Positions 1-64,000 of a stretch of 64,000 nucleotides of DNA are shown here, piece by piece. The stretch comes from Dokdonella sp. (lineage in GTDB: Bacteria > Pseudomonadota > Gammaproteobacteria > Xanthomonadales > Rhodanobacteraceae). A program made the position numbers and the translations under genes. Position 1 is the first letter of the stretch. The number at the start of each line of letters is the position of its first letter. A model generated the notes under the pieces. The model ran no database searches. It saw nothing but the letters and a program-made list of their open reading frames with translations, and was not told the origin of the DNA. The DNA is taken from the NCBI GenBank assembly GCA_024707225.1, contig JANQAE010000003.1:620001-684000 (forward strand), read 5' to 3'.

Positions 1-125
1 GCGCCGCTCCCGATCCGTCGATTTATGGAGACGACATCATCGTGGTGGAACGGTCCGGCAGCCGGTCGGCCCTGCGCGAATTCCTGAGGAGCGTGCCCGC
101 GTTCGCGCTCTTCCTCGCCATTTGA
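1..125 (+). CDS. Polysaccharide export protein (Wza/GumB-like), C-terminal fragment
   Basis: The gene enters from the left edge; the first full codon is at base 3 and the stop TGA is at 123-125. About 40 residues are visible. They include PSIYGDDIIVVERSGS and a hydrophobic tail ending FALFLAI. This matches the C-terminal end usual in outer-membrane polysaccharide export proteins (Poly_export/SLBB family), where a 'gD.I.V..s' strand precedes the last helix. The next gene is a Wzc-type co-polymerase, the normal partner of such a protein, which supports the call. The fragment is too short to name a subfamily. Confidence 0.6.
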   Translation, partial: AAPDPSIYGDDIIVVERSGSRSALREFLRSVPAFALFLAI

Positions 126-289
126 GGGGGGATCCGCAGACGCCGGCGGGTGAGTGCGGCGCAATCGCAACCGGACCGATGACGCGGTCGGCGACTATGG
201 CAAGCGGCCGCGCACAATCGTGCGGCGCGACGATGGACGGCACGGACGGTTCTCGGCAATCTGCCGGTCGCGCAACTTCAGGATGATCG

Positions 290-2560
290 ATGTCCGACGA
301 CAAGCTCCCGACCCAATCCCACGATGCAGGCGACGGCCGGCCCCCGGTACGCGCAGGGTCCGGACCGATCGCGGCGCGCGGCCCCGCTGCGCTGGCGCCG
401 TCCGCATCGGATAGGGACGGCGGCGGCGAGTCGACGATCGACCTGCGCGCCTACTGGGCCCTGCTGGTCAAGCGGCGCTGGCTAGTGCTCAGCGTGCTCG
501 CCGGCGTCGTCGCGCTGGCCCTGCTGATCACGCTGTTGACCTCGCCCCGATATCGGGCCACGGCGAGCCTCCAGATCGACCGCGATTCGGTCCAGGCGAT
601 GAAGGTGGAGGGCATCAACAACCTCGAAGGCGCCTCGACTCCGGACTTCCTGCAGACCCAGTACGAGCTGCTCAAGAGCCGCGCACTGGCCGAGCGCGTG
701 GCCGACCAGCTGCACCTGGACGGCGCGCAGGTCGAACGCCTGCGGGCGACCGGCTGGTGGCGCCGTTTGACGGCCGTTCTGCAGCCGCGCACCGAAACCG
801 ACGCTTCCGATCCGCCCGATGCCCCGGAGCCGGCCGACCCTGCCGCCACGCTGGCCGGCGCGGTCGACCTGATACGCCACGGTCTGACGGTCGAGCCGAT
901 CCGCAACTCGCGTCTGGTCCGCGTGCACTTCGACAGCATCTCGCCGGCGTTCTCGGCACGGGCGGCCAATGCGATCGCCGAAGGCTTCATCGCCTCGGCG
1001 ATCGAACGCCGGTTCGACGCGTCTTCCTATGCCACGCGCTATCTCGAGGAACAGCTCAAGCTGTCCAAGGCACGGCTGGAGGAATCGGAACGCGCGCTGG
1101 TCGCGTTCGCGCTCAAGGAAAACATCGTCGTGACCGGCGAGTCCGGACAGTCGCTCGAAGGCCAGAATCTCGGCGCGCTCAATGCGGCCCTGGCGGCGGC
1201 CCAGGATCAGCGCATCCTTGCGCAGTCCGCCTGGAACCAGGTTCAAGGCGGAGGCGCCCTGCCGGCCGGAGCGATCGCCAACTCGATCCTCAACACGCTG
1301 CAGCAGCAGCGCGCGCAGCTGCAGGCGCAATACCAGCAGCAATTGCAGGTGTTCAAGCCGGACTATCCGTCGATGCTGCAACTGAAGAGCCAGATGAGCG
1401 AGCTCGACCGCCAGATCGATGCCGAACGGGCCGGCATCCGAGCCTCGCTCAAGGCCGAGTACGATGCCGCCCAGGCGCGCGAGAACATGATGATCGCGCA
1501 GCTCGACGCGCTGCGGACCAGGGCGCTGGACGTCGACAATCGCTCGATCGACTACAACATCCTGCGGCGCGAGGTCGACACCAACCGCCAGCTCTACGAC
1601 GGCCTGCTGCAGCGCTACAAGGAAATCGGCGTCGCCGGCGGCATCGGCAGCAACAACATCTCGATCGTCGACCGCGCGCACGTACCGACCGTCCGCTACC
1701 GCCCCAACCTCGTCTTCAATCTCGGCGTGGGTCTGCTGCTGGGTCTGCTGTGCGGCGTCGCGGCGGCGACCGTGGCCGAATTCCTCGACGATACGATCAA
1801 GACGCCCGAAGACCTGGAACAGCACCTGCACCTGGCGGTACTGGGCATCATCCCGCGGCTGCGCCGCGAGTCGGTCAAGAGCGCACTGGCCGATCCGCGC
1901 TCGGCGTTCTCGGAAAGCTATCGCTCGGCGCGCACCGCCCTGCAGTTCTCGACGGAGAACGGAGCGCCGAAGGTGCTGCTGGTGACCAGCGCCAGCGTCG
2001 CCGAGGGCAAGTCGACGTCCGCGCTGGTCCTGGCGCGCAACTTCGCGCAGCTCGGCAAACGCGTCCTGCTGATCGAGGCGGACATGCGCAATCCGTCGCT
2101 GCATCATCTGCTCGGCACCCGGTGCGAGGCCGGCCTCAGCAGCCTGCTGGCGGGTACCGCCACGTTGAGCCAGTCGGTCCTGCGCACCGACGACGAACGG
2201 CTCAAGGTGATCCTGTCGGGGCCGCTGCCGCCGAACCCGGCCGAGCTGCTGTCGAGCAACCGGCTGGTATCGATGCTGACGATCGCCGCCAAGACCTTCG
2301 ATCAGGTGATCATCGACGGACCGCCGGTGCTCGGCATCGCCGACGCTCCGATCCTCTCGCACCTCGTCGACGGCACGCTGCTGGTGACCCGCTCCGGACA
2401 GACGCGCGTCAAGGCGGCGCGCACCGCGCTCAAGCGGCTGCTCGCGGCGCGCACGCACGTCATCGGCAGCCTGCTGACCTACTACGACGCCCACGTCGCC
2501 GGCTACGAATACGAGTACGCCTACAGCTACGGCGCCGCGCCGCGCCTGAGCCGGGAATGA
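290..2560 (+). CDS. Polysaccharide co-polymerase with tyrosine autokinase domain (Wzc/GumC-EpsG type)
   Basis: This 756-residue inner-membrane protein should control chain length and export of the exopolysaccharide. A Wzz-type N-terminal part has a membrane segment near residues 62-83 and a long coiled-coil periplasmic region. A second membrane segment lies near 474-497, followed by a cytoplasmic BY-kinase. The kinase shows Walker A SASVAEGKST (about 566), Walker A' LLIEADMRNP (about 593) and Walker B VIIDGPP (about 673). The C-terminus has seven tyrosines within 17 residues (YYDAHVAGYEYEYAYSY), the usual autophosphorylation cluster. The Walker A loop has Ala where Gly is common (VAEGKST rather than PGEGKST). 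The start is ATG; the stop overlaps the next start as ATGA. Confidence 0.93.
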   Translation: MSDDKLPTQSHDAGDGRPPVRAGSGPIAARGPAALAPSASDRDGGGESTIDLRAYWALLVKRRWLVLSVLAGVVALALLITLLTSPRYRATASLQIDRDSVQAMKVEGINNLEGASTPDFLQTQYELLKSRALAERVADQLHLDGAQVERLRATGWWRRLTAVLQPRTETDASDPPDAPEPADPAATLAGAVDLIRHGLTVEPIRNSRLVRVHFDSISPAFSARAANAIAEGFIASAIERRFDASSYATRYLEEQLKLSKARLEESERALVAFALKENIVVTGESGQSLEGQNLGALNAALAAAQDQRILAQSAWNQVQGGGALPAGAIANSILNTLQQQRAQLQAQYQQQLQVFKPDYPSMLQLKSQMSELDRQIDAERAGIRASLKAEYDAAQARENMMIAQLDALRTRALDVDNRSIDYNILRREVDTNRQLYDGLLQRYKEIGVAGGIGSNNISIVDRAHVPTVRYRPNLVFNLGVGLLLGLLCGVAAATVAEFLDDTIKTPEDLEQHLHLAVLGIIPRLRRESVKSALADPRSAFSESYRSARTALQFSTENGAPKVLLVTSASVAEGKSTSALVLARNFAQLGKRVLLIEADMRNPSLHHLLGTRCEAGLSSLLAGTATLSQSVLRTDDERLKVILSGPLPPNPAELLSSNRLVSMLTIAAKTFDQVIIDGPPVLGIADAPILSHLVDGTLLVTRSGQTRVKAARTALKRLLAARTHVIGSLLTYYDAHVAGYEYEYAYSYGAAPRLSRE

Positions 2561-3990
2561 AGCCGGCGGGCGACGCGCTGGACCTGGCGCTCGCGCTGCT
2601 GCGCGCCCCCGGCCTGCGTGCGACCCTGCAGGCGCGGCCGCTGCCGGACGGCCTGGGCGATCTGCTCGCGGTGGCCGCCAGCGCGGACGGCGCCACACAC
2701 AGCGCGGAAGCCCGCGAGCTGCGTGCGGCGGCGCGCTTCTTCGTCGAGCAGATCCTGTTCGCCGACGACACGGACGCCTACCGCATCCTCGGCGTGCCGC
2801 GCGACGCCGAACCGGCGCTGATACGGCGCCACTACCGGCTGCTGGCGAGCTGGCTGCATCCCGACCGGGCTGCGGCCGGCGCCGCGGTCTTCTCGAGCAC
2901 GCTCAACGTCGCGTTCGCGCGGCTGCGCACCGATCAGGCCCGGGCCACGTACGATGCCCAGCTCGAGCGCCGCAGGTCGTCCGCGCCGGTCCTTGCCGGC
3001 GGCGCGCCGCTGCCCCGCGCCGATCCTGCGCATCCGGCCGTGTGGCCGAGGCGGAGCGGTCCCGGCGGCTCCGCCTTGCCGCGGCGCCGGGCGATGCGCG
3101 GACGAAGCGCTGCCGGATCGCCCTCGCCGGCGTTTCTCCGGCAGCACAGCGCGCCGCCGCCGGAGGAGTCCGCGCAGCTGTGGCGCACCCGGCCGCTCGG
3201 CGGCGCCGGCCTGCGGATGCTGGTGGCAGGCGCGGTCATGCTGTGCGCGGCACTGATCTGGATCGATACCCGCCGCACGGTGCCGATCGACGCCGACCCC
3301 GGATCGGCGCCGCCCGCGCACCGCCAGTTGACCGACGTCGCGTTCGCGGTGCCGTCTGGCACGACCGCGCCGGCGCCGAGCGCGGATGCACCGGTGCCGG
3401 CCGCCGCCGCAGTCGAAGCACCGGCAATGGCAGCGCCTGAACCGGCCGCCTTGGCCGGTGCGCCCGGCGGGGCGGCTTCCGCAGCGCCGCCGATCGGCGC
3501 CGGGCCGGCACCGTCTCGCGCGCCGACATCGCGGCCGGCCACGTCCTTGTCCGAGCCCGGACCCGCGCGCTTGATCGCGACAGCGGCAACGCCTCCATCG
3601 GCCCCGCCGGCGGCGATCGTCGCTGCCGAGCGAACGGCTGCGCCCGCGCGTGCCGAGACGCCGGACGCCGCCCAGGCGAGTCGTCGTGTGCAACGCGCGA
3701 TGCGCTATCTGCTCGAATCCGACGCGCCGCCACCACCGATATGGAACGCACCCGACGTGGTCGACGAGGCGGTCCGCATCCGCTCGGCGCTGCAAGGCCG
3801 CCTCAGCGGCTCGGCGGCGCGCTTCGAACTGGAAGCGCCGCACTGGACCGTGGTCCCGGACCAGGCCGTCCTGCATGGCGGGTATCGCATTGCCGCCGAC
3901 ACCGGCACGCTCGAGACGGGCCGCATCCGCATCGAGCTGGTCTGGCGAGAACACCAGTGGCTGATCTCGGCGTTGCAGATGGAACCGTGA
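2557..3990 (+). CDS. Membrane-anchored J-domain (DnaJ-like) protein in the EPS locus
   Basis: The protein has 477 residues and its ATG overlaps the upstream TGA. A J domain lies at about residues 73-135 (DAYRILGVPRDAE, then WLHPD with the HPD tripeptide near 100), so it probably recruits a DnaK-type chaperone. After it come a basic/proline linker, one membrane segment near 220-238 (MLVAGAVMLCAALIWI), a long Ala/Pro-rich linker and a C-terminal alpha/beta region of about 100 residues (SnoaL-like in look, not firmly assigned). If the J domain is cytoplasmic, the C-terminus faces the periplasm. Tight coupling to the tyrosine kinase gene suggests a role in assembling the export machinery; that is inference. 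Confidence 0.75.
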   Translation: MKPAGDALDLALALLRAPGLRATLQARPLPDGLGDLLAVAASADGATHSAEARELRAAARFFVEQILFADDTDAYRILGVPRDAEPALIRRHYRLLASWLHPDRAAAGAAVFSSTLNVAFARLRTDQARATYDAQLERRRSSAPVLAGGAPLPRADPAHPAVWPRRSGPGGSALPRRRAMRGRSAAGSPSPAFLRQHSAPPPEESAQLWRTRPLGGAGLRMLVAGAVMLCAALIWIDTRRTVPIDADPGSAPPAHRQLTDVAFAVPSGTTAPAPSADAPVPAAAAVEAPAMAAPEPAALAGAPGGAASAAPPIGAGPAPSRAPTSRPATSLSEPGPARLIATAATPPSAPPAAIVAAERTAAPARAETPDAAQASRRVQRAMRYLLESDAPPPPIWNAPDVVDEAVRIRSALQGRLSGSAARFELEAPHWTVVPDQAVLHGGYRIAADTGTLETGRIRIELVWREHQWLISALQMEP

Positions 3991-5195
3991 CCAGAGCCCT
4001 CGCACGCGCAGCCACGATGACGCTGACGATGGCTTTGCTCGCGGCAGCGGCGGTCCACATTGTGACGGCGTGGCGGGCCGACGCGCTGCTGGCGACCGAC
4101 CCGGCCGGCGCGGCGCGCGTGCGCAGCGATCATCCCGATGCGCTGCTCGCACTGGCACACGCCGAACTGCAGCGCGGCGATGCCGGGGCGGCCGCACGAA
4201 CGGCGCAGCAGCTGCTGGCCCGCGACCCGGCCAACGGCGCCGGCTTTGCGGTGCTGGCCCGGGCGCTCGGTGACGAAGGCGGCAGCGCGCGGCAGCTCGA
4301 ACGCTACCGGATCGCCGCGCGACGGGCGCCGCGCGATCTGTCGATCCGCGGCTGGCTGGTCGCGCACGAGCTCCAGGCGGGCGACTTCCCGGCCGCGCTC
4401 GAACACATCGACGCCTTGCTGACGCTGCCTTCGCGCGACCGCGCGCGCCTGCTGGAAGCGATCGCGAACCTGGCGGCCGATCCGGCCTTCGCCGACGCGC
4501 TCGCCGTTCGCCTGGGCCAGCGGCCGCGTTGGCGCGCGGACCTGCTGCGCGTGGCCTCGGCGATGGACGCCGGCGCCGCCGACCCGCTGTTCGTCGCGCT
4601 GGAGCGCAATGCCGATCTCCATGCATCCGAACGCAGACCGTGGCTGGACGCGCTGCTCCGGCAGGGGCGCTGGGGCGAGGCGTTCGCACGGTGGGCCGGC
4701 TCGCTGCCGGGCCCGCAGCAGGCACTGCCGCTGCTCTACAACGGCGCTTTCGCATCGCCGCCGTCGAATGCCGGGTTCGACTGGCGCGTGCGCCGCGTCG
4801 ACGGCGTGGTATTCGAGCGCGTGGCCGACGGCGACGGCAGCTTCGCGCGGCTGCGGTTTCTGGGGTCGCCGGTGGGACGTGCCGGGCTCGAACTACCGCT
4901 GCTGCTGGCGCCGGGCCGCTACCGGCTCGGCCTGGCCGCGCGCGCAGCCGACCTGCGTGCCGAACCGGGACTGGAATGGTCGATCAGCTGTGCCGGCAAC
5001 GGACGGCACGTGGCGAGCGTGCGCGTCCCGGCGGGTCCGCGCTGGGAGACGGTCGCGGCAGCTTTCGACATACCGCCCGACGGCTGCGATGGACAGTGGC
5101 TGCGATTGATCAATCCGGCCGCCCCCGGCGTCGCGCAGCGGATCCGCGGCGAGCTTGAGCTGCGCGACCTGCACATTGATCGAGTCGAGTTCTGA
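3987..5195 (+). CDS. TPR-like protein with C-terminal jelly-roll-like domain, EPS locus
   Basis: The start is GTG at 3987, overlapping the TGA of the J-domain gene (GTGA); no better start lies downstream before the hydrophobic N-terminus. The product has about 402 residues. An N-terminal signal or anchor (TMTLTMALLAAAAVHIVTAW) is followed by Ala/Leu-rich helical repeats of the tetratricopeptide kind up to about residue 210. A beta-rich C-terminal part then holds GRYRLGLAARAADL and WETVAAAFDIPPDGCDGQW, which resembles a carbohydrate-binding jelly roll. I cannot assign a named family. Position suggests a periplasmic accessory factor for polymerisation or export. Confidence 0.65.
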   Translation: MTRALARAATMTLTMALLAAAAVHIVTAWRADALLATDPAGAARVRSDHPDALLALAHAELQRGDAGAAARTAQQLLARDPANGAGFAVLARALGDEGGSARQLERYRIAARRAPRDLSIRGWLVAHELQAGDFPAALEHIDALLTLPSRDRARLLEAIANLAADPAFADALAVRLGQRPRWRADLLRVASAMDAGAADPLFVALERNADLHASERRPWLDALLRQGRWGEAFARWAGSLPGPQQALPLLYNGAFASPPSNAGFDWRVRRVDGVVFERVADGDGSFARLRFLGSPVGRAGLELPLLLAPGRYRLGLAARAADLRAEPGLEWSISCAGNGRHVASVRVPAGPRWETVAAAFDIPPDGCDGQWLRLINPAAPGVAQRIRGELELRDLHIDRVEF

Positions 5196-5245
5196 ACGGC
5201 GCCGGACCGTACTGATGACCGCTTCACAATCCGGGACCGCGTCGC

Positions 5246-5274
5246 TTGCCATTGCCCGGGGGCTGGACTAGCCT
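5246..5274 (+). promoter_or_regulatory. Candidate sigma-70 promoter before the FecR-like gene
   Basis: TTGCCA (5246-5251), 17 bases, then TAGCCT (5269-5274). It lies 80 bases before the start at 5354, in one of the few real gaps of the EPS locus. The match is partial and was judged by eye only. Confidence 0.3.
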
Positions 5275-5353
5275 CGACCAGCGACCATCCGCTGGCGTTC
5301 AGCGTCGAACCGATGGCACGCTCCCAGGTACTGCTGCACAGCGAGGTCGGCCC

Positions 5354-5761
5354 ATGGATTCCAAGCGCATATTGCTTGCGGTTGCCACGATGTTCTCGGC
5401 GACCATCGCCACCGGCCAGGAAACCCAGGTGACGCTGCAGGTCGAATCGGGCACCGTCATGACCAGTCGGGGCGGACCGTTCGCTCCGGCCGCCAGCGGT
5501 GCGCGGCTGAATGCCGGCGACCGCGTGATGCTGTCCGATCAGGGATCGGTACGCCTGCTCTACGGCGACGGCTGCAGCCGGGAGCTGACCGCGCCCGGCG
5601 TCTACGCGGTAGCGCCGACCTGCGCAGCCGGCACCGTGGCCGCATCGGGTGGCAGCGTCGGCTTGCGGACCGGCGCGCTGATCACCGGCGTTGCGGTAGC
5701 GGGCGTGATCGCGGTCGTCGCCGATGCGCATGACGACGACGCGCAGCCGATCAGCCGCTGA
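5354..5761 (+). CDS. Small secreted FecR-like protein
   Basis: The ATG at 5354 gives 135 residues; the longer open frame upstream lacks a signal peptide and is rejected. A signal peptide (MDSKRILLAVATMFSATIATG) is followed by a short beta domain with LNAGDRVMLSDQGSVRLLY, the pattern seen in FecR-type domains. The C-terminal part has a Gly-rich hydrophobic stretch (LITGVAVAGVIAVVADA) and an acidic end (HDDDAQ). Similar small proteins with a C-terminal glycine-zipper-like helix occur in exopolysaccharide loci; function unknown. The two cysteines (GCSREL, TCAAG) may form a disulfide. Confidence 0.6.
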   Translation: MDSKRILLAVATMFSATIATGQETQVTLQVESGTVMTSRGGPFAPAASGARLNAGDRVMLSDQGSVRLLYGDGCSRELTAPGVYAVAPTCAAGTVAASGGSVGLRTGALITGVAVAGVIAVVADAHDDDAQPISR

Positions 5762-5848
5762 GCGACCGATTCCGACGCCTCGACACGCCGACACCGGAAC
5801 GAATGCCGTCCCCGGCGGCGCGTCCCGGTGTTGGGCATCGCGTCGCCC

Positions 5849-7211
5849 ATGACCGGCTCGCTGCTCGCCGGGCGCCGGGAGACGGCGCTGACGCTATGGG
5901 CGCTCGGCGCACTGCTGACGATAGCGGTGGCGACCGGCGGTAGCTCGCATCCTGTCGACGCCGGCCCGCCGCTGGCACCCTTGCTCGCGTTGCCGCTGAT
6001 CGGCTGGGCCGTCCATCGCCTGCTCGGCGAACCACAGCTGGCCGTGTCGACACGGGTCTGGATCGCCCTGGCCCTGCTGCTGATCGCGCTGCCGCTGCTG
6101 CAATGGCTGTCGCTGCCGGGCCATCCGGCCGGTGCAGTCGCGGGACGGGCCGCGCTGGAGGCGGACCTGGAGCGAATGGGCGTGGCGGCGTCGATCCGGC
6201 GCATCTCGCTGTCGCCGTGGAACACGCTGGCAGCGGCCTGCGCGCTGCTGCCGGCCCTGGCGATCTTCCTGCTCTGTCTCGCGGCGCCGCAGGGCCTGCA
6301 CCGCCGCCTGCCGTGGCTGTTGATCGCGCTCGCATTGCTCAGCCTGCTGCTCGGCATCGTCCAGCTCGGGTTGCCGGCCGACCACGCGCTCAATCCGTTT
6401 CCGCAGTGGCGGCCGGCGCTCGGCGGCTTCTTCGCCAATCCCAACCATCAGGCCACGTTGCTGGTGATCGGCGCCACGCTCGCTGCCGGCCGTCTCGCGG
6501 CGGCGCTCGATCCGCAGGCCGCGAGCGGCCACCGCCGCTCCCGCGCGCCTATGTTCCGGCGCTGGCCTTGCTGCTGACGGCGTGTGCCGTGCCGCTGACC
6601 GGCTCCCGCGCCGGGGTGATCCTGCTGATGCTGTCCCTGGGCGCGACGGCGGTATGCCTGTGGCCGGCCGGGCGCGGCCGGCGCGCGAGCGCGACCGCTG
6701 CCGGCATCGGCGCCATCGTTCTGATCGGCGGCCTGGTCGCGTTGCGCTGGATGGGCCTGGATGCGATCGGCGACCTGCGCGGCCCGCTGCGCGCGGCGAC
6801 GCTCGAGGTGGCCGCGCGCTTCGCGCCGACCGGCAGCGGCATCGGCAGCTTCGTGCGAGTATTCGAGCAGGAAGCGCCGCGGAACTGCTGATGCGCGACT
6901 ACGTCAACCATGCCCACAACGAGTATCTGCAGTGGTGGCTGGAAGCCGGCGTACCGGCGCTCGTGGCGATGGCGCTCGCGGCCGTCGCGCTCGCACTCAC
7001 CGCACGCGGCCTGGCGCTGCGCCGCGCGGCGCAGCGCGCCGACGGTGTCGCCGCGCTGATCGCGCTGCTGGCGATCCTGGCGCACTCCACGGTCGACTAT
7101 CCGCTGCGCACGCCCGCGCTGCTGGCGGTCGCGGCCGCCTTGGCCGGCATGGCCGCCGCCGAGGCCGCGGGCGGGTCCGGCCGATCGCAGCGCCGCGCCA
7201 TTCCGGCATGA
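5849..7211 (+). CDS. O-antigen ligase/Wzy-type polymerase, reading frame broken twice
   Basis: The gene encodes a multi-pass membrane protein of the Wzy/WaaL (O-antigen ligase) family that would polymerise repeat units in the periplasm. Family signs are GGFFANPNHQATLLVIG, then PLTGSRAGVILLMLSLG, then DYVNHAHNEYLQWWLEAG, the last being the strongest. The three pieces lie in three frames: 5849 to about 6530, about 6530 to 6880, and about 6880 to 7211. Each switch fits one missing base; restoring both gives 454 residues, a normal length. Two one-base losses in one gene point to sequence error more than decay. Start ATG 5849 is preferred; GTG 5828 is possible. The stop overlaps the flippase start (ATGA). 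Confidence 0.75.
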
Positions 7212-8560
7212 CGATCCGGGCGCTGCTGAGCGGCGATGCCGGTCCGGGCAGCGGGCTGGCGCTCGCGCGTGCAGTGGCCGGCAGCGCCGGCCTGCGCCTC
7301 GGCGGCATGGCATTGGGGTTTCTGGTCGGCGTGCAGCTGGCTCGTGGCCTGGGCACCGCCGGCTATGGCATCTACGGCATGGCGATGTCGATCATTGCGC
7401 TGCTGACCGTGCCGACCGAACTGGGCCTGCCGCAACTGCTGACGCGCGAGGTCGCCTCGGCGCAGGCGAAAGCGGACTGGGCCCGTCTGCGCGGCGTCAT
7501 CGGCTGGTCGGTCCGTACCGTGCTCTGGACGTCGCTGCTGATCGCGACGGCGATCGTCGCCTGGACGTGGGGCTACGGCCGCGATCTGATGCCGGGCACG
7601 AACGCGGCGCTGCTGGCCGGACTGGCACTGGTTCCGCTGACCGCGCTCGGCAACGTCGCCGGCGCGACGCTGCGCGGCCTGCACCACGTCGTCAGCGGCC
7701 AGATATCGGAAGTCGTGCTGAGACCGGCCGCGTTCTGCGCGCTGCTGTTCGTCGCCTCGGCGCTCTACGGCTCGCTGACGGCGCCGGTCGCGATGGCGCT
7801 GGGCTCGGCCGCGGCCGGCATCGCGCTGGGCGCCGGACTGCTGATGACGCTGCGCCGGCTGCCGGTCGAGGTCTCCCAGGTACGCGGCCGCGCCGACGCG
7901 CGCGTCTGGTGGACGAGTGCGGTGCCGATGGCGCTGACCGAGGGCATGCGCGTGCTGCAGGCGCATCTGGTGATCCTCGTGCTCGGCCTGATGGCGCCGG
8001 CCGCGACGGTCGGCCTCTACCGGGTCGCCAGTTCGACCGCTCTGCTGCTGGCCGTGCCGGTCACGCTGTTCAACATCGCGGCGGCGCCGACGCTGTCGCG
8101 TCTGCATGCGCTCGGCGACGCGCACCGGCTGCAGCGCCTGCTCGGCGGCATCGCCGGCGGCATGTTGATCGGCGTCGTCCTGCTCTGGCTGCCGTTCCTG
8201 GCAGCCGGCGAGTCGCTGATCGGCCTGCTGTTCGGTCCGGCCTATGCCGCCAGCGCCGCGCCGCTGGCGATCCTCGGCGCCGGCGTCGCAGCCAGCGCGT
8301 TCTTCGGCGCCAACGCCACGCTGCTCAACATGACCGGACATCAGCAGCAGGTGACGCGGGCATCCTCGATCGCGCTGGTGCTGCTCGCCGTGCTCCTGCC
8401 GCCGCTGATCTGGGCGGGCGGCGCCACCGGAGCGGCGGTCGCCAGCGTGCTGGCATCGACCGCTTGGAACGCCCTGCTCTGGCACGCCGCGCGTACGCAG
8501 CTCGGCCAGGACACGCGCGTCGTCGCGCTGCTTCGCGGCAGGCACCACGATGTGGCGTGA
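7208..8560 (+). CDS. Wzx-type oligosaccharide flippase (MOP superfamily)
   Basis: A 450-residue membrane protein with about 12 hydrophobic segments and few charged residues, of the polysaccharide-export MATE/MOP family. It would move the lipid-linked repeat unit across the inner membrane. The N-terminal ARGLGTAGYGIYGMAMSII and the central GLYRVASSTALLLAVPVTLF are typical of Wzx-like proteins, the first being the conserved 'lG...yG.y' part of helix 1-2. ATG 7208 overlaps the TGA of the polymerase gene. Next to a Wzy candidate and a Wzc-like protein, it defines a Wzx/Wzy-dependent pathway. Confidence 0.85.
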   Translation: MTIRALLSGDAGPGSGLALARAVAGSAGLRLGGMALGFLVGVQLARGLGTAGYGIYGMAMSIIALLTVPTELGLPQLLTREVASAQAKADWARLRGVIGWSVRTVLWTSLLIATAIVAWTWGYGRDLMPGTNAALLAGLALVPLTALGNVAGATLRGLHHVVSGQISEVVLRPAAFCALLFVASALYGSLTAPVAMALGSAAAGIALGAGLLMTLRRLPVEVSQVRGRADARVWWTSAVPMALTEGMRVLQAHLVILVLGLMAPAATVGLYRVASSTALLLAVPVTLFNIAAAPTLSRLHALGDAHRLQRLLGGIAGGMLIGVVLLWLPFLAAGESLIGLLFGPAYAASAAPLAILGAGVAASAFFGANATLLNMTGHQQQVTRASSIALVLLAVLLPPLIWAGGATGAAVASVLASTAWNALLWHAARTQLGQDTRVVALLRGRHHDVA

Positions 8561-9455
8561 GCGTCTGCGGCCACGCCTGAAAGCCCTGCTGCCGCGCACG
8601 GTGCGGCGCGGCCTGCGCGCGTGCCTGCACTACCTGCAACGGGTGGGCCGCTGGCCGGTCATCCTGTGGCAGGTGCGCGGCGTCGGCTGGAGCGACCGCT
8701 GGATCCTGGTCCGGTCGGCGTTCGCGTCGATCGTCCTGTCGCTGCGCACGCCGCTGCAATGGCAGGATCCGGTCCTGCTCTCAGATGCCCAGGTGCATGT
8801 GCCGGGCGTGGGCCGTTTCATGCTGCGCGCGCATTCGGACGATCTGTGGCACGTGCTGCCATGGCGCGAGCAGGGCGTGTTCCGCGCCATCGCCGCCCTG
8901 CTGCGCGCCGGCGACACCTTCGTCGACGCCGGCGCGAACATCGGCGTCTACACGGTCCTGGCATCGCAACGCGTCGGCGTCGGCGGACGCGTGATCGCCG
9001 TGGAGATGATGCCCGATACCGCCGACCGGCTCGAACGCCACATCCGCCTCAACCGGCTCGACAACATCACGCTGGTCCGCAAAGCGCTCGACCGCACCGG
9101 AGGCCTGAGCCTGACCGCGCAAGTGGAAGCGGGCAAGTACGGCAAGGCGCGGCTCGTCGACGCCGCCGCAGCGGACGAGCAGGCTGCACGCGTGACGGTG
9201 TCGACCGTCACGCTCGACGAGATCGTGCCGCGCAGCGGACCGGTGCGCTTGATGAAGATGGACCTGGAGGGTGCCGAGCTGGGCGCCCTGCGAGGCGCGT
9301 CCGCGTTGCTGGGCCGGCTCGATCATCTGATCTACGAAGCCTGGGGCAACGCCACGCCGGCGCTCGAGCCGGTCGATGCGCTGCTGGCCGGACTCGGCTT
9401 TTCGATCCGCGCGATCGACGGTAACAACCGCCTGGCCAGCAGGCCGCGCGCATGA
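8550..9455 (+). CDS. FkbM family methyltransferase
   Basis: A 301-residue SAM-dependent methyltransferase. The SAM-binding loop FVDAGANIGVYTVLAS (about residues 124-139), the acidic strand end VIAVEMMPD, and MKMDLEGAELGALRGA (about 234-249) are the FkbM signatures. In EPS loci these enzymes usually O-methylate a sugar hydroxyl of the repeat unit. The first 60 residues are basic with hydrophobic patches, perhaps membrane-associated. The start at 8550 overlaps the end of the flippase gene by 11 bases, and its stop overlaps the next start (ATGA). Confidence 0.88.
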   Translation: MWRERLRPRLKALLPRTVRRGLRACLHYLQRVGRWPVILWQVRGVGWSDRWILVRSAFASIVLSLRTPLQWQDPVLLSDAQVHVPGVGRFMLRAHSDDLWHVLPWREQGVFRAIAALLRAGDTFVDAGANIGVYTVLASQRVGVGGRVIAVEMMPDTADRLERHIRLNRLDNITLVRKALDRTGGLSLTAQVEAGKYGKARLVDAAAADEQAARVTVSTVTLDEIVPRSGPVRLMKMDLEGAELGALRGASALLGRLDHLIYEAWGNATPALEPVDALLAGLGFSIRAIDGNNRLASRPRA

Positions 9456-10582
9456 GCGAGTCCGCGGCGCGGCCCCGCATCGCCGTGTTGCTGCCCGATC
9501 TGCGTCCGGGCGGTGTCGAGCGGATGCGCATTACGCTGGCGCAGGTGTGGCTGGCGCGCGGCTGCGACGTCGATTTCGTGGTGATGCGCGACGAAGGCGC
9601 GCTGCGCGACGCGCTTCCCGAGCGCGCACGCCTGGTGGTGCTCGGCGCGCCGCGGATCCGCGGCGTGCTCGTGCCGCTCCGTCGCTACCTGCGCCGGACG
9701 CGGCCGGACGCGCTGCTGGCCGCGATGTGGCCGCTGACCGTGGCGGCCGTGATCGCGGCGCGTTCGCTGCTGCCGGCCGTGCGCGTCGTGGTCAGCGATC
9801 ACGCGATGCTGTCGGACGCTTACCAGGATCGCGGCCGGCTGCACCGGCTCGCGCTGCGCGTGAGCATGGCGCTGAGCTATCGGCTGGCGGCTGCGCGGAT
9901 CGCCGTCTCCGCGGGCGTCGCGGCCGACCTGTCGAGCCTGTCCGGCTTGCCCGTGCGCCGCTTCGAGATCGTCCACAATCCATCGGCAGGACGCATCGAC
10001 GACGCGACGCCCGGCGATACGGCACCGGTACCAGCCCGCCACCGCGCCGGCCCGCTGATCCTCAACGTGGGCACCTTGAAGGCGGTCAAGGACCACGTCC
10101 TGCTGATCGACGCGTTCGCGCGTCTGCCGGAACGGCTGAACGCCACGCTGTGCATCGTCGGCGACGGTCCGCTGCGCGGCCAGCTCGAACGCCACATCCG
10201 CGACAGCGGACTGAGCGGCCGCGTGTCGCTGGCGGGCTTCAGCGCCGATCCCACCGGCTGGTACCGGCAGGCCGATGTCTTCGTGCTGTCCTCGCGGCAC
10301 GAGGGTTTCGGCAACGTGATCGTCGAGGCGCTCGCTCACGGGGTGCCGGTCGTCAGCACCGACTGCCCGTCCGGCCCGCGCGAAATCCTCGCCGGCGGAC
10401 GCCATGGACGCCTCGTGCGCATGGGCGACCCCGATGCGCTCGCCGCCGCGATCCTCGACACCCTGCAGGCCACGCACGATCGCGCGGCGCTGATCGCGCG
10501 GGCGCGCGATTTTCTGCCGGAGCGGATCGGCGCGGCCTATCTGCGGCTGCTGCTGCCGCAGGCCTGCGAGGCACCGGCATGA
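9452..10582 (+). CDS. Glycosyltransferase family 4 (GT-B)
   Basis: A 376-residue GT-B fold enzyme. The N-terminal nucleotide-free half begins IAVLLPDLRPGGVERM, with the Gly-Gly acceptor loop. The C-terminal half has NVGTLKAVKDHVLLIDAF, IVGDGPLRGQLE and the donor-binding SSRHEGFGNVIVEALAHG with the E-x7-E pattern. It should add one sugar of the repeat unit at the cytoplasmic face of the inner membrane; donor and linkage cannot be read from sequence. The start overlaps the methyltransferase stop (ATGA), and the stop overlaps the next gene. Confidence 0.88.
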   Translation: MSESAARPRIAVLLPDLRPGGVERMRITLAQVWLARGCDVDFVVMRDEGALRDALPERARLVVLGAPRIRGVLVPLRRYLRRTRPDALLAAMWPLTVAAVIAARSLLPAVRVVVSDHAMLSDAYQDRGRLHRLALRVSMALSYRLAAARIAVSAGVAADLSSLSGLPVRRFEIVHNPSAGRIDDATPGDTAPVPARHRAGPLILNVGTLKAVKDHVLLIDAFARLPERLNATLCIVGDGPLRGQLERHIRDSGLSGRVSLAGFSADPTGWYRQADVFVLSSRHEGFGNVIVEALAHGVPVVSTDCPSGPREILAGGRHGRLVRMGDPDALAAAILDTLQATHDRAALIARARDFLPERIGAAYLRLLLPQACEAPA

Positions 10583-11783
10583 ACGCGCCGGTGCTCTACA
10601 TCACCTATGACGGGCTGCTCGAACCGCTCGGACAGTCACAAGTGCTCGCCTATCTGGAACGGCTGGCGGCCGACCGCGAGGTGCATCTGCTGAGCTTCGA
10701 GAAGCCGGCCGACTGGCGCGACCGTGCCGCCCGCGAAGCGCTCGCCGCGCGCGTGCGCGCCGCCGGCATCCGCTGGCGTCCGCTGCGATACCACAAGCGC
10801 CTCTCCGTGCTGGCCACTGCCTGGGACGCCGTTCGCGGCATCGCGTTCGGCCTGTGGCTGATCCCGCGCGCGCGCATCGGCATCGTCCATGCGCGCAGCT
10901 ACGTGCCGGCGGCGATGGCACTGGCACTCAAGCGGCTGACCGGCGCGCGCTTCGTCTTCGACATGCGCGGATTCTGGGTCGACGAGCGCGTCGACGGCGG
11001 CCTGTGGCCGCGCGACGGCCGGCTCTATCGGATCGGCAAGCGCTTCGAACGCCGTTTCCTGCTCGCCGCCGATCACGTCGTATCGCTGACGCAGGCCGCG
11101 GTGCGGCAGATGGAGCGCTTCGATTACCTGCGCGGCCGCATGCCGCCGGTCACGGTCATTCCCACCTGTGCCGACCTGAACCGGTTCCGTCCGTCCTCGC
11201 CGCCCGAGGCGGACTTCGTGCTCGGCTACGTCGGCTCGGCCGGCACCTGGTACCGGTTCGACGCGGTGGTCGCGAGCTTCGCGGCGCTCCGATCGCGGCT
11301 GCCGCGGCCCGGCTGCTGATCCTGAATCGCAACGAGCACGATTACATCCGCCGCTGCCTGAGCGAGGGCGGCATTCCCGACGCGGCCGTCGAACTGCGCG
11401 AAGCGTCTCCGGCACAGGTGCCGCAGCAGATGGCGCGCATGCACGCGGGCGTCTTCTTCATCAAGCCAGTGTTCTCCAAGCAGGCCTCCGCGCCGACCAA
11501 GCTCGGCGAGTTCCTCGGCTGCGGGGTGCCGTGCCTGACCAATGCCGGCGTCGGTGACCTGACCGACATCCTGCACGGCGAAAAGGCCGGCGTGGCCGTG
11601 ACGGATCTCCAGCCCGATGCATTGCGCGGCGGCATCAATGCCCTGCTCGAGCTGCTGCGCGACCCGACGATCCGGGCACGCTGCGTCGAGGCGGCCCATC
11701 GCCATTTTTCGCTGGACGAAGGCGTCGCCCGCTATCGGGCGGTGTATCGCAGCGTCCAGGGAAGCCGCCCATGCGATTGCTGA
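10579..11783 (+). CDS. GT-B glycosyltransferase, frameshifted near 11300
   Basis: The first part (10579 to about 11300) starts MNAPVLYITYDGLLEPLGQS and contains FVFDMRGFWVDERVDGG and VIPTCADLNRFRP, as in GT4-like enzymes. It stops at 11319. The family then resumes one frame over as ARLLILNRNEHDYIRRC, FIKPVFSKQASAPTKLGEFL and CGVPCLTNAGVGD, running to 11783. One added base near 11300-11312 restores about 401 residues. The conserved parts on both sides show a recent indel or a sequencing error. It overlaps the next glycosyltransferase by 13 bases. The sugar specificity is unknown. Confidence 0.8.
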
Positions 11784-12850
11784 TGCTGACCCGCTACGGT
11801 CCGCTCGGCGCGAGCAGCCGGCTGCGTTCGCTGCAGTACCTGCCCGCCCTGCGCGCGGCGGGCATCGAGACGGAGGTCTCGTCGCTGCTCGACGACGGCT
11901 ACGTCCGGGGCCTCTACACCGGCCATATCGCGCCGGCCGGCGTCGCCGCCGCCTATCTGCGGCGCTGGCGGCGGCTGCGCCATGCGGACCGCTACGATCT
12001 GATCTGGATCGAAAAGGAAGCCTGGCCCTGGCTGCCCGGATGGCTGGAACGCGCACTGCTGGGCCGCGGCACGCGTCTGGTGCTCGACTACGACGATGCG
12101 CTGTTCCATCGCTACGACAGCCATCGCTCGCGCTGGGTCAGGACCGTGCTCGGCTCGAAGATCGACGGCTTGATGCGCCGTGCGGATCTGGTCACCGCCG
12201 GCAACGACTACCTGGCGGCGCACGCGCGAGCTGCCGGCTGCCGCCACGTCGCGCGGCTGCCGACCGTCGTCGACCTGACGCGTTATCCGCTGCCGTCCCC
12301 GCGTGCGCCGGATGGACGGACCGTCGTGGTGGGCTGGATCGGTTCGCCGTCGACGGCCGGCTATCTGCGGGCGGTGGCCAAGCCGCTGGCATCGCTGCAG
12401 GCTGCCGGACGCATCCGCTGCGTGGCGATCGGCGCACGCCCCGACCAGGTGGAGGGGACGCCTTTCGAAGCCGTGCCGTGGCACGAGTCGACCGAGGCGG
12501 AGCAGCTGCGGCAGTGCGACATCGGCATCATGCCGCTTCCCGACGGCCCCTGGGAGCGCGGCAAGTGCGGCTACAAGCTGATCCAGTACATGGCATGCGG
12601 GCTGCCGGTCGTCGCTTCGCCGGTCGGCATCAACGTCGAGCTGGTCGCCGACGGCGAACGCGGCTGGCTGGCCGCCCACGATACGCAATGGAGCGAAGCG
12701 ATCGCCCGGCTGGCCGCCGATCCGTCGCTGCGTCGGCGGATGGGCGAGGCCGGACGCGCGCTGATCGAGCGCCACTACTCGCTGCAGGTACAGGCCGGCC
12801 GGCTGATCGAGCTGCTGCGCCTTACCGCCCGCGCGGAATCCATCACATGA
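11771..12850 (+). CDS. Glycosyltransferase family 4-like
   Basis: A 359-residue protein beginning MRLLMLTRYGPLGASSRLRS. The acidic motif LVLDYDDALFHRY and the C-terminal donor-site region GKCGYKLIQYMACGLPVVAS match a GT4-like group found in EPS and O-antigen loci. WIGSPSTAGYL marks the start of the second Rossmann half. It is probably cytoplasmic or peripheral on the inner membrane. Its stop forms ATGA with a small reading frame that follows. Confidence 0.85.
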   Translation: MRLLMLTRYGPLGASSRLRSLQYLPALRAAGIETEVSSLLDDGYVRGLYTGHIAPAGVAAAYLRRWRRLRHADRYDLIWIEKEAWPWLPGWLERALLGRGTRLVLDYDDALFHRYDSHRSRWVRTVLGSKIDGLMRRADLVTAGNDYLAAHARAAGCRHVARLPTVVDLTRYPLPSPRAPDGRTVVVGWIGSPSTAGYLRAVAKPLASLQAAGRIRCVAIGARPDQVEGTPFEAVPWHESTEAEQLRQCDIGIMPLPDGPWERGKCGYKLIQYMACGLPVVASPVGINVELVADGERGWLAAHDTQWSEAIARLAADPSLRRRMGEAGRALIERHYSLQVQAGRLIELLRLTARAESIT

Positions 12851-13128
12851 GCGAGGCGCTCGAGAATCCGGTCACGGCGTGCCGCCGCACGCATCGACGC
12901 TCACCGTGCCGGTCCGCGGCGGCGGTGCGGCCGCCGTCGAATGCGGCGGTCGGCGCAAGGTGCCAGGCGACGCGCGCCGATGCGGCGTGGCCGCCATCGC
13001 GTATCGTCCATGGCGATCCGGCCGCGTCGCGTCGCTCGACCACAGCGGCGCGCTGCCGCAGCGCCCGGGCGCGCCGCACCGACCCGGGACGCGAGGCGGA
13101 CCTCGCACCGTCAACGGGGCCGCGCTGA
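12847..13128 (+). CDS. Small Arg-rich reading frame between EPS genes, doubtful
   Basis: The frame has 93 codons. Its ATG overlaps the upstream TGA (ATGA) and its TGA overlaps the next ATG (TGATG), the same coupling used across the locus. That is the main argument for a real gene. Against it, the product (MSEALENPVTACRRTHRRSP...) is rich in Arg, Ala, Ser and Pro with no recognisable domain. A second frame (GTG at 12879, in frame with the following gene) also keeps high GC at third positions. It could be the remnant of a gene with an indel, or an N-terminal extension of the next gene. Confidence 0.3.
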   Translation: MSEALENPVTACRRTHRRSPCRSAAAVRPPSNAAVGARCQATRADAAWPPSRIVHGDPAASRRSTTAARCRSARARRTDPGREADLAPSTGPR

Positions 13129-14165
13129 TGTGGCCGTACTGGCTGATGTTTCTGGTGCCGGTCTGGGCCGTGCTGCAGCCGCGCCGCCTGCCGGCGCGCC
13201 AGGCCTATTGGGTCTGGGTGGCGGTCGGCCTGCTGTTCGCGGCGATGATGGGGCTGCGCCACGAGGTCGGTGGCGACTGGTTCAACTATCTGCCGCACTT
13301 CCTCGACACCCAGCGCCAGACGCTGGCGGAGGTCCTGACGCGTTCGGACCCCGGCTACTATCTGCTCAACTGGTGGGTCGGCCGGCTCGGCGCCGACATC
13401 TATCTGGTCAATCTGCTGTGCGCGATGGTGCTGATGTGGGGCACCGTCGTGTTCTGCCGCAGCCAGCCGCATCCGTGGCTGGCCCTGCTGGCCGCGGTTC
13501 CGTACATGCTGATCGTGGTCGGCATGGGCTATACGCGGCAGTCGGTCGCGCTCGGCTTCGCACTGCTGGGGCTGACCGCGCTGGGCCGGGGAAGGCCGCG
13601 CAGCTTCATCGGCTGGATCGCCGTAGCGGCGCTGTTCCACAAATCGGCCGTGCTGCTGATGCCGATCGCGGCGCTGGCCGCCACGCGCAACCGCATCCTG
13701 ACGGCGGTCCTGGTGACGGTTGCGACCGCACTGACCTACTACCTGCTGCTGGCCGATACGGCCGAGGCGCTCTGGGTCAACTACGTCGAAGCGCAGTACC
13801 AGTCGCAGGGCGGTGCGATCCGCGTGGCGATGAACGCCGTCCCGGCGCTGCTGCTGATCGCGTTCCGGCGCCAGCTGGCACCGGAGCGGCAGGAGCGGCG
13901 GCTCTGGCTGTGGATGGCGGCGTTCGCGCTGGCGTGCGTGCCGCTGGTCGGTCTGGCGTCCACCGCGGTCGACCGCATCGCCCTGTATCTGATTCCGCTG
14001 CAACTGTTCGTGTTCTCGCGGCTGCCGCGCCTGACCGGCAGCACGCGGGCGCGGACGCTGCTGGTGCTGGCGATCGCCGCGTACTATGCCGCGGTGCTGT
14101 TCGTCTGGCTGCACTTCGCCAGCCACGCGCAGTACTGGCTTCCGTACCGGTGGATGGCTCCGTGA
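13128..14165 (+). CDS. EpsG-family membrane protein, second polymerase candidate
   Basis: ATG 13128 gives 345 residues starting MWPYWLMFLVPVWAVLQPRR. The longer open frame to 12879 adds an Arg-rich stretch without membrane character and is rejected. There are about nine or ten hydrophobic segments. MMGLRHEVGGDWFNYLPHF and RSDPGYYLLNWW are the EpsG hallmark ('R...g.D...Y...f', then 'e.g..ll'), and VAALFHKSAVLLMPIAALA fits the conserved H-x-S helix. EpsG proteins are thought to act as Wzy-like polymerases. This makes a second polymerase candidate in one locus. The stop overlaps a GTG start (GTGA). Confidence 0.8.
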   Translation: MWPYWLMFLVPVWAVLQPRRLPARQAYWVWVAVGLLFAAMMGLRHEVGGDWFNYLPHFLDTQRQTLAEVLTRSDPGYYLLNWWVGRLGADIYLVNLLCAMVLMWGTVVFCRSQPHPWLALLAAVPYMLIVVGMGYTRQSVALGFALLGLTALGRGRPRSFIGWIAVAALFHKSAVLLMPIAALAATRNRILTAVLVTVATALTYYLLLADTAEALWVNYVEAQYQSQGGAIRVAMNAVPALLLIAFRRQLAPERQERRLWLWMAAFALACVPLVGLASTAVDRIALYLIPLQLFVFSRLPRLTGSTRARTLLVLAIAAYYAAVLFVWLHFASHAQYWLPYRWMAP

Positions 14166-15328
14166 GCGCTGCGGCCGTGAAGATCGTGCTGTTCGCCAAT
14201 ACCGACTGGTATCTGTACAACTTCCGCCGGGCGCTGGCGCTGGCGCTGCGCGAGGCCGGGTACGAGGTCGTGCTGCTGTCTCCTGCGGGTCCCTACGGCG
14301 CACGGCTGGAGGCCGAAGGCCTGCGCTGGCAGCCGGTGCCGATGAGCCGCCGCAGCCTCAATCCGCTGCGCGAAGCACGGTTGCTGCTGCATCTGGCCGC
14401 GCTGTTCCGCCGCGAGCGTCCCGCCCTCGTCCACGGCTTCACGATCAAATGCGCCGTCTACGGCGCGCTGGCCGCGCGAATGGCGCGCGTCCCGGCGCGG
14501 ATCAGCGCCGTGGCGGGCATGGGCTACGTGTTCACCAGCACCGACCTCAAGGCGCGCCTGCTGCGCCCGCCGCTGCGCGGGCTGATGCGCGCGGCATTCG
14601 ACGGCGCGAACGCCCGGGTGATTCTTCAGAATCCGGACGACGCGAAACTGTTCCGCGAGGCCCGCCTGGCCGACGCCCGCCGCATCGTGCTGATCCCGGG
14701 CTCTGGCGTGGACTGCACGCGATTCGTGCCGGAGCCGATGCGAGGCCCGCCGCGCGCGCCGTTTCGCGTGCTGCTGGCGGCTCGCCTGCTGTGGGACAAG
14801 GGCGTGGCCGAATACGCGGCGGCCGCGCGCCTGCTGCACGCGCAGGGGCGTGCGGTCGAGTGTCTGCTGGCCGGAGAGCCCGATCCCGGCAATCCGGCCG
14901 CGGTGCCCGAGGCGACCGTGCGCGAATGGGACGCGAGCGGCGTGCTGCGCTGGCTCGGCCATGTGGAGGACATGCCGGCACTGCTGGCCACGGTCGATCT
15001 GGTGGTGCTGCCGAGCTATCGCGAGGGCCTGCCCAAAGGCCTGATCGAGGCCGCCGCCTGCGCCAAGCCGCTGATCACCACCGACGTGCCGGGCTGCCGC
15101 GACGTGGTCGAGCACGAAGTGGACGGCCTGCGGGTGCCGCCCCGAGACGCCGCCGCACTCGCCGGCGCGATCGCCCGCCTGCACGACGACCCGGACTTGG
15201 CGACACGCCTCGGCCAGGCGGCGCGCATCAAGGCGTCGAGCACGTTCGACGAACGCATCGTGATCGAGCGCACGCTCGCGGTCTATCGCGAGCTGATCGG
15301 CTCGACGCAACGCAATGTATACAGATAA
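14162..15328 (+). CDS. Glycosyltransferase family 4 (PglA/CapM-like)
   Basis: The start is GTG 14162, overlapping the upstream TGA; GTG 14177 is an alternative. The product has 388 residues. VKIVLFANTDWYLYNFRRAL, then HGFTIKCAVYGALAARM and AGMGYVFTSTD, are typical of the GT4 group that acts on undecaprenyl-linked N-acetylated sugars (PglA, CapM, WbpH-like). The donor half has LLAARLLWDKGVAEYA and LPSYREGLPKGLIEAAACAK with the E-x7-E motif. It lies just before the initiating WecA-type transferase, so it may add the second sugar; that is inference. Confidence 0.88.
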   Translation: MSAAAVKIVLFANTDWYLYNFRRALALALREAGYEVVLLSPAGPYGARLEAEGLRWQPVPMSRRSLNPLREARLLLHLAALFRRERPALVHGFTIKCAVYGALAARMARVPARISAVAGMGYVFTSTDLKARLLRPPLRGLMRAAFDGANARVILQNPDDAKLFREARLADARRIVLIPGSGVDCTRFVPEPMRGPPRAPFRVLLAARLLWDKGVAEYAAAARLLHAQGRAVECLLAGEPDPGNPAAVPEATVREWDASGVLRWLGHVEDMPALLATVDLVVLPSYREGLPKGLIEAAACAKPLITTDVPGCRDVVEHEVDGLRVPPRDAAALAGAIARLHDDPDLATRLGQAARIKASSTFDERIVIERTLAVYRELIGSTQRNVYR

Positions 15329-15433
15329 AAAAGTCCATTTCGCCGAACCGACGGGAAAACAGTGAACTCCAGCCGGTTTCGGCGGATGAGGTTTCGATAG
15401 CATTGGACGACGTCGTCGACTTGCGGAGGCGAC

Positions 15434-16597
15434 ATGAGTCTTTTGCTGGAATACACGCTCGAGGCGACGTCGATCTTCATCGTCACGGGCGTGCTGTTGA
15501 AGGCGCTGCATCCGCTGGCGCTGCAGTGGAAACTGCTCGACCTGCCGCACGGCCGCAAGGATCACGCCTATGCCACGCCGGTCACCGGCGGCGTCGCGAT
15601 GCTGGCCGGCGTGCTGCTGATCAGCATCTGGGATCTGGGCCGCTCCGCTCCGACCACCATGGTCTCGTTCTCGCTGGCCGCGATCGTGCTGAGCGCGGTC
15701 GGCCTCTGGGACGACCGCTGCGACGTACGCTGGTACTGGCGCATCCTCGCGCAGATCGGGGCTGCGCTGATCATGATCTACGGCGCCGACATCCGTGTGG
15801 AGCACCTGGGCACGCTGTTCGGCCAGGAGCGCGTGTCGCTCGGCGTCTTCGCCGTGCCGTTCACGGTCTTCGCGACCGTCGGCATCATCAACGCCGTCAA
15901 CATGATCGACGGTGCCGACGGCCTGGCGGGCCTGCTGGTCGCCGCCGCCCTGCTGATGCTGGCCCTGGCGGCAGCGCGCATCGGCAATTCGGGGCTGGCG
16001 CGGCACGCGCTGCTGGCAGCGTCGGCGGTAGCGGCGTTCCTGCTCTACAACATGCGCTTTCCGTGGCAGGTCCGCGCCAAGGCGTTCATGGGCAACGCAG
16101 GCAGTGCGTTGCTCGGCCTGCTGATCGCCTGGGTCTGCTTCCGTCTGACCCAGAATCCGCGTTATCCGGTGGCGCCGGTATTGGCGCTGTGGCTGCTGCC
16201 GGTGCCGATCATCGATTGTCTGGTGCTGACCGTGCGGCGCATGAGCCAGGGACGCTCGCCGTTCTCGGCGAGCCGGGAGCATGTCCATCACCTGATGCAG
16301 GACGGCGGCTTCGGACCGACCCAGTGTGCCCTGGTCCTGACCGTGGCGAGCCTGATCTGCGGTCTCGCGGCCGATCAGGCCCTGCACCTGGGTGTTCCGC
16401 AATCAGCACTCTTGATCGCATTCATCGCGGCCTGCGTCGCCTGGTACGCGATCAGCGCGCGCCGCCCGCGCGCCGTCGCGCTGTTCGGAAGAATGCGGCG
16501 GCGGCTCGGTATCGCCCATCCGCTGCACGCTGGCGCACCGCCGGTCCGGCTCCAAGCCCCGCCGCCGGTGCGGCCCGCGCGCGTGCCGAAACGATAG
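15434..16597 (+). CDS. wecA: WecA-type undecaprenyl-phosphate GlcNAc-1-phosphate transferase
   Basis: A 387-residue polytopic membrane protein of the MraY/WecA family. It transfers a HexNAc-1-phosphate from a UDP-sugar to undecaprenyl phosphate, starting the repeat unit. Motifs are LDLPHGRKDHAYATPVTGG near the N-terminus, GLWDDR, the catalytic INAVNMIDGADGLAG (about residues 151-165), FMGNAGSALLG and the REHVHHLM loop. The last 50 residues are a basic, Pro-rich cytoplasmic tail, longer than in E. coli WecA. The start has a GGAGG-like site (gcggaggcgac). A 105-base AT-richer gap separates it from the previous gene, so it may have its own promoter. The donor sugar is unproven. Confidence 0.88.
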   Translation: MSLLLEYTLEATSIFIVTGVLLKALHPLALQWKLLDLPHGRKDHAYATPVTGGVAMLAGVLLISIWDLGRSAPTTMVSFSLAAIVLSAVGLWDDRCDVRWYWRILAQIGAALIMIYGADIRVEHLGTLFGQERVSLGVFAVPFTVFATVGIINAVNMIDGADGLAGLLVAAALLMLALAAARIGNSGLARHALLAASAVAAFLLYNMRFPWQVRAKAFMGNAGSALLGLLIAWVCFRLTQNPRYPVAPVLALWLLPVPIIDCLVLTVRRMSQGRSPFSASREHVHHLMQDGGFGPTQCALVLTVASLICGLAADQALHLGVPQSALLIAFIAACVAWYAISARRPRAVALFGRMRRRLGIAHPLHAGAPPVRLQAPPPVRPARVPKR

Positions 16598-16977
16598 CCC
16601 GATCCCGCACGCCCTGCGCGGGTACACCCGATCACCGCCCGTTGATCGATCGCTCGTGAAGGCACGCATCGCCTGAGTCTGCCTCGACCGCACCGCGGCG
16701 ATCGCTGCGCGGCCGCCTGGAAGCGTGCCGTCCGGCCGATGCGCCGTGCACCCGCCGGCGGCCGTGGTCGAACAGGAACGCCAGCGCCTGACCGACTTCA
16801 CGACGACGCTGGAGGGCACTGCGCGAGCAGGCACGGCGGCTCGGCGAGGGCTGAAAGCTGCAGCGCGCAGTGCTTGCCCCCTCCCGAGAGCTTTCCTAGA
16901 CTCTTGCGCGGCTAGAAGGAGCCCTCGCGGGCACGGGCCGAATTTCGCGTCTCCAATCACAGGGAGTGAACGCAATC
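16598..16977. other. Gene-free stretch after the EPS locus
   Basis: About 380 bases without a convincing reading frame. The open frames across it are Arg/Ala-rich and have no start context. It contains a candidate promoter (16874-16902) and the ribosome binding site of the next gene. I see no RNA gene and no clear terminator after wecA; a weak five-pair CCCGC/GCGGG hairpin is near 16613. Confidence 0.5.
16874..16902 (+). promoter_or_regulatory. Candidate promoter of the secreted orphan
   Basis: TTGCCC (16874-16879), a 17-base spacer and TAGACT (16897-16902), about 75 bases before the start at 16978. Each hexamer matches the sigma-70 consensus at four of six positions. Confidence 0.35.
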
Positions 16978-17814
16978 GTGAAGCGTCTTTTCTGTATTTT
17001 TCTACTCGCCGCGGCTTCCTTGGCTCAGGCCAACGACGTCAGCTGCACAGGCTGCACCGCCGCACAGTTCTCGAGCCAAGCGCTGGCGGCCGGATATGGA
17101 CAGCACCGGGTATACGACTTGAACGCGGGGATCATCCGGGGTTACTCGGTGACCTGCTCCAACGAAGTCGTCAACGGCGGACCGCAGACGCAAAGTATTC
17201 CGGGCGCATGCCCGGCCAATGGCGCGCTGGTCATCGAGGAAGTCGGCATCGACAACCTGACGCTGCAGGCGTTCCAGGCTGTCCGCACGTTCTACGTGTC
17301 CAACGGATACTCACTTGGGAACACCGTAGTCGATTTGCGGGACGAATCTCCCTCCTCGGGTGGCGGGACCGTCTACGAATTCCTGGGCAGCTATCCGGAG
17401 CGGCAGGCGCTGTACGACTGGCTGCGAACCGGCTACTCGAACAACCACATCCTCCAGCAGTACAGCACTGCCATTGCCCACAGCCTGCTGGCAGCACTGC
17501 AAATCCTGCCAAGCAATGCTTTCATCGTCGAGATCATCTTCCAGGATGGCTCGAAGATTTCGGTCAAGCTCAAAGCCGAAGACAGCACTTTCGAGATCGT
17601 GCCCGACTCGGCGCGCGATCCTGATGGCGTCGCGATTCCGCAATCGAACCAGTCGCAGTATCAGGGGCAATACAACTTCGCAAGCGGTCACGCTCGCGAC
17701 CAGTTCATTCGCCACCTGATCAGCCTGGGCATCGCGGTCGGCAGAGGCACGGGCAATCGCGTGTCGTGCACCTGGGATCCGGTCAATCTGACGCTCAGAT
17801 GCGTCCCCGGCTGA
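16978..17814 (+). CDS. Secreted protein of unknown function
   Basis: GTG 16978 is chosen because AGGGAG (16961-16966) lies 11 bases upstream; GTG 16966 would bury that site. The product has 278 residues with a signal peptide (VKRLFCIFLLAAASLAQAND). The mature N-terminus has closely spaced cysteines (VSCTGCTAAQF), with more near TCSNEV, GACPAN and the C-terminus (SCTWDP, LRCVPG), so disulfides are likely. The middle and end are polar, with a hydrophobic HSLLAALQILPSNAFIVEIIF. No family is recognised. Codon use is visibly less GC-biased than the neighbours (two 60-base lines I counted gave 67% and 55% GC), hinting at transfer. Confidence 0.7.
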   Translation: MKRLFCIFLLAAASLAQANDVSCTGCTAAQFSSQALAAGYGQHRVYDLNAGIIRGYSVTCSNEVVNGGPQTQSIPGACPANGALVIEEVGIDNLTLQAFQAVRTFYVSNGYSLGNTVVDLRDESPSSGGGTVYEFLGSYPERQALYDWLRTGYSNNHILQQYSTAIAHSLLAALQILPSNAFIVEIIFQDGSKISVKLKAEDSTFEIVPDSARDPDGVAIPQSNQSQYQGQYNFASGHARDQFIRHLISLGIAVGRGTGNRVSCTWDPVNLTLRCVPG

Positions 17815-17820
17815 CTCGGC

Positions 17821-17852
17821 CTCAGAACGAGCCATCGATTCGACTGAGGTCC
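17821..17852. terminator. Weak hairpin between convergent genes
   Basis: CCTCAG pairs with CTGAGG around an 18-base loop, between the convergent orphan and reductase genes. There is no T-run, so a terminator role is only suggested by position. Confidence 0.25.
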
Positions 17853-17878
17853 CGATGCGTACTCAGACCGGGAGTCGT

Positions 17879-18427
17879 TCAATCCGACCCGACCCAGGCC
17901 GCGTAGCGGTCGACGAAGTCCTGCAGGAACTTGCGCGTGCCGTCGCTGGCGATCGTGCCGTCGGCGTCGATCGTGCCGTCCTTGAACTGCAGATAGACCT
18001 CCGGCTGCGGCAGCGTGACCACGTCCAGATACGACAGCACGTTGCGCAGGTGCTGCTGCGCCAGCGCGCTGCCGATCGCGCCGGGCGAGGCGCCGATCAC
18101 CGCGGCGCGCTTGCCGGCGAACGAATTGGTGCCCCACGGCCGCGAGCCGATGTCGAGCGCGTTCTTGAGCACGCCGGGAATCGAGCGGTTGTACTCGGGC
18201 GTCACGAACAGCAGCGCGTCGGCCGCCTCGACCTGCTGCTTGAGGCGCTTGCACGGCGCCGGGTAGTCGCCGTCGAAGGCCTGCGTGTACAGCGGCAGAT
18301 CGCCGATCTGGACCGGCTCGAACGCGAGCGAGGACGGGGCGAGTTTCTCGACCGCCAGCGCGAGCCGGCGGTTGATCGACTCCGGACGCAGACTGCCGAC
18401 GAAGACGGCGATCTTGATCGTGCTCAT
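17879..18427 (-). CDS. NADPH-dependent FMN reductase (ChrR/YieF-like)
   Basis: A flavodoxin-fold oxidoreductase of about 182 residues. IAVFVGSLRPESINRRLA is the FMN phosphate-binding loop, VTPEYNRSIPGVLKNALD is the conserved flavin-contacting segment, and AVIGASPGAIGSALAQQ follows. Family members reduce quinones, chromate, azo dyes or free FMN with NAD(P)H in the cytoplasm. ATG 18427 is chosen because GGAG sits eight bases upstream; a GTG three codons earlier would overlap that site. It lies downstream of the E1 gene on the same strand with an 88-base gap. Confidence 0.85.
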   Translation of the reverse strand: MSTIKIAVFVGSLRPESINRRLALAVEKLAPSSLAFEPVQIGDLPLYTQAFDGDYPAPCKRLKQQVEAADALLFVTPEYNRSIPGVLKNALDIGSRPWGTNSFAGKRAAVIGASPGAIGSALAQQHLRNVLSYLDVVTLPQPEVYLQFKDGTIDADGTIASDGTRKFLQDFVDRYAAWVGSD

Positions 18428-18514
18428 GGCGTGCACTCCAGGCGGGCGGGGACGGCCAGCCTACCGCGTCCGCGCGGCGCGCGCGGACACCGGTTCGCAC
18501 GCCGGATGCCGCGT

Positions 18515-20794
<2,280 letters not shown>

Positions 20795-20827
20795 GGACGA
20801 GGGTCGGAGTCGGGGCGTCAGCCCGCT

Positions 20828-20833
20828 ATTGTA
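20828..20833 (-). promoter_or_regulatory. -10 box of the E1 gene
   Basis: On the minus strand it reads TACAAT, 34 bases before the E1 start and flanked by AGC. The same TACAATAGC-type core precedes gcdH and purE. No good -35 is visible. Confidence 0.45.
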
Positions 20834-21033
20834 GCCGCCGGTCCGGCACGGCTGGGCAGCAGGCACGACGAGGGGGCCGGACATCGCAGCATCCGGCCGG
20901 TCGTCCGGCGAGGCGACCGGCCCGGCCGCTCTCCAACGCTGGACTCGGCGTCGGGCGCGCCGCGAGCCTCCCCGCGCGCGCGTCGCTCGGGTGCCAAGTC
21001 AGCGGCGGCGATGCCGGCGCGTCGGGCCCCGCC

Positions 21034-21636
21034 TCAGTCGCGCATCGGCGCGAAACCGGGCTGCGCGCGCACGCGCGCGAGCCAGCGGCCGATCGCCGGA
21101 CAGCCGATCAGATCGAAGCCGCCGTCGGCGGCGACGTGGGTGTACGCGAACAAGGCGATGTCGGCGACGCCGTAGCCGCCGTCGACGAAGAAGTCGCGAT
21201 CGGCCAGATGCCGTTCCATCACCGCCAGCGCCTGCTCGCCGCGCTCGATCAGCCGCGGCAGCTCGGCACGACGCGCATGGTCCTCGGGCAGGTAGCGGCG
21301 GATGAAGCGCGCGACGGCGACGTAGGGTTCGTGGCTGTACTGCTCGAAGAACAGCCACTGCAGCGCCTGTGCGCGCCGCCACGGATCGGCCGGCAGATAC
21401 GCGGTGCCGTCGGCGAGCCAGCACAGGATCGCGTTGGACTCGGCCAGTACGCTGCCGTCCTCGCGTTCGAGCACCGGTACCTTGCCGTTCGGGTTCAACG
21501 CGAGGAACGCCTCGGTGCGCGTCTGGCCGGCCGTGCTGTCGACGTCGTGCCAGCGATGCGGACGCGCCAGGTGGTCGAGCAGCAGCTGGACCTTGTACGA
21601 ATTGCCCGAAGGGCGATGGCCGTGGATCGTGATCAT
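21034..21636 (-). CDS. Glutathione S-transferase family protein
   Basis: A 200-residue protein with the GST fold. The thioredoxin-like half begins ITIHGHRPSGNSYKVQLLL, with Ser in the catalytic-tip position, and has LNPNGKVPVLE (cis-Pro) and LAESNAILCWLADG, which binds the gamma-glutamyl part of glutathione. The helical half contains YGVADIALFAYTHVAADGGF with the conserved N-capping Asp. ATG 21636 overlaps the stop of the upstream GNAT gene (ATGA), so the two are co-translated. The substrate is unknown. Confidence 0.88.
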   Translation of the reverse strand: MITIHGHRPSGNSYKVQLLLDHLARPHRWHDVDSTAGQTRTEAFLALNPNGKVPVLEREDGSVLAESNAILCWLADGTAYLPADPWRRAQALQWLFFEQYSHEPYVAVARFIRRYLPEDHARRAELPRLIERGEQALAVMERHLADRDFFVDGGYGVADIALFAYTHVAADGGFDLIGCPAIGRWLARVRAQPGFAPMRD

Positions 21637-22184
21637 GCCGACGCGCCCGATCGGCGTGCGCGCCACGCCTGGCGCGTCTGCCCCCAGATCTCCACGTCCA
21701 GATCGAGCGGCGCCGGCAGGCGGCCCTGGCGCAGATAGCGCGAGCCGAGCTTGGCCGCGACCGCCTTGGACTTGAGGTTGTCGGCGCCGATCGTGTGGAT
21801 GACCTCGCTCCAGCCGAGCACGTCGAACGCCCAGTCGGTCGCGGCCGCCGCGGCCTCCGGCGCGTAGCCGCGGCCCCAGTACGGCCGCGCGATGCCCCAG
21901 CCGATCTCGGTGCCCGGCCAGCCCTCCGGCTGCCACGGACCGAGCCGTCCGACCCAACGGCCACTGGCCTTCTCGAGCACCGAGAAGAACGCATAGCCGA
22001 GCACGTGCCAGCTGCCGACGACGCCGACGAAGCTGCGCCACGCGACCGGACGCGACTGCACGCCGCCCAGATGCTGCATCGTGTCGGCGTCGGCGCCGAA
22101 TGCGGCGAAATCCTCGAAATCCTCGGCGATCGGCGGCCTGAGGATCAGCCGTTCGGTTTCGATCAGCGGAGCGGTCCAGGTCAC
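21633..22184 (-). CDS. GNAT family N-acetyltransferase (RimJ/RimL-like)
   Basis: About 183 residues, starting at GTG 22184 (VTWTAPLIETERLILRPP); GTG 22220 would overlap the upstream gene. ETERLILRP and EDFAAFGADAD are the usual N-terminus of the RimJ/RimL-type acetyltransferases. GIARPYWGRGYAPEAAAAA is the acetyl-CoA pyrophosphate loop (Q/RxxGxG/A type), and VIHTIGADNLKSKAVAAKLG is motif B. Members acetylate protein N-termini or small amines; the target is unknown. It lies 10 bases after the pilin-like gene and is coupled to the GST gene. Confidence 0.85.
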   Translation of the reverse strand: MTWTAPLIETERLILRPPIAEDFEDFAAFGADADTMQHLGGVQSRPVAWRSFVGVVGSWHVLGYAFFSVLEKASGRWVGRLGPWQPEGWPGTEIGWGIARPYWGRGYAPEAAAAATDWAFDVLGWSEVIHTIGADNLKSKAVAAKLGSRYLRQGRLPAPLDLDVEIWGQTRQAWRARRSGASA

Positions 22185-22194
22185 GGCGCGGGGC

Positions 22195-22740
22195 TCAGGG
22201 CGCGGTCGAATCCGCAGCACGATACTCGCACGACGGAACGGTGCGGACGATGCGCGGATAGTCGGCGGTCGTGCAGCGCCAGATCACGCCGACCGCTTCG
22301 GCCGCACCCAGATCGGGCACGAAGGCGATGACGCCGCCGTCGCGGCCCGACAGCACGTCGAAGCTCAGTTCGATGCGGCCGCCCTGCCCGACCGAGAGCG
22401 CACGCAGGCTGCGTCCGCGATAGGCCTGCGCGTCGAGCAGGCCGGCCTCGGCATTGCTGGCCGGCATCCGCCCGTGCACGTGGTAGTACTCTGTCACGAC
22501 GGTCTTGACGCTGGCGATCGCGATCAGATCGCCGCGGATCGCCTCGATCGCGCGCTCCTCGCCGATCATCGTCTCGTCGAGCGCCTCGCCGGGACGCAGC
22601 ACGCGCGGTGCGGGTTCGGCCGGCGCCACCGGCGCCGCGGCGGGCACCGGCCAGACCATCGGGGCCAGCATCCGGGCCAGCACCAGCGCGACCAGCACGC
22701 CGAGCAGGCTGGAGACGAACGTGATCAGCGCGTGGCGCAT
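22195..22740 (-). CDS. Membrane-anchored pilin-like protein
   Basis: The product has 181 residues. One N-terminal hydrophobic helix (ALITFVSSLLGVLVALVLARML) is followed by a Pro/Ala-rich linker. The globular part looks like the C-terminal domain of type IV pilins: IASVKTVVTEYYHVHGRMP, then AEAGL, GGRIELSFDV, and a late cysteine pair (VIWRCTTAD, VPSCEYR) that would close the pilin D-loop. The N-terminus lacks the prepilin cleavage motif (GFTLIE), so it is probably not a pilus subunit. Function unknown. It is the first gene of a run with the GNAT and GST genes. Confidence 0.6.
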   Translation of the reverse strand: MRHALITFVSSLLGVLVALVLARMLAPMVWPVPAAAPVAPAEPAPRVLRPGEALDETMIGEERAIEAIRGDLIAIASVKTVVTEYYHVHGRMPASNAEAGLLDAQAYRGRSLRALSVGQGGRIELSFDVLSGRDGGVIAFVPDLGAAEAVGVIWRCTTADYPRIVRTVPSCEYRAADSTAP

Positions 22741-22799
22741 GCCGGAGCTGCCGTCGATCGGGGCGCAGGGTGCCGGCGCAGCGCCGGCACCGGACCGGA

Positions 22800-23972
22800 T
22801 CAGAACGCGTTGATGCCGGTCAGCTCACGGCCGACGACGAGCTGGTGCACGGTCTCGGTGCCCTCGTAGGTGATGACCGATTCGAGGTTCAGCGCGTGGC
22901 GGATCGGCGAATGCTCGGTCGTGATGCCGGCGCCGCCGAGGATGTCGCGTGCCTCGCGCGCGATGTCGATCGCGATGCGGCAGTTGTTCCACTTGGCCAG
23001 CGAGACCTGGGTCGGCTGCATCGCGCCGGCGTCCTTGAGCCGGCCGAGCTGCAGCGAGAGCAGCTGCGCCAGCGTGATCCGCCGCGCCATCTCGGCGAGC
23101 TTGATCTGCACGGCCTGGCGCGCCGCGATCGGCTGCTTGAACAGGATGCGGGTCTTGGAATACTCCAGCACCTCGGTGAAGCAGGCGATCGCCGCGCCGA
23201 TCGGGCCCCAGGTGATGCCGTAACGGGCCTGGGTCAGGCAGCCCAGCGGCCCCTTGAGGCCCTTGACGTTCGGCAGCCGGTTGGCGTCGGGCACGCGCAC
23301 GTTGTCGAAGTACAGCGCCGAGGTGACCGAGGCGCGCAGGCTCATCTTCTTGTGGATCTCCTGCGCGGTGTAGCCGGGGAAGTCCTTCTCGACGACGAAG
23401 CCCTGGATGCCCTCGTCGGTCTGCGCCCAGACGATCGCGATGTGCGCCAGATTGCCGTTGGTGATCCACATCTTGGAGCCGTTGAGAATCCAGTCGGCGC
23501 CGTCGCGCTTGGCGTGCGTGCGCATGCTGGCCGGATCCGATCCGCCCTGCGGCTCGGTCAGGCCGAAACAGCCGATGACCTTGCCGGCGGCCATGTCGGG
23601 CAGCCAGCGGCGGCGCTGTTCCTCGCTGCCGTAGGCGTAGATCGGGTACATGCACAGCGAGGACTGGACCGAGGCGAAGCTGCGCAGGCCCGAGTCGCCG
23701 CGCTCCAGCTCCTGGCAGACCAGGCCGTAGCTGACGCCGTTCATGCCGGCGCAGCCGTACTCGACCGGCAGGCTCGAGCCGAGCAGGCCGAGCTCGGCCA
23801 TCTCCGGGATCAGCTCGGTCGGGAAGCGGCCCTGGTCGAAGCAGTCGCCGATGATCGGCAGCACGCGCTCGTCGGTGAAGCGCGCCACCGTGTCCTGCAC
23901 CATGCGTTCTTCGTCGCTGAGCAGCGAGCGGACGTCGTAGAGGTCGGCGGGATTCAGCGGCGACGGGGCCAT
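22800..23972 (-). CDS. gcdH: Glutaryl-CoA dehydrogenase
   Basis: The 390-residue FAD enzyme oxidises and decarboxylates glutaryl-CoA to crotonyl-CoA in lysine/tryptophan breakdown. Typical for GCDH rather than other acyl-CoA dehydrogenases are SFASVQSSLCMYPIYAYGS, GCFGLTEPQGGSDPASM, and VITYEGTETVHQLVVG with the catalytic Glu in YEGT. ILGGAGITTEHSPIRHALNL is the conserved helix near the C-terminus. ATG 23972 is chosen over an upstream start that would include the promoter box; GGAAAG precedes it. It diverges from the deacetylase gene. Confidence 0.92.
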   Translation of the reverse strand: MAPSPLNPADLYDVRSLLSDEERMVQDTVARFTDERVLPIIGDCFDQGRFPTELIPEMAELGLLGSSLPVEYGCAGMNGVSYGLVCQELERGDSGLRSFASVQSSLCMYPIYAYGSEEQRRRWLPDMAAGKVIGCFGLTEPQGGSDPASMRTHAKRDGADWILNGSKMWITNGNLAHIAIVWAQTDEGIQGFVVEKDFPGYTAQEIHKKMSLRASVTSALYFDNVRVPDANRLPNVKGLKGPLGCLTQARYGITWGPIGAAIACFTEVLEYSKTRILFKQPIAARQAVQIKLAEMARRITLAQLLSLQLGRLKDAGAMQPTQVSLAKWNNCRIAIDIAREARDILGGAGITTEHSPIRHALNLESVITYEGTETVHQLVVGRELTGINAF

Positions 23973-24002
23973 GCGGGTCTTTCCGGTGGGAATGAACCGG
24001 CT

Positions 24003-24008
24003 ATTGTA
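24003..24008 (-). promoter_or_regulatory. -10 box of gcdH
   Basis: The minus strand reads TACAAT followed by AGCCGG, 31 bases before the gcdH start. It is almost the same as the box before the E1 gene. Confidence 0.45.
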
Positions 24009-24092
24009 GGCCAAGCCCGGCCGCCGGGCGTCGTCCCGGCCGGACGCCGTATGATGGCGGACCGTCCGACCCGGCCCGCTCCGCTACCGATC

Positions 24093-24926
24093 ATGCACGT
24101 TCCGGTCCTGACCTATCACGCCGTCAACATCGCCGGCAACGACTACGCCTGCAACGACCACGTCGCCTTCGCCGAGGACCTGCGGCTGATCGACGATCTG
24201 GGCCTGCGCGTGATCCCGCTGCAGTGGGTCGTCGACCAGCTGCTCGGCCGCGCGCAGCGCGATCTGTCGCGCTGCGTCGCGCTGAGCTGCGACGACGGCC
24301 CGAACCTCGATTTCCACGACGTGGTCCATCCGGTCCACGGCGCGCAGCGCAGCCTGTACCACTGCATGGCCGACTTCGTCGCCGAACGCGGTCCGGAGCG
24401 GCAGCCGCTGCTGCACCTGACCGCGTTCGTGATCGCCTCGCCGGACGCGCGCGCGCACATCGATCGCGGCGCGCTGTTCGGCCTGGACTGGATGCAGGAG
24501 GACTGGTGGGCGCTGGCGCAGCGTTCGGGCCGGATCGCGATCGAGAACCACAGCTGGGACCACAATCACGCCGACGTGCCCGGTCCCGGCGCCGACGGCA
24601 TGCCGCGCGGATCGTTCCTGGCGGTCGACAATCGCGCCCGTGCCGATGCCGAGATCGCCGAGGCCGGCCGCTACATCGACGCGCGCGTGACGCCGCACCG
24701 CACGCGCCTGTTCTGCTACCCGTTCGGCCACATCCCCGACTACGTGCACCGCGAATACCTGCCGCAGCACGGCGACGTGCACGGCATCGAGGCGGCATTC
24801 AGCGACGGCGCCTGCCCGGTCGGCCGTGGCGCCGATCGCTGGAACCTGCCGCGCTACATCTGTGGGTGGCACTGGAAATCGCCGCAGGCGCTGCAGGCGA
24901 TTCTCCAGGACGCGACTCGGACCTGA
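24093..24926 (+). CDS. Polysaccharide deacetylase-like (NodB-type) protein
   Basis: About 277 residues from ATG 24093 (MHVPVLTYHAVN); ATG 24051 would add 14 residues. The fold family is NodB/CE4: LTYHAVN at the start, CVALSCDDGPNLDF with the metal Asp pair, and IENHSWDHNHADVPG with the H-x3-H-type metal ligands. LFCYPFGHIPDYVHREYL fits the later 'yPyG' motif. It has no signal peptide, so it is probably cytoplasmic; the substrate is unknown. A clear terminator overlaps its stop codon. Confidence 0.75.
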   Translation: MHVPVLTYHAVNIAGNDYACNDHVAFAEDLRLIDDLGLRVIPLQWVVDQLLGRAQRDLSRCVALSCDDGPNLDFHDVVHPVHGAQRSLYHCMADFVAERGPERQPLLHLTAFVIASPDARAHIDRGALFGLDWMQEDWWALAQRSGRIAIENHSWDHNHADVPGPGADGMPRGSFLAVDNRARADAEIAEAGRYIDARVTPHRTRLFCYPFGHIPDYVHREYLPQHGDVHGIEAAFSDGACPVGRGADRWNLPRYICGWHWKSPQALQAILQDATRT

Positions 24927-24945
24927 GCGCGCCGACGCGCTTTTT
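24926..24945 (+). terminator. Rho-independent terminator of the deacetylase gene
   Basis: AGCGCG (24926-24931), loop CCGA, CGCGCT (24936-24941), then TTTT. The stem is perfect and ends in a T-run. It sits exactly between two convergent genes and touches both stop codons, so it serves the plus-strand gene. Confidence 0.7.
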
Positions 24946-25454
24946 CAGAACGGCCCGATCGCGTGCGCCTTGGCGATCAGCGCGCGCCGGCGCACCTCGT
25001 CCAGCGGCTTGTGCCAGCGCGCGATCAGGCGCTCGTGCGGCGTCGGCACGAAGCCCGCCTGCATGTCGACCTCGTACGCACGCGGATCGCCGCAGTAACC
25101 GAAGAACGCATCGCAGCGGTCGGCGAAACGCTCGAAGCCGTAGCGCAGGTTGTGCAACAGGATGCCGCCGGCAGCCTTCACCTGCGCGCACTGCTCCGGC
25201 GTCATGTGCGCGAACGCCCGCCCGTCGGTGCAGCCGCCGCCGACCAGCATGATGTCGCCGAACGGACGGAAGTGCAGATACGACAGCGGCACCAGGCGCG
25301 GACCTTCCAGGCGCAGAAAGACGCCCAGATGGCACGGGAAATCGGGGATCGTCTCGCGAAACTTGTGCCGGAACATCGGACCGAAGCTGGTCGCGCCTTC
25401 GTCGAGTTCGGTGACCGTCAGGAAGGCGTCGAGCGGAGCGGGAAAAGCGGGCAT
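24945..25454 (-). CDS. Conserved-looking protein of unknown function
   Basis: ATG 25454 gives 169 residues (MPAFPAPLDAFLTVTELDEG). It has no signal peptide or membrane helix. Notable stretches are PMFRHKFRETIPDFPCHLG, LSYLHFRPFGDIMLVGGGCT and YGFERFADRCDAFFGYCGD, with an aromatic- and Cys-containing core and a basic C-terminus (DEVRRRALIAKAHAIGPF). I do not recognise the family. Codon bias is strong and like that of its neighbours, so it is very likely a real cytoplasmic protein. It converges with the deacetylase gene across a shared 20-base hairpin. Confidence 0.7.
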   Translation of the reverse strand: MPAFPAPLDAFLTVTELDEGATSFGPMFRHKFRETIPDFPCHLGVFLRLEGPRLVPLSYLHFRPFGDIMLVGGGCTDGRAFAHMTPEQCAQVKAAGGILLHNLRYGFERFADRCDAFFGYCGDPRAYEVDMQAGFVPTPHERLIARWHKPLDEVRRRALIAKAHAIGPF

Positions 25455-25563
25455 GGAATGACCTTGGATGGAGGCCGCTGCCGTGGCGGCGGAACGAAAG
25501 GATCGGTGACGGAACCCGGGAAGGTGCGCGGTAGCGATTCTCGTCGCTGCGCGATCGGCGCAG

Positions 25564-27452
25564 TCAGGCCTGCGTGCCCCGCAGCGTACGCACGGTCGCC
25601 TCGAGCGTCGCGGCGGTCGCCGCGCCGGCGGCCAGCGGCGGCGCGGCGGCCAGCTCGACGCGCGCACGGAACCGACGCGGCAGGCGCAGCCGCCCCAGAC
25701 GCGAATCGCGCCTGCTCCACATGCTCGACCACATGCCGCGCAGCGCCATCGGCACGACCGGCACCGCGCGCCGCGCGAGGATCTTCTCGACGCCGCTCCT
25801 GAACGGCGCGATCTCGCCGTCGCGCGTCAGTGCGCCCTCCGGGAAGATCGCGACGAGCTCGCCGTCGGCCAGCGCCTGGTCGATCGCGTCGAACGCGCGC
25901 TGCATCAGTACCGGATCCTCGCGCGCGCCGGCGATCGGGATCGCCTTGGCGGTGCGGAAGATCCAGCTCAGCACCGGGATCGAGAAGATGCGGTGGTCCA
26001 TCACGAAACGGATCGGCCGCGGCACCTGGCCGGCGATCAGCAGTGCGTCCATGTAGCTGACGTGGTTGCAGACCAGCAGGGCCGGGCCCTCGTCGGGCAC
26101 GTTCGCCTCGATGCCGTGCAGCTCCACGCGGTAGAGCAGGCGCGTCAGCAGCCAGCTCAGGAAGCGCATGAAGAACTCGGGCACGATCGAGAAGATGATC
26201 GCGGTGACGATCGCGGTCAGTACGCCGACGGCGAGGAACACCTCGGGAATCGAGAAGCCGAGCACCTGCTGGGCGACGATGCCGAGCACGGCCGCGGCGA
26301 CGATGAACACCGCGTTCTGGATGTTGAGCCCGGCGATCACGCGCGACAGCTCGTCCTTGGGCGTGCGGCTCTGGATCAGCGCGAACAGCGGCACGACGTA
26401 GAAGCCGGCGAACACGCCGACCAGGGCGAGGTCGATCATGATGCGCCAGCTGCCGGGCTGGGCGACGAACTGGGCGACGCTGAGACCGGCCGCGGCGGCC
26501 TCGCCGGGCCGCGCGAAGTACAGGTCGATGCAGAACGCGGTCATGCCGAGCGCGCCGAGCGGCACCAGGCCGATCTCGACCGTACGCGCCGAGAGCTTCT
26601 CGCAGGCCAGCGAGCCCAGGCCCGTGCCGACCGAGAACAGCGCCAGCGCGAGCAGATAGAGGTTCTCGGCGCCGCCCAGATACAGCTGCGCGTAGTTGGG
26701 CAGCTGCGCGGTCAGCGCAGTACCCATGAACCAGAACCACGAGATGCCGAGCACCGCATTGCGCACCGCGCGCTGCTTGCGCACCAGGCGCATGACGCCG
26801 AGCGACTCGGCGATCGGGATCCAGCTGATCCTGAGGTCCGGCGCGGCCGCCGGCGCGCGCGGAATCGCGCGGCTGACCAGGTAGCCGCTGATCGCCAGCG
26901 TCACCACCGCGCCGCCGCGACGACCGGTCCGATCGTGCCGATCCGCATCAGGCTGGTACCGACGATCATGCCGAGCAGGATCGAGATCGACGTGCCCATC
27001 TCGACCAGGCCGTTGCCGCCGGTCAGCTCCTCGGGCTTGAGCGCCTGCGGCAGAATCGAATACTTGACCGGACCGAACAGCGTGGACTGCAGGCCGGTCA
27101 GGAACAGCGCGGCGAGCAGGATCGCCGGACTCTTGACGACGAAGCCGACCGCCGCGATCGACATGATGAGGATCTCCATCGTCGTCGTGACGCGGATCAG
27201 CGCGGCCTTCTCGTACTTCTCGGCGATCTGGCCGGCGGTCGCCGAGAACAGGAAGTACGGCAGGATGAACAGCGCCGGCGCGAGATTCGCGTACAGCGCG
27301 CCCTGCTCGGTCGACAGACCGAGCTGATAGACGATCAGCATCAGCATCGCGTTGCGATAGACGTTGTCGTTGAACGCGCCCAGGCTCTGGGTCACGAAGA
27401 ACGGCAGGAAGCGTCGCTCGCGCAGGAGACTGAACTGACTGTGGCTCGCCAT
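25564..27452 (-). CDS. LplT-like MFS transporter fused to PlsC acyltransferase, frameshifted near 26920
   Basis: A lysophospholipid flippase (MFS, LplT-like) of about 400 residues is followed by a 1-acylglycerol-phosphate-type acyltransferase. The N-terminus is FFVTQSLGAFNDNVYRNAM. The acyltransferase has CNHVSYMDALLIAG (H-x4-D) and VAIFPEGALTRDGEI. Known relatives import lyso-PE and re-acylate it; many carry a third acyl-ACP synthetase domain, absent here. The frame breaks around 26905-26935 (GPVVAAA to AVVTLAISGYLVS); one added base restores about 629 residues. ATG 27452 follows a minus-strand TAGATT box at 27485-27490. Confidence 0.8.
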
Positions 27453-27537
27453 CGACGGATCCGGGGCTTGGGGGTCGGCGGCGCAATCTAGCAGGATGCG
27501 GCGGCCCCGGCGCCGGGCCGCCCCGGCACCGTGTTCA

Positions 27538-27551
27538 GGGGGGGGGGGGGG
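27538..27551. repeat. G14 homopolymer in a divergent promoter region
   Basis: Fourteen consecutive G on the plus strand, between the LplT-PlsC start (27452) and the TPR gene start (27681). Such tracts can vary in length by slippage. They can also be read artefacts. Confidence 0.9.
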
Positions 27552-27680
27552 CACCGGCCAGAGCCGCAGGCGCGGCGCGCGGCGATGACCGCCCGCCGGG
27601 CCCGTCGCCGCCGGCGGCCCCGGCAGGTAGACTGGCGGACTCCGCGGCCGCTGCGGCCGCCTTGCGGCATCCCGAATTCC

Positions 27681-29310
27681 ATGCGTCTCCGACTCGTCCC
27701 CCTGCTCGTCCTCGCCGCGGCCCTGGCCGCCGGCAGTCCGCCCTCGGCCGCCCAGTCGGTGCTGCGGGCCGTCGCCAGTCCCGACCTGACGCGGCTGCCG
27801 CCCGGCCAAGCGGCATGGATGCGTGAGACGCGCGCCAGCTTCGACCGCACGCGCGGCGAGCTGGCCGGAGAGCCGCTGGCGCAGGCCTATGCGGTCCTCG
27901 CCTCGGCCTATACGCGCGTGGGCCTGTACGACCCGGCGCTGACCGCGCTGTGGAACGCCGAGCAGCTGGCACCGGAGGATCCGCGCTGGATCTACGCGCA
28001 GGGCCTGGTCTCGCACGCGCGCGGTGACGGCGCCACCGCCAAGACGCAGTTCCAGCGCGCGCTGGCGATCGCGCCGGACTATCTGCCGCTGCGCGCGGCG
28101 CTGGCCGGCCTGCAGATCCAGGCCGGCGACCTCGACGGCGCGCGCAAGCTGCTCGCCGACCACGTCGCCAAGCACACCGACCAGCCGCTGCCGTACGCGC
28201 TGCTCGGCGACATCGCGCTGCGCCAGAAGCGCTATGCCGAGGCGGTCACGCAGTACCAGCAGGCGCTCAAGCTCGATCCGCCGGCGACGCGGCTGTACCG
28301 CTCGCTGGCCGAGGCCTACCAGGGTGCCGGCAACGCCGCGGCGGCCGGCGAGGCGCGCGCCAAGGCCGGCGACGTGCCGGTCCGGCTCAACGATCCGCTG
28401 GCGCAGGGCCTGTTCGGCGGACCGGGCCTGGAAGCGGTCGAGCCGTTCGCGCTGGACATGAGCTCGGCGGTGTTCTTCGTCTCGATCGGCCGCTACGCCG
28501 CGCGCGCGCGAGAGCGCCGACGCCGCGCTCGGCCGCAAGCCCGGCGACGCCGGCGCGATCGCGATGCGCGCGCGCATCGATGCGGCCGAGGGCCGGATCG
28601 ATGCGGCCCGTCAGCGTATCGCCACGGCGCTGGCCGCGCAGCCGGACAACCCGCTGCTGCTGCTGACGCAGGGCGCGATCCAGGAGATGGCGGTCGACGA
28701 CGTCGGTGCGCAGACCGCGTTCCAGAAGGCGATCGCGGCCGATCCGTCGCAGTCCGAGGCGCGCCTGCGGCTCGGCCAGCTGCTGATGCGCACCGGCCGC
28801 CCCGGCGATGCGATCGCGCAGTTCCGCGCGTTGACCGAGCTGCATCCCAACGACGGCGAAGGCTGGGCGCAGCTGCTCGCCGCCGAGGCCGCCGCCGGCC
28901 GCTGCGCCGACGGGCTGCGCGACATGAACCAGGTGCTCGCCGGCCGGCCGGACTACGGCTTCGTGATCCAGCTCTCGGTGCGCGCGGCCAGCACCTGCCG
29001 CGGCGCCACCGCCGAGCAGCGGCGCAAGGCGCTGGCCGACGGCGAGAAGCTGTACCGGATCAGCAATGCCGGCGAGGTCGCCGAGGCCTATGCGCTGGCG
29101 CTGGCCGCCAACGGCAAGTGGAAGGAGGCCGAGGAAACCCAGGCCGCCGCGCTGTTCGGCGCGGTCAGCAGCCGCGACGCGACGCGCCAGGCGCTGTACC
29201 GCGAGTTCTACGACCGCTTCAAGGCCAAGCAGCTGCCCGAGCTGCCGTGGCCGAGCCAGCATCCGCTGTTCAAGCCGGAACGGCCGACGCCGGCCGTCGC
29301 GGCGCCGTGA
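27681..29310 (+). CDS. Periplasmic TPR protein, frameshifted in a CG repeat near 28500
   Basis: The protein has a signal peptide ([25 protein letters not shown]) and then tetratricopeptide repeats across most of about 542 residues, for example [15 protein letters not shown] and [19 protein letters not shown]. The first frame runs to about 28498, then continues one base later as [19 protein letters not shown]. The break lies in GCCGCGCGCGCGCGAG; removing one base (or adding two) joins the parts. It is probably a protein-interaction scaffold. TAGACT at 27628-27633 may be its -10 box. folE begins 10 bases after its stop. Confidence 0.75.
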
Positions 29311-29320
29311 GGCCGGGCCG

Positions 29321-29911
29321 ATGAACGGCGAGCGCAGCGTCACCCGCGAGCAGGCCGAGGAGGCCGTACGCACCCTGCTGCGCTGGGCCGGCGAGGACCC
29401 GGCGCGCGAAGGCCTGATCGATACGCCCAAGCGCGTCGTGGAGGCCTATGCCGACTGGTTCTCCGGCTACACGGTCGATCCGTCCGACTACCTGCGCCGG
29501 ACCTTCGAGGAAGTGGCCGGCTACGACGAGATGATCGTGCTGCGCGACATCGAGTTCGAGTCCTACTGCGAGCACCACATGGCGCCGATCATCGGCCGCG
29601 CCCACATCGGCTATCTGCCGACCGACAAGGTCGTGGGCATCAGCAAGCTCGCGCGCGTCGTCGACGGCTTCGCGCGGCGCTTCCAGGTGCAGGAGAAGCT
29701 GACCGCGCAGATCGCCCACTGCATCGAGGACGTGCTGCGTCCGCGCGGCGTCGGCGTCGTCATCGACGCCACCCACCAGTGCATGACCACGCGCGGCGTG
29801 CACAAGCGCGGCGTGTCGATGATCACCAGCCAGATGCTCGGCGGCTTCCGCGAGGACGCGCGCACGCGCTCGGAGTTCCTGCGCTTCATCGACGGCCACG
29901 GCCGCCGCTGA
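29321..29911 (+). CDS. folE: GTP cyclohydrolase I
   Basis: This 196-residue enzyme makes dihydroneopterin triphosphate, the first step of folate (or tetrahydrobiopterin) synthesis. Motifs are [20 protein letters not shown], the zinc and active-site segment [40 protein letters not shown] and [13 protein letters not shown] with the second zinc cysteine. This is the complete FolE1 type with the Cys and His ligands intact. ATG 29321 is 10 bases after the TPR gene. A GAGCGC/GCGCTC hairpin follows the stop. Confidence 0.95.
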
Positions 29912-29927
29912 GCGCGCGGCGCTCGCG

Positions 29928-29933
29928 TACAAT
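29928..29933 (+). promoter_or_regulatory. -10 box of the MFS exporter gene
   Basis: TACAAT, 54 bases before the GTG start at 29987, in the gap after folE. Confidence 0.4.
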
Positions 29934-29986
29934 CCGCGCGCGCCGCCGTCCGCCGCGGCGCCCCGACGAGCCGACCGGACCGCCCC

Positions 29987-31281
29987 GTGAACAGCCCCGA
30001 CACCGTGGTCCCCGTGCGTCGCGCCGCGGTGATCTTCATCTTCGTCACGGTCGTGCTCGACATGCTCGCGTTCGGCCTGATCATCCCGGTGCTGCCGCAT
30101 CTGGTGCAGGCGATGGTCGGCGGCGACATCGCGGTCGCGACGCAGTGGACCGGCCTGTTCGGCGCGCTGTTCGGACTGATGCAGTTCGTGTTCTCGCCGG
30201 TCCAGGGCGCGCTGTCGGACCGCTTCGGACGGCGCCCGGTCATCTTGCTGTCGAACCTCGGCCTCGGCCTGGACTTCATCGTGATGGCGCTCGCGCAGAC
30301 GCTGCCGGTGCTGTTCATCGGCCGCATCGTCTCGGGCATCACCGCGCCAGCTTCACGACCGCCAATGCCTACATCGCCGACGTGACGCCGAAGGAGAAGC
30401 GCGCCGCCGCGTTCGGACTGCTCGGCGCGGCGTTCGGCATCGGCTTCGTGATCGGCCCGGCGCTCGGCGGCTTCCTCGGCAGCGTGTCGCCGCGGCTGCC
30501 GTTCTGGGTCGCCGGCGGCCTGGCGCTGGCCAACTTCGTCTACGGCTGGCTGATCCTGCCCGAGTCGCTGCCGCCGGAGCGGCGCAGCGCGCGCTTCGAC
30601 CTCAAGGGCGCCAATCCGCTCGGCGCGCTGCGCCTGCTGCGCCGCTATCCGCACGCGCTCGGACTGATCGTGGTCGTGTTCCTGACCCAGTTCGCGCAGT
30701 TCTCGCTGAACTCCACCTTCGTGCTGTTCGCCGACTACCGCTTCCAGTGGGGTCCGCAGGAGGTCGGCTACACGCTGGCCCTGGTCGGCCTGTGCAGCGG
30801 CATCGTCCAGGCCGGTCTGGTCGGCCGCCTGGTGCGCCGCTTCGGCGAACGCCGGCTGATGCTGACCGGTCTGTCGTTCGGCATCGCCGGCTTCGTGACG
30901 TTCGGCCTCGGCGCGACGCCGCTGCTGTTCCTGGCCGGCATTCCACTACTGGCGCTGGCCGGCCTCGGCGGACCGCCGGCGCAGGCGATCCTGACCCAGC
31001 AGGTCGACCCCGGCGAACAGGGCCGGCTGCAGGGCGCGATCAGCGCGATGGCCGGCCTGGCGACGATCTTCGGCCCGTTCCTGTTCACGCAGGTGTTCGC
31101 CGCGTTCATCGGTCCGCAGGCGGACCTGCACGTGCCCGGCGCGGCGTTCCTGCTGTCGGCGGTCCTGCTCGCCGCGGCGCTGCTGCTGGGCTGGCGCGTC
31201 ACCGCGCGTTTCGCACGCGCGCCGGCAGCGGCCGCGCCGCCGCCATCGCAGCCGGCCGTCGAGCCCGGCCCGCCGGGCTGA
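29987..31281 (+). CDS. MFS drug exporter (TetA/TCR-like), frameshifted near 30344
   Basis: A 12-helix major facilitator of the DHA1/TCR type (tetracycline-resistance-like; substrate unknown). Helix 1 has VVLDMLAFGLIIPVLPHLV. The loop 2-3 motif is GALSDRFGRRPVILLSN, and helix 5 is FGIGFVIGPALGGFLG (antiporter motif C). The frame changes at about 30344: RIVSGITA continues as ASFTTANAYIADVTP one frame over. Adding one G (ACCGGCGCC instead of ACCGCGCC) restores RIVSGITGASFTTANAY. The start is GTG 29987. The restored length is about 431 residues. Confidence 0.82.
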
Positions 31282-31337
31282 GCGGCCGGACTCACGCAGC
31301 GGCACGGACACGCACCGGACAAGGCGCGCCGGATCGG

Positions 31338-31343
31338 TAGAAT
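31338..31343 (+). promoter_or_regulatory. -10 box of the M28 peptidase gene
   Basis: TAGAAT, 26 bases before the start codon at 31370, between the MFS and peptidase genes. Confidence 0.4.
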
Positions 31344-31369
31344 CGGGCCTTTCACCACGGAGGCCCCTC

Positions 31370-33082
31370 ATGCGCCCATTGCTCACCGCCAGTGCCGTCG
31401 CCGGCCTGGTCGCGCTCGGCTTGACCGCCTGCCAGCGCGAACCCGCTCCCGCCGCCGAGGCGCCGCCGGCCCCTGCCGCCGCCGCGCCGGCCCCCGGACC
31501 GCTGGTACCGACGGCCGACGGCGCCTGGAGTCCGGCGATCACCGCCGAGGACTTCGCGGCGCGTGTGCAGAAGCTGGCGTCGGATCAGTTCGAGGGCCGC
31601 AAGCCCGGCACCGTCGGCGAGCGCCTGACGACCGCCTACCTCAAGGACCAGTTCGAGCAGATCGGCCTCAAGCCCGGCAATGCCGGCAGCTGGTTCCAGA
31701 CCGTCCCGATGGTCGAGACGACGATGGTCGACGCCGATCAGGTCGCGCTCGACGTCAAGGGCAGCGGCGGCGAGGCGCGCTTCGCGTTCGGCACCGACAT
31801 GGTGCTCGGCACGCTCGACGGCAGCCTCGAGGTCGACCTCAAGGACAGCGACGTGCTGTTCCTCGGCTACGGCGTCGACGCGCCGGACCAGCAGTGGAAC
31901 GACTTCGACGGCGTCGACGTCAAGGGCAAGACGATCGTCGTGCTCGTCAACGATCCGGGCTGGGGCTCGCAGGATCCGGAGCTGTTCAAGGGCCGTGCGC
32001 TGACCTACTACGGCCGCTGGACCTACAAGTTCGAGGAGGCCGCGCGCAAGGGCGCGGCGGCCGCGCTGATCGTCCACGAGGACGCCGGCGCCGGCTATCC
32101 GTGGGGCGTCGTGCAGGCCGGCTGGAGCGGCCCGCAGCAGAGCCTGCCGGCCAGCGAGGATCCGGCACCGCGCCTGAAGGCCGCCGGCTGGCTGACCGGC
32201 GACGCCGCGCGCCGGCTGTTCGCGACGGCCGGACAGGACTTCGACGCGCTCAAGAAGGCGGCCGACGTGCGCGGCTTCAAGCCGGTCGCACTCGGCGCGA
32301 AGCTGTCGACGCGCTTCACGAACACGGTGACGCGTTCGACCTCGGAGAACGTGCTGGCGGTGCTGCCCGGCACCACGCGACCCGACGAGGTCATCGTCTA
32401 CACCGCGCACTGGGACCACCTGGGCAAGGACGAGCACCTGCAGGGCGACCAGATCTACAACGGCGCGGTCGACAACGCGACCGGCGTGGCCGCCCTGCTC
32501 GAGATCGCCGAGGCGTTCAAGCACCAGCAGCCGGCGCCGGAGCGCTCGATCCTGTTCCTGGCGGTCACGCTCGAGGAGTCGGGCCTGCTCGGCTCGGCCT
32601 ACTACGCGGCGCATCCGGCCTATCCGCTGGCCAAGACCGTCGCCAACATCAACATCGACGCGCTGCCGGTGATCGGACGCAGCAAGGACGTCTCGGTGAT
32701 CGGCCTGGGCCAGTCCGAGCTCGACGCGTACGTGACCGAGGCGGCCAAGGCGCAGAACCGCACGATCACGCCGGACGCCTCGCCGGAGAAGGGCTTCTTC
32801 TTCCGCTCCGATCACGTCAATTTCGCGCGCGGCGGCGTCCCGGCGCTGTATGCGGCCGGCGGCGAGGATCTGGTCGAAGGCGGCACCGAGGCCGGCGCCA
32901 GGGCCGAGGCCGACTACAACACGCACCGCTATCACAAGCCGGCCGACGAGTTCGACCCGAACTGGGACCTGCGCGGCACGATCGAGGACCTCGAGCTGCT
33001 CTACGCGGTCGGACGCCGGCTCGGCGGCGAATCGACGTTCCCGCAATGGAAGCCGGGCGCCGACTTCCGCCGTCCGCAGTGA
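31370..33082 (+). CDS. M28-family zinc peptidase lipoprotein
   Basis: A 570-residue exported lipoprotein with lipobox LTAC, a Pro/Ala-rich linker, a protease-associated (PA) insert around residues 150-300, then the M28 catalytic domain. Visible zinc/catalytic residues are YTAHWDH (about 345), NGAVDNATGVA (about 366), VTLEESGLLG (about 401) and ANINIDALP (about 429), with the last His in RYHKPADEF (about 522). It is probably an aminopeptidase in the periplasm or on the outer membrane. ATG 31370 starts the signal peptide directly. Confidence 0.9.
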   Translation: MRPLLTASAVAGLVALGLTACQREPAPAAEAPPAPAAAAPAPGPLVPTADGAWSPAITAEDFAARVQKLASDQFEGRKPGTVGERLTTAYLKDQFEQIGLKPGNAGSWFQTVPMVETTMVDADQVALDVKGSGGEARFAFGTDMVLGTLDGSLEVDLKDSDVLFLGYGVDAPDQQWNDFDGVDVKGKTIVVLVNDPGWGSQDPELFKGRALTYYGRWTYKFEEAARKGAAAALIVHEDAGAGYPWGVVQAGWSGPQQSLPASEDPAPRLKAAGWLTGDAARRLFATAGQDFDALKKAADVRGFKPVALGAKLSTRFTNTVTRSTSENVLAVLPGTTRPDEVIVYTAHWDHLGKDEHLQGDQIYNGAVDNATGVAALLEIAEAFKHQQPAPERSILFLAVTLEESGLLGSAYYAAHPAYPLAKTVANINIDALPVIGRSKDVSVIGLGQSELDAYVTEAAKAQNRTITPDASPEKGFFFRSDHVNFARGGVPALYAAGGEDLVEGGTEAGARAEADYNTHRYHKPADEFDPNWDLRGTIEDLELLYAVGRRLGGESTFPQWKPGADFRRPQ

Positions 33083-33173
33083 CGACCGGGGCCCGGCCGG
33101 CGCAGCCGGCCGGGCCGTTCAGCCGCCGCCGCGGATCGCGGCGGCGGCCGGCGTGACCGCCACATGAGTTTGC

Positions 33174-33179
33174 TACACT
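33174..33179 (+). promoter_or_regulatory. -10 box of corC
   Basis: TACACT, about 38 bases before the preferred corC start, within an otherwise very GC-rich gap. Confidence 0.4.
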
Positions 33180-33216
33180 CCGCCGTTCCGCCCCCGTGGC
33201 GCCGACCCCGTCGAGA

Positions 33217-34062
33217 ATGAGCGAGGATCCTCCGAGTAGACCGCCCCGAACCTGGTTCGGTCGTATTTTTCAGGCTTTCAGCGGCGAGCTGCGCAGCCGC
33301 GAAGAACTGATCGACGAGCTCCGCCACGCCCAGTCCACGGGACTGATCTCCAACGACACGCTCGCGATGATCGAGGGTGCGATCGAGGTCACCGACATCA
33401 AGGTGGGCGACGTGATGGTGCCGCGTGCGCAGATGGTCTCGATCGCGGTCGACGACCCGCTCGGCGAGATCGTGCAGACCGTCATCGAATCGGGACACTC
33501 GCGTTTTCCGGTGCACGGCGACGACCGTGACGAGATTCTCGGCATCCTGCTCGCCAAGGACCTGCTGCGCTGCTTCAGCCAGTCCAGCGACGCGCCGCGC
33601 GACATCCGTCCGCTGCTGCGCTCGGTGATCCTGATCCCCGAGTCCAAGCGCCTGAACATCCTGCTCAAGGAATTCCGCCTGTCGCGCCATCACATGGCGA
33701 TCGTCGTCGACGAGTACGGCGGCGTGGCCGGCATCGTCACGATCGAGGACGTGCTCGAGCAGATCGTCGGCGACATCGACGACGAGCACGACGACGACGA
33801 CGACCGCCAGACCCTGATCCGCGTGTCGCCGGACGGCACCTTCCTGGTCGACGCGCAGACCCCGATCGCCGCGTTCAACGAGCGCTTCGGCAGCGTGTTC
33901 AACGACGAGGAATACGACACCGTCGGCGGCATGATCGCCGCGACCGTCGGCCACCTGCCGCAACCCGGCGACGAGGCCGACCTCGGCGGCTTCCACTTCC
34001 AGGTCATGAAGGGCGACGCGCGGCGCGTACAGCAGTTCGCCGTGCGGATGCACGCGGCGTGA
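33217..34062 (+). CDS. corC: CorC/YbeX-type CBS-domain protein (Mg/Co homeostasis)
   Basis: ATG 33217 (MSEDPPSRPPRTW) gives 281 residues; GTG 33196 is possible. A short helical N-terminus (LRSREELIDELRHAQSTG) leads into two CBS domains: IKVGDVMVPRAQMVSIAVDD and RHHMAIVVDEYGGVAGIVTI. After an acidic run (DIDDEHDDDDD) comes a CorC_HlyC C-terminal domain with NDEEYDTVGGMIAATVGHLP. It is soluble and cytoplasmic. In E. coli the homologue supports CorA-linked magnesium/cobalt efflux and is usually next to lnt and ybeY; here it is followed by a DUF4105 gene and corA. Confidence 0.9.
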   Translation: MSEDPPSRPPRTWFGRIFQAFSGELRSREELIDELRHAQSTGLISNDTLAMIEGAIEVTDIKVGDVMVPRAQMVSIAVDDPLGEIVQTVIESGHSRFPVHGDDRDEILGILLAKDLLRCFSQSSDAPRDIRPLLRSVILIPESKRLNILLKEFRLSRHHMAIVVDEYGGVAGIVTIEDVLEQIVGDIDDEHDDDDDRQTLIRVSPDGTFLVDAQTPIAAFNERFGSVFNDEEYDTVGGMIAATVGHLPQPGDEADLGGFHFQVMKGDARRVQQFAVRMHAA

Positions 34063-35330
34063 GCCGGACCACGCCGGCGCGCGCGCGCGCCACGCGCGGC
34101 GCCGGCCTGCTCGCATGGCTGGCCTGTCTGCTGGGCCTGTGGACCGGGGCCGCCGCCGCGCAGGCGCCGGACGCCGAGCCCGGCGATTCGCTGCGGATCA
34201 GCCTGGTCACCTATGGCCCCGGCGCGCTGTACTGGGAGCGCTTCGGCCACAACACGCTGCTGGTGCGCGATCTCGCCAGCGGCGAGGCGACCGTCTACAA
34301 CTACGGCCTGTTCGACTTCGCCGAAGACGACTTCTTCTGGAATTTCGTGCGCGGCCGCATGACCTACCACGTCGGCGCCTGGCCGTTCGACGAGGACCTG
34401 CCCGCCTACGTCGCCGAAGGCCGCAGCGCGGTCGAGCAGCCGCTGGACCTGACGCCGCGCCAGCGCGTCGAGCTGCGCGACTTCCTCGCCTGGAACGTGC
34501 AGCCGGCCAACGCCCGCTACCGCTACGACTACTTCGTCTCCAACTGCTCCACACGTCTGCGCGACGCGCTCGACCGCGTGCTCGGCGGCGCGCTGCGCGA
34601 GCAGTCGCGCGGCCGCTCGCGCGGCTACACATATCGCATGAACGCGGTGCGCCTGCTCGCGCCGGACCCGTGGCTGATGCACGTGGTCGACCTCGGCCTG
34701 GGGCCGTTCGCCGACCAGCGCCTGGACTTCTGGCAGGAGAGCTTCGTGCCGATGACGCTGCAGCGCGTCGTCGGCGAGGCACGCGTGCCCGACGGCGACG
34801 GCGGCATGCGGCCGCTGGCCGCCGCACCGATCGCGCTGGCCGAAAGCCGCCTCGAGGCGCCGCCGGACATCCCGCGCGATCTGCGCGGGCCGTTCCTCGC
34901 GGCCGGCATCGGCATCGCCGCGGCGCTGTGGCTGCTCGGCCGCGCGCGCCATCGCCGCGCCGCGCGGATCGGCTTCGCGCTGGCCGCCTTCACGTTCTCG
35001 CTGGCGGCCGGACTCGCCGGCGCGGTCCTGGCCTTCCTGTGGGGCTTCACCGAGCATCGCGCGGCCTGGCGCAACGAGAACCTGCTGCTGCTCGATCCGC
35101 TGTGCCTGGCGCTGCTGCCGGCCTGGTGGCGCGCGCTGCGCGCAGACTGGCGTCCGTCGCGCCCGGCGCGCTGGCTGGCCGGCGTGGTGCTGGCGGCGGC
35201 GGGCTTCGCGGTGTTCTCGAAGGTGCTGCCGTGGTTCGTGCAGGCCAACGTGCACTGGATCGCGCTGATCGTGCCGATCCATCTGGCGCTCGCGGCGACG
35301 CTCTGGCGCCAGCCGCACGCGGCGCGCTGA
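34059..35330 (+). CDS. DUF4105 (Lnb N-terminal-like) membrane protein
   Basis: The start is GTG 34059, overlapping the corC stop (GTGA). The product has 423 residues. A signal peptide (GLLAWLACLLGLWTGAAAAQA) precedes a periplasmic DUF4105 domain with WERFGHNTLLVRD, YNYGLFDFAEDDFFWNFVRG and DYFVSNCSTRLRDALD, whose His and Cys suggest a papain-like or lacto-N-biosidase-like hydrolase fold. About five membrane helices follow (residues 270-415). Its role is not known. The domain is common next to envelope genes, and coupling to corC is notable. Confidence 0.82.
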   Translation: MSRTTPARARATRGAGLLAWLACLLGLWTGAAAAQAPDAEPGDSLRISLVTYGPGALYWERFGHNTLLVRDLASGEATVYNYGLFDFAEDDFFWNFVRGRMTYHVGAWPFDEDLPAYVAEGRSAVEQPLDLTPRQRVELRDFLAWNVQPANARYRYDYFVSNCSTRLRDALDRVLGGALREQSRGRSRGYTYRMNAVRLLAPDPWLMHVVDLGLGPFADQRLDFWQESFVPMTLQRVVGEARVPDGDGGMRPLAAAPIALAESRLEAPPDIPRDLRGPFLAAGIGIAAALWLLGRARHRRAARIGFALAAFTFSLAAGLAGAVLAFLWGFTEHRAAWRNENLLLLDPLCLALLPAWWRALRADWRPSRPARWLAGVVLAAAGFAVFSKVLPWFVQANVHWIALIVPIHLALAATLWRQPHAAR

Positions 35331-35370
35331 ACGCGGCGGCGCGCATTGCGAGCGCCGCCCGGGACGCGGC

Positions 35371-36402
35371 ATGATCGCGCCCATGGTCGAAGCTCCCGCA
35401 TCCGCCGCGCCGGCGTGTTCCGCACCGACGCCGATGGTCGTCAACTGCGTGGCGTACACCAGCCAGGGACGCCGCGTCGGCGACATCACGATCGACGAGA
35501 TCAGCGACGTGCTGGCGCGGCCCGACCAGTTCGTCTGGGTCGGCCTGCACGAGCCGGACGCACCGCTGCTGGAGAAGCTGCAGGAAGAGTTCGGTCTGCA
35601 CGATCTGGCGATCGAGGATGCCAAGAACGCGCATCAGCGCCCGAAGATCGAGAGCTACGGCGACTCGCTGTTCATCGTCGCGCAGACCGCGCAGTTCGTC
35701 GCCAGCCGCATCGAGTTCGGCGAGACGCACGTCTTCGTCGGCCGCAACTACATCGTGACGATCCGCCACGGCGCCTCGCTGTCGTACGCGCCGGCCCGGC
35801 GCGGCTGCGAGCAGACGCCCGACCTGCTCGCGCTCGGCCCCAGCTACGGCCTGTATTCGGTCCTGGACTTCATCGTCGACAACATCCTGCCGATCGTGCG
35901 CAGTTTCCGCGAGCAGCTGCAGGACCTGGAGGAGGACATCTTCCAGGACACGTTCAAGCGCCAGACGATCCGCAGCCTCTACGAGCTCAAGAAGGAGCTG
36001 GTCTCGCTGCGCCTGGCGGTCGCCCCGCTGCAGGACGTGCTGAACCAGCTGGTGCGCCTGTATCCGGGGCTGATCCGCGACGAAGTGCGTCCGTATTTCC
36101 GCGACGTGTCCGACCATGCCACGCGCATCAACGAGTCGATCGACACGATGCGCGAGATGCTCTCGGCCGCGATCAGCATCAACACCGCCGTGGTCGGCGC
36201 CGCGCAGAACGAGGTCGTCAAGCGGCTGGCCGGCTGGGCCGCGCTGCTGGCCGCGCCGACGCTGATGACGAGCTGGTACGGCATGAACTTCCACCACATG
36301 CCCGAGCTCGACAAGGCCTGGGGCTATCCGGCGATGATCGTGCTGACCGCCTCGATCTGCGGCGGCCTGTTCATCCTGCTGCGGCGCGCGCGCTGGCTCT
36401 GA
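35371..36402 (+). CDS. corA: CorA magnesium/cobalt channel
   Basis: A 343-residue CorA-family protein. The N-terminal cytoplasmic domain includes FVWVGLHEPDAPLLEKL and EDAKNAHQRPKIESYGDSLF; a long helical stalk (residues about 170-285) follows, then two membrane helices. The selectivity motif YGMNF is present near residue 305 and the basic tail RRARWL closes the protein. It forms a pentameric Mg2+ channel in the inner membrane. It lies 40 bases after the DUF4105 gene and is probably in one unit with corC. Confidence 0.93.
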   Translation: MIAPMVEAPASAAPACSAPTPMVVNCVAYTSQGRRVGDITIDEISDVLARPDQFVWVGLHEPDAPLLEKLQEEFGLHDLAIEDAKNAHQRPKIESYGDSLFIVAQTAQFVASRIEFGETHVFVGRNYIVTIRHGASLSYAPARRGCEQTPDLLALGPSYGLYSVLDFIVDNILPIVRSFREQLQDLEEDIFQDTFKRQTIRSLYELKKELVSLRLAVAPLQDVLNQLVRLYPGLIRDEVRPYFRDVSDHATRINESIDTMREMLSAAISINTAVVGAAQNEVVKRLAGWAALLAAPTLMTSWYGMNFHHMPELDKAWGYPAMIVLTASICGGLFILLRRARWL

Positions 36403-36537
36403 GGTGTCGAGGGTGGCCGGAGGAGGGCGTCGCGAGAGCGGCATCGACGCGGCGCGGATATGCATCGCAGCGACGCAGCGATAACACGTCGACATCTGCT
36501 GCCTTCGCCGAGCGTCGTTGCGTCGCACAATTTCGAG

Positions 36538-36552
36538 TGGTCCATACGACCA
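36538..36552. promoter_or_regulatory. Inverted repeat upstream of cstA
   Basis: TGGTC-N5-GACCA, a perfect five-base inverted repeat in the 232-base gap before cstA, about 85 bases from its start. It may be an operator. TTGACC (36572-36577) downstream could be a -35 box but has no good -10. Confidence 0.3.
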
Positions 36553-36634
36553 AAGGCTAATGCACTGCGGCTTGACCGTGGTGCGCTGCGGGAACACGCT
36601 TTCGCGGTTCCCGGTCCCGTAGGGTGGAGGCGGT

Positions 36635-38698
36635 ATGACTTCGGTGTTAAGCAAGTTGGGATGGCTGGCCTTGGCCGTCCTCGGCGCGTTCTGCCTGGGC
36701 ACCGTCGCCCTGCACCGCGGCGAAACGATCAACGCGGTCTGGCTGGTGACGGCCGCGGTGTCGATCCTGTTCATCGCGTATCGCTTCTACAGCAAGTTCA
36801 TCGCCGACAAGGTGCTGCAGCTCGATCCGACGCGTGCGACGCCGGCGGTGCTGCGCAACGACGGACTGGACTACGTACCGACCGACAAGTACGTCGTCTT
36901 CGGCCACCACTTCGCCGCGATCGCCGGCGCCGGCCCGCTGGTCGGCCCGGTGCTGGCCGCGCAGATGGGCTACCTGCCCGGCACGCTGTGGATCCTGGTC
37001 GGCGTGATCTTCGCCGGCGCCGTGCAGGACTTCATGGTGCTGTTCTTCTCGTCGCGCCGCGACGGCAAGTCGCTTGGCGACATGGCGCGCGCCGAGCTCG
37101 GGCCGGGCGCCGGCGTGGTCGCGATGATCGGCGTGACGATGATCATGTTCATCATCCTCGCCGTACTCGCGCTGGTCGTCGTCAAGGCGCTGGCCGAAAG
37201 CCCCTGGGGCACGTTCACGGTCGCGATGACGATCCCGATCGCGCTGTTCATGGGCGTCTACCTGCGCTACCTGCGCCCGGGCCGCGTCATGGAGGTGTCG
37301 ATCATCGGCCTGGTCCTGCTGCTGCTGTCGATCTGGCTCGGCGGCGTCGTCGCGCACGATCCGGCCTGGTCCGAGGCGTTTCACTTCAACGGCCGCCAGC
37401 TCGCCTGGATGCTGATCGCCTACGGCTTCCTCGCCTCGGTGATCCCGGTCTGGCTGCTGCTGGCGCCGCGCGACTACCTCTCGACCTTCCTCAAGATCGG
37501 CACCGTGGTGCTGCTGGCGATCGGCATCCTGATCGCCGCGCCGGAACTGCGCATGCCGGCGCTGACCAAGTTCGTCGACGGCACCGGTCCGGTCTTCGCC
37601 GGCGGGCTGTTCCCGTTCCTGTTCATCACGATCGCCTGCGGTGCGGTGTCGGGCTGGCACTCGCTGATCTCCTCGGGCACCACGCCCAAGCTGCTCGCCA
37701 ACGAGAAGGAAGCGCGCCTGGTCGGCTACGGCGGCATGCTGATGGAGGCCTTCGTCGCGGTGATGGCGCTGATCGCCGCCTGCGTGCTCGATCCGGGCAT
37801 CTACTTCGCGATGAACGCGCCGGCCGCGCTGATCGGCACCACGGTCGAGTCGGCCGCGCAGGCGATCAGCAACCTCGGCTTCGTGATCACGCCGGACATC
37901 CTCGCCCAGACCGCGGCCGACATCGGCGAGGGATCGATCCTGTCGCGTGCCGGCGGCGCGCCGACGCTGGCGGTCGGCATGGCGCACATCCTGCACAGCG
38001 TGATCTCCGGCGAAGGCATGATGGCGTTCTGGTACCACTACGCGATTCTGTTCGAAGCGCTGTTCATCCTGACCACGGTCGATGCCGGCACGCGCGCCGG
38101 CCGCTTCATGATCCAGGACCTGGCCGGTCTGGCGGTGCCCTCGCTCAAGCGCACCGAGTCGTGGACCGGCAATCTGATCGCGACCGCGCTGTGCGTGGCC
38201 TGCTGGGGCTACTTCCTCTATCAGGGCGTGGTCGATCCGCTCGGCGGCATCAACACGCTGTGGCCGCTGTTCGGCATCGCCAACCAGATGCTCGCGGCGA
38301 TCGCGCTGACGCTGTGCTGCGTGTGCCTGATCAAGATGAAGCGCGATCAGTACGTCTGGGTGCCGCTGGTGCCGACCGTCTGGCTGCTGATCTGCACGCT
38401 GACGGCAGGCTTCCAGAAGGTGTTCCACGGCGACGTGCGCATCGGCTTCCTCGCCCATGCGCGCAAGTACGCCGACGCCCTCGCGCAGGGCCAGGTGCTG
38501 GCGCCGGCCAAGTCGCTCGACGACATGAACCGCATCGTCTTCAACGACTACGTCAATGCCGGCCTCGCCGCGACGTTCATGACGATCGTCGTCGTCGTCG
38601 TCGTGTTCGGCATCCGTGCCGCGCTCAAGGCCCGGCGCGTCTCGGTGCCGACCGCACAGGAAACGCCGTACGTCGCGCTGGCTTCGGTCGCGCGATGA
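36635..38698 (+). CDS. cstA: CstA-type pyruvate/peptide transporter
   Basis: A 687-residue inner-membrane protein with about 16-18 hydrophobic segments, homologous to E. coli CstA, which takes up pyruvate (and possibly peptides) in starved cells. Conserved parts are FGHHFAAIAGAGPLVGPVLA, GYLPGTLWILVGVIFAGAVQ, SGWHSLISSGTTPKLLANE and LWPLFGIANQMLAAIAL. GGTGGAGG lies just before the ATG, a strong ribosome site. The stop overlaps the ybdD-like start (ATGA), as in many bacteria. Confidence 0.95.
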   Translation: MTSVLSKLGWLALAVLGAFCLGTVALHRGETINAVWLVTAAVSILFIAYRFYSKFIADKVLQLDPTRATPAVLRNDGLDYVPTDKYVVFGHHFAAIAGAGPLVGPVLAAQMGYLPGTLWILVGVIFAGAVQDFMVLFFSSRRDGKSLGDMARAELGPGAGVVAMIGVTMIMFIILAVLALVVVKALAESPWGTFTVAMTIPIALFMGVYLRYLRPGRVMEVSIIGLVLLLLSIWLGGVVAHDPAWSEAFHFNGRQLAWMLIAYGFLASVIPVWLLLAPRDYLSTFLKIGTVVLLAIGILIAAPELRMPALTKFVDGTGPVFAGGLFPFLFITIACGAVSGWHSLISSGTTPKLLANEKEARLVGYGGMLMEAFVAVMALIAACVLDPGIYFAMNAPAALIGTTVESAAQAISNLGFVITPDILAQTAADIGEGSILSRAGGAPTLAVGMAHILHSVISGEGMMAFWYHYAILFEALFILTTVDAGTRAGRFMIQDLAGLAVPSLKRTESWTGNLIATALCVACWGYFLYQGVVDPLGGINTLWPLFGIANQMLAAIALTLCCVCLIKMKRDQYVWVPLVPTVWLLICTLTAGFQKVFHGDVRIGFLAHARKYADALAQGQVLAPAKSLDDMNRIVFNDYVNAGLAATFMTIVVVVVVFGIRAALKARRVSVPTAQETPYVALASVAR

Positions 38699-38964
38699 AC
38701 CGCGACGCGGCCAAGGCCCCTTCCGCAACGGAAGGGGCCGGCGAAGCCACCGCTGCCGTCGACGGCGGCAGCGGTGGCGCGCTGAGCCGGCTGTGGCAGC
38801 GCGCGGTCCGCATCGCGCGTCAGATCATCGGCATCCCGGACTACGGCACCTACGTCGCGCATCTGCGCGCCTACCATCCGGACCGGCCGATCCCGACCTA
38901 TGCGGAGTTCTTCAACGAACGCCTCGAGGCGCGCTACAAGGGCGGCGGCGGCCGCTGCTGCTGA
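38695..38964 (+). CDS. YbdD/YjiX-family small protein (DUF466)
   Basis: An 89-residue protein whose last 60 residues are the YbdD family: RIARQIIGIPDYGTYVAHL and HPDRPIPTYAEFFNERLEAR, ending with a CC pair. In E. coli YbdD is needed with CstA for pyruvate uptake. The N-terminal 25 residues are Gly/Ala-rich and longer than in E. coli. The start overlaps the cstA stop, so production is coupled. Confidence 0.9.
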   Translation: MNRDAAKAPSATEGAGEATAAVDGGSGGALSRLWQRAVRIARQIIGIPDYGTYVAHLRAYHPDRPIPTYAEFFNERLEARYKGGGGRCC

Positions 38965-39135
38965 GCGGTCGCCCCCCCGTCCGTTTGCCGGCCCGCGACG
39001 GCGCGCCGATACTGCGCGCATGCCGACCCCGCGCGCGCCGATGAGGACACCCTGCCCGACGCAGGCCCGCTTCGTTGCGGCCGCGGCACGCGACGGCGCC
39101 GCCGCCCGCGGTCTGGGCGGCACGAGGCCCCCGGC

Positions 39136-39639
39136 ATGAGTGCCCTCATGCTGCGCCATGTCGTGCCGGCGGATGCCGAGGCCATCTGCGCGATCTACAA
39201 CCCACACGTGCGCGACACGATCGTCACGTTCGAGGACGTGCCGGTCACGCCGGCGCAGATGGCCGAGCGCATCGCGCAGGTGCAGGGTGCCGGTTATCCG
39301 TGGTGGGTCGCCGACGCCGGCGGCCGCATCGCCGGCTACGCCTACGCGGCGCGCTGGCGCAGCCGTGCCGCCTACGATCCGACCGTCGAGACGACGATCT
39401 ACGTCGCCGCCGACGCGCAACGCGGCGGCATCGGCGTACCGCTCTACGACGCCCTGCTCGGCGACCTGGCCGATCGCGGCTATCACGTCGCGCTCGGCTG
39501 CGTCGCCCTGCCGAATCCGGCCAGCGTCGCGTTCCACGAACGCTGCGGCTTCCGCAAGGTCGCCCACCACGCCGAGGTCGGCCGCAAGTTCGGGCGCTGG
39601 ATCGACGTCGGCTTCTGGCAGCGCATGCTGCAGCGCTGA
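39136..39639 (+). CDS. GNAT acetyltransferase, phosphinothricin-acetyltransferase-like
   Basis: A 167-residue enzyme of the PAT/MddA group. The N-terminus RHVVPADAEAICAIYNPHVR, the internal TIVTFEDVPVTPAQMAERI and WRSRAAYDPTVETTIYVAAD are characteristic. The acetyl-CoA loop is QRGGIGVPLYDALL (Q/RxxGxG), and NPASVAFHERCGFRKVAHHA follows. Relatives acetylate methionine sulfoximine/sulfone or phosphinothricin; the native substrate is unknown. ATG 39136 is the only start fitting the domain edge. Confidence 0.87.
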   Translation: MSALMLRHVVPADAEAICAIYNPHVRDTIVTFEDVPVTPAQMAERIAQVQGAGYPWWVADAGGRIAGYAYAARWRSRAAYDPTVETTIYVAADAQRGGIGVPLYDALLGDLADRGYHVALGCVALPNPASVAFHERCGFRKVAHHAEVGRKFGRWIDVGFWQRMLQR

Positions 39640-39700
39640 CGGCGTGTCCGATGCTGCATCGCCGCGGCAGCCGTCCGTGGCCGGTGGCCGACTGTGTCGC

Positions 39701-40188
39701 ATGAGCGCGCTGACGATCCTGATCGCCGACGACCATCCGCTGTTCCGCGCCGCCGTGCTGCGTGCCTCGCAGGATGCGCAGCCCCAGGCGCAGCGCGTCG
39801 AGGCCGCAAGCGCGGCGACGCTGGAGCGGGCGCTGCAGGCGCATCCCGACCCGGACCTGGTGCTGCTCGACCTGACCATGCCCGGTGCGCACGGCTTCTC
39901 GGAGCTGCTGCATTCGCGCGGCGAGCATCCGCAGGTGCCGGTGCTGATGATCTCGTCCAACGAACACCCGCGCGTGATCCGGCGTGCCCGGCAGTTCGGC
40001 GCGACAGGCTTCGCGCCCAATTCCGCGCCTGCCGAGGTGGTCGCCCGCGCCGTGGCCGACGTGCTCGACGGCGGCAGATGGTTTCCGCGCTGACGGCCGA
40101 GCGCTCGGCCTCCGACAGCGCCCTCGCGCAGCGCCTGGCACAGCTGACGCCGCAGCAGTTCCGCGTGCTGCGCCCCGTCTCCGAGGGC
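39701..40188 (+). pseudogene. CrbR/ErdR-like LuxR-family response regulator, frameshifted and truncated
   Basis: The receiver domain is complete: LTILIADDHPLFRAAVLRAS with the acidic pair, VLLDLTMPGAHGFSELL with the phospho-acceptor Asp, then FGATGFAPNSAPAEVV. The first frame stops at 40093 after GGRWFPR. One frame over, ALTAERSASDSALAQ and LTPQQFRVLRPVSEG follow, the last being the start of a LuxR-type HTH. Adding one C (TTTCCC) joins them. The DNA-binding helices are then missing because the sequence runs straight into a porin tail. The family (CrbR/ErdR) commonly regulates acetate and pyruvate genes such as acs and cstA, and cstA is 1 kb upstream. Confidence 0.75.
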
Positions 40189-40416
40189 GGTATCGGCGCG
40201 TTCGAACCGGCGGCGCGCTACGACAAGTACGACTTCACCGATGCGGCACGCGGCGGCGAAGGCGAGGCCTGGACGTTCGGCGTCAACTGGTACCTCAACG
40301 ACTGGTCGCGCCTGATGTTCGACCTCGTGCACTGGAAGACCGACCACAAGGTCGGCAGCTATCAGGGGCCCGATTCGCGCAACACGCTCGGCGCGCGCAT
40401 GCAGGTCGCCTTCTGA
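40183..40416 (+). pseudogene. C-terminal remnant of a phosphate-selective porin (OprO/OprP-like)
   Basis: About 75 codons in the same frame as the regulator's second part. GIGAFEPAARYDKYDFTD, then WTFGVNWYLNDWSRLMFD and TLGARMQVAF with a C-terminal Phe, are the last beta-strands of a porin of the OprO/OprP family. There is no signal peptide and no other porin strand upstream, so the first 80% or so of the gene is absent. The joint at 40183-40188 is GAGGGC, which could have been shared by both parents. Confidence 0.7.
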
Positions 40417-40639
40417 TGCGCGAGGCCGCCTCGCACGATCCCGACGGTGGCTCACGTACTCGGGTCCGGCCCGCCGGACGCGCTGCGGCGGCGCAGCGTG
40501 GGTGCGCCGGACGCTGGCGTATACTGCCTGCGCCGCGACGGCGGCATCACCGCCGGTGATGCGCTCGTTGCGCGATACGTCGTCATAAGGCCGGAGCCGG
40601 CCCCCTGCCGGAGCGGTCTTCCTCTTCAGGAGTACCCGT

Positions 40640-41056
40640 ATGGCCAAGGTCAAGATGTCCACGCCGCTTCCGGTTTCGGCCGATCAGGTCTGGAAGCTGA
40701 TCGGCGGATTCAACGCGCTGCCCGACTGGCATCCCGCCGTGCAGAAGAGCGAGCTTGCCGACGGCGGGCGCGTCCGCCGCCTGCAGCTGCTCGGCGGCGC
40801 CAGCCTCGTCGAGCGCATGGAATCCTTCGACGACAACGATCACGTCTACACCTACTCGATCGAGAAGGGCGCGCTGCCGGTCGCCAACTACAAGTCCACG
40901 GTCCGCGTACGGCAGGACGAGGGCAAGGACGGCTGCGTGGTCGAATGGTCCGGTGATTTCGTGCCGGCCGGCGTGCCCGAGAACGATGCCGTCGCGACGA
41001 TGCAGGGCATCTATCAGGCCGGTCTGGACAACCTGCGCAAGCTGTTCAACGTCTAG
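40640..41056 (+). CDS. SRPBCC-family (START-like) protein
   Basis: A 138-residue protein of the polyketide-cyclase/START-like fold. STPLPVSADQVWKLIGGFNA, LPDWHPAVQKSEL and VERMESFDDNDHVYTYSI fit the bacterial SRPBCC type that binds hydrophobic ligands. It has no signal peptide. GGAG lies 8 bases before the ATG. The gap upstream (40417-40639) contains a GGCCGG/CCGGCC hairpin near 40590 and a TATACT -10-like box near 40516. The ligand is unknown. Confidence 0.82.
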   Translation: MAKVKMSTPLPVSADQVWKLIGGFNALPDWHPAVQKSELADGGRVRRLQLLGGASLVERMESFDDNDHVYTYSIEKGALPVANYKSTVRVRQDEGKDGCVVEWSGDFVPAGVPENDAVATMQGIYQAGLDNLRKLFNV

Positions 41057-41067
41057 CACGAGGCCTC

Positions 41068-41119
41068 GGAACGGGTTCGTGCCCGTTCCCCGGTCGGACG
41101 GCGCGAGCCTGGCTCGCGC
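41068..41119 (+). terminator. Two strong tandem hairpins after the SRPBCC gene
   Basis: GGAACGGG/CCCGTTCC with a six-base loop (41068-41089), then GCGCGAGC/GCTCGCGC with a three-base loop (41101-41119). There is no T-run, so this is a terminator-like or RNA-stabilising structure. Confidence 0.4.
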
Positions 41120-41235
41120 ATCTTCGCCGGCATCGATCCGGGGCGATCGATTCTGGAGCGGTTCTTTTCCGGATCGCACGAGCTGGCTGTTGTCGGCGGC
41201 CTGCGCGGTGCTTTCCCGGCGCCTTTGGGGGGCGC

Positions 41236-43752
41236 ATGCACGGATATCCGATACGGTTCCTGCGCGGCCTCCGGCTGTGGACGGCCGGCTTACTGATGCT
41301 GCTGGCCGCCACGGCGACGGCCAGGGAGATCGAACCCGGAGCTGCAGTCGAGCTGCGCGAGGGCCGCGGCCTGGTCGCGATCGCGCTCGACGCCGCGGTG
41401 CCGGTCTCGTCGCTGAAGATCGATCGCAAGGACGGCGGGTTCGGCGGTCAGCGCCTGCTGCGCCTGGGTCATGGACGCAGCCTGCGGCTGCTCGAGCTGC
41501 CGGCCGGCGAGTACCGCTTCAGCCGCATCGAGATCGGCTTCGACAACCAGCCGTACTGGTACGTCAATCTGCGCAAGGACGGGCGGCTGGACTTCAAGGT
41601 CGAGCCCGGCGTCATCAGCTATGCCGGCGACCTGGATCTGACCGCGTCCGGATACGGCATCTTTCATACGGTCCAGCGCGACCGGCTCGCGCAGCTGGCG
41701 ATCGATCTGGACACGCATCATCCGGGCCTGCGCGAGCGCTGGCCGCTGCGCTGGCAGGGCGTGACGCCGGATCGCTTCGGCCAGTTCATGACCCGCGAAC
41801 TGGCCGGCACGCCTTTGGCGGACGTCGTGAAAGCCGCCGACGCGGCCACCGTCGCCGAGCCGGAGAAGCAGGCCGATGCGCAGCTGCCGATCCTGGTGCG
41901 CGAGCTGTTCGCCGACTGGCAGGTCTCGATGGTCCGTCTGAACCCGGCCGGCGACATGCTCGCGATCACCGAGCAGAAGGACGGCCGCCACTCGATCAGC
42001 GTGCTCGACGTCGCGACGCTGCAGGCCAGCCTCGTCTACAGCGGCGACTATCCGGTCTACCAGATGAGCTGGGCCGCCGACCGCACCCTGTTGATCGGCG
42101 TCGACAATCGCGGCCGCACCAGCTATGCGGTGCGCCTGCGCGTGGAGGCCGGGCGTGCGCCGGCGTTCGACCTGCTGACGTTCCCGTACGACGGCTGGTT
42201 CGTCTCGACGATCGGCGAGGATGGCAATCAGGTGGTGTTCGCGCGTCCGGAGTCCGGCGGCGGCGCCGGCCTGTATCGCGTGGCGCTCGACGGCAAGCGC
42301 ATCGAACGCAGTCAGTTCGACCGCAGCCGCCGGCTCGACAAGGGCCTGGAGGGCTGGAGCGACGTCGTGACCGACCGCGCCGGGGTGCCGCGCGCGGTGG
42401 TCGCCAGCGAGGACGGCGAGTATGTGCTCAAGACCCAGACCGGAGCCGACGGCCGCTGGCAGATCGTACGCCGCTTCTCGAACGAGGATCGCTTCCACCT
42501 GCTCCAACTCGCACCCGGAGGCAACAGCGTCTACGCCACGACCGACATCGATCGCGCCCAGAACGAACTGGTCCGCGTCGATCTGGCCGACGGCAAGATC
42601 GCCCAGACCGTGCTCGCACTGCCGGGCGTGGACATCCTCGAAGTGCTGACGACGCCCGCCGGCGTGCCGGTCGGTGCCAGCTACCTGCAGGACGGACGCC
42701 GCCAGACCCATTACTTCGATTCGGCGAACGCCTCGCTGCATGCGGCCCTGGCGCAGGCACTGCCCGATCGCAGCATCGCCGTCTACGAGACCAGTCGCAG
42801 CGGCACACGCGCACTGGTGCTGGCCAGCGACGAGACCGACCCGGGCACGTACTACCTCTACGACGCCGAGCACAACCGGGTCGAACAGCTGCTGTCGCGA
42901 TTGCCCGCGTTCGAGCGCGCAAAACCGACGCGTTCCGCGCTGCTGCGGCTGGAAGCCTCCGACGGCACGCCGATCGAGGCGTATCTGGCCCTGCCGTCGG
43001 GCCGGGGGCCGCATCCGCTGATCGTAATGCCGCACGGCGGACCGATCGGCGTACGCGACACCCTGCACTACGATCCCGAGGTGCAGCTGATGACCAACCG
43101 AGGCTACGCGGTGCTGCGCGTCAACTTCCGCGGCTCCGGCGGCTTCGGCCGGCAGTTCGAGCAGGCCGGCTACGGCGCGTTCGGCACGCGGATCGAGGAC
43201 GACGTGCTGGCCGCGGTCGACAAGGCGCTCGGCGCCTATCCGCTCGATCCGAAGCGAATCGCGCTGCGCGGCGCGAGCTACGGCGGCTACTCGACGCTGA
43301 TGGGCCTGATCCGCTTCCCGGACCGCTATTCCTGCGGCGTGGCGACCGCGGCGGTCACCGACTGGGTGCTGCCGTTCTCGTCGAGCGACTGGGCCGCCAG
43401 CCCGGTCGCGCGTGATCTGATGAAGAAGCGCGTCGGCGATCCGGCCACGCAGATCGATGCGGTGGAGGCGATCTCTCCGGTCTACCGCTATCGCCAGATC
43501 GACAAGCCTCTGCTGCTCGCGCATGGCGCGCGCGACCGACGCGTCACGATCGAGCATGCACTGAGACTGCGGCTGCTGCTGGCCAAGGCCGGCAAACCGG
43601 CACAGTGGCTGCCGTTCGAGAAGGAAGGCCACGGCATCGCCGAGCTCGACAATCGCGTCCGGCTCGAATCGGCCGTGGACACGTTCCTGCGCAGCTGCTT
43701 CGGTGCCGGCAAGCCGGCCGTTCCGGCGACGGCGCAGACGCCCTCGCCCTGA
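41236..43752 (+). CDS. Secreted S9-family prolyl oligopeptidase-like peptidase
   Basis: A 838-residue exported protein. The N-terminal signal (LWTAGLLMLLAATATARE) is followed by a beta-rich region (about 200-560, propeller-like) and an alpha/beta-hydrolase domain. The catalytic residues are visible: Ser in LRGASYGGYSTLMG (about 680), Asp in AHGARDRRVTIEHAL (about 762) and His in EKEGHGIAELDNR (about 798). MPHGGPIGVRDTLHYDPEV is the conserved start of the hydrolase. It probably releases dipeptides or cleaves small peptides in the periplasm. ATG 41236 has the GGGGGG-containing leader only; no clear SD. Confidence 0.9.
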   Translation: MHGYPIRFLRGLRLWTAGLLMLLAATATAREIEPGAAVELREGRGLVAIALDAAVPVSSLKIDRKDGGFGGQRLLRLGHGRSLRLLELPAGEYRFSRIEIGFDNQPYWYVNLRKDGRLDFKVEPGVISYAGDLDLTASGYGIFHTVQRDRLAQLAIDLDTHHPGLRERWPLRWQGVTPDRFGQFMTRELAGTPLADVVKAADAATVAEPEKQADAQLPILVRELFADWQVSMVRLNPAGDMLAITEQKDGRHSISVLDVATLQASLVYSGDYPVYQMSWAADRTLLIGVDNRGRTSYAVRLRVEAGRAPAFDLLTFPYDGWFVSTIGEDGNQVVFARPESGGGAGLYRVALDGKRIERSQFDRSRRLDKGLEGWSDVVTDRAGVPRAVVASEDGEYVLKTQTGADGRWQIVRRFSNEDRFHLLQLAPGGNSVYATTDIDRAQNELVRVDLADGKIAQTVLALPGVDILEVLTTPAGVPVGASYLQDGRRQTHYFDSANASLHAALAQALPDRSIAVYETSRSGTRALVLASDETDPGTYYLYDAEHNRVEQLLSRLPAFERAKPTRSALLRLEASDGTPIEAYLALPSGRGPHPLIVMPHGGPIGVRDTLHYDPEVQLMTNRGYAVLRVNFRGSGGFGRQFEQAGYGAFGTRIEDDVLAAVDKALGAYPLDPKRIALRGASYGGYSTLMGLIRFPDRYSCGVATAAVTDWVLPFSSSDWAASPVARDLMKKRVGDPATQIDAVEAISPVYRYRQIDKPLLLAHGARDRRVTIEHALRLRLLLAKAGKPAQWLPFEKEGHGIAELDNRVRLESAVDTFLRSCFGAGKPAVPATAQTPSP

Positions 43753-44017
43753 GCGGGCCGCGCCGGCGGCCGAGTGCGCTGAAGCGCGAGGTCTGGCAGG
43801 CCGTGCCGGCCCGCGGTTGCATCGCGACCGAACGCGTACGGAACCGGCGATCGAACATGCCTCCGGGCACGCGTGGCGCCGGTCTTGTACCGACGTCGTG
43901 GGGACGCAGGCCGGAGCCGCGACGCGGCCGAGCCGCTCTCCAGCGGATCACCGTTCGCTTCGATCGAATCGAACAATCGCACGCCTCGTTCGCGTCGAAG
44001 CCGGCGTTGCGCGCGTT

Positions 44018-46402
44018 CTACAACCCCGGATGGGCCGGCTCGTGATCCTCGCGCAGACGCGCGACGATCGCATCGAGCGCGCGATCGAACAGCGGCGCCT
44101 CCTCGAGGATCACCGCGGTGCCGGCGCGCAGCTCGGCCGCGAGCGCGGTGACGGTCTTGTCGTCGACCTTGAGGCCGCGGCGGTTGACGAACAGGTACTT
44201 GGAGCTGATCGGGCTGATCCACGACAGCTTGGCGCGTTCGCGATGGCCGTGTTCGTCGACCAGCTCGAGCCAGGTTCCGGGGCGCAGCGCGCGGGCGCGC
44301 TGCAGGTATTCGTCTTCGTGCAGATCGTCCTCGACGCGGTCGGCCTCGATCGTGCTGGCGCCGAGCAGGATCTCCTCGACCGGACTGCCGGCGACATCGG
44401 CGGCCTGTTCGGTCACCGCTTCGGCCTGTTCCGCCGACGCCGCGGCCGCATGGAGGCAGGCGCGCTCGACGACGACCTCGCGCACGGTCTTGCGCTCGAC
44501 CGGCGCGCCGCCCTGCAGCGAGGTGTAGAAGTCGGCCAGCGAGCGCATCGTCTCGTTGATCTCGTTGTCGTGCAGGCCGATCGTGCCGAGGCCATGACGC
44601 AGCGCGCGCTCGATCTGCGGCTTGACCTTGTGCAGGCGCTGGCGGTCCGCCTCGGTCTGCTTCGGCAGCGCGCTCCAGACGAACTCGTCGACGAAGCGCA
44701 GGCCGTTGCGCCACTCCTCGGACTGCTCGCCGTGGCGCAGCAGCGCGACGACGAGGTAGTTGGCCCACGGCCGCGACAACACCGCGTGGATGATCGGCGG
44801 CAGTACGCGCTCGTCGATGCGCAGCAGGATCTCGCGCGCCGCGGTGCGCCGCGCGTCCTGCAGGCGCTCGCGACCGCGCGCGGCCTCGGCGACGCGCTGC
44901 TCGGCCAGGCCGGCCCGCTTGCGGCCCTGCTCGAGGAAGGCCTCGAACGACTCGAGCTCGCGCTGGAAGATCGCCAGATCGTCGTCGAAGTCGGTCAGGA
45001 TCTTCTCGACCGACTGGCGCACGCGGTCGAGCAGGCGATGATCCGGATCGGCCTCCTCGGACCAGCCGAGGCCGGCCTGCGCCAGCGCATCGAGCAGGCG
45101 CCGCGCCGGATGGGCGCGCTGCGCGAACAGATGGCGGTCGAGGATCGCGACCTTCAGATACGGAATCTGCAGCCGGCTCAGCACCGCCTGCATCTCGGCC
45201 GGCAGGTTGCGGTCCTGCAGGATGTACTCGAACAGCATCCCGACCAGATCGATCGTGTCCTCGTCGGCGCTGGACACATGGTGGTGGCCGTCGGCCGCGC
45301 CGATCCGCTCGACCTGCTCGAGCAGGTCGTGCTTGATCTGCTGGACGGCCTGGGCCGCATCGGCGATCGACCCGGCCTGCGCATGATGACGATGCGCGAC
45401 TTGCGGGTTCTGGGACTGCAGGATCGTCAGCGCGCTCAGCAGGTCGACCGGGCTCAGCACCGGCGGCGCGGCCGGCTCGGGCTCGAGCGCGGCCGGAAGG
45501 CCGATGTCGTGCGGGTGTCCGCGACGGCCGGCCAGGAGCTTGTTGAGCGTCTGGTAGAGCTCGGCCTGCCAGGCCGAGGCCTGATCGTAGCCGCCATGCG
45601 CCGGTGCCGGCTCGCCGACCGCCGGCTGCGGCGCACCGGCAGCACCGTGCGCGGCCGGTGGCGAGTAGGTGCCGGCCGCGCCGGGTGCGCGTACCGGCGT
45701 CGCGGCGATCTGCGGCAGCACACCGGCCTGGATCAGCTCGGCGTTGACTTCCTCGTAGAGCCCGTCCAGACCGCTCATGACGTAGCGGTCGAACAGCTTG
45801 TAGACGATCAGGCGCACGTGCAAGCCAAGATCGAACTCGCGCGTGGCCTCGCGGAACGCGTCGCCGAGCGCAGCCGGACCGATCGGATTGATCGCGTCGT
45901 CGACGCTGCCGCCGCCGGTCAGCACCGACAGGCGCTGGTTGATCTGGAACAGCGCGCGCGACCAGCGGCTGTTGGCCTTGGCGACCATGCCCGACACCGC
46001 GAGCGACTGCTCGAGCTCCTGGTCGTCGACCAGCGAGAGGCCGGCACCGGCCTGCGGCGTGACGTCGGGCCGCGCGACGCGCGCGCGGCCCTCGGCGAAC
46101 TCGTTGAACGTGCGGGTGACCTGCTCCTGGAAGCGGCGCTCGACCAGATGGCGCTTCTTGCGCACCTCGCGCATGCCGTCGAAGAACTGCGTCTGCGCGG
46201 CGTTGTTCTCGGCCTTTTCGGCCAGGTCGAACAGCGCGTCGTCGATGTTCTCGAACAGCACCCCGACCAGGCCGGCGATGCGCTTGAGCGCGATGCCGCG
46301 GACGCGCTTGAGCAGATCGCCGAGGCGATCGCCGGCAGCACTCTGCACCGCCTGCCGCTGCTGCAGGTCGATGATCTTCTTGCTGTCGTCGGGGCTGACC
46401 AT
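44018..46402 (-). CDS. DUF1631 family protein
   Basis: The 794-residue soluble protein matches the DUF1631 family (old automatic name 'thymidine phosphorylase' is unfounded). The N-terminus (KIIDLQQRQAVQSAAGDRL) and FENIDDALFDLAEKAENNAA, then LVIYKLFDRYVMSGLDGLYE, are conserved. Gln/Gly/Ala-rich linkers lie near 270-320. The C-terminal region holds LRPGTWLELVDEHGHRERAK and VNRRGLKVDDKTV, which look PilZ-like or barrel-like. Its function is unknown in the literature I recall. It stands alone, facing the purE region. Confidence 0.88.
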   Translation of the reverse strand: MVSPDDSKKIIDLQQRQAVQSAAGDRLGDLLKRVRGIALKRIAGLVGVLFENIDDALFDLAEKAENNAAQTQFFDGMREVRKKRHLVERRFQEQVTRTFNEFAEGRARVARPDVTPQAGAGLSLVDDQELEQSLAVSGMVAKANSRWSRALFQINQRLSVLTGGGSVDDAINPIGPAALGDAFREATREFDLGLHVRLIVYKLFDRYVMSGLDGLYEEVNAELIQAGVLPQIAATPVRAPGAAGTYSPPAAHGAAGAPQPAVGEPAPAHGGYDQASAWQAELYQTLNKLLAGRRGHPHDIGLPAALEPEPAAPPVLSPVDLLSALTILQSQNPQVAHRHHAQAGSIADAAQAVQQIKHDLLEQVERIGAADGHHHVSSADEDTIDLVGMLFEYILQDRNLPAEMQAVLSRLQIPYLKVAILDRHLFAQRAHPARRLLDALAQAGLGWSEEADPDHRLLDRVRQSVEKILTDFDDDLAIFQRELESFEAFLEQGRKRAGLAEQRVAEAARGRERLQDARRTAAREILLRIDERVLPPIIHAVLSRPWANYLVVALLRHGEQSEEWRNGLRFVDEFVWSALPKQTEADRQRLHKVKPQIERALRHGLGTIGLHDNEINETMRSLADFYTSLQGGAPVERKTVREVVVERACLHAAAASAEQAEAVTEQAADVAGSPVEEILLGASTIEADRVEDDLHEDEYLQRARALRPGTWLELVDEHGHRERAKLSWISPISSKYLFVNRRGLKVDDKTVTALAAELRAGTAVILEEAPLFDRALDAIVARLREDHEPAHPGL

Positions 46403-46575
46403 GGGCTATGCAGTCCGGTTGGAACCAGTCGGAGCGGTCCCTTTCCGCTGTTCCGACAAGCTTATTCGCGCGCGGTTATCGTTGTGTGAACCAACGCACA
46501 AGCCCGGCAGACGGTGTCGACAGGCGACGCTCCGTGTCAGCTTCGGCCATCGGAAACGCCGTGTCGCGGCGGTGG

Positions 46576-46845
46576 TCAGGCGTCGCCGAGGCCGGCGAGG
46601 CCGGGCGTGGGGATCGCCTGATCGGCCAGCATGACCGGGATGCCCTCCTCGATCCGGTACACGCGCGCCCGGTCCTCGGTGATCAGCGCCGCCTGCAGCG
46701 ACGTGCGCCACGGCTGGCCGCCGGCGAGCGTGACGGTTCCGGCGGCGATGGCGCGGTTGAGCGCGTCGATCTCGTCGCGCCGCAGCGCTCGCAGCGCGGC
46801 CTGGCTGGCCGGGCAGCGCAGCAGGCTCAGTAAGCGTTGATCCAT
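46576..46845 (-). CDS. Trm112/YcaR-like small protein
   Basis: An 89-residue protein: [19 protein letters not shown] at the start and [18 protein letters not shown] at the end are the Trm112/YcaR pattern. Only one cysteine of the usual zinc-binding set is present, which is common in this shorter bacterial branch. The middle helix ([15 protein letters not shown]) is an insertion. The role may be methyltransferase activation or LPS biosynthesis support; not shown here. It diverges from purE with a 90-base gap. Confidence 0.72.
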
Positions 46846-46864
46846 GGACTCCCGATGCCGAAAA

Positions 46865-46884
46865 CGGGCGCCTTGCGGCGCCCG
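46865..46884. other. Perfect hairpin between the Trm112-like gene and purE
   Basis: CGGGCGCC, loop TTGC, GGCGCCCG. It lies in the divergent gap upstream of the purE -10 box, so it is not a normal terminator for either gene. It may be an operator or an upstream terminator. Confidence 0.5.
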
Positions 46885-46892
46885 GTTGTGCT

Positions 46893-46898
46893 TACAAT
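46893..46898 (+). promoter_or_regulatory. -10 box of purE
   Basis: TACAAT followed by AGCCG, 38 bases before the purE start. The same core precedes the E1 and gcdH genes. Confidence 0.45.
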
Positions 46899-46935
46899 AG
46901 CCGTTTCGTGCGCATCGTGCGCGACGGGCAGCGCA

Positions 46936-47445
46936 ATGACCAAGAACAAGGCCGCGCCGGCACTGATCGGCGTCGTGATGGGATCCCGTTCGGACTGGGA
47001 CACCCTGCGCCACGCCGTCGAGACGCTCGAGCGCCTCGAGGTCGCGTACGAGGTCCGCGTCGTGTCGGCGCATCGCACGCCGGACCTGCTGTTCTCCTAT
47101 GCCGAGCAGGCGACCGGACGCGGCCTCAAGGTCGTCATCGCCGGAGCCGGCGGCGCCGCCCATCTGCCGGGCATGCTCGCGGCCAAGACGCGCCTGCCGG
47201 TGCTCGGCGTGCCGGTGCAGTCGCATGCGCTCAACGGCATGGATTCGCTGCTGTCGATCGTGCAGATGCCGGCCGGCATCCCGGTCGGCACGCTGGCGAT
47301 CGGTCGCGCCGGCGCGGTCAATGCCGCGCTGCTCGCCGCCTCGATCCTTGCGCTCGACGACGCCGCACTGGCCGGCCGCCTCGATACGTTCCGGCGCGAA
47401 CAGACCGACGCCGTGCTCGCCAAGCCGGACCCGCGCGAAGACTGA
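46936..47445 (+). CDS. purE: N5-carboxyaminoimidazole ribonucleotide mutase
   Basis: A 169-residue class I PurE, which converts N5-CAIR to CAIR in purine synthesis. [52 protein letters not shown] and [17 protein letters not shown] are the active-site segments. ATG 46936 ([16 protein letters not shown]) is preferred to a longer upstream frame that crosses the promoter. purK follows after two bases, forming an operon. Confidence 0.95.
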
Positions 47446-47447
47446 AC

Positions 47448-48587
47448 ATGGCCACGATCGGCATCCTCGGCGGCGGCCAGCTCGCCCGCATGCTCGTTCT
47501 GGCCGGCACCCCGCTCGGCCAGCGCTTCCGCGTCGTCGACAGCGCCGCCGATGCCTGCGCCGCGCAGATCGCGCCGCTGCTGCAGGCCGACTGGAACGAC
47601 TTCGCCGCGCTGGAGCCGTTCGCGGCCGAGAGCGACGTCGTCACGTTCGACTTCGAGAACGTGCCGGCCGCGACCGCCGAATGGATGGCCGCGCGCACGC
47701 GCGTGTTTCCCAATCCGGTCGCGCTCTCGACCGCGCAGGACCGCCTCGCCGAGAAGACCCTGTTCGGCCGGATCGGGCTGGACACGCCGACGTTCGCCGC
47801 GGTCGACAGCCGCGAGGATCTGGAACGCGCGGTCGCCGCGACCGGCCTGCCGGCGGTGCTGAAGACGCGCCGGTTCGGCTACGACGGCAAGGGCCAGTAC
47901 GTGCTGCGCGCGCCCGGCGACCTCGATGCGGCCTGGCAGGCACTCGGCGGCGTGCCGCTGATCCTGGAGGCGTTCGTGCCGTTCGAGCGCGAGGTCTCGG
48001 TCGTCGCGGTGCGCTCGCGCAGCGGCGAGTTCCGCCACTACCCGCTGACGCGCAACTGGCACGCCTCGGGCATCCTGTCAGCCAGCCTGGCGCCGCTGCG
48101 CGGCGAGGAGGCGCTCGAGGCGCGCGCGGTCGCGCATGCGCGCAGGCTGGCCGAGCATCTGGACTACGTCGGCGTATTCGCGCTGGAGCTGTTCGTGCAC
48201 GGCGAGCGCCTGCTCGGCAACGAGATGGCGCCACGCGTCCACAATTCGGGCCATTGGACGATCGAAGGCACGGCCTGCAGCCAGTTCGAGAATCACGTCC
48301 GTGCGATCCTCGGCCTGCCGCTCGGCGACACGCATGCGCTCGGCCACAGCGTCATGCTGAACTGGATCGGCACCCTGCCCGACGCCGGTCCGGTTCTGCG
48401 CGAACCGCGCGCGCACTGGCACGACTACGGCAAGAGCCCGCGCGCCGGCCGCAAGGTCGGCCACGCGACGATCTGCGGCGACGATCCGCACGAGCTGGCC
48501 GACCGTCTCGAGCGGATCGGCGCGGCGCTCGATCGGGCCGACCAGGTCGCGCCGGCTGTCGCGGCGCTGCGGTCGGGTTCGCCCTGA
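47448..48587 (+). CDS. purK: N5-carboxyaminoimidazole ribonucleotide synthase
   Basis: A 379-residue ATP-grasp enzyme that carboxylates AIR with bicarbonate and ATP, giving N5-CAIR for PurE. Motifs are IGILGGGQLARMLVLAG, VVTFDFENVP, LKTRRFGYDGKGQYVLR (ATP loop) and LGNEMAPRVHNSGHWTIEG. The start ATG is two bases after the purE stop. An imperfect GGCGCTC-type hairpin (48596-48615) follows the stop and may end the operon. Confidence 0.95.
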   Translation: MATIGILGGGQLARMLVLAGTPLGQRFRVVDSAADACAAQIAPLLQADWNDFAALEPFAAESDVVTFDFENVPAATAEWMAARTRVFPNPVALSTAQDRLAEKTLFGRIGLDTPTFAAVDSREDLERAVAATGLPAVLKTRRFGYDGKGQYVLRAPGDLDAAWQALGGVPLILEAFVPFEREVSVVAVRSRSGEFRHYPLTRNWHASGILSASLAPLRGEEALEARAVAHARRLAEHLDYVGVFALELFVHGERLLGNEMAPRVHNSGHWTIEGTACSQFENHVRAILGLPLGDTHALGHSVMLNWIGTLPDAGPVLREPRAHWHDYGKSPRAGRKVGHATICGDDPHELADRLERIGAALDRADQVAPAVAALRSGSP

Positions 48588-48698
48588 ACGGGCGGCCGGC
48601 GCTCGGGAGCGCTGGCTGCGCGACGCGAACCGCCTCATCATCGGCGCCGCGGCCGCCGACAACGGCGACCTCCTGATCGCCCCAGCCCGGAACTGCCC

Positions 48699-50291
48699 AT
48701 GCGCGAAGCGCTCGACGTCATCCTGATCGGCGCCGGCCACAACGGCCTGGTCTGCGCGGCCTATCTGGCCAAGGCCGGGCTGAAGGTGCTGGTGCTCGAG
48801 AACCGCGACGTCGTCGGCGGCGCGGCGGTCACCGAGGAGTTCCATCCGGGATTCCGCAACTCGGTGGCCGCCTACACGGTCTCGCTGCTGCAGCCCAAGG
48901 TCATCGCCGATCTGGATCTCGCCGCGCACGGCCTGCGCGTCGTACGGCGCCGGCTCGGCAATTTCCTGCCGCTGCCGGACGGCCGCCATCTGAGGGTCGG
49001 CGCCGGCGTCACGCGCGAGGAGGTCGCGAAGTTCTCGCGCCGCGATGCCGAGCGCCTGCCCGAGTACGAGCGTCGCCTCGACGCGCTGGCCGACGTGCTG
49101 CGCGCGCTGGCGCTCGAACCGCCGCCGAACGTCACCGACGGCGGCTGGTGGAAGGCCCTGCCGGAGCTGCTGCGTGCCGGACGGCTCGGCCGGCGCCTGC
49201 ACACGCTCGACGAGACGCTGCGCCAGGAGTTGCTCGATCTGTTCACGATCTCGGCGGCCGAGTACCTGGACCGCTGGTTCGAGAGCGAGCCGATCAAGGC
49301 CGTGTTCGGCTTCGACGGCGTCGTCGGCAATTACGCCAGTCCGTACACGCCAGGCAGCGCGTACGTGCTGCTGCATCATGTCTTCGGCGAGGCCGACGGC
49401 GTCAAGGGGGCCTGGGGCCACGCGATCGGCGGCATGGGCGCGATCACGCAGGCGATGGCGAAAGCGGCGATCGCCGCCGGCGCCGAGATCCGCACCGGCT
49501 GCGGCGTGCGCGAGGTCATCGTCGAGGACGGCCGCGCGGTCGGCGTCGTCACGACCGGCAGCGACGTGCTGCGCGCGCGCGCCGTGGTCGCCAACGTCAA
49601 TCCGAAGCTGCTCTACGAACGACTGATCGCACCGGACCGCGTGCCGGCGCCGACGCGCGAGCGCATGGCGCATTGGCGCTGCGGCTCGGGCACGTTCCGC
49701 ATGAACGTCGCGCTCGAGCGATTGCCCGAGTTCACGGCCCTGCCCGGCGCCGGCGACCACCTGACCGCCGGCATCATCCTGGCGCCGAGCCTGGCCTACA
49801 TGGACCGGGCGTATCGCGACGCGCTCGAACACGGCTGGTCGCTCGAGCCGATCGTCGAGATGCTGATTCCGTCCACGCTCGACGACAGCCTGGCGCCGCC
49901 GGGCCGTCACGTCGCCAGCCTGTTCTGCCAGCACGTGGCGCCGGTGCTGCCGGGCGGACGCTCCTGGGACGATCACCGCGAGGCCGTGGCCGATCGGATG
50001 ATCGCGACGGTGGACCGCTACGCGCCGGGCTTCGCGGCGTCGGTACTGGCCCGCCAGATCAAGAGTCCGCTCGATCTCGAACGCGATTTCGGCCTGATCG
50101 GCGGGGACATCTTCCACGGCGCGCTGTCGCTCAATCAGCTGTTCAGCGCACGGCCGATGCTCGGCCAGGCCGGCTATCGCGGCGCGCTGCCGGGCCTGTA
50201 CCTGTGCGGCGCCGGCACACATCCGGGCGGCGGCGTCACCGGCGCGCCGGGCCACAACGCGGCGCGCGTGATCGCGGCGGACCTGCGCTGA
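48699..50291 (+). CDS. Phytoene-desaturase-like FAD oxidoreductase (PYROXD2-like)
   Basis: A 530-residue flavoprotein. The Rossmann start VILIGAGHNGLVCAAYLAKA (GxGxxG) binds FAD, and YLCGAGTHPGGGVTGAPGHN is the conserved C-terminal FAD segment of the CrtI/PYROXD2 group. IPSTLDDSLAPPGRHVASLF and LIGGDIFHGALSLNQLFSAR are typical of the PYROXD2-like branch, not of true carotenoid desaturases. No carotenoid genes are near. Substrate unknown. Confidence 0.88.
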   Translation: MREALDVILIGAGHNGLVCAAYLAKAGLKVLVLENRDVVGGAAVTEEFHPGFRNSVAAYTVSLLQPKVIADLDLAAHGLRVVRRRLGNFLPLPDGRHLRVGAGVTREEVAKFSRRDAERLPEYERRLDALADVLRALALEPPPNVTDGGWWKALPELLRAGRLGRRLHTLDETLRQELLDLFTISAAEYLDRWFESEPIKAVFGFDGVVGNYASPYTPGSAYVLLHHVFGEADGVKGAWGHAIGGMGAITQAMAKAAIAAGAEIRTGCGVREVIVEDGRAVGVVTTGSDVLRARAVVANVNPKLLYERLIAPDRVPAPTRERMAHWRCGSGTFRMNVALERLPEFTALPGAGDHLTAGIILAPSLAYMDRAYRDALEHGWSLEPIVEMLIPSTLDDSLAPPGRHVASLFCQHVAPVLPGGRSWDDHREAVADRMIATVDRYAPGFAASVLARQIKSPLDLERDFGLIGGDIFHGALSLNQLFSARPMLGQAGYRGALPGLYLCGAGTHPGGGVTGAPGHNAARVIAADLR

Positions 50292-50353
50292 GACGCGGCC
50301 GCACGACTGCTGAACGCCGCACGAGGCCGGACCGGCGGCCCGACGGAATAATC

Positions 50354-50370
50354 GTATAAATCATTTATAC
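50354..50370. promoter_or_regulatory. AT-rich palindromic operator before the alpha/beta hydrolase
   Basis: GTATAAA-TCA-TTTATAC, a perfect seven-base inverted repeat, 40 bases before the hydrolase start. In this GC-rich sequence it stands out strongly. It contains TATAAA and so may overlap the -10 box. The same arms occur at 57499-57515. Confidence 0.65.
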
Positions 50371-50410
50371 TGATCGACCGCGCACTGCGCGTCCGATTCC
50401 GTCCGAACCG

Positions 50411-51505
50411 ATGAACCTGCCCCGCCGCCGCCACGCGTCGCTGCGTGCGAGCCTCGCCGTCGCCGCGACCGTCGCCGTCGCGCTGCTGACGCTGCCGGCG
50501 CTGCTCGGCGCGCGCGTACTGGCCCCGGCGAGCGATCCGGTCGTCGAAGCCGGCGATGCCGGCTACACGGTGACCGACCTCGAATGGATCGACGCCGCAC
50601 GCGATCGCCGGATACCGGCGCGGCTGTTCCGGCCGGCCACGGCCGATCGCGATGCACCGGTCGCGCTGATCGTGTTCTCACCCGGCATCGGCAGTTCGCG
50701 CGATGGCTATACGCACCTGGGCCGCTACTGGGCGCGCCACGGCATCGCCAGCCTGCATCTGCAGCACGTCGGCAGCGATCGTTCGCTCTGGCACGGCGAT
50801 CCGCTCGACGTGCTCGCGCGCCTGCGTTCCGCAGCCGGGTCCGTCGAGGCCGTCGCGCGGGCCGGTGACCTGCGCTACGCGCTGGACCGCCTGCTGGCGA
50901 GCCGCTACGGCCCGCGCATCGCACGCGACGCAATCATCGCGGCCGGCCATTCCTACGGCGCCAACACGACCCTGCTCGCGATCGGTGCGACCGTACCGGG
51001 CGTCGACGCTGCCGCGGCGCTGCGCGATCCGCGCATCGAGGCGGCGATCCTGATCTCGGCACCACCGTTCTACGGCGCGAAGAACTTCGCGCCGATCCTC
51101 TCGGGGATCGCGATTCCGACCCTGCATGTCACGACGCGCGAGGACGTCATCCGCCTTCCCGGTTTCGTCTCGGGACCGGACGATCGCCTCAAGGTGTTCG
51201 ACGCGACCGGCAGCGCGTTCAAGGCGCTGGCGGTGTATGCGCACGGCAGCCACACCGTATTCACCGATCGGCGTTACTTCGATACGGCCCCGATCGCCGA
51301 CGCGGTCAAGGAAGCGACGCAGACGCTGTCGACCGCATTCGTCGACCGGATCCGCAGCGGGCGCCACGAAGCGCTCGACGAATGGGCGCAGACGCATCGT
51401 CCGCTGCTCGAGCGCTACGTGCTCGATCGACACCTCGTGACGAGCCGCGCGCCGGTGCGGGCCGTCACCGCCGCGGCCGCCGCCGAGGCGGTCGCGCTGC
51501 ACTGA
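50411..51505 (+). CDS. Exported alpha/beta hydrolase (dienelactone/PAF-AH-like)
   Basis: A 364-residue protein with an N-terminal signal or anchor (SLAVAATVAVALLTLPALLG). LIVFSPGIGSSRDGYTHLGR forms the oxyanion region and IIAAGHSYGANTTLL has the nucleophile Ser in GHSYG. PTLHVTTREDVIRLPG carries the likely Asp, and YAHGSHTVFTDRRYF the His. It probably hydrolyses an ester in the periplasm. A palindrome shared with the regulator gene at 57534 lies at its promoter. Confidence 0.82.
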   Translation: MNLPRRRHASLRASLAVAATVAVALLTLPALLGARVLAPASDPVVEAGDAGYTVTDLEWIDAARDRRIPARLFRPATADRDAPVALIVFSPGIGSSRDGYTHLGRYWARHGIASLHLQHVGSDRSLWHGDPLDVLARLRSAAGSVEAVARAGDLRYALDRLLASRYGPRIARDAIIAAGHSYGANTTLLAIGATVPGVDAAAALRDPRIEAAILISAPPFYGAKNFAPILSGIAIPTLHVTTREDVIRLPGFVSGPDDRLKVFDATGSAFKALAVYAHGSHTVFTDRRYFDTAPIADAVKEATQTLSTAFVDRIRSGRHEALDEWAQTHRPLLERYVLDRHLVTSRAPVRAVTAAAAAEAVALH

Positions 51506-52061
51506 AGCGATCGGACCTGCATCCCCGGGGCGATCGTCGCGCGTCGGAGGCACGCCAGTCCGGTAACGCTGCGTAGCGCCGGCGGTCGGGCCCTGCCCGG
51601 CGCGACACGGGCCCGCGCGCGCCGGGGGCGCGTGGGCGAAGGAACCGCGCCTGCCGCGAATCGCACGCCGCTGCGCCTGACCGAATCGAAGCCAGGACAT
51701 ATCGCGATTGCATCGACGGCATGCGAGCGATCGTGCATCGCGATGGGCAAGCAGCCGCACCGCACGCGGACGCGTTCACGCCTGCCATCGGAATCCGGCT
51801 GGACCAGCCGCTGCGCAACGTGCATGCAAGCGCTCGGAGCATCCGCGATGCCTGCGGTCCGATCGATCACACCGCCGAGTCGGCGCGGTCGGACCGGGGC
51901 TTGGGAAGGAGCGGCGAGGATGGCGACCTGCAGGCGCCGACGGCGCGAACGCGCAGGAGCGGAGGAGAGAAACGAACAGCGCCTCGAAGGGCGCATCGCG
52001 ATGCCTGGCGTCGCGTGAAGCGGATGCGGCGACCGTGGCCGCCGCATCCCGGAAAACGGCT
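51506..52061. other. Gene-free stretch between the hydrolase and HU genes
   Basis: About 556 bases. Several open frames cross it in both strands, but all give Arg/Ser/Ala-rich products without start context or domains. I see no tRNA, repeat or clear terminator. It could hold a small RNA, which sequence alone does not show. Confidence 0.4.
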
Positions 52062-52444
52062 TCAGGCCGCGGCGTCCTTGAGCTTCTTGAGCGGACGCAC
52101 CTTGACCTTGACGCTGGCCGGCTTGGCCGCGAACCACTGCTCTTCCTTGGTGAACGGGTTGATGCCCTTGCGCTTCGGCTTGGCCGCCACCTTCACAGCC
52201 GTGATCTTGAGCAGACCCGGCAGCGTGAACGAACCGACGCCCTTCTTGCTGACCGAACCGGCGACCGCCGATTCGAGGCTGGCCAGCACGGCGCGGACGT
52301 CCTTCGGTGCCACGCCGGTCGACTCGGCCAGGTGAGCCACCAGGCCCGACTTGCCGAGGGCTTCCTTGATCGGCTTGGCGGCGGCGGGGCCTTGGCGGCG
52401 GCCGGCTTCTGCGGGGCGGTCTTCTTCGCGGGCTTCTTGGTCAT
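52062..52444 (-). CDS. HU-family DNA-binding protein, frameshifted near 52385
   Basis: The N-terminus MTKKPAKKTAPQKPAAAK is the Lys/Ala/Pro tail seen before HU domains in Xanthomonadales. The HU fold follows one frame over: KPIKEALGKSGLVAHLAEST, LASLESAVAGSV, GSFTLPGLLKITAVKVAAK and RKGINPFTKEEQWFAAKPA. One added base in the GCC run (restoring APAAAKPIKEA) gives about 127 residues. A break in such a conserved nucleoid gene argues for a sequence error. It shapes DNA in the nucleoid. Confidence 0.85.
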
Positions 52445-52685
52445 CGATGTCGCTCCAGTATCGGGGTTTGGTTGCGGGGCACGGCTTTGGAGTGCGCACT
52501 GTAGGACAAGCCAAAGGCGCCGCCAAGCGGATTAGACCACGCTGCAATGCGCCATCCCGCGACGGCAACCGGCGCTCGCCGCCGCCACCGGCATCCCGCG
52601 CCGCCCCGCACCCCGGTCGCGACCGCACCGGTGACGGTCGAACCGCCGGTGCGGAAGCGGCGCGGGCCGAGCGGTTTTTTGCGGC

Positions 52686-53615
52686 TCAGCGGCCGACCGC
52701 GATCGGCCGCACCGTCGCTGCGGCGGGCGGCAGACCTGCCAGCGCCGCCTGCAGCAGCTGCTGATCCTGCTCGGCGCCGAGCGCATCGACGGTCGCGGCC
52801 AGCGCACGAAACGGGCCGGACCGGCGACGCAGGCCGGCGAGCAGCGTCGCGAGCTCGTGTTGTCCGGCGCCGTCGGGCAAGTGCTTGCGCAGCGTCTTCA
52901 GCGCGGTCCACTGCATGCGCAGACGACGCAGGCGGCGGCGCCAGCGGTGACGTCGCTCGGAACCCGCATCGGCCAGCCGCGCGCGTTCGCCGGCGCGCTC
53001 GGCGCGACGCTGGCTGCGTGCGAGCGCCTGGTCGAGTGCATCGGCGTCGAGTCGCGCCCACGGCAGGCGTTCGACGATCCGGCCGATCCGCGCGACCTCG
53101 GCGCGCCGCGCCGCGAAGCCCGGGTCGTGCGCGCGGGCTCGCGCGAGCGTCGCGCGGCGATCGGTCAGCAATCGCCGCCGCAGCGCCGCGCGGCAGCGGC
53201 GTTGCTCCACGTCGGACGCATCGCGCAGATGCCGTCCGGCCAGCTCGACCAGGACCTGCGCATCGCGCAGATCGGACAGGCCGTCGGCCAGCCGTGCGAG
53301 CGCGGTATCGGCCGCAGCGGCACGCCGGCCCAGGCACCGCTGGCCGAGCTGCAGGATCGCGCGCAGGCGGCGGATCGCCTTGCGCGCTTCGTGCACGCCG
53401 CGATGCGGTGCCGCTTGGTCGGACAGCGCATCGGCCAGCGCAGCCAGATCGTGCGCGACGATCATGTGCAGTCCGGCGCCGAGCGTGACCGTCGTTTCGA
53501 TGCGCGCCGCCTTCACGGCCGGGTGACCGCCGCGACGCGGCTTCGACGGCGTGCGCGCGACCGCGTCCGACGGCGGCCTCGCACTCGACGGGGGCGGAGC
53601 GGAAACGGCGGGCAT
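52686..53615 (-). CDS. CHAD-domain protein
   Basis: A 309-residue, Arg-rich helical protein. The CHAD domain is clear: VHEARKAIRRLRAILQLGQR with the conserved His/Arg/Lys pattern, LSDLRDAQVLVELAGRHL, and the second half RRLRRLRMQWTALKTLRKHL. CHAD proteins bind polyphosphate, and the basic helices here fit that. About 50 residues of low-complexity sequence precede the domain. It stands alone between HU and the LytTR regulator. Confidence 0.87.
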   Translation of the reverse strand: MPAVSAPPPSSARPPSDAVARTPSKPRRGGHPAVKAARIETTVTLGAGLHMIVAHDLAALADALSDQAAPHRGVHEARKAIRRLRAILQLGQRCLGRRAAAADTALARLADGLSDLRDAQVLVELAGRHLRDASDVEQRRCRAALRRRLLTDRRATLARARAHDPGFAARRAEVARIGRIVERLPWARLDADALDQALARSQRRAERAGERARLADAGSERRHRWRRRLRRLRMQWTALKTLRKHLPDGAGQHELATLLAGLRRRSGPFRALAATVDALGAEQDQQLLQAALAGLPPAAATVRPIAVGR

Positions 53616-53678
53616 CGACGGTCTCGCGGCCTCGACAGTCGTCAGGCTAATCGAGTCGCGTGAGAAAACCGTTACGCA

Positions 53679-54443
53679 CTACATGCCGCGGAAACGATGC
53701 GCGAACGCGGCGCTGACCGGCAGCGTCTCGGCGCGGCCCTTGAGCCGCAGCACCGCGCGTCCGAACTCGTCCTTGCGCAGCCGCTCGATCGCGGCGACGC
53801 GGACGACGACGCCGCGATGCACCTGCCAGAACAGATCCGGATCGAGTCCGGCCAGCAGCTCCTTCAGCGGCGTGCGGATCACCGCCTCGTCGGCGCCGGT
53901 GACGACGCGCACGTACTTGTCCTGGGCCTGGAAATAGACGACCTCGTCGATGCCGATCATGCGCACGCTGTCGCCGGCACTGGCGCTGATCCAGCGGATC
54001 AGGCGATCGCCGTGCGGTCGCAGCCGCGCCTCCAGCGCATCGAGCGGAGCGGCCGGCACGATGCCGTCGGGCCGCGCGAGACGCGCGCGCAGCCGCTCGA
54101 CCGTGCGGCGCAGCCGCGCAGGCTGGATCGGCTTGAGCAGGTAGTCGGCGGCGCCGGCGTCGAACGCACGCACCGCGTACTCGTCGTAGGCGGTCGTGAA
54201 CACGACCAGGCCGCCGCCGGCGACGACCGCGCGTGCGACGTCAAGGCCGCCGATGCCGGGCATGCGGATGTCGAGGAACGCGACCTGCGGGCGTCGTTCG
54301 GCGGCGATCAGCAGCGCCGACGGTCCGTCCTCGCAGGCGCCGACGACCTCCAGCTCGGGCCATTGCTCGGCGAGCAGGTCGAGCAGGGCCGCGCGCTGCG
54401 GCGCCTCGTCCTCGGCGATCAGCGCGGTGACCGGCGCGTTCAC
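53679..54443 (-). CDS. LytTR-family response regulator
   Basis: GTG 54443 overlaps the stop of the histidine kinase gene (GTGA). The 254-residue product has a receiver domain (ALIAEDEAPQRAALLDLLAE, VAFLDIRMPGIGGLDVARA, then VFTTAYDEYAVRAF and YLLKPIQPARL with the conserved Lys). A LytTR DNA-binding domain follows: VVYFQAQDKYVRVVTGADEA, WQVHRGVVVRVAAIERL. The partner kinase is immediately upstream. Confidence 0.92.
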   Translation of the reverse strand: MNAPVTALIAEDEAPQRAALLDLLAEQWPELEVVGACEDGPSALLIAAERRPQVAFLDIRMPGIGGLDVARAVVAGGGLVVFTTAYDEYAVRAFDAGAADYLLKPIQPARLRRTVERLRARLARPDGIVPAAPLDALEARLRPHGDRLIRWISASAGDSVRMIGIDEVVYFQAQDKYVRVVTGADEAVIRTPLKELLAGLDPDLFWQVHRGVVVRVAAIERLRKDEFGRAVLRLKGRAETLPVSAAFAHRFRGM

Positions 54444-55651
54444 GGCGGACTCGCCGGCAGACGGATCTCGGCCCGCGTGCCGGCGCCGGGGCGGCCCTGC
54501 AGCTGCAGGCGTGCGCGCTCGCCGTAGCGCATCGCCAGCTGCTCGCGCACGTTGGCCAGGCCCATGCCGCCGCCGAAACCCGGCTGCAGGCCGGCACCGT
54601 CGTCGGCGACCGTCACGACCAGATCCTCGCCGTCGCGGCGCGCCGTCAGCACGATCCGCCCCGGGCCGGGCTTGGGCTCGACGCCGTGCTTGACCGCGTT
54701 CTCGACCAGGATCAGCAGCAGCAGCGGCGGATACGCGCAGCCGCGCAGCGCCGAATCGATCTCCACCGCGTAGCTGAGCCGGTCGCCGGTGCGCAGGCGC
54801 ATCAGCTCCAGATAGCTCGTGCAGATGTCGAGCTGCTGGCCCAGCGTCGAATGCAGCAGCGCATCCTCGTCGCGCAGGCGCGGAATCGTCGCGCGCAGAT
54901 GATCGACCAGGGCGTCCAGCGTCGCCTCGGCGCGTGCCGGATCGCGGCGGACCAGCGCCCTCACCGAGGCCAGCGTATTGAACAGGAAATGCGGCTCGAC
55001 CTGCGCCTGCAGCAGGCCCAGGCGCAGATCGGCGCGCTGCGCCTGCACGCGCGCATCGGCCAGCGCACGGCGGTTGCGATGGTCGTGCCAGCGCTGCCGT
55101 TCGCCGAAATACGCGCGCAGTGCGAGGCCACCGCCGAACAGGCCGTAGATCATGATCAGCAACAGCAGGTTGAGCGCGATCGACACCGCACGCTCGACCG
55201 GACCCAGATCCGGCAGCGGCGGATACGCCGACGGACCGAGTGCCGGCACCATCATCGCTTCGATGCGCGCCGAGGTCATGAAGTCGGCGAGGCAGCTCGC
55301 AACCATGCCGAGCAGCATCGCCGCGACGATGCCGCGCCGTTCGGCCACGGCCGACCAGCCGCGATGGCGGACCCAGGTCGCCAGCGCCGGGCCGGTCGTC
55401 GCCATCAGCCCGAAGCCGGCGAACTGGTAGAACGCCATCGGCAGCACCAGGCCGTAGTCGCGTGCGGCCAGGCCGATCGCGCCGCCGACCAGCAGCGCGA
55501 TCACACCGATGATCGATGCGAACAGCGCGCTGCGGCCGCGCAGCCACGGCAGACTGAACACCGGATACTGGCGGTAGCGGCTCCACACCGCACCGCGGCC
55601 GATCAGGACGTCCGGCGGCAGCGGACGATCGAGCCGATAGTCGGCGCTCAC
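54440..55651 (-). CDS. LytS/His_kinase-type sensor kinase
   Basis: The start is GTG 55651, 10 bases after the serine hydrolase stop. The 403-residue protein has about five membrane helices in its first 190 residues with no extracytoplasmic domain, so it may sense within the membrane. The kinase part has the H-box LQAQVEPHFLFNTLASVRAL, the N-box LLLILVENAVKHGV and the ATP loops VTVADDGAGL and GGGMGLANVREQLAM. It is a LytS-class (His_kinase/HATPase) enzyme that pairs with the next LytTR regulator. Confidence 0.9.
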   Translation of the reverse strand: MSADYRLDRPLPPDVLIGRGAVWSRYRQYPVFSLPWLRGRSALFASIIGVIALLVGGAIGLAARDYGLVLPMAFYQFAGFGLMATTGPALATWVRHRGWSAVAERRGIVAAMLLGMVASCLADFMTSARIEAMMVPALGPSAYPPLPDLGPVERAVSIALNLLLLIMIYGLFGGGLALRAYFGERQRWHDHRNRRALADARVQAQRADLRLGLLQAQVEPHFLFNTLASVRALVRRDPARAEATLDALVDHLRATIPRLRDEDALLHSTLGQQLDICTSYLELMRLRTGDRLSYAVEIDSALRGCAYPPLLLLILVENAVKHGVEPKPGPGRIVLTARRDGEDLVVTVADDGAGLQPGFGGGMGLANVREQLAMRYGERARLQLQGRPGAGTRAEIRLPASPP

Positions 55652-55661
55652 GCGGCCGCGC

Positions 55662-57296
55662 TCAGCGCCGCTCGCCGCGCAGCTGCTGGCCGCCCTGCAG
55701 CAGCGTCAACGCGCGTACCGCGCCGCTATCGTCACGCTCGAAGCGGATCTCGGCGGCGACGGATGCCGCGACGAATGCATCGGTATCCACGGCGTCGACC
55801 TCGATCGGCGGCTGCCCGGTACCCTGGACGTAGAGGGTGCCCGCCTTCTCGCTGACCGTCAGCGAAAAGCCCGGCACCAACGGATACTCGCCGACATAGG
55901 CGCGCAGCGCCTCGGCGCTCGGCTGCGCAATCGTCTTCGCAGGCGCCGCGTCCAGGCGCACGGCCGCCAGTTCGGCCCCCATCTGCATCCATGTGAAGCC
56001 GTAGCCGCGCGCGGTGCGCTGCGGCCGCAGCACCGCGTCGAAGTCCAGCGGATAGAAGTCGCCGGCGTCGTCGTAGCCCATCGTGTGGGCGCCCTGCCCG
56101 TCCGGCTCGATCACCAGCGCGCCGTCGCGCTGACTGAGCCGCATCGTCAGCGTATCGCCGATCCGGTAGCGGCCGACCAGGCCGTCAAGCAGCGCGCGGT
56201 CCGGCGCAACGGTCTTGCGCGGCTTGCCGAGCGGGAGGCTGGCATCGACCAGGTGCAGGCCGAGGCTGCCGAGACTGCCGATCGAATGCCAGGCGGTGTC
56301 GGACAGGATCACCACGCCGCGCTCGCGCAATCGGTCGACCGCGACGAACGAGGAGAAGCCGCCGGTGCCGCCCTCGTGAACCAGCACGCGGCGCTCGCCG
56401 ACCGGCATCAGCATCCAGTTCATGCCCATCGGCGGCGACTGCGACAGCGGCTGCTGGGTCACGGCCATCGCCGCGACGATCGGCGCATCGCCGCGACCGA
56501 GCTCGGCCTGCACGTAGCGCACCATGTCCTCCAGCGTCGCGCGCACGCCGCCGACGCCGGCCAGATCGACCGGAAACGTCCAGGCCGCGGTCGGGCGGCC
56601 GTTCGGCGTGTGGCCGACGGCGGCACGGATGCCGCTCGGCGCGCGCGACACGTAGGCACCGTCCATGCCGAGCGGCCGCAGCAGGCGTGTCGTCAGCAGC
56701 GTCTCGTAGTCGCTGCCGGCGCGCCGCGCGACCGCCAGCGACAGCAGCATCGAGGCGAAGTTGGAGTACTCGAAGCCGGTACCCGGCGCCGCGCTCAGCG
56801 TGACGTCGCCGAGCGAGTCGAGCAGGTCGCGCTCGGTCAGGGTCGCGTACGGGTCGGCCGGGTCGGTCGTCTTCATGCGCGAGGGCAGCGCCGGCAGGCC
56901 CGAGGTATGCGTGACGATGTGGCGCAGCCGGATCGTCTGGCCCTGGAATGCCGGCACCTTCGTGCCCTCGGGCAGGTAGTCGGCCAGCGGATCGTCGAGC
57001 GCGGCCTTGCCCTGCGCGATCAGGTCGGCCAGCAGCGCCGCCGTCATCGTCTTGCTGACCGAGCCGATCTCGAACGCGGTCTTGGCGTCGATGCGCTTGT
57101 CCTGCGCGGGATCGGCGCAGGCGAAGCTGCGCGCGACGCGGTCGCGTTCGATCACCGCCACCGCCATGCAGGCACCGGTGCGGTCGCCGGCCAGACGCTG
57201 ATCGACCACGGCGCGCAGCTGCGCGTCGTCGCCGGCCTGGGCCTGCCCGGCGCCAAGAACGATACCGGCTGCGATGCCGAGGATGGCCAGGTTCAT
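55662..57296 (-). CDS. Secreted serine hydrolase of the beta-lactamase (class C/PBP4*) family
   Basis: ATG 57296 has GGAG eight bases upstream. The 544-residue product has a signal peptide (MNLAILGIAAGIVLGAGQAQ). The active site is S79-V-S-K82 (SxxK) in FEIGSVSKTMTAALLADL, Y177-S-N179 (YxN), and H307-E-G-G in place of KTG. IRLRHIVTHTSGLPALPS is typical. A beta-rich C-terminal domain follows from about 380. It could be an esterase, peptidase or penicillin-binding hydrolase. It heads an apparent operon with the LytS/LytTR pair. Confidence 0.88.
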   Translation of the reverse strand: MNLAILGIAAGIVLGAGQAQAGDDAQLRAVVDQRLAGDRTGACMAVAVIERDRVARSFACADPAQDKRIDAKTAFEIGSVSKTMTAALLADLIAQGKAALDDPLADYLPEGTKVPAFQGQTIRLRHIVTHTSGLPALPSRMKTTDPADPYATLTERDLLDSLGDVTLSAAPGTGFEYSNFASMLLSLAVARRAGSDYETLLTTRLLRPLGMDGAYVSRAPSGIRAAVGHTPNGRPTAAWTFPVDLAGVGGVRATLEDMVRYVQAELGRGDAPIVAAMAVTQQPLSQSPPMGMNWMLMPVGERRVLVHEGGTGGFSSFVAVDRLRERGVVILSDTAWHSIGSLGSLGLHLVDASLPLGKPRKTVAPDRALLDGLVGRYRIGDTLTMRLSQRDGALVIEPDGQGAHTMGYDDAGDFYPLDFDAVLRPQRTARGYGFTWMQMGAELAAVRLDAAPAKTIAQPSAEALRAYVGEYPLVPGFSLTVSEKAGTLYVQGTGQPPIEVDAVDTDAFVAASVAAEIRFERDDSGAVRALTLLQGGQQLRGERR

Positions 57297-57496
57297 GATC
57301 GCGACTCCATGGAGAGGGAGCGTGGATGCTCGCGCAGCCGCTGGCAAGCCGCCGGCCGCTGCGACGGAGCGGCCGATCGCGGCGACGAACGCCGCCCGGT
57401 GCGGAGCCGATGCCTGCGCCGTCGGCTGCGGCCGCGCCACGACCGGCGTCCGGGAGCCCAGTAGCGATGCCGCCTGGAACCGGCTAGGCTGCGCAA

Positions 57497-57517
57497 CGGT
57501 ATAAACCATTTATACCG
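57497..57517. promoter_or_regulatory. AT-rich palindromic operator between the serine hydrolase and RHH genes
   Basis: The arms CGGTATAAA and TTTATACCG around CCA are perfect over nine bases. It lies 17 bases before the RHH gene start and about 200 bases before the divergent serine hydrolase start. The seven inner bases of each arm equal those at 50354-50370. Autoregulation of the RHH protein is the simplest reading. Confidence 0.7.
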
Positions 57518-57533
57518 ATCACCGGAGAGCGGC

Positions 57534-57920
57534 ATGGCACAGCGCAGGGCGGCCGCGAACAGCGGCAGGAAGACGGCGGCACGCAAGCCGCAGACGGAAC
57601 GGGTCGTGCAGCCGGCGGCGGTGCGCACGGCACGGCCGGTCAAGGCGGTACCGCCCGCCCCGGGCGAGATGGACGCGAAAGCCGGCAAGGACGCGAAGAA
57701 GCACAAGCTGGTCCGCGACAGCTTCACGATGCCGCGAGCGGACTTCGAGCTGATCCACACGCTCAAGGAACGCGCGCTCGGATTCAAGCGTCCGACCAAG
57801 AAGAGCGAACTGCTGCGCGCCGGCCTGCAGGCGCTGGCGGCGCTCGACGATGCCGCGCTGAAGGCACGGCTCGAGCGGCTGATTCCGCTCAAACCCGGGC
57901 GTCCGAAGCAGAAGCCCTGA
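57534..57920 (+). CDS. Ribbon-helix-helix-like DNA-binding protein
   Basis: A 128-residue basic protein. Residues 1-58 are Lys/Arg/Ala/Pro-rich and probably disordered. Residues 59-103 fit a ribbon-helix-helix: strand KLVRDSFTMP, helix ADFELIHTLKERALGF, then KRPTKKSELLRAGLQALAAL. The tail (ERLIPLKPGRPKQKP) is basic. GGAGAG precedes the ATG. It probably binds the palindrome just upstream, and may control the divergent hydrolase operon and the hydrolase at 50411; target and signal are inferred, not shown. Confidence 0.72.
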   Translation: MAQRRAAANSGRKTAARKPQTERVVQPAAVRTARPVKAVPPAPGEMDAKAGKDAKKHKLVRDSFTMPRADFELIHTLKERALGFKRPTKKSELLRAGLQALAALDDAALKARLERLIPLKPGRPKQKP

Positions 57921-58153
57921 GGGATCGGCCGGCTGGCGGCCCGGCCGTCGGCTTTCGCCGCGGTCGAGCACACGAGCGCGGCGGATCGCCCCCCAGGCGC
58001 GCGATCCGTGACGAACCATATCCGGCATCGCGCGCACCGCATCCGCCGGACACGCTGGCGCCCTCGGCGGCGAACCGCTGCGGCGGCCTCGGCCCGAACC
58101 GCTCGCCGTCCACCGATCGACGGGGCGATCGGCGGACGGCTATCGCATGAGGC

Positions 58154-61100
58154 TCAGTGCGACCGCGGCGCGGCGACGCTGCCGGCCGCGTCCGGCGCAT
58201 CGAGCGTCCCGGCTACCTCGGCCTGCTCGAAGCCGTCGCGGAACAGCACGATCAGTGTCGCGCTGCTGCTGGCGCTGTCATTGGCCGGGTTCGGATCGGT
58301 CACGCCGCCGGAGATCGCGACGCTGACGCTGTTGACGATCGGCACCTCGTCGGCGCCGGCCTGCACGGTCGCCGAGTAGACGTAGCCGATCTCGGCGCCG
58401 GCCGGCAGCGTCACCACGTCGCTCAGCACCGCGCCGCTGCCGTTCGCGCAAGTGGCACCGCTGCTCGCGCTGCAGATCCAGGTGCCGTCGGTCAGCACGG
58501 CCGGCAGCACGTCGGTCACCGTCGCGGTCGCGGCGGCGGGACCGGCATTGCGGACCACGATCCGGTACTCGAGCGTGTCGCCGACCCGTACGAAGTCGCG
58601 GCCGCCGGTGATCTGGACCGACAGATCGGCCTCGGCGGCATCGGCGAACAGGCCGACGACGACCGGATCGTGATCGGAGACGCGATACGGACTGGCCGGC
58701 TCGAACAGCGTGCGCGGCGGCGTCAGCGCCGAACCGTCCGGCTTCTCGTCGTAGTCGGGCTCGCCGACGTCGCGGATCTCGTCGTTGTAGTCCAGCAGCG
58801 GCACCTCGTCGGCGTTGATGTGCCAGACCGCGACGCCGGCGACCTGCTCGTCGAGGCTGGCATTGGCCAGCGCGTAGTCCAGATGCCCGAGTTGGCCGTC
58901 GAACAGGTACGAGTAGGCCGTCGGACCGAGGCGGTCGGCGATCAGGTCGACGTAGCCGCCGCCGGCCAGCGTCGTCATCGGCGTTTCGCGCGCGTACGAA
59001 TTGAAATCGCCGAGCAGCAGCACGTCCGGATCGCCGGCGGCCGGAATCACCGTGCCGTCGATCCAGCTCAGCAGGCGGCTGGCCTGCTGGGTGCGGCGGC
59101 CAGCGAAGCACGACTGGCCGTCGCCCGAGTCGGCATCGGCACCGCTCGCGCCCGAGCAGCCCTTGGACTTGAAGTGGTTCGCGATCACCGTGAAGCGCTC
59201 GCCGAACGCCGGGTTGGCGGCATCGACCACGTCGAAGGTCTGTGCGGTCGGCGGCCGGTTGTGGATCGCGTTGAGGTCGGCCATCGGCGCACCGACCGGC
59301 GACAGTACGCCGGATCGATAGATCAGCGCGACGCGGATCGCGTCGCCGCCGAGCGCGCCGCCGGTGTTCGCGAATGCATACGGATGGCTGCCGCCGCAGC
59401 GCGCGTTGACCGCATCGAGCAGGTCGTTCACCGCGGCCGAGGTCGGGTGGTTCTCGATCTCGACCAGCCCGACCACGTCGGCGTCGAGTCCGCACACGAC
59501 CAGGGCCGTGCGCTCGCGCTGGCGTGCGAGCTCGGCCGCGCTGTCGGCGCCGCGGCAGTCCATCGTGCCGGACGGACCGCACGGGCCCGACGAACTGCTC
59601 GCGGTCGTGTCGATCGTCGAGAAGTAGTTCAGTACGTTGAAGCCGGCGGCCCTGATCGCGCCCGGCACCGCGGGCGCCGTGGCCGGCCGCGGATTGGCGA
59701 CCGTGAACGCGGCCGGCCGTGCCGTGGTCGGCCGGATGCGCCAGGCGTCGGTGCCGGTGACGCCGGCATAGGACCAGTGCAGCACGCCGGTCAGGTTCTG
59801 CACCTGATCGCCGCCGCGGAAGAAGTCCGCGCCCTGCGTGCCGATGCCCAGACCGCCGTTGGCCTGCGGATGGAACACGAACTGCTGACCGTCCGGCATC
59901 GTCAGCGAGACGTTCTCGGTATTGGTGTCGTCGTCGAGGATCACGCGGCGGCGCGCCAGCTCGGCCTGGTAGGCGGCGTAGCCGGCGGCGTTCGGCGCGT
60001 TGTCCTCGGTGAACTGGCGCGGACGCTCGCCCTGGTACAGCGTGATCTGGCCGAAGCGGTGCAGCTGGAAGTACTCCGATACCGCCAGCGGATCGACGTA
60101 GGTCACCAGCATGCCTTCGCGCGCCTCGTGGAACGCATCGACGTCGCCGCCGATCGGCAGCACGATCGGCGTCGGCGTGACCTCGTCGAGGTGGTCGCCG
60201 GTCGAGCTCACGACGACCGCCGCGGCGGCCGTCGCGTTGAGCTGGGTCATGCCGAAGTACTCCGACACCGTGCCCGATACGCGCACGCGCTGGCCTTCGG
60301 CGACCGCGACCGGGCAACTGCCGCAGTAGACGAAGATGCCTTCGGAGGTGACCGGGTCGCCGTCGGCGTCGGCGTCCTCCTCCTGCACGAAGAAGCCGCC
60401 CAGACGCGCGCCGCCCTGATGGCTCGCGGTCACGACGCCCTCGATCGACACCGTGACGCCGGCGCCGATCGGCGTCGCCGCGCCGCTGCCCTGCAGCTGA
60501 TGGATGCGGTGCGAGGCCGGCGGCGCATCGTCGTTGAGGATCGTGCCGACGCCCTCGGCGACGACGGCGATCGCGCCGACGACGTCGGACACGCGCACGT
60601 AGAAGGTCTCGTCGGGCTCGACCGTGGTGTCACCGTTGACGGTGACCGCGAACGCGTAGCTGTCGCTGCCGGCCGGGATCGTCTGGCCGCTCAGTGCGCG
60701 CGCGACGTAGTCCGACGGCGCGGTTGCACTGCCGTCGGCGGTCGCGATATCGAAGGTCACGCCGGCGGCCGGCGCCGGCTCGGACAGGCTGACCGTGAAC
60801 GTGAAGGTCTGGCTGCCGCTGTCGCCTTCGCTCTGGCTGACGTCGCTCACGCGCAGCAGAGCGCCGGCGTCGTCGTTGACGATCAGGGCGATGCCGGTTT
60901 CGTTGGCGACGCCCGCGCCGACGAGGTTGGACACGCGCAGCAGGAAGACCTCGTCGTCTTCCGGCAGCGTGTCGCCGTTGACGAGGACGGTGACCGTCGT
61001 GCCGTCGCTGCCGGCCGGAATCGTCACGCCGGTCAGCGCCAGCGCCGTGTAGTCCGACGGCGCGGTCGCGGTGTCCTCGGCGGTCGCCACGTCGAACGTG

Positions 61101-61993
61101 ACGCCGCCGGCCGGTGCCGGCGCGGACAGGCCGATCGCGAACGTGAAGGCCGTCGTGCCCGAGTCGCCCTCGGCCAGCGTGACGTCGCCGACGCTGAGCT
61201 CGGGACCGGTCGCCGCGCCGCGCGCGATCACCGTGACGTCGTCGATCGCCAGGCCGTGGTCCGAGCCGGTGTGGTCCGGATCGGACCAGCGCAGCATGAT
61301 CTCGCCGCCCGGCGGCAGGCTGATCCCGCTGATCGTGAACGACCGGTCCGTGCGGTTCGCGGCGAGGTTGCCGTTCAGAGCCGCGGCCGAGCCGGTCGTG
61401 ATCGGGCCGGTGAAATCCAGTGCCGGCACTGCGACACCGGGCTGCTGGAACTCCGCCAGCGAGCCGGTCACGGCCGGCGCGCCGATCAGGTACGAGAACG
61501 CGATCGTCTGCGTCGCCGCCGAACCGGTCGCACCGCCGTTGCGCCACTGCTCGCCGGTGTAGGCGACCTCGAGCGCGGTGATCGTCGTGCCGGTCGCGTT
61601 CTGCAGCCGCACGCCCCAGAACAGACTGCCGACCGCGGCATTGCCGGAGCCGATCGAACCGAGCGCGCGATCGCCGCTGCCGCTGGCGCCGTAGCTGTAG
61701 AGATTGCCGGCGTTGCTGGCACCGGTGTCGGCGACGAGCGTCGCGCCGCTGCCGGTGCGCGCGTGAAACCAGCCGGGCACGGTCGAGTCGTTGACCCAGG
61801 CGGCCGATCCGGACGCCGGCAGCGTGTCGAAGGACTGCGTATAGGCCTGGTCGAGCGCGGTCAGCGCGACCTGTGCGGCGGCGGGCGCCGCCGCGAAGGC
61901 CAGCGCCGCCGCGAACGCGGCGGGCAGCCGGCGCCGAAAGGCACCGAGAGCCGCGTCACGGCGCGGCAGACGATCACAAGCGAACGATGCCAC
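58154..61993 (-). CDS. Large secreted nuclease of the ExeM/NucH type
   Basis: GTG 61993 follows AAGGAG; the longer frame upstream is rejected. The 1279-residue protein has a signal sequence (AAFAAALAFAAAPAAAQV), an N-terminal beta domain, two Calx-beta repeats (SVGDVTLAEGDSGTTAFTF, RVSDVSQSEGDSGSQTFTF), an OB-fold (VSIEGVVTASHQGGARLGGF) and an endonuclease/exonuclease/phosphatase domain: AAGFNVLNYFSTID, VVGLVEIENHP, VIANHFKSKGCSG, VLLLGDFNSYARETP and YRVSDHDPVVVGLF. A DUF11-like domain ends in DGFE. It should degrade extracellular DNA. Confidence 0.9.
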   Translation of the reverse strand: MASFACDRLPRRDAALGAFRRRLPAAFAAALAFAAAPAAAQVALTALDQAYTQSFDTLPASGSAAWVNDSTVPGWFHARTGSGATLVADTGASNAGNLYSYGASGSGDRALGSIGSGNAAVGSLFWGVRLQNATGTTITALEVAYTGEQWRNGGATGSAATQTIAFSYLIGAPAVTGSLAEFQQPGVAVPALDFTGPITTGSAAALNGNLAANRTDRSFTISGISLPPGGEIMLRWSDPDHTGSDHGLAIDDVTVIARGAATGPELSVGDVTLAEGDSGTTAFTFAIGLSAPAPAGGVTFDVATAEDTATAPSDYTALALTGVTIPAGSDGTTVTVLVNGDTLPEDDEVFLLRVSNLVGAGVANETGIALIVNDDAGALLRVSDVSQSEGDSGSQTFTFTVSLSEPAPAAGVTFDIATADGSATAPSDYVARALSGQTIPAGSDSYAFAVTVNGDTTVEPDETFYVRVSDVVGAIAVVAEGVGTILNDDAPPASHRIHQLQGSGAATPIGAGVTVSIEGVVTASHQGGARLGGFFVQEEDADADGDPVTSEGIFVYCGSCPVAVAEGQRVRVSGTVSEYFGMTQLNATAAAAVVVSSTGDHLDEVTPTPIVLPIGGDVDAFHEAREGMLVTYVDPLAVSEYFQLHRFGQITLYQGERPRQFTEDNAPNAAGYAAYQAELARRRVILDDDTNTENVSLTMPDGQQFVFHPQANGGLGIGTQGADFFRGGDQVQNLTGVLHWSYAGVTGTDAWRIRPTTARPAAFTVANPRPATAPAVPGAIRAAGFNVLNYFSTIDTTASSSSGPCGPSGTMDCRGADSAAELARQRERTALVVCGLDADVVGLVEIENHPTSAAVNDLLDAVNARCGGSHPYAFANTGGALGGDAIRVALIYRSGVLSPVGAPMADLNAIHNRPPTAQTFDVVDAANPAFGERFTVIANHFKSKGCSGASGADADSGDGQSCFAGRRTQQASRLLSWIDGTVIPAAGDPDVLLLGDFNSYARETPMTTLAGGGYVDLIADRLGPTAYSYLFDGQLGHLDYALANASLDEQVAGVAVWHINADEVPLLDYNDEIRDVGEPDYDEKPDGSALTPPRTLFEPASPYRVSDHDPVVVGLFADAAEADLSVQITGGRDFVRVGDTLEYRIVVRNAGPAAATATVTDVLPAVLTDGTWICSASSGATCANGSGAVLSDVVTLPAGAEIGYVYSATVQAGADEVPIVNSVSVAISGGVTDPNPANDSASSSATLIVLFRDGFEQAEVAGTLDAPDAAGSVAAPRSH

Positions 61994-62238
61994 GGATGTC
62001 TCCTTGGAAGGCGATGGATGCACGAGTCGAGCGATTCCCCGGGCCGCGCGGCGGCTCCCGGCGTCGCGGCGATCGACCGGGCCGGCATGCTGCGCGGCCG
62101 ATGCGACATCGGTATGACGAGGGCGCACCCGTCACCCCAGTGTCATCGCGCGTCAACACAATGCCGCCGTTTCGTGGCTGCGTGACGCCTCCCGCGGCCG
62201 CCCCCTTGCCGACATCCCATTATCGACCGGAGCACGCG

Positions 62239-64000
62239 ATGACGACACCGCTGACGGCGCGCGCGAGCGCGATCCTCGCCGGACTGGCCCTGCTGGCCGG
62301 ACCGGCTGCCGCGCAGATGCGCATCACCGAATACATGTACCAGGGCGCGGACGGCGAGTTCGTCGAGTTCACCAACGTCGGCGCCGAGCCGATCGACCTC
62401 GCCGGCTGGAGCTTCGACGACGACAGCGCGATCGCCGGCACGGTCGCGCTGGGATCGGCCGGCGTAGTCCGTCCGGGCGAATCGGTGATCCTCACCGAGG
62501 CGCCGGCCGACGACTTCCGCAAGGCCTGGGGATTGTGTCCGGACGCCAAGGTGGTCGGCGGCAACACCACCAATCTCGGCCGCAACGATGCGATCCACCT
62601 GTTCGACGCCGCCGGCGCGCAGATCGATGCGCTGCGCTTCGGCGATCAGAACTTCCCCGGTTCGTTCCGCACCAACGGCATCAGCGCCTGGGTGCCGGCG
62701 GCCGCGCTCGGCCTCGACGAGGTGATCGCGTGGATCGGATCCAGCCTCGACGACGCCGAACACTCGCACGCCTCCGTCGGCGGCGACGTCGGCAGCCCCG
62801 GCTTCAGCGCACGCGCCGCGGCGCCGTACTCGCCGTGCGTGACACTCGGCGGCGTGATCCGCATCACCGAGTACATGTACAAGGGCGCCGATGAGGAATT
62901 CGTCGAGCTGACCAACGTCGGCGACCAGCCGGTGGACCTGGCCGGCTGGAGTTTCGCCGACGATGCCGCCACGCCGGGCCTGTTCGATCTCAGCCCGCTC
63001 GGCACGGTCCAGGCCGGCGAGTCGGTGCTGATCGTCGAGCATCCGCAGGCCGCGTTTCGTGCCGCCTGGGCGCTGTGCGACGGCGTCGGGATCCTCACCA
63101 AGCCGAGCCCCGGTCTGGGCCGCAACGACCAGATCAACCTCTACGATGCCGAGCAGCAGCTGGTCGATCGCCTGACCTACGGCGACCAGACCTTCCCCGG
63201 CTCGTTCCGCACCGAAGCCATCAGCGCCTGGGTGCCGGCTGCGGCGCTCGGCGCCGACGACGTACTGGCCTGGCAGGCCTCCGCGCCCGGCGACGCCGAG
63301 GGCTCGTACCTGTCGGCCGGCGGCGACCTCGGCAGTCCGGCGCGCAGCACGCGTGCCGTCGTCACCTACGATCCGTGCATCGGCCAGCCCGAAGCGCCGA
63401 CGCTGACCGTCGATGCGGTCGCGACCGCCGCGGGGCTCGACCTCGCCATCAACGGCAGCGGCGCGGTCGGCGCCGCGATCGGCGACCCGACCGATCCGGC
63501 TGCCGTCGGCGGCATCGGCTTCGTGCTCGGCGTGCCCGAAGGTGGCGACATCGAGGCGTTGACGGTCAGCGTGAGCAGCAGCGACCCGACCGTCGTCGAC
63601 GCCGCGGGGCTGAAGCTCAGCGGCAGCGGCGCGGCGCGCCAGCTGCGGATCGTGCCGGCCGGCGTCGGCCGCGCGACGATCACCGTGCGCGTCGCCGATA
63701 GCCTCGGCAACGCCGCAACCTACGCGATCAGCTACGCCGCCTCGGCCGCGGCCCCCGATCCGGCGGCAGCGAGGTTCCCGACCGGCGCCAGCGATGCATC
63801 GGCCGCGATCGCGCTCGATGCGCAGACGATGATCGTCGGCGACGACGAGAACCAGGTGCTGCGCCTGTACCGGCGCGACCGCTCCGGCCTGCCGCTCGGC
63901 GGCTTCGACTTCACCGACCGGCTCGGCCTGACCGACCTCAGCGGCGGTGTGCCGCGCGAGATCGATATCGAAGCCGTCGAACGCAGCGGCGACCGGCTGT
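62239..64000 (+). CDS. Secreted lamin-tail-domain protein with DUF3616 region, cut by the window edge
   Basis: GGAG lies before the ATG and no stop occurs before the end, so the gene continues to the right. The visible 587 residues start with a signal peptide (ILAGLALLAGPAAAQ). Two tandem repeats of about 180 residues follow, each starting RITEYMYxGADxEFVE and containing VDLAGWSF and FPGSFRT; both look like lamin-tail domains. A beta-sandwich region and a DUF3616-type start (FPTGASDASAAIALDAQTM) come next. It diverges from the nuclease, with a 245-base gap, and may act on extracellular phosphate or DNA. Confidence 0.82.
   Translation, partial: MTTPLTARASAILAGLALLAGPAAAQMRITEYMYQGADGEFVEFTNVGAEPIDLAGWSFDDDSAIAGTVALGSAGVVRPGESVILTEAPADDFRKAWGLCPDAKVVGGNTTNLGRNDAIHLFDAAGAQIDALRFGDQNFPGSFRTNGISAWVPAAALGLDEVIAWIGSSLDDAEHSHASVGGDVGSPGFSARAAAPYSPCVTLGGVIRITEYMYKGADEEFVELTNVGDQPVDLAGWSFADDAATPGLFDLSPLGTVQAGESVLIVEHPQAAFRAAWALCDGVGILTKPSPGLGRNDQINLYDAEQQLVDRLTYGDQTFPGSFRTEAISAWVPAAALGADDVLAWQASAPGDAEGSYLSAGGDLGSPARSTRAVVTYDPCIGQPEAPTLTVDAVATAAGLDLAINGSGAVGAAIGDPTDPAAVGGIGFVLGVPEGGDIEALTVSVSSSDPTVVDAAGLKLSGSGAARQLRIVPAGVGRATITVRVADSLGNAATYAISYAASAAAPDPAAARFPTGASDASAAIALDAQTMIVGDDENQVLRLYRRDRSGLPLGGFDFTDRLGLTDLSGGVPREIDIEAVERSGDRL

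Follow-up and report, generated by a model that had tools for sequence, protein, structure and literature searches.

A predicted ribbon-helix-helix-type autorepressor family and its candidate operator of half-sites at 9-bp spacing in Dokdonella sp.

In a 64,000-nucleotide stretch of a Dokdonella sp. genome (the window), two copies of an AT-rich inverted repeat very probably represent the operators of a gene for a ribbon-helix-helix (RHH)-like protein and of an alpha/beta hydrolase gene (Table 1). We consider it probable that the 57534 product is an RHH-type autorepressor, which would act on its own promoter and on the hydrolase promoter through an operator with 9-bp spacing. The computation yields the two sites, their rarity, their association with a single family of genes, a half-site register of 9 bp, and the pairing of the two genes. 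No paper was found on the operator or protein strings, none joining RHH with a 9-bp half-site direct-repeat repressor, and none joining RHH with an H1-like lysine-rich tail or with a Lysobacter operator. A query on RHH autoregulation, inverted repeats, and Burkholderiales gave nothing except ParR of clostridial plasmids, as far as the available part of that source goes.

Table 1. Coordinates of the genes and predicted operators in the window.
Feature	Coordinates	Strand	Remark
RHH-like protein, 128 aa	57534..57920	+	N-terminal part low-confidence (disordered-looking); conserved C-terminal domain KLVRDSFTMP...KKSELLRAGL...GRP
Operator 1 (predicted)	57497..57517; core 57499-57515; half-sites 57499-57506 and 57508-57515	.	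18 nt 5' of the RHH-like gene
Operator 2 (predicted)	50354..50370; half-sites 50354-50361 and 50363-50370	.	40 nt 5' of the alpha/beta hydrolase gene; related site before the G005 orthologue
Alpha/beta hydrolase (Pfam Hydrolase_4), 364 aa	50411..51505	+	shares an operon with the RHH-like gene in most close relatives
CHAD-domain protein	52686..53615	-	may be a third gene of the ancestral cluster
Serine hydrolase (Beta-lactamase and DUF3471)	55662..57296	-	divergent from the RHH-like gene

Two sites in the genome and their half-site register

The initial annotation had located GTATAAA-N3-TTTATAC at two positions, and both copies were recovered there letter for letter. Operator 1 reads CGGTATAAA-CCA-TTTATACCG; it had been called a 21-base perfect palindrome, which is true of its 9-bp arms and not of the asymmetric central CCA. 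Operator 2 reads GTATAAAT-C-ATTTATAC, with perfect 8-bp arms around a single base. Such a pair had been judged very unlikely by chance in GC-rich DNA, and indeed two sites never occurred together in 100 dinucleotide-shuffled versions of the window, while a scan of the window with up to three mismatches returned the same two sites and no others. A genome-wide scan had been proposed as well, with frequent occurrence at random sites as the outcome that would speak against a regulon. Exactly two exact places were found (4,366,231 bases, 4 contigs), and still two with up to two mismatches (reversed-pattern control, 2 per strand). Direct-repeat sites GTATAAAYNGTATAAAY, searched in the same genome with up to two mismatches, returned operator 1 alone.

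Repeated half-sites at a fixed spacing, a mark of the RHH superfamily, were found in silico as a 9-bp register across 34 non-redundant loci, from which seven near-duplicate upstream stretches had been removed. Similarity to the 8-bp half-site consensus GTATAAAY / RTTTAYAC, repeated every 9 bp, is maximal at −9, 0, +9, and +18, the inner two of these being inflated by anchoring each operator on its best upstream match and the outer two not; at the off-register offset −7, a good half-site occurs in 5 of the 34 loci. Half-sites may be inverted or direct, the direct-repeat variants retaining the 9-bp spacing, and an operator usually comprises two of them, some relatives having three or more; the operator before the G005 hydrolase has three. 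The right half-site is conserved too, the outer ones more weakly. This register, inverted or direct, is what stacked RHH dimers would need. Distances from operator to start codon are partly a matter of construction, since a script took as start codon the earliest in-frame ATG that follows the operator (in L035, TTG).

That the element is merely a core promoter with TATAAA as its −10 box, its symmetry being incidental, seems a remote prospect. TATAAA could act in this way, and four loci that are close relatives of one another (L023, L024, L026, and L028) have a perfect TTGACA 16 nt upstream, with five of the six letters present in four further loci. However, a general promoter element would recur genome-wide and not just twice in 4.37 Mb, the half-sites are conserved as described above, and 34 of the 42 stretches are without a −35 of five or six letters. 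A −35 element was also looked for in the window promoters and none was found. Because a −35 is clear in few promoters and in none of the window, it is by interpretation that we infer repression over activation.

Next to negligible is an RNA hairpin in the leader. The repeat is symmetric and close to the start codon, and a few loci show two-sided changes that keep a pair (three at pair 3; C-G besides T-A at pair 8), but the outermost three pairs fail to form in 9, 11, and 13 of the 34 loci, and the combinations at pairs 3 and 8 are about as frequent as expected from independence (T-A 12 vs 11.6, C-G 6 vs 5.6, G-C 3 vs 2.9). Moreover, the direct-repeat variants cannot fold as a hairpin, yet their half-sites stay in register. 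Both the plain promoter and the hairpin were rejected.

An operator of stacked half-sites has precedents. MetJ and other short-box RHH repressors bind cooperatively, at fixed spacing, to their own and related promoters; compared with MetJ, the spacing here is 9 bp, the half-site is another one, and one or two promoters per genome carry it. The Omega repressor (omega-epsilon-zeta plasmid module, MetJ/Arc family) is described as binding heptad repeats that may be palindromic or not, and the layout here is the same. There the heptad is NATCACN, whereas the repeat here measures 9 bp with the core GTATAAAY, the partner gene seen is a hydrolase, and a long tail rich in Lys, Ala, and Pro is common among the members. 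Side-by-side docking of RHH dimers on an extended operator is a further parallel, described for the ParD/CopG type (PMC8251345).

Conservation of the motif beside the RHH-like gene

The same gaps were compared in related genomes, where a lack of conservation next to orthologues of the RHH gene had been named as evidence against a regulon; the motif proved to be kept. With 0 to 3 mismatches, it precedes the RHH-like gene at all 41 loci having upstream DNA, L027, L051, and L052 having been removed from the 39 genome-contig loci as contig ends without such DNA. Elsewhere in the same 556 kb, there are four other places, three of them at two hydrolase promoters and one stray, besides 12 matches adjoining operators. 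In the order-wide scan, all 12 close homologues had the operator, five of them repeating loci already counted among the 41. Separately, it was found before two more distant homologues. A conserved site at the own promoter across orthologues, as expected under autoregulation, was thus found in silico. Before the more distant homologues L009, L115-L117, L120, and L152-L156, a comparable site was not found, and L118 and L119 have a 3-mismatch candidate site only.

At up to one mismatch, the motif was present in 24 of 35 genomes, at one place each and with the RHH-like gene in the locus in all 24, and had no match in the other 11; reversed-pattern controls matched in 3 of the 35. This search left out L059 and the three contig-end loci. 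A scan of 398 genomes of the order detected the RHH profile in 19 and the exact motif in 10, 8 of which were RHH-positive, although these eight come from two genera (5 genomes in one, 3 in the other), making the counts not independent. The 2-mismatch motif appeared in 38 of 60 genomes among the matches listed, with the reversed control reaching equal or higher numbers in many rows; no count draws on it.

These data also bear on whether the palindrome is the site of another regulator acting on the RHH-like gene and the hydrolase, which we regard as improbable. A regulator encoded elsewhere is compatible with the sequence, the site being predicted, but in the 24 matching genomes the single place adjoins the RHH-like gene, and the exact motif tracks the presence of the gene in 8 of 10 cases. 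A site before one gene family only is the usual mark of autoregulation.

Fold and tail of the RHH-like protein

The protein gave no naming match in Pfam, NCBIfam, PHROGs, or PADLOC. It had been annotated as an RHH protein, and this fold is likely, with moderate support and no Pfam match; as the fold searches were unconvincing, the assignment draws on the sequence pattern, the predicted topology, and one profile comparison. AlphaFold2 modeled the whole protein (mean pLDDT 67.6) with an extended RDSFTMP, helices at 68-81 and 90-102, and a third at 106-115, and the domain alone (mean pLDDT 84.7) with helices at 14-29, 36-48, and 52-60; neither monomer model contains an assigned strand of at least three residues. 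When both models were used for fold searches, no convincing RHH structure was returned, a ParD2 row appearing at an E of 8.2. A family profile compared with 17 RHH_1 members from related genomes gave P = 2.5e-4 and a probability of 43%, the alignment spanning the strand and both helices, and a narrower profile gave P = 0.057 and 1%. At E up to 10, 16 PDB chains were returned, two of them ParD, with a best E of 0.14, and profiles A1 and A2 (the latter from an alignment built without L114) matched no RHH chain among the PDB chains. The second helix bears a weak similarity to ParD (SEVIRAGL). In contrast to ParD antitoxins and CopG, every member examined except L113 has its tail at the N terminus, the neighbors named here are not ParE-like, and the family is without a Pfam match.

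Many members in alignment A1 carry a Lys/Ala/Pro-rich, probably disordered tail, the longest proteins reaching 305, 304, and 291 aa (L049, L040, and L039), and Pfam HC2 matched 3 of 36 members. The tail of the window protein is short and, by eye, moderately Lys/Ala/Pro-rich. Such tails may resemble those of the H1-like proteins AlgP and PhaF, as described in the available parts of the sources, which present the N-terminal domain of AlgP as alpha-helical and mention no sequence-specific operator for it. In Variovorax, one plasmid record holds a partial relative.

Partner genes and the proposed control

The alpha/beta hydrolase gene, which had been correctly described as preceded by one copy of the motif, follows the RHH-like gene in the same orientation in 10 of 12 close homologues. 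The two genes are separated by 7-10 kb both here and in the sister genome G005, each time with a separate operator for the hydrolase. The link between them is therefore sustained by an ancestral gene pair together with an operator at the hydrolase in both split genomes. By eye, the N terminus of the hydrolase is hydrophobic. We infer that the regulon here would consist of the repressor and its ancestral operon partner. The wider regulon of exported hydrolases that had been suggested was not borne out, with only two sites in this genome and mostly one in the others searched. A universal hydrolase regulon was likewise rejected, since the gene after the RHH-like gene varies outside the close relatives: a peptidase M14 homologue in eight loci (by BLAST grouping, three of the eight being Pfam-scanned) and mixed genes otherwise. 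A search of viral contigs with the hydrolase as the query returned no match.

As annotated, a serine hydrolase gene on the minus strand diverges from the RHH-like gene on the plus strand. It probably starts at 57296, approximately 200 nt from the palindrome: the product would then open with MNLAILG..., which is signal-like, and the G005 match sets in at the same residue. The longest open frame starts at 57509. A wider regulon including this divergent serine hydrolase / histidine kinase operon is quite doubtful. The gene diverges from the same intergenic region in G005 too, and its longest frame starts inside the palindrome, but it turned up beside the RHH-like gene in 1 (G005) of the 43 loci searched, and its likely start is approximately 200 nt from the operator, compared with 18 nt for the RHH start. 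None of the results link this gene to the regulon.

In the mechanism of autorepression that we propose, dimers of the 57534 product would be the binder and occupy the half-sites in 9-bp steps, two as a rule. Binding in the own promoter region, approximately 20 nt 5' of the start codon, would repress and lead to shut-off at a high protein level. In close relatives, one operator would serve the RHH-like gene and the hydrolase in one operon; in this genome and G005, where the genes are split with one operator each, the repressor would control two promoters, and the hydrolase would be co-regulated.

A CHAD-domain gene often neighbors the RHH-like gene. In the window, no operator of its own was found for it at up to three mismatches. 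It is a long shot that this is an unrecognized family of RHH proteins with H1-like tails that both autorepress through the 9-bp-repeat operator and anchor a store of phosphate polymer at the nucleoid, in which case the tail and the CHAD neighbor would contact polyphosphate, and titration of the protein by the polymer would relieve the hydrolase of repression. If true, a DNA-binding repressor would be the sensor of a storage granule.

From sequence alone, a family that no Pfam or NCBIfam model matches gains a predicted function as a sequence-specific autorepressor, a defined candidate operator, and a likely target gene in one lineage. With the site nearly unique in the genomes searched, testing the prediction would be inexpensive. 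Furthermore, the split pair would represent a natural experiment, in which the partner genes have come apart and each retains its predicted operator.

Occurrence of the predicted operator

Both window copies of the palindrome described in the initial annotation were confirmed as exact by a sequence check, and a whole-genome scan showed the motif to be rare: GTATAAANNNTTTATAC occurs at just these two places in 4,366,231 bases, at zero as at up to two mismatches, with no third copy. When the direct-repeat form was sought in the same genome, operator 1 was the sole match.

Among 60 related genomes (own genome G000 included), the ribbon-helix-helix (RHH)-like protein was found in six and the exact motif in two. 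Three more genus members encode the protein, and at the same position they carry GTATAAACTGTTTATCC (G001), GTATAAACTGTTTATCC (G004) and GTATAAACTGTTTACAT (G006); the sixth positive genome, G049, has a more distant homologue (locus L009) without the motif. A protein scan of genome contigs added 39 loci, assigned by their titles to Beta- and Gammaproteobacteria, of which the 36 having upstream DNA were combined with five genus loci, including the window. Conservation beside orthologues of the RHH gene, which the initial annotation had proposed as a check, was found in all 41 of these loci (8 exact, 21 with one mismatch, 8 with two and 4 with three, counted on GTATAAANNNTTTAYAC). In 39 of the 41 the motif lies 11–33 nt upstream of the assigned start (median 20); because the start assigned was the first in-frame ATG downstream of the operator, this distance is partly set by construction. 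The outliers are L032 (68 nt, plus a nearer second site with two mismatches) and L056 (148 nt). Throughout the 556,306 bases of the set, once the 12 hits lying no more than 60 nt from an operator are set aside, only four further places reach three mismatches: the hydrolase operator of the window, that of the sister genome G005 in two overlapping registers, and one stray in L053.

Across 35 whole genomes, GTATAAAYNRTTTAYAC with up to one mismatch matched at one place each in 24 and nowhere in 11, while a reversed control pattern matched in three; tblastn placed an RHH domain in the matched locus of all 24. The upstream look-back was 700 nt, and in two of the 24, L070 and L071, the operator falls beyond it owing to a long tail. 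Within the order, 398 genomes were scanned: 19 matched the RHH profile, 12 of them below 1e-30, and 10 contained an exact GTATAAAYNRTTTAYMC. Of the 10 motif-bearing genomes, eight are also RHH-positive and have the motif adjoining the gene; the remaining two, G513 and G548, gave no profile match, and no RHH domain was found in their loci (41% and 53% G+C). The co-occurrence has a Fisher p of 2e-10, a value that ignores relatedness, the eight genomes representing two genera (5 + 3). All 12 close homologues carry the operator with up to two mismatches; five (G000, G005, G001, G713, G700) were already in the 41-locus set, the upstream DNA of G713 and G700 being identical to that of L030 and L034, and the seven new ones belong to a single genus.

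Five intermediate homologues (L152–L156) showed nothing below five mismatches within 700 nt upstream, and three faint ones (L157–L159) were left out of this comparison. In a sample of 369 genomes drawn from across the class, nine, own genome among them, were positive. L113 has an operator without mismatches and with three half-sites in the 9-bp register, L114 one with a single mismatch, and no match of L115, L116, L117 or L120 is better than 4–5 mismatches. The distant homologues L118 and L119, mutual relatives, have in common the operator-like GTYTAACCCATTTACAG (three mismatches), shortly 5' of a possible start by translation, which may be a diverged operator.

Layout of the predicted operator and the RHH-like protein

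Over 34 non-redundant loci, the stretch of elevated position-wise information runs from about −5 to +23, past the palindrome edges. With a good half-site defined as at least 6 of 8 letters on either strand and the pair at 0 and +9 anchored, additional good half-sites lie at −9 in seven loci and at +18 in six; other offsets have them in 0–2 loci, except −7 with five. Direct-repeat operators at the same 9-bp spacing occur in Tahibacter (L034) and Rhizobacter (L053, L055, L059), and likewise at the G005 hydrolase (GTATAAACT-GTATAAATC-ATTTATCG). The base pairs that an RNA hairpin would need are often broken, and covariation is no greater than independence gives. The layout fits stacked dimers, each presumably on one half-site. 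CopG and ParD2 dimers are described as stacking in excerpts of PMC8251345, and the omega repressor, as portrayed in parts of PMC4803016, is a close parallel.

Alignments of the protein show a variable part, often Lys/Ala/Pro-rich, followed by a conserved domain of ~70 residues with invariant KL-RD-FT-P ... KKSE-LRAG ... GRP; in the distant relative L113 such a tail is C-terminal instead. No curated family model searched gave it a name. The AlphaFold2 model has three helices, two of which are the main ones, in addition to an extended stretch. A broader profile could be aligned to RHH_1 members along the strand and the helices (P = 2.5e-4, probability 43%), a narrower one remained below significance, and ParD chains made up 2 of 16 weak PDB matches. 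An RHH fold is likely.

TATAAA lies within the site, where a −10 element could be, but a −35 element with 5 or 6 letters occurs in 8 of 42 stretches; a promoter scan of the window returned no promoter-like site.

Neighbouring genes and predicted co-regulation

Strong hydrolase matches among the 60 relatives were confined to G000, G005, G001 and G006, all RHH-positive, with two weak matches in G039 and G053; G004 has the RHH gene and lacks the hydrolase. In G001, G006, Pseudoxanthomonas (L029, L030) and Tahibacter (L034), the hydrolase comes after the RHH gene, with both on one strand. The link between palindrome and alpha/beta hydrolase drawn in the initial annotation gained support from the order scan, where the hydrolase lies downstream on the same strand in 10 of the 12 close homologues. 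In the other two, own genome and G005, gene order is common, the two genes are ~7 and ~10 kb apart, and the hydrolase has its own operator, with flanks that differ by eye. As both share the arrangement, the split counts as one evolutionary event seen twice. This split pair with a separate putative operator is the strongest evidence for the predicted co-regulation. In eight loci of Burkholderiales type, the gene after the RHH gene is instead a homologue of peptidase M14 (zinc carboxypeptidase).

Features and loci around the RHH-like gene and its candidate operators
Feature	Location	Coordinates	Strand	Remark
Operator 1	window	57497-57517		before RHH-like gene
RHH-like gene	window	57534-57920	+	128 aa
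Operator 2	window	50354-50370		before hydrolase
Alpha/beta hydrolase gene	window	50411-51505	+	
CHAD-domain gene	window; also L029, L030, L142, L145-L151	52686-53615 (window)	varies	near RHH-hydrolase pair
LytTR response regulator and histidine kinase	window	53679-55651	-	adjoin serine hydrolase; same order in G005
HU-like gene	window	52062-52444	-	appears frameshifted
HU-like orthologue	L017 (G005)	~4670-5050		single open frame
GTYTAACCCATTTACAG	L118	1332-1348		of reverse complement
GTYTAACCCATTTACAG	L119	1307-1323		of reverse complement
M14-type loci	L021, L023-L026, L028, L031, L056			

In the HU-like DNA-binding gene of the window, the lysine/alanine-rich start and the HU domain lie in different frames, which may reflect either a real change or a sequencing error.

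In the window and G005 a CHAD gene lies close to the pair. Pseudoxanthomonas has one downstream, and seven genomes, all of a single genus, have one upstream in the opposite orientation; none was found near the RHH-like gene in G001, G006 or Tahibacter. Polyphosphate is bound by CHAD domains (excerpts of PMC6537752), and AlgP, an H1-like protein, associates with granules of this polymer (excerpts of PMC9239181). The combination of Lys/Ala/Pro-rich tail and CHAD neighbour hints at a possible link to polyphosphate.

Autorepressing RHH proteins as such are a known kind; the family-model libraries and literature searched gave no match for the present family, for an operator of 9-bp repeats like the one seen here, or for the tail. 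The site, its rarity, its tie to the gene family, its register and the gene pairing are established computationally. Taken with general knowledge of RHH repressors, these findings predict that the RHH-like protein would bind its own operator and repress, and that the hydrolase would be co-controlled through the operator.
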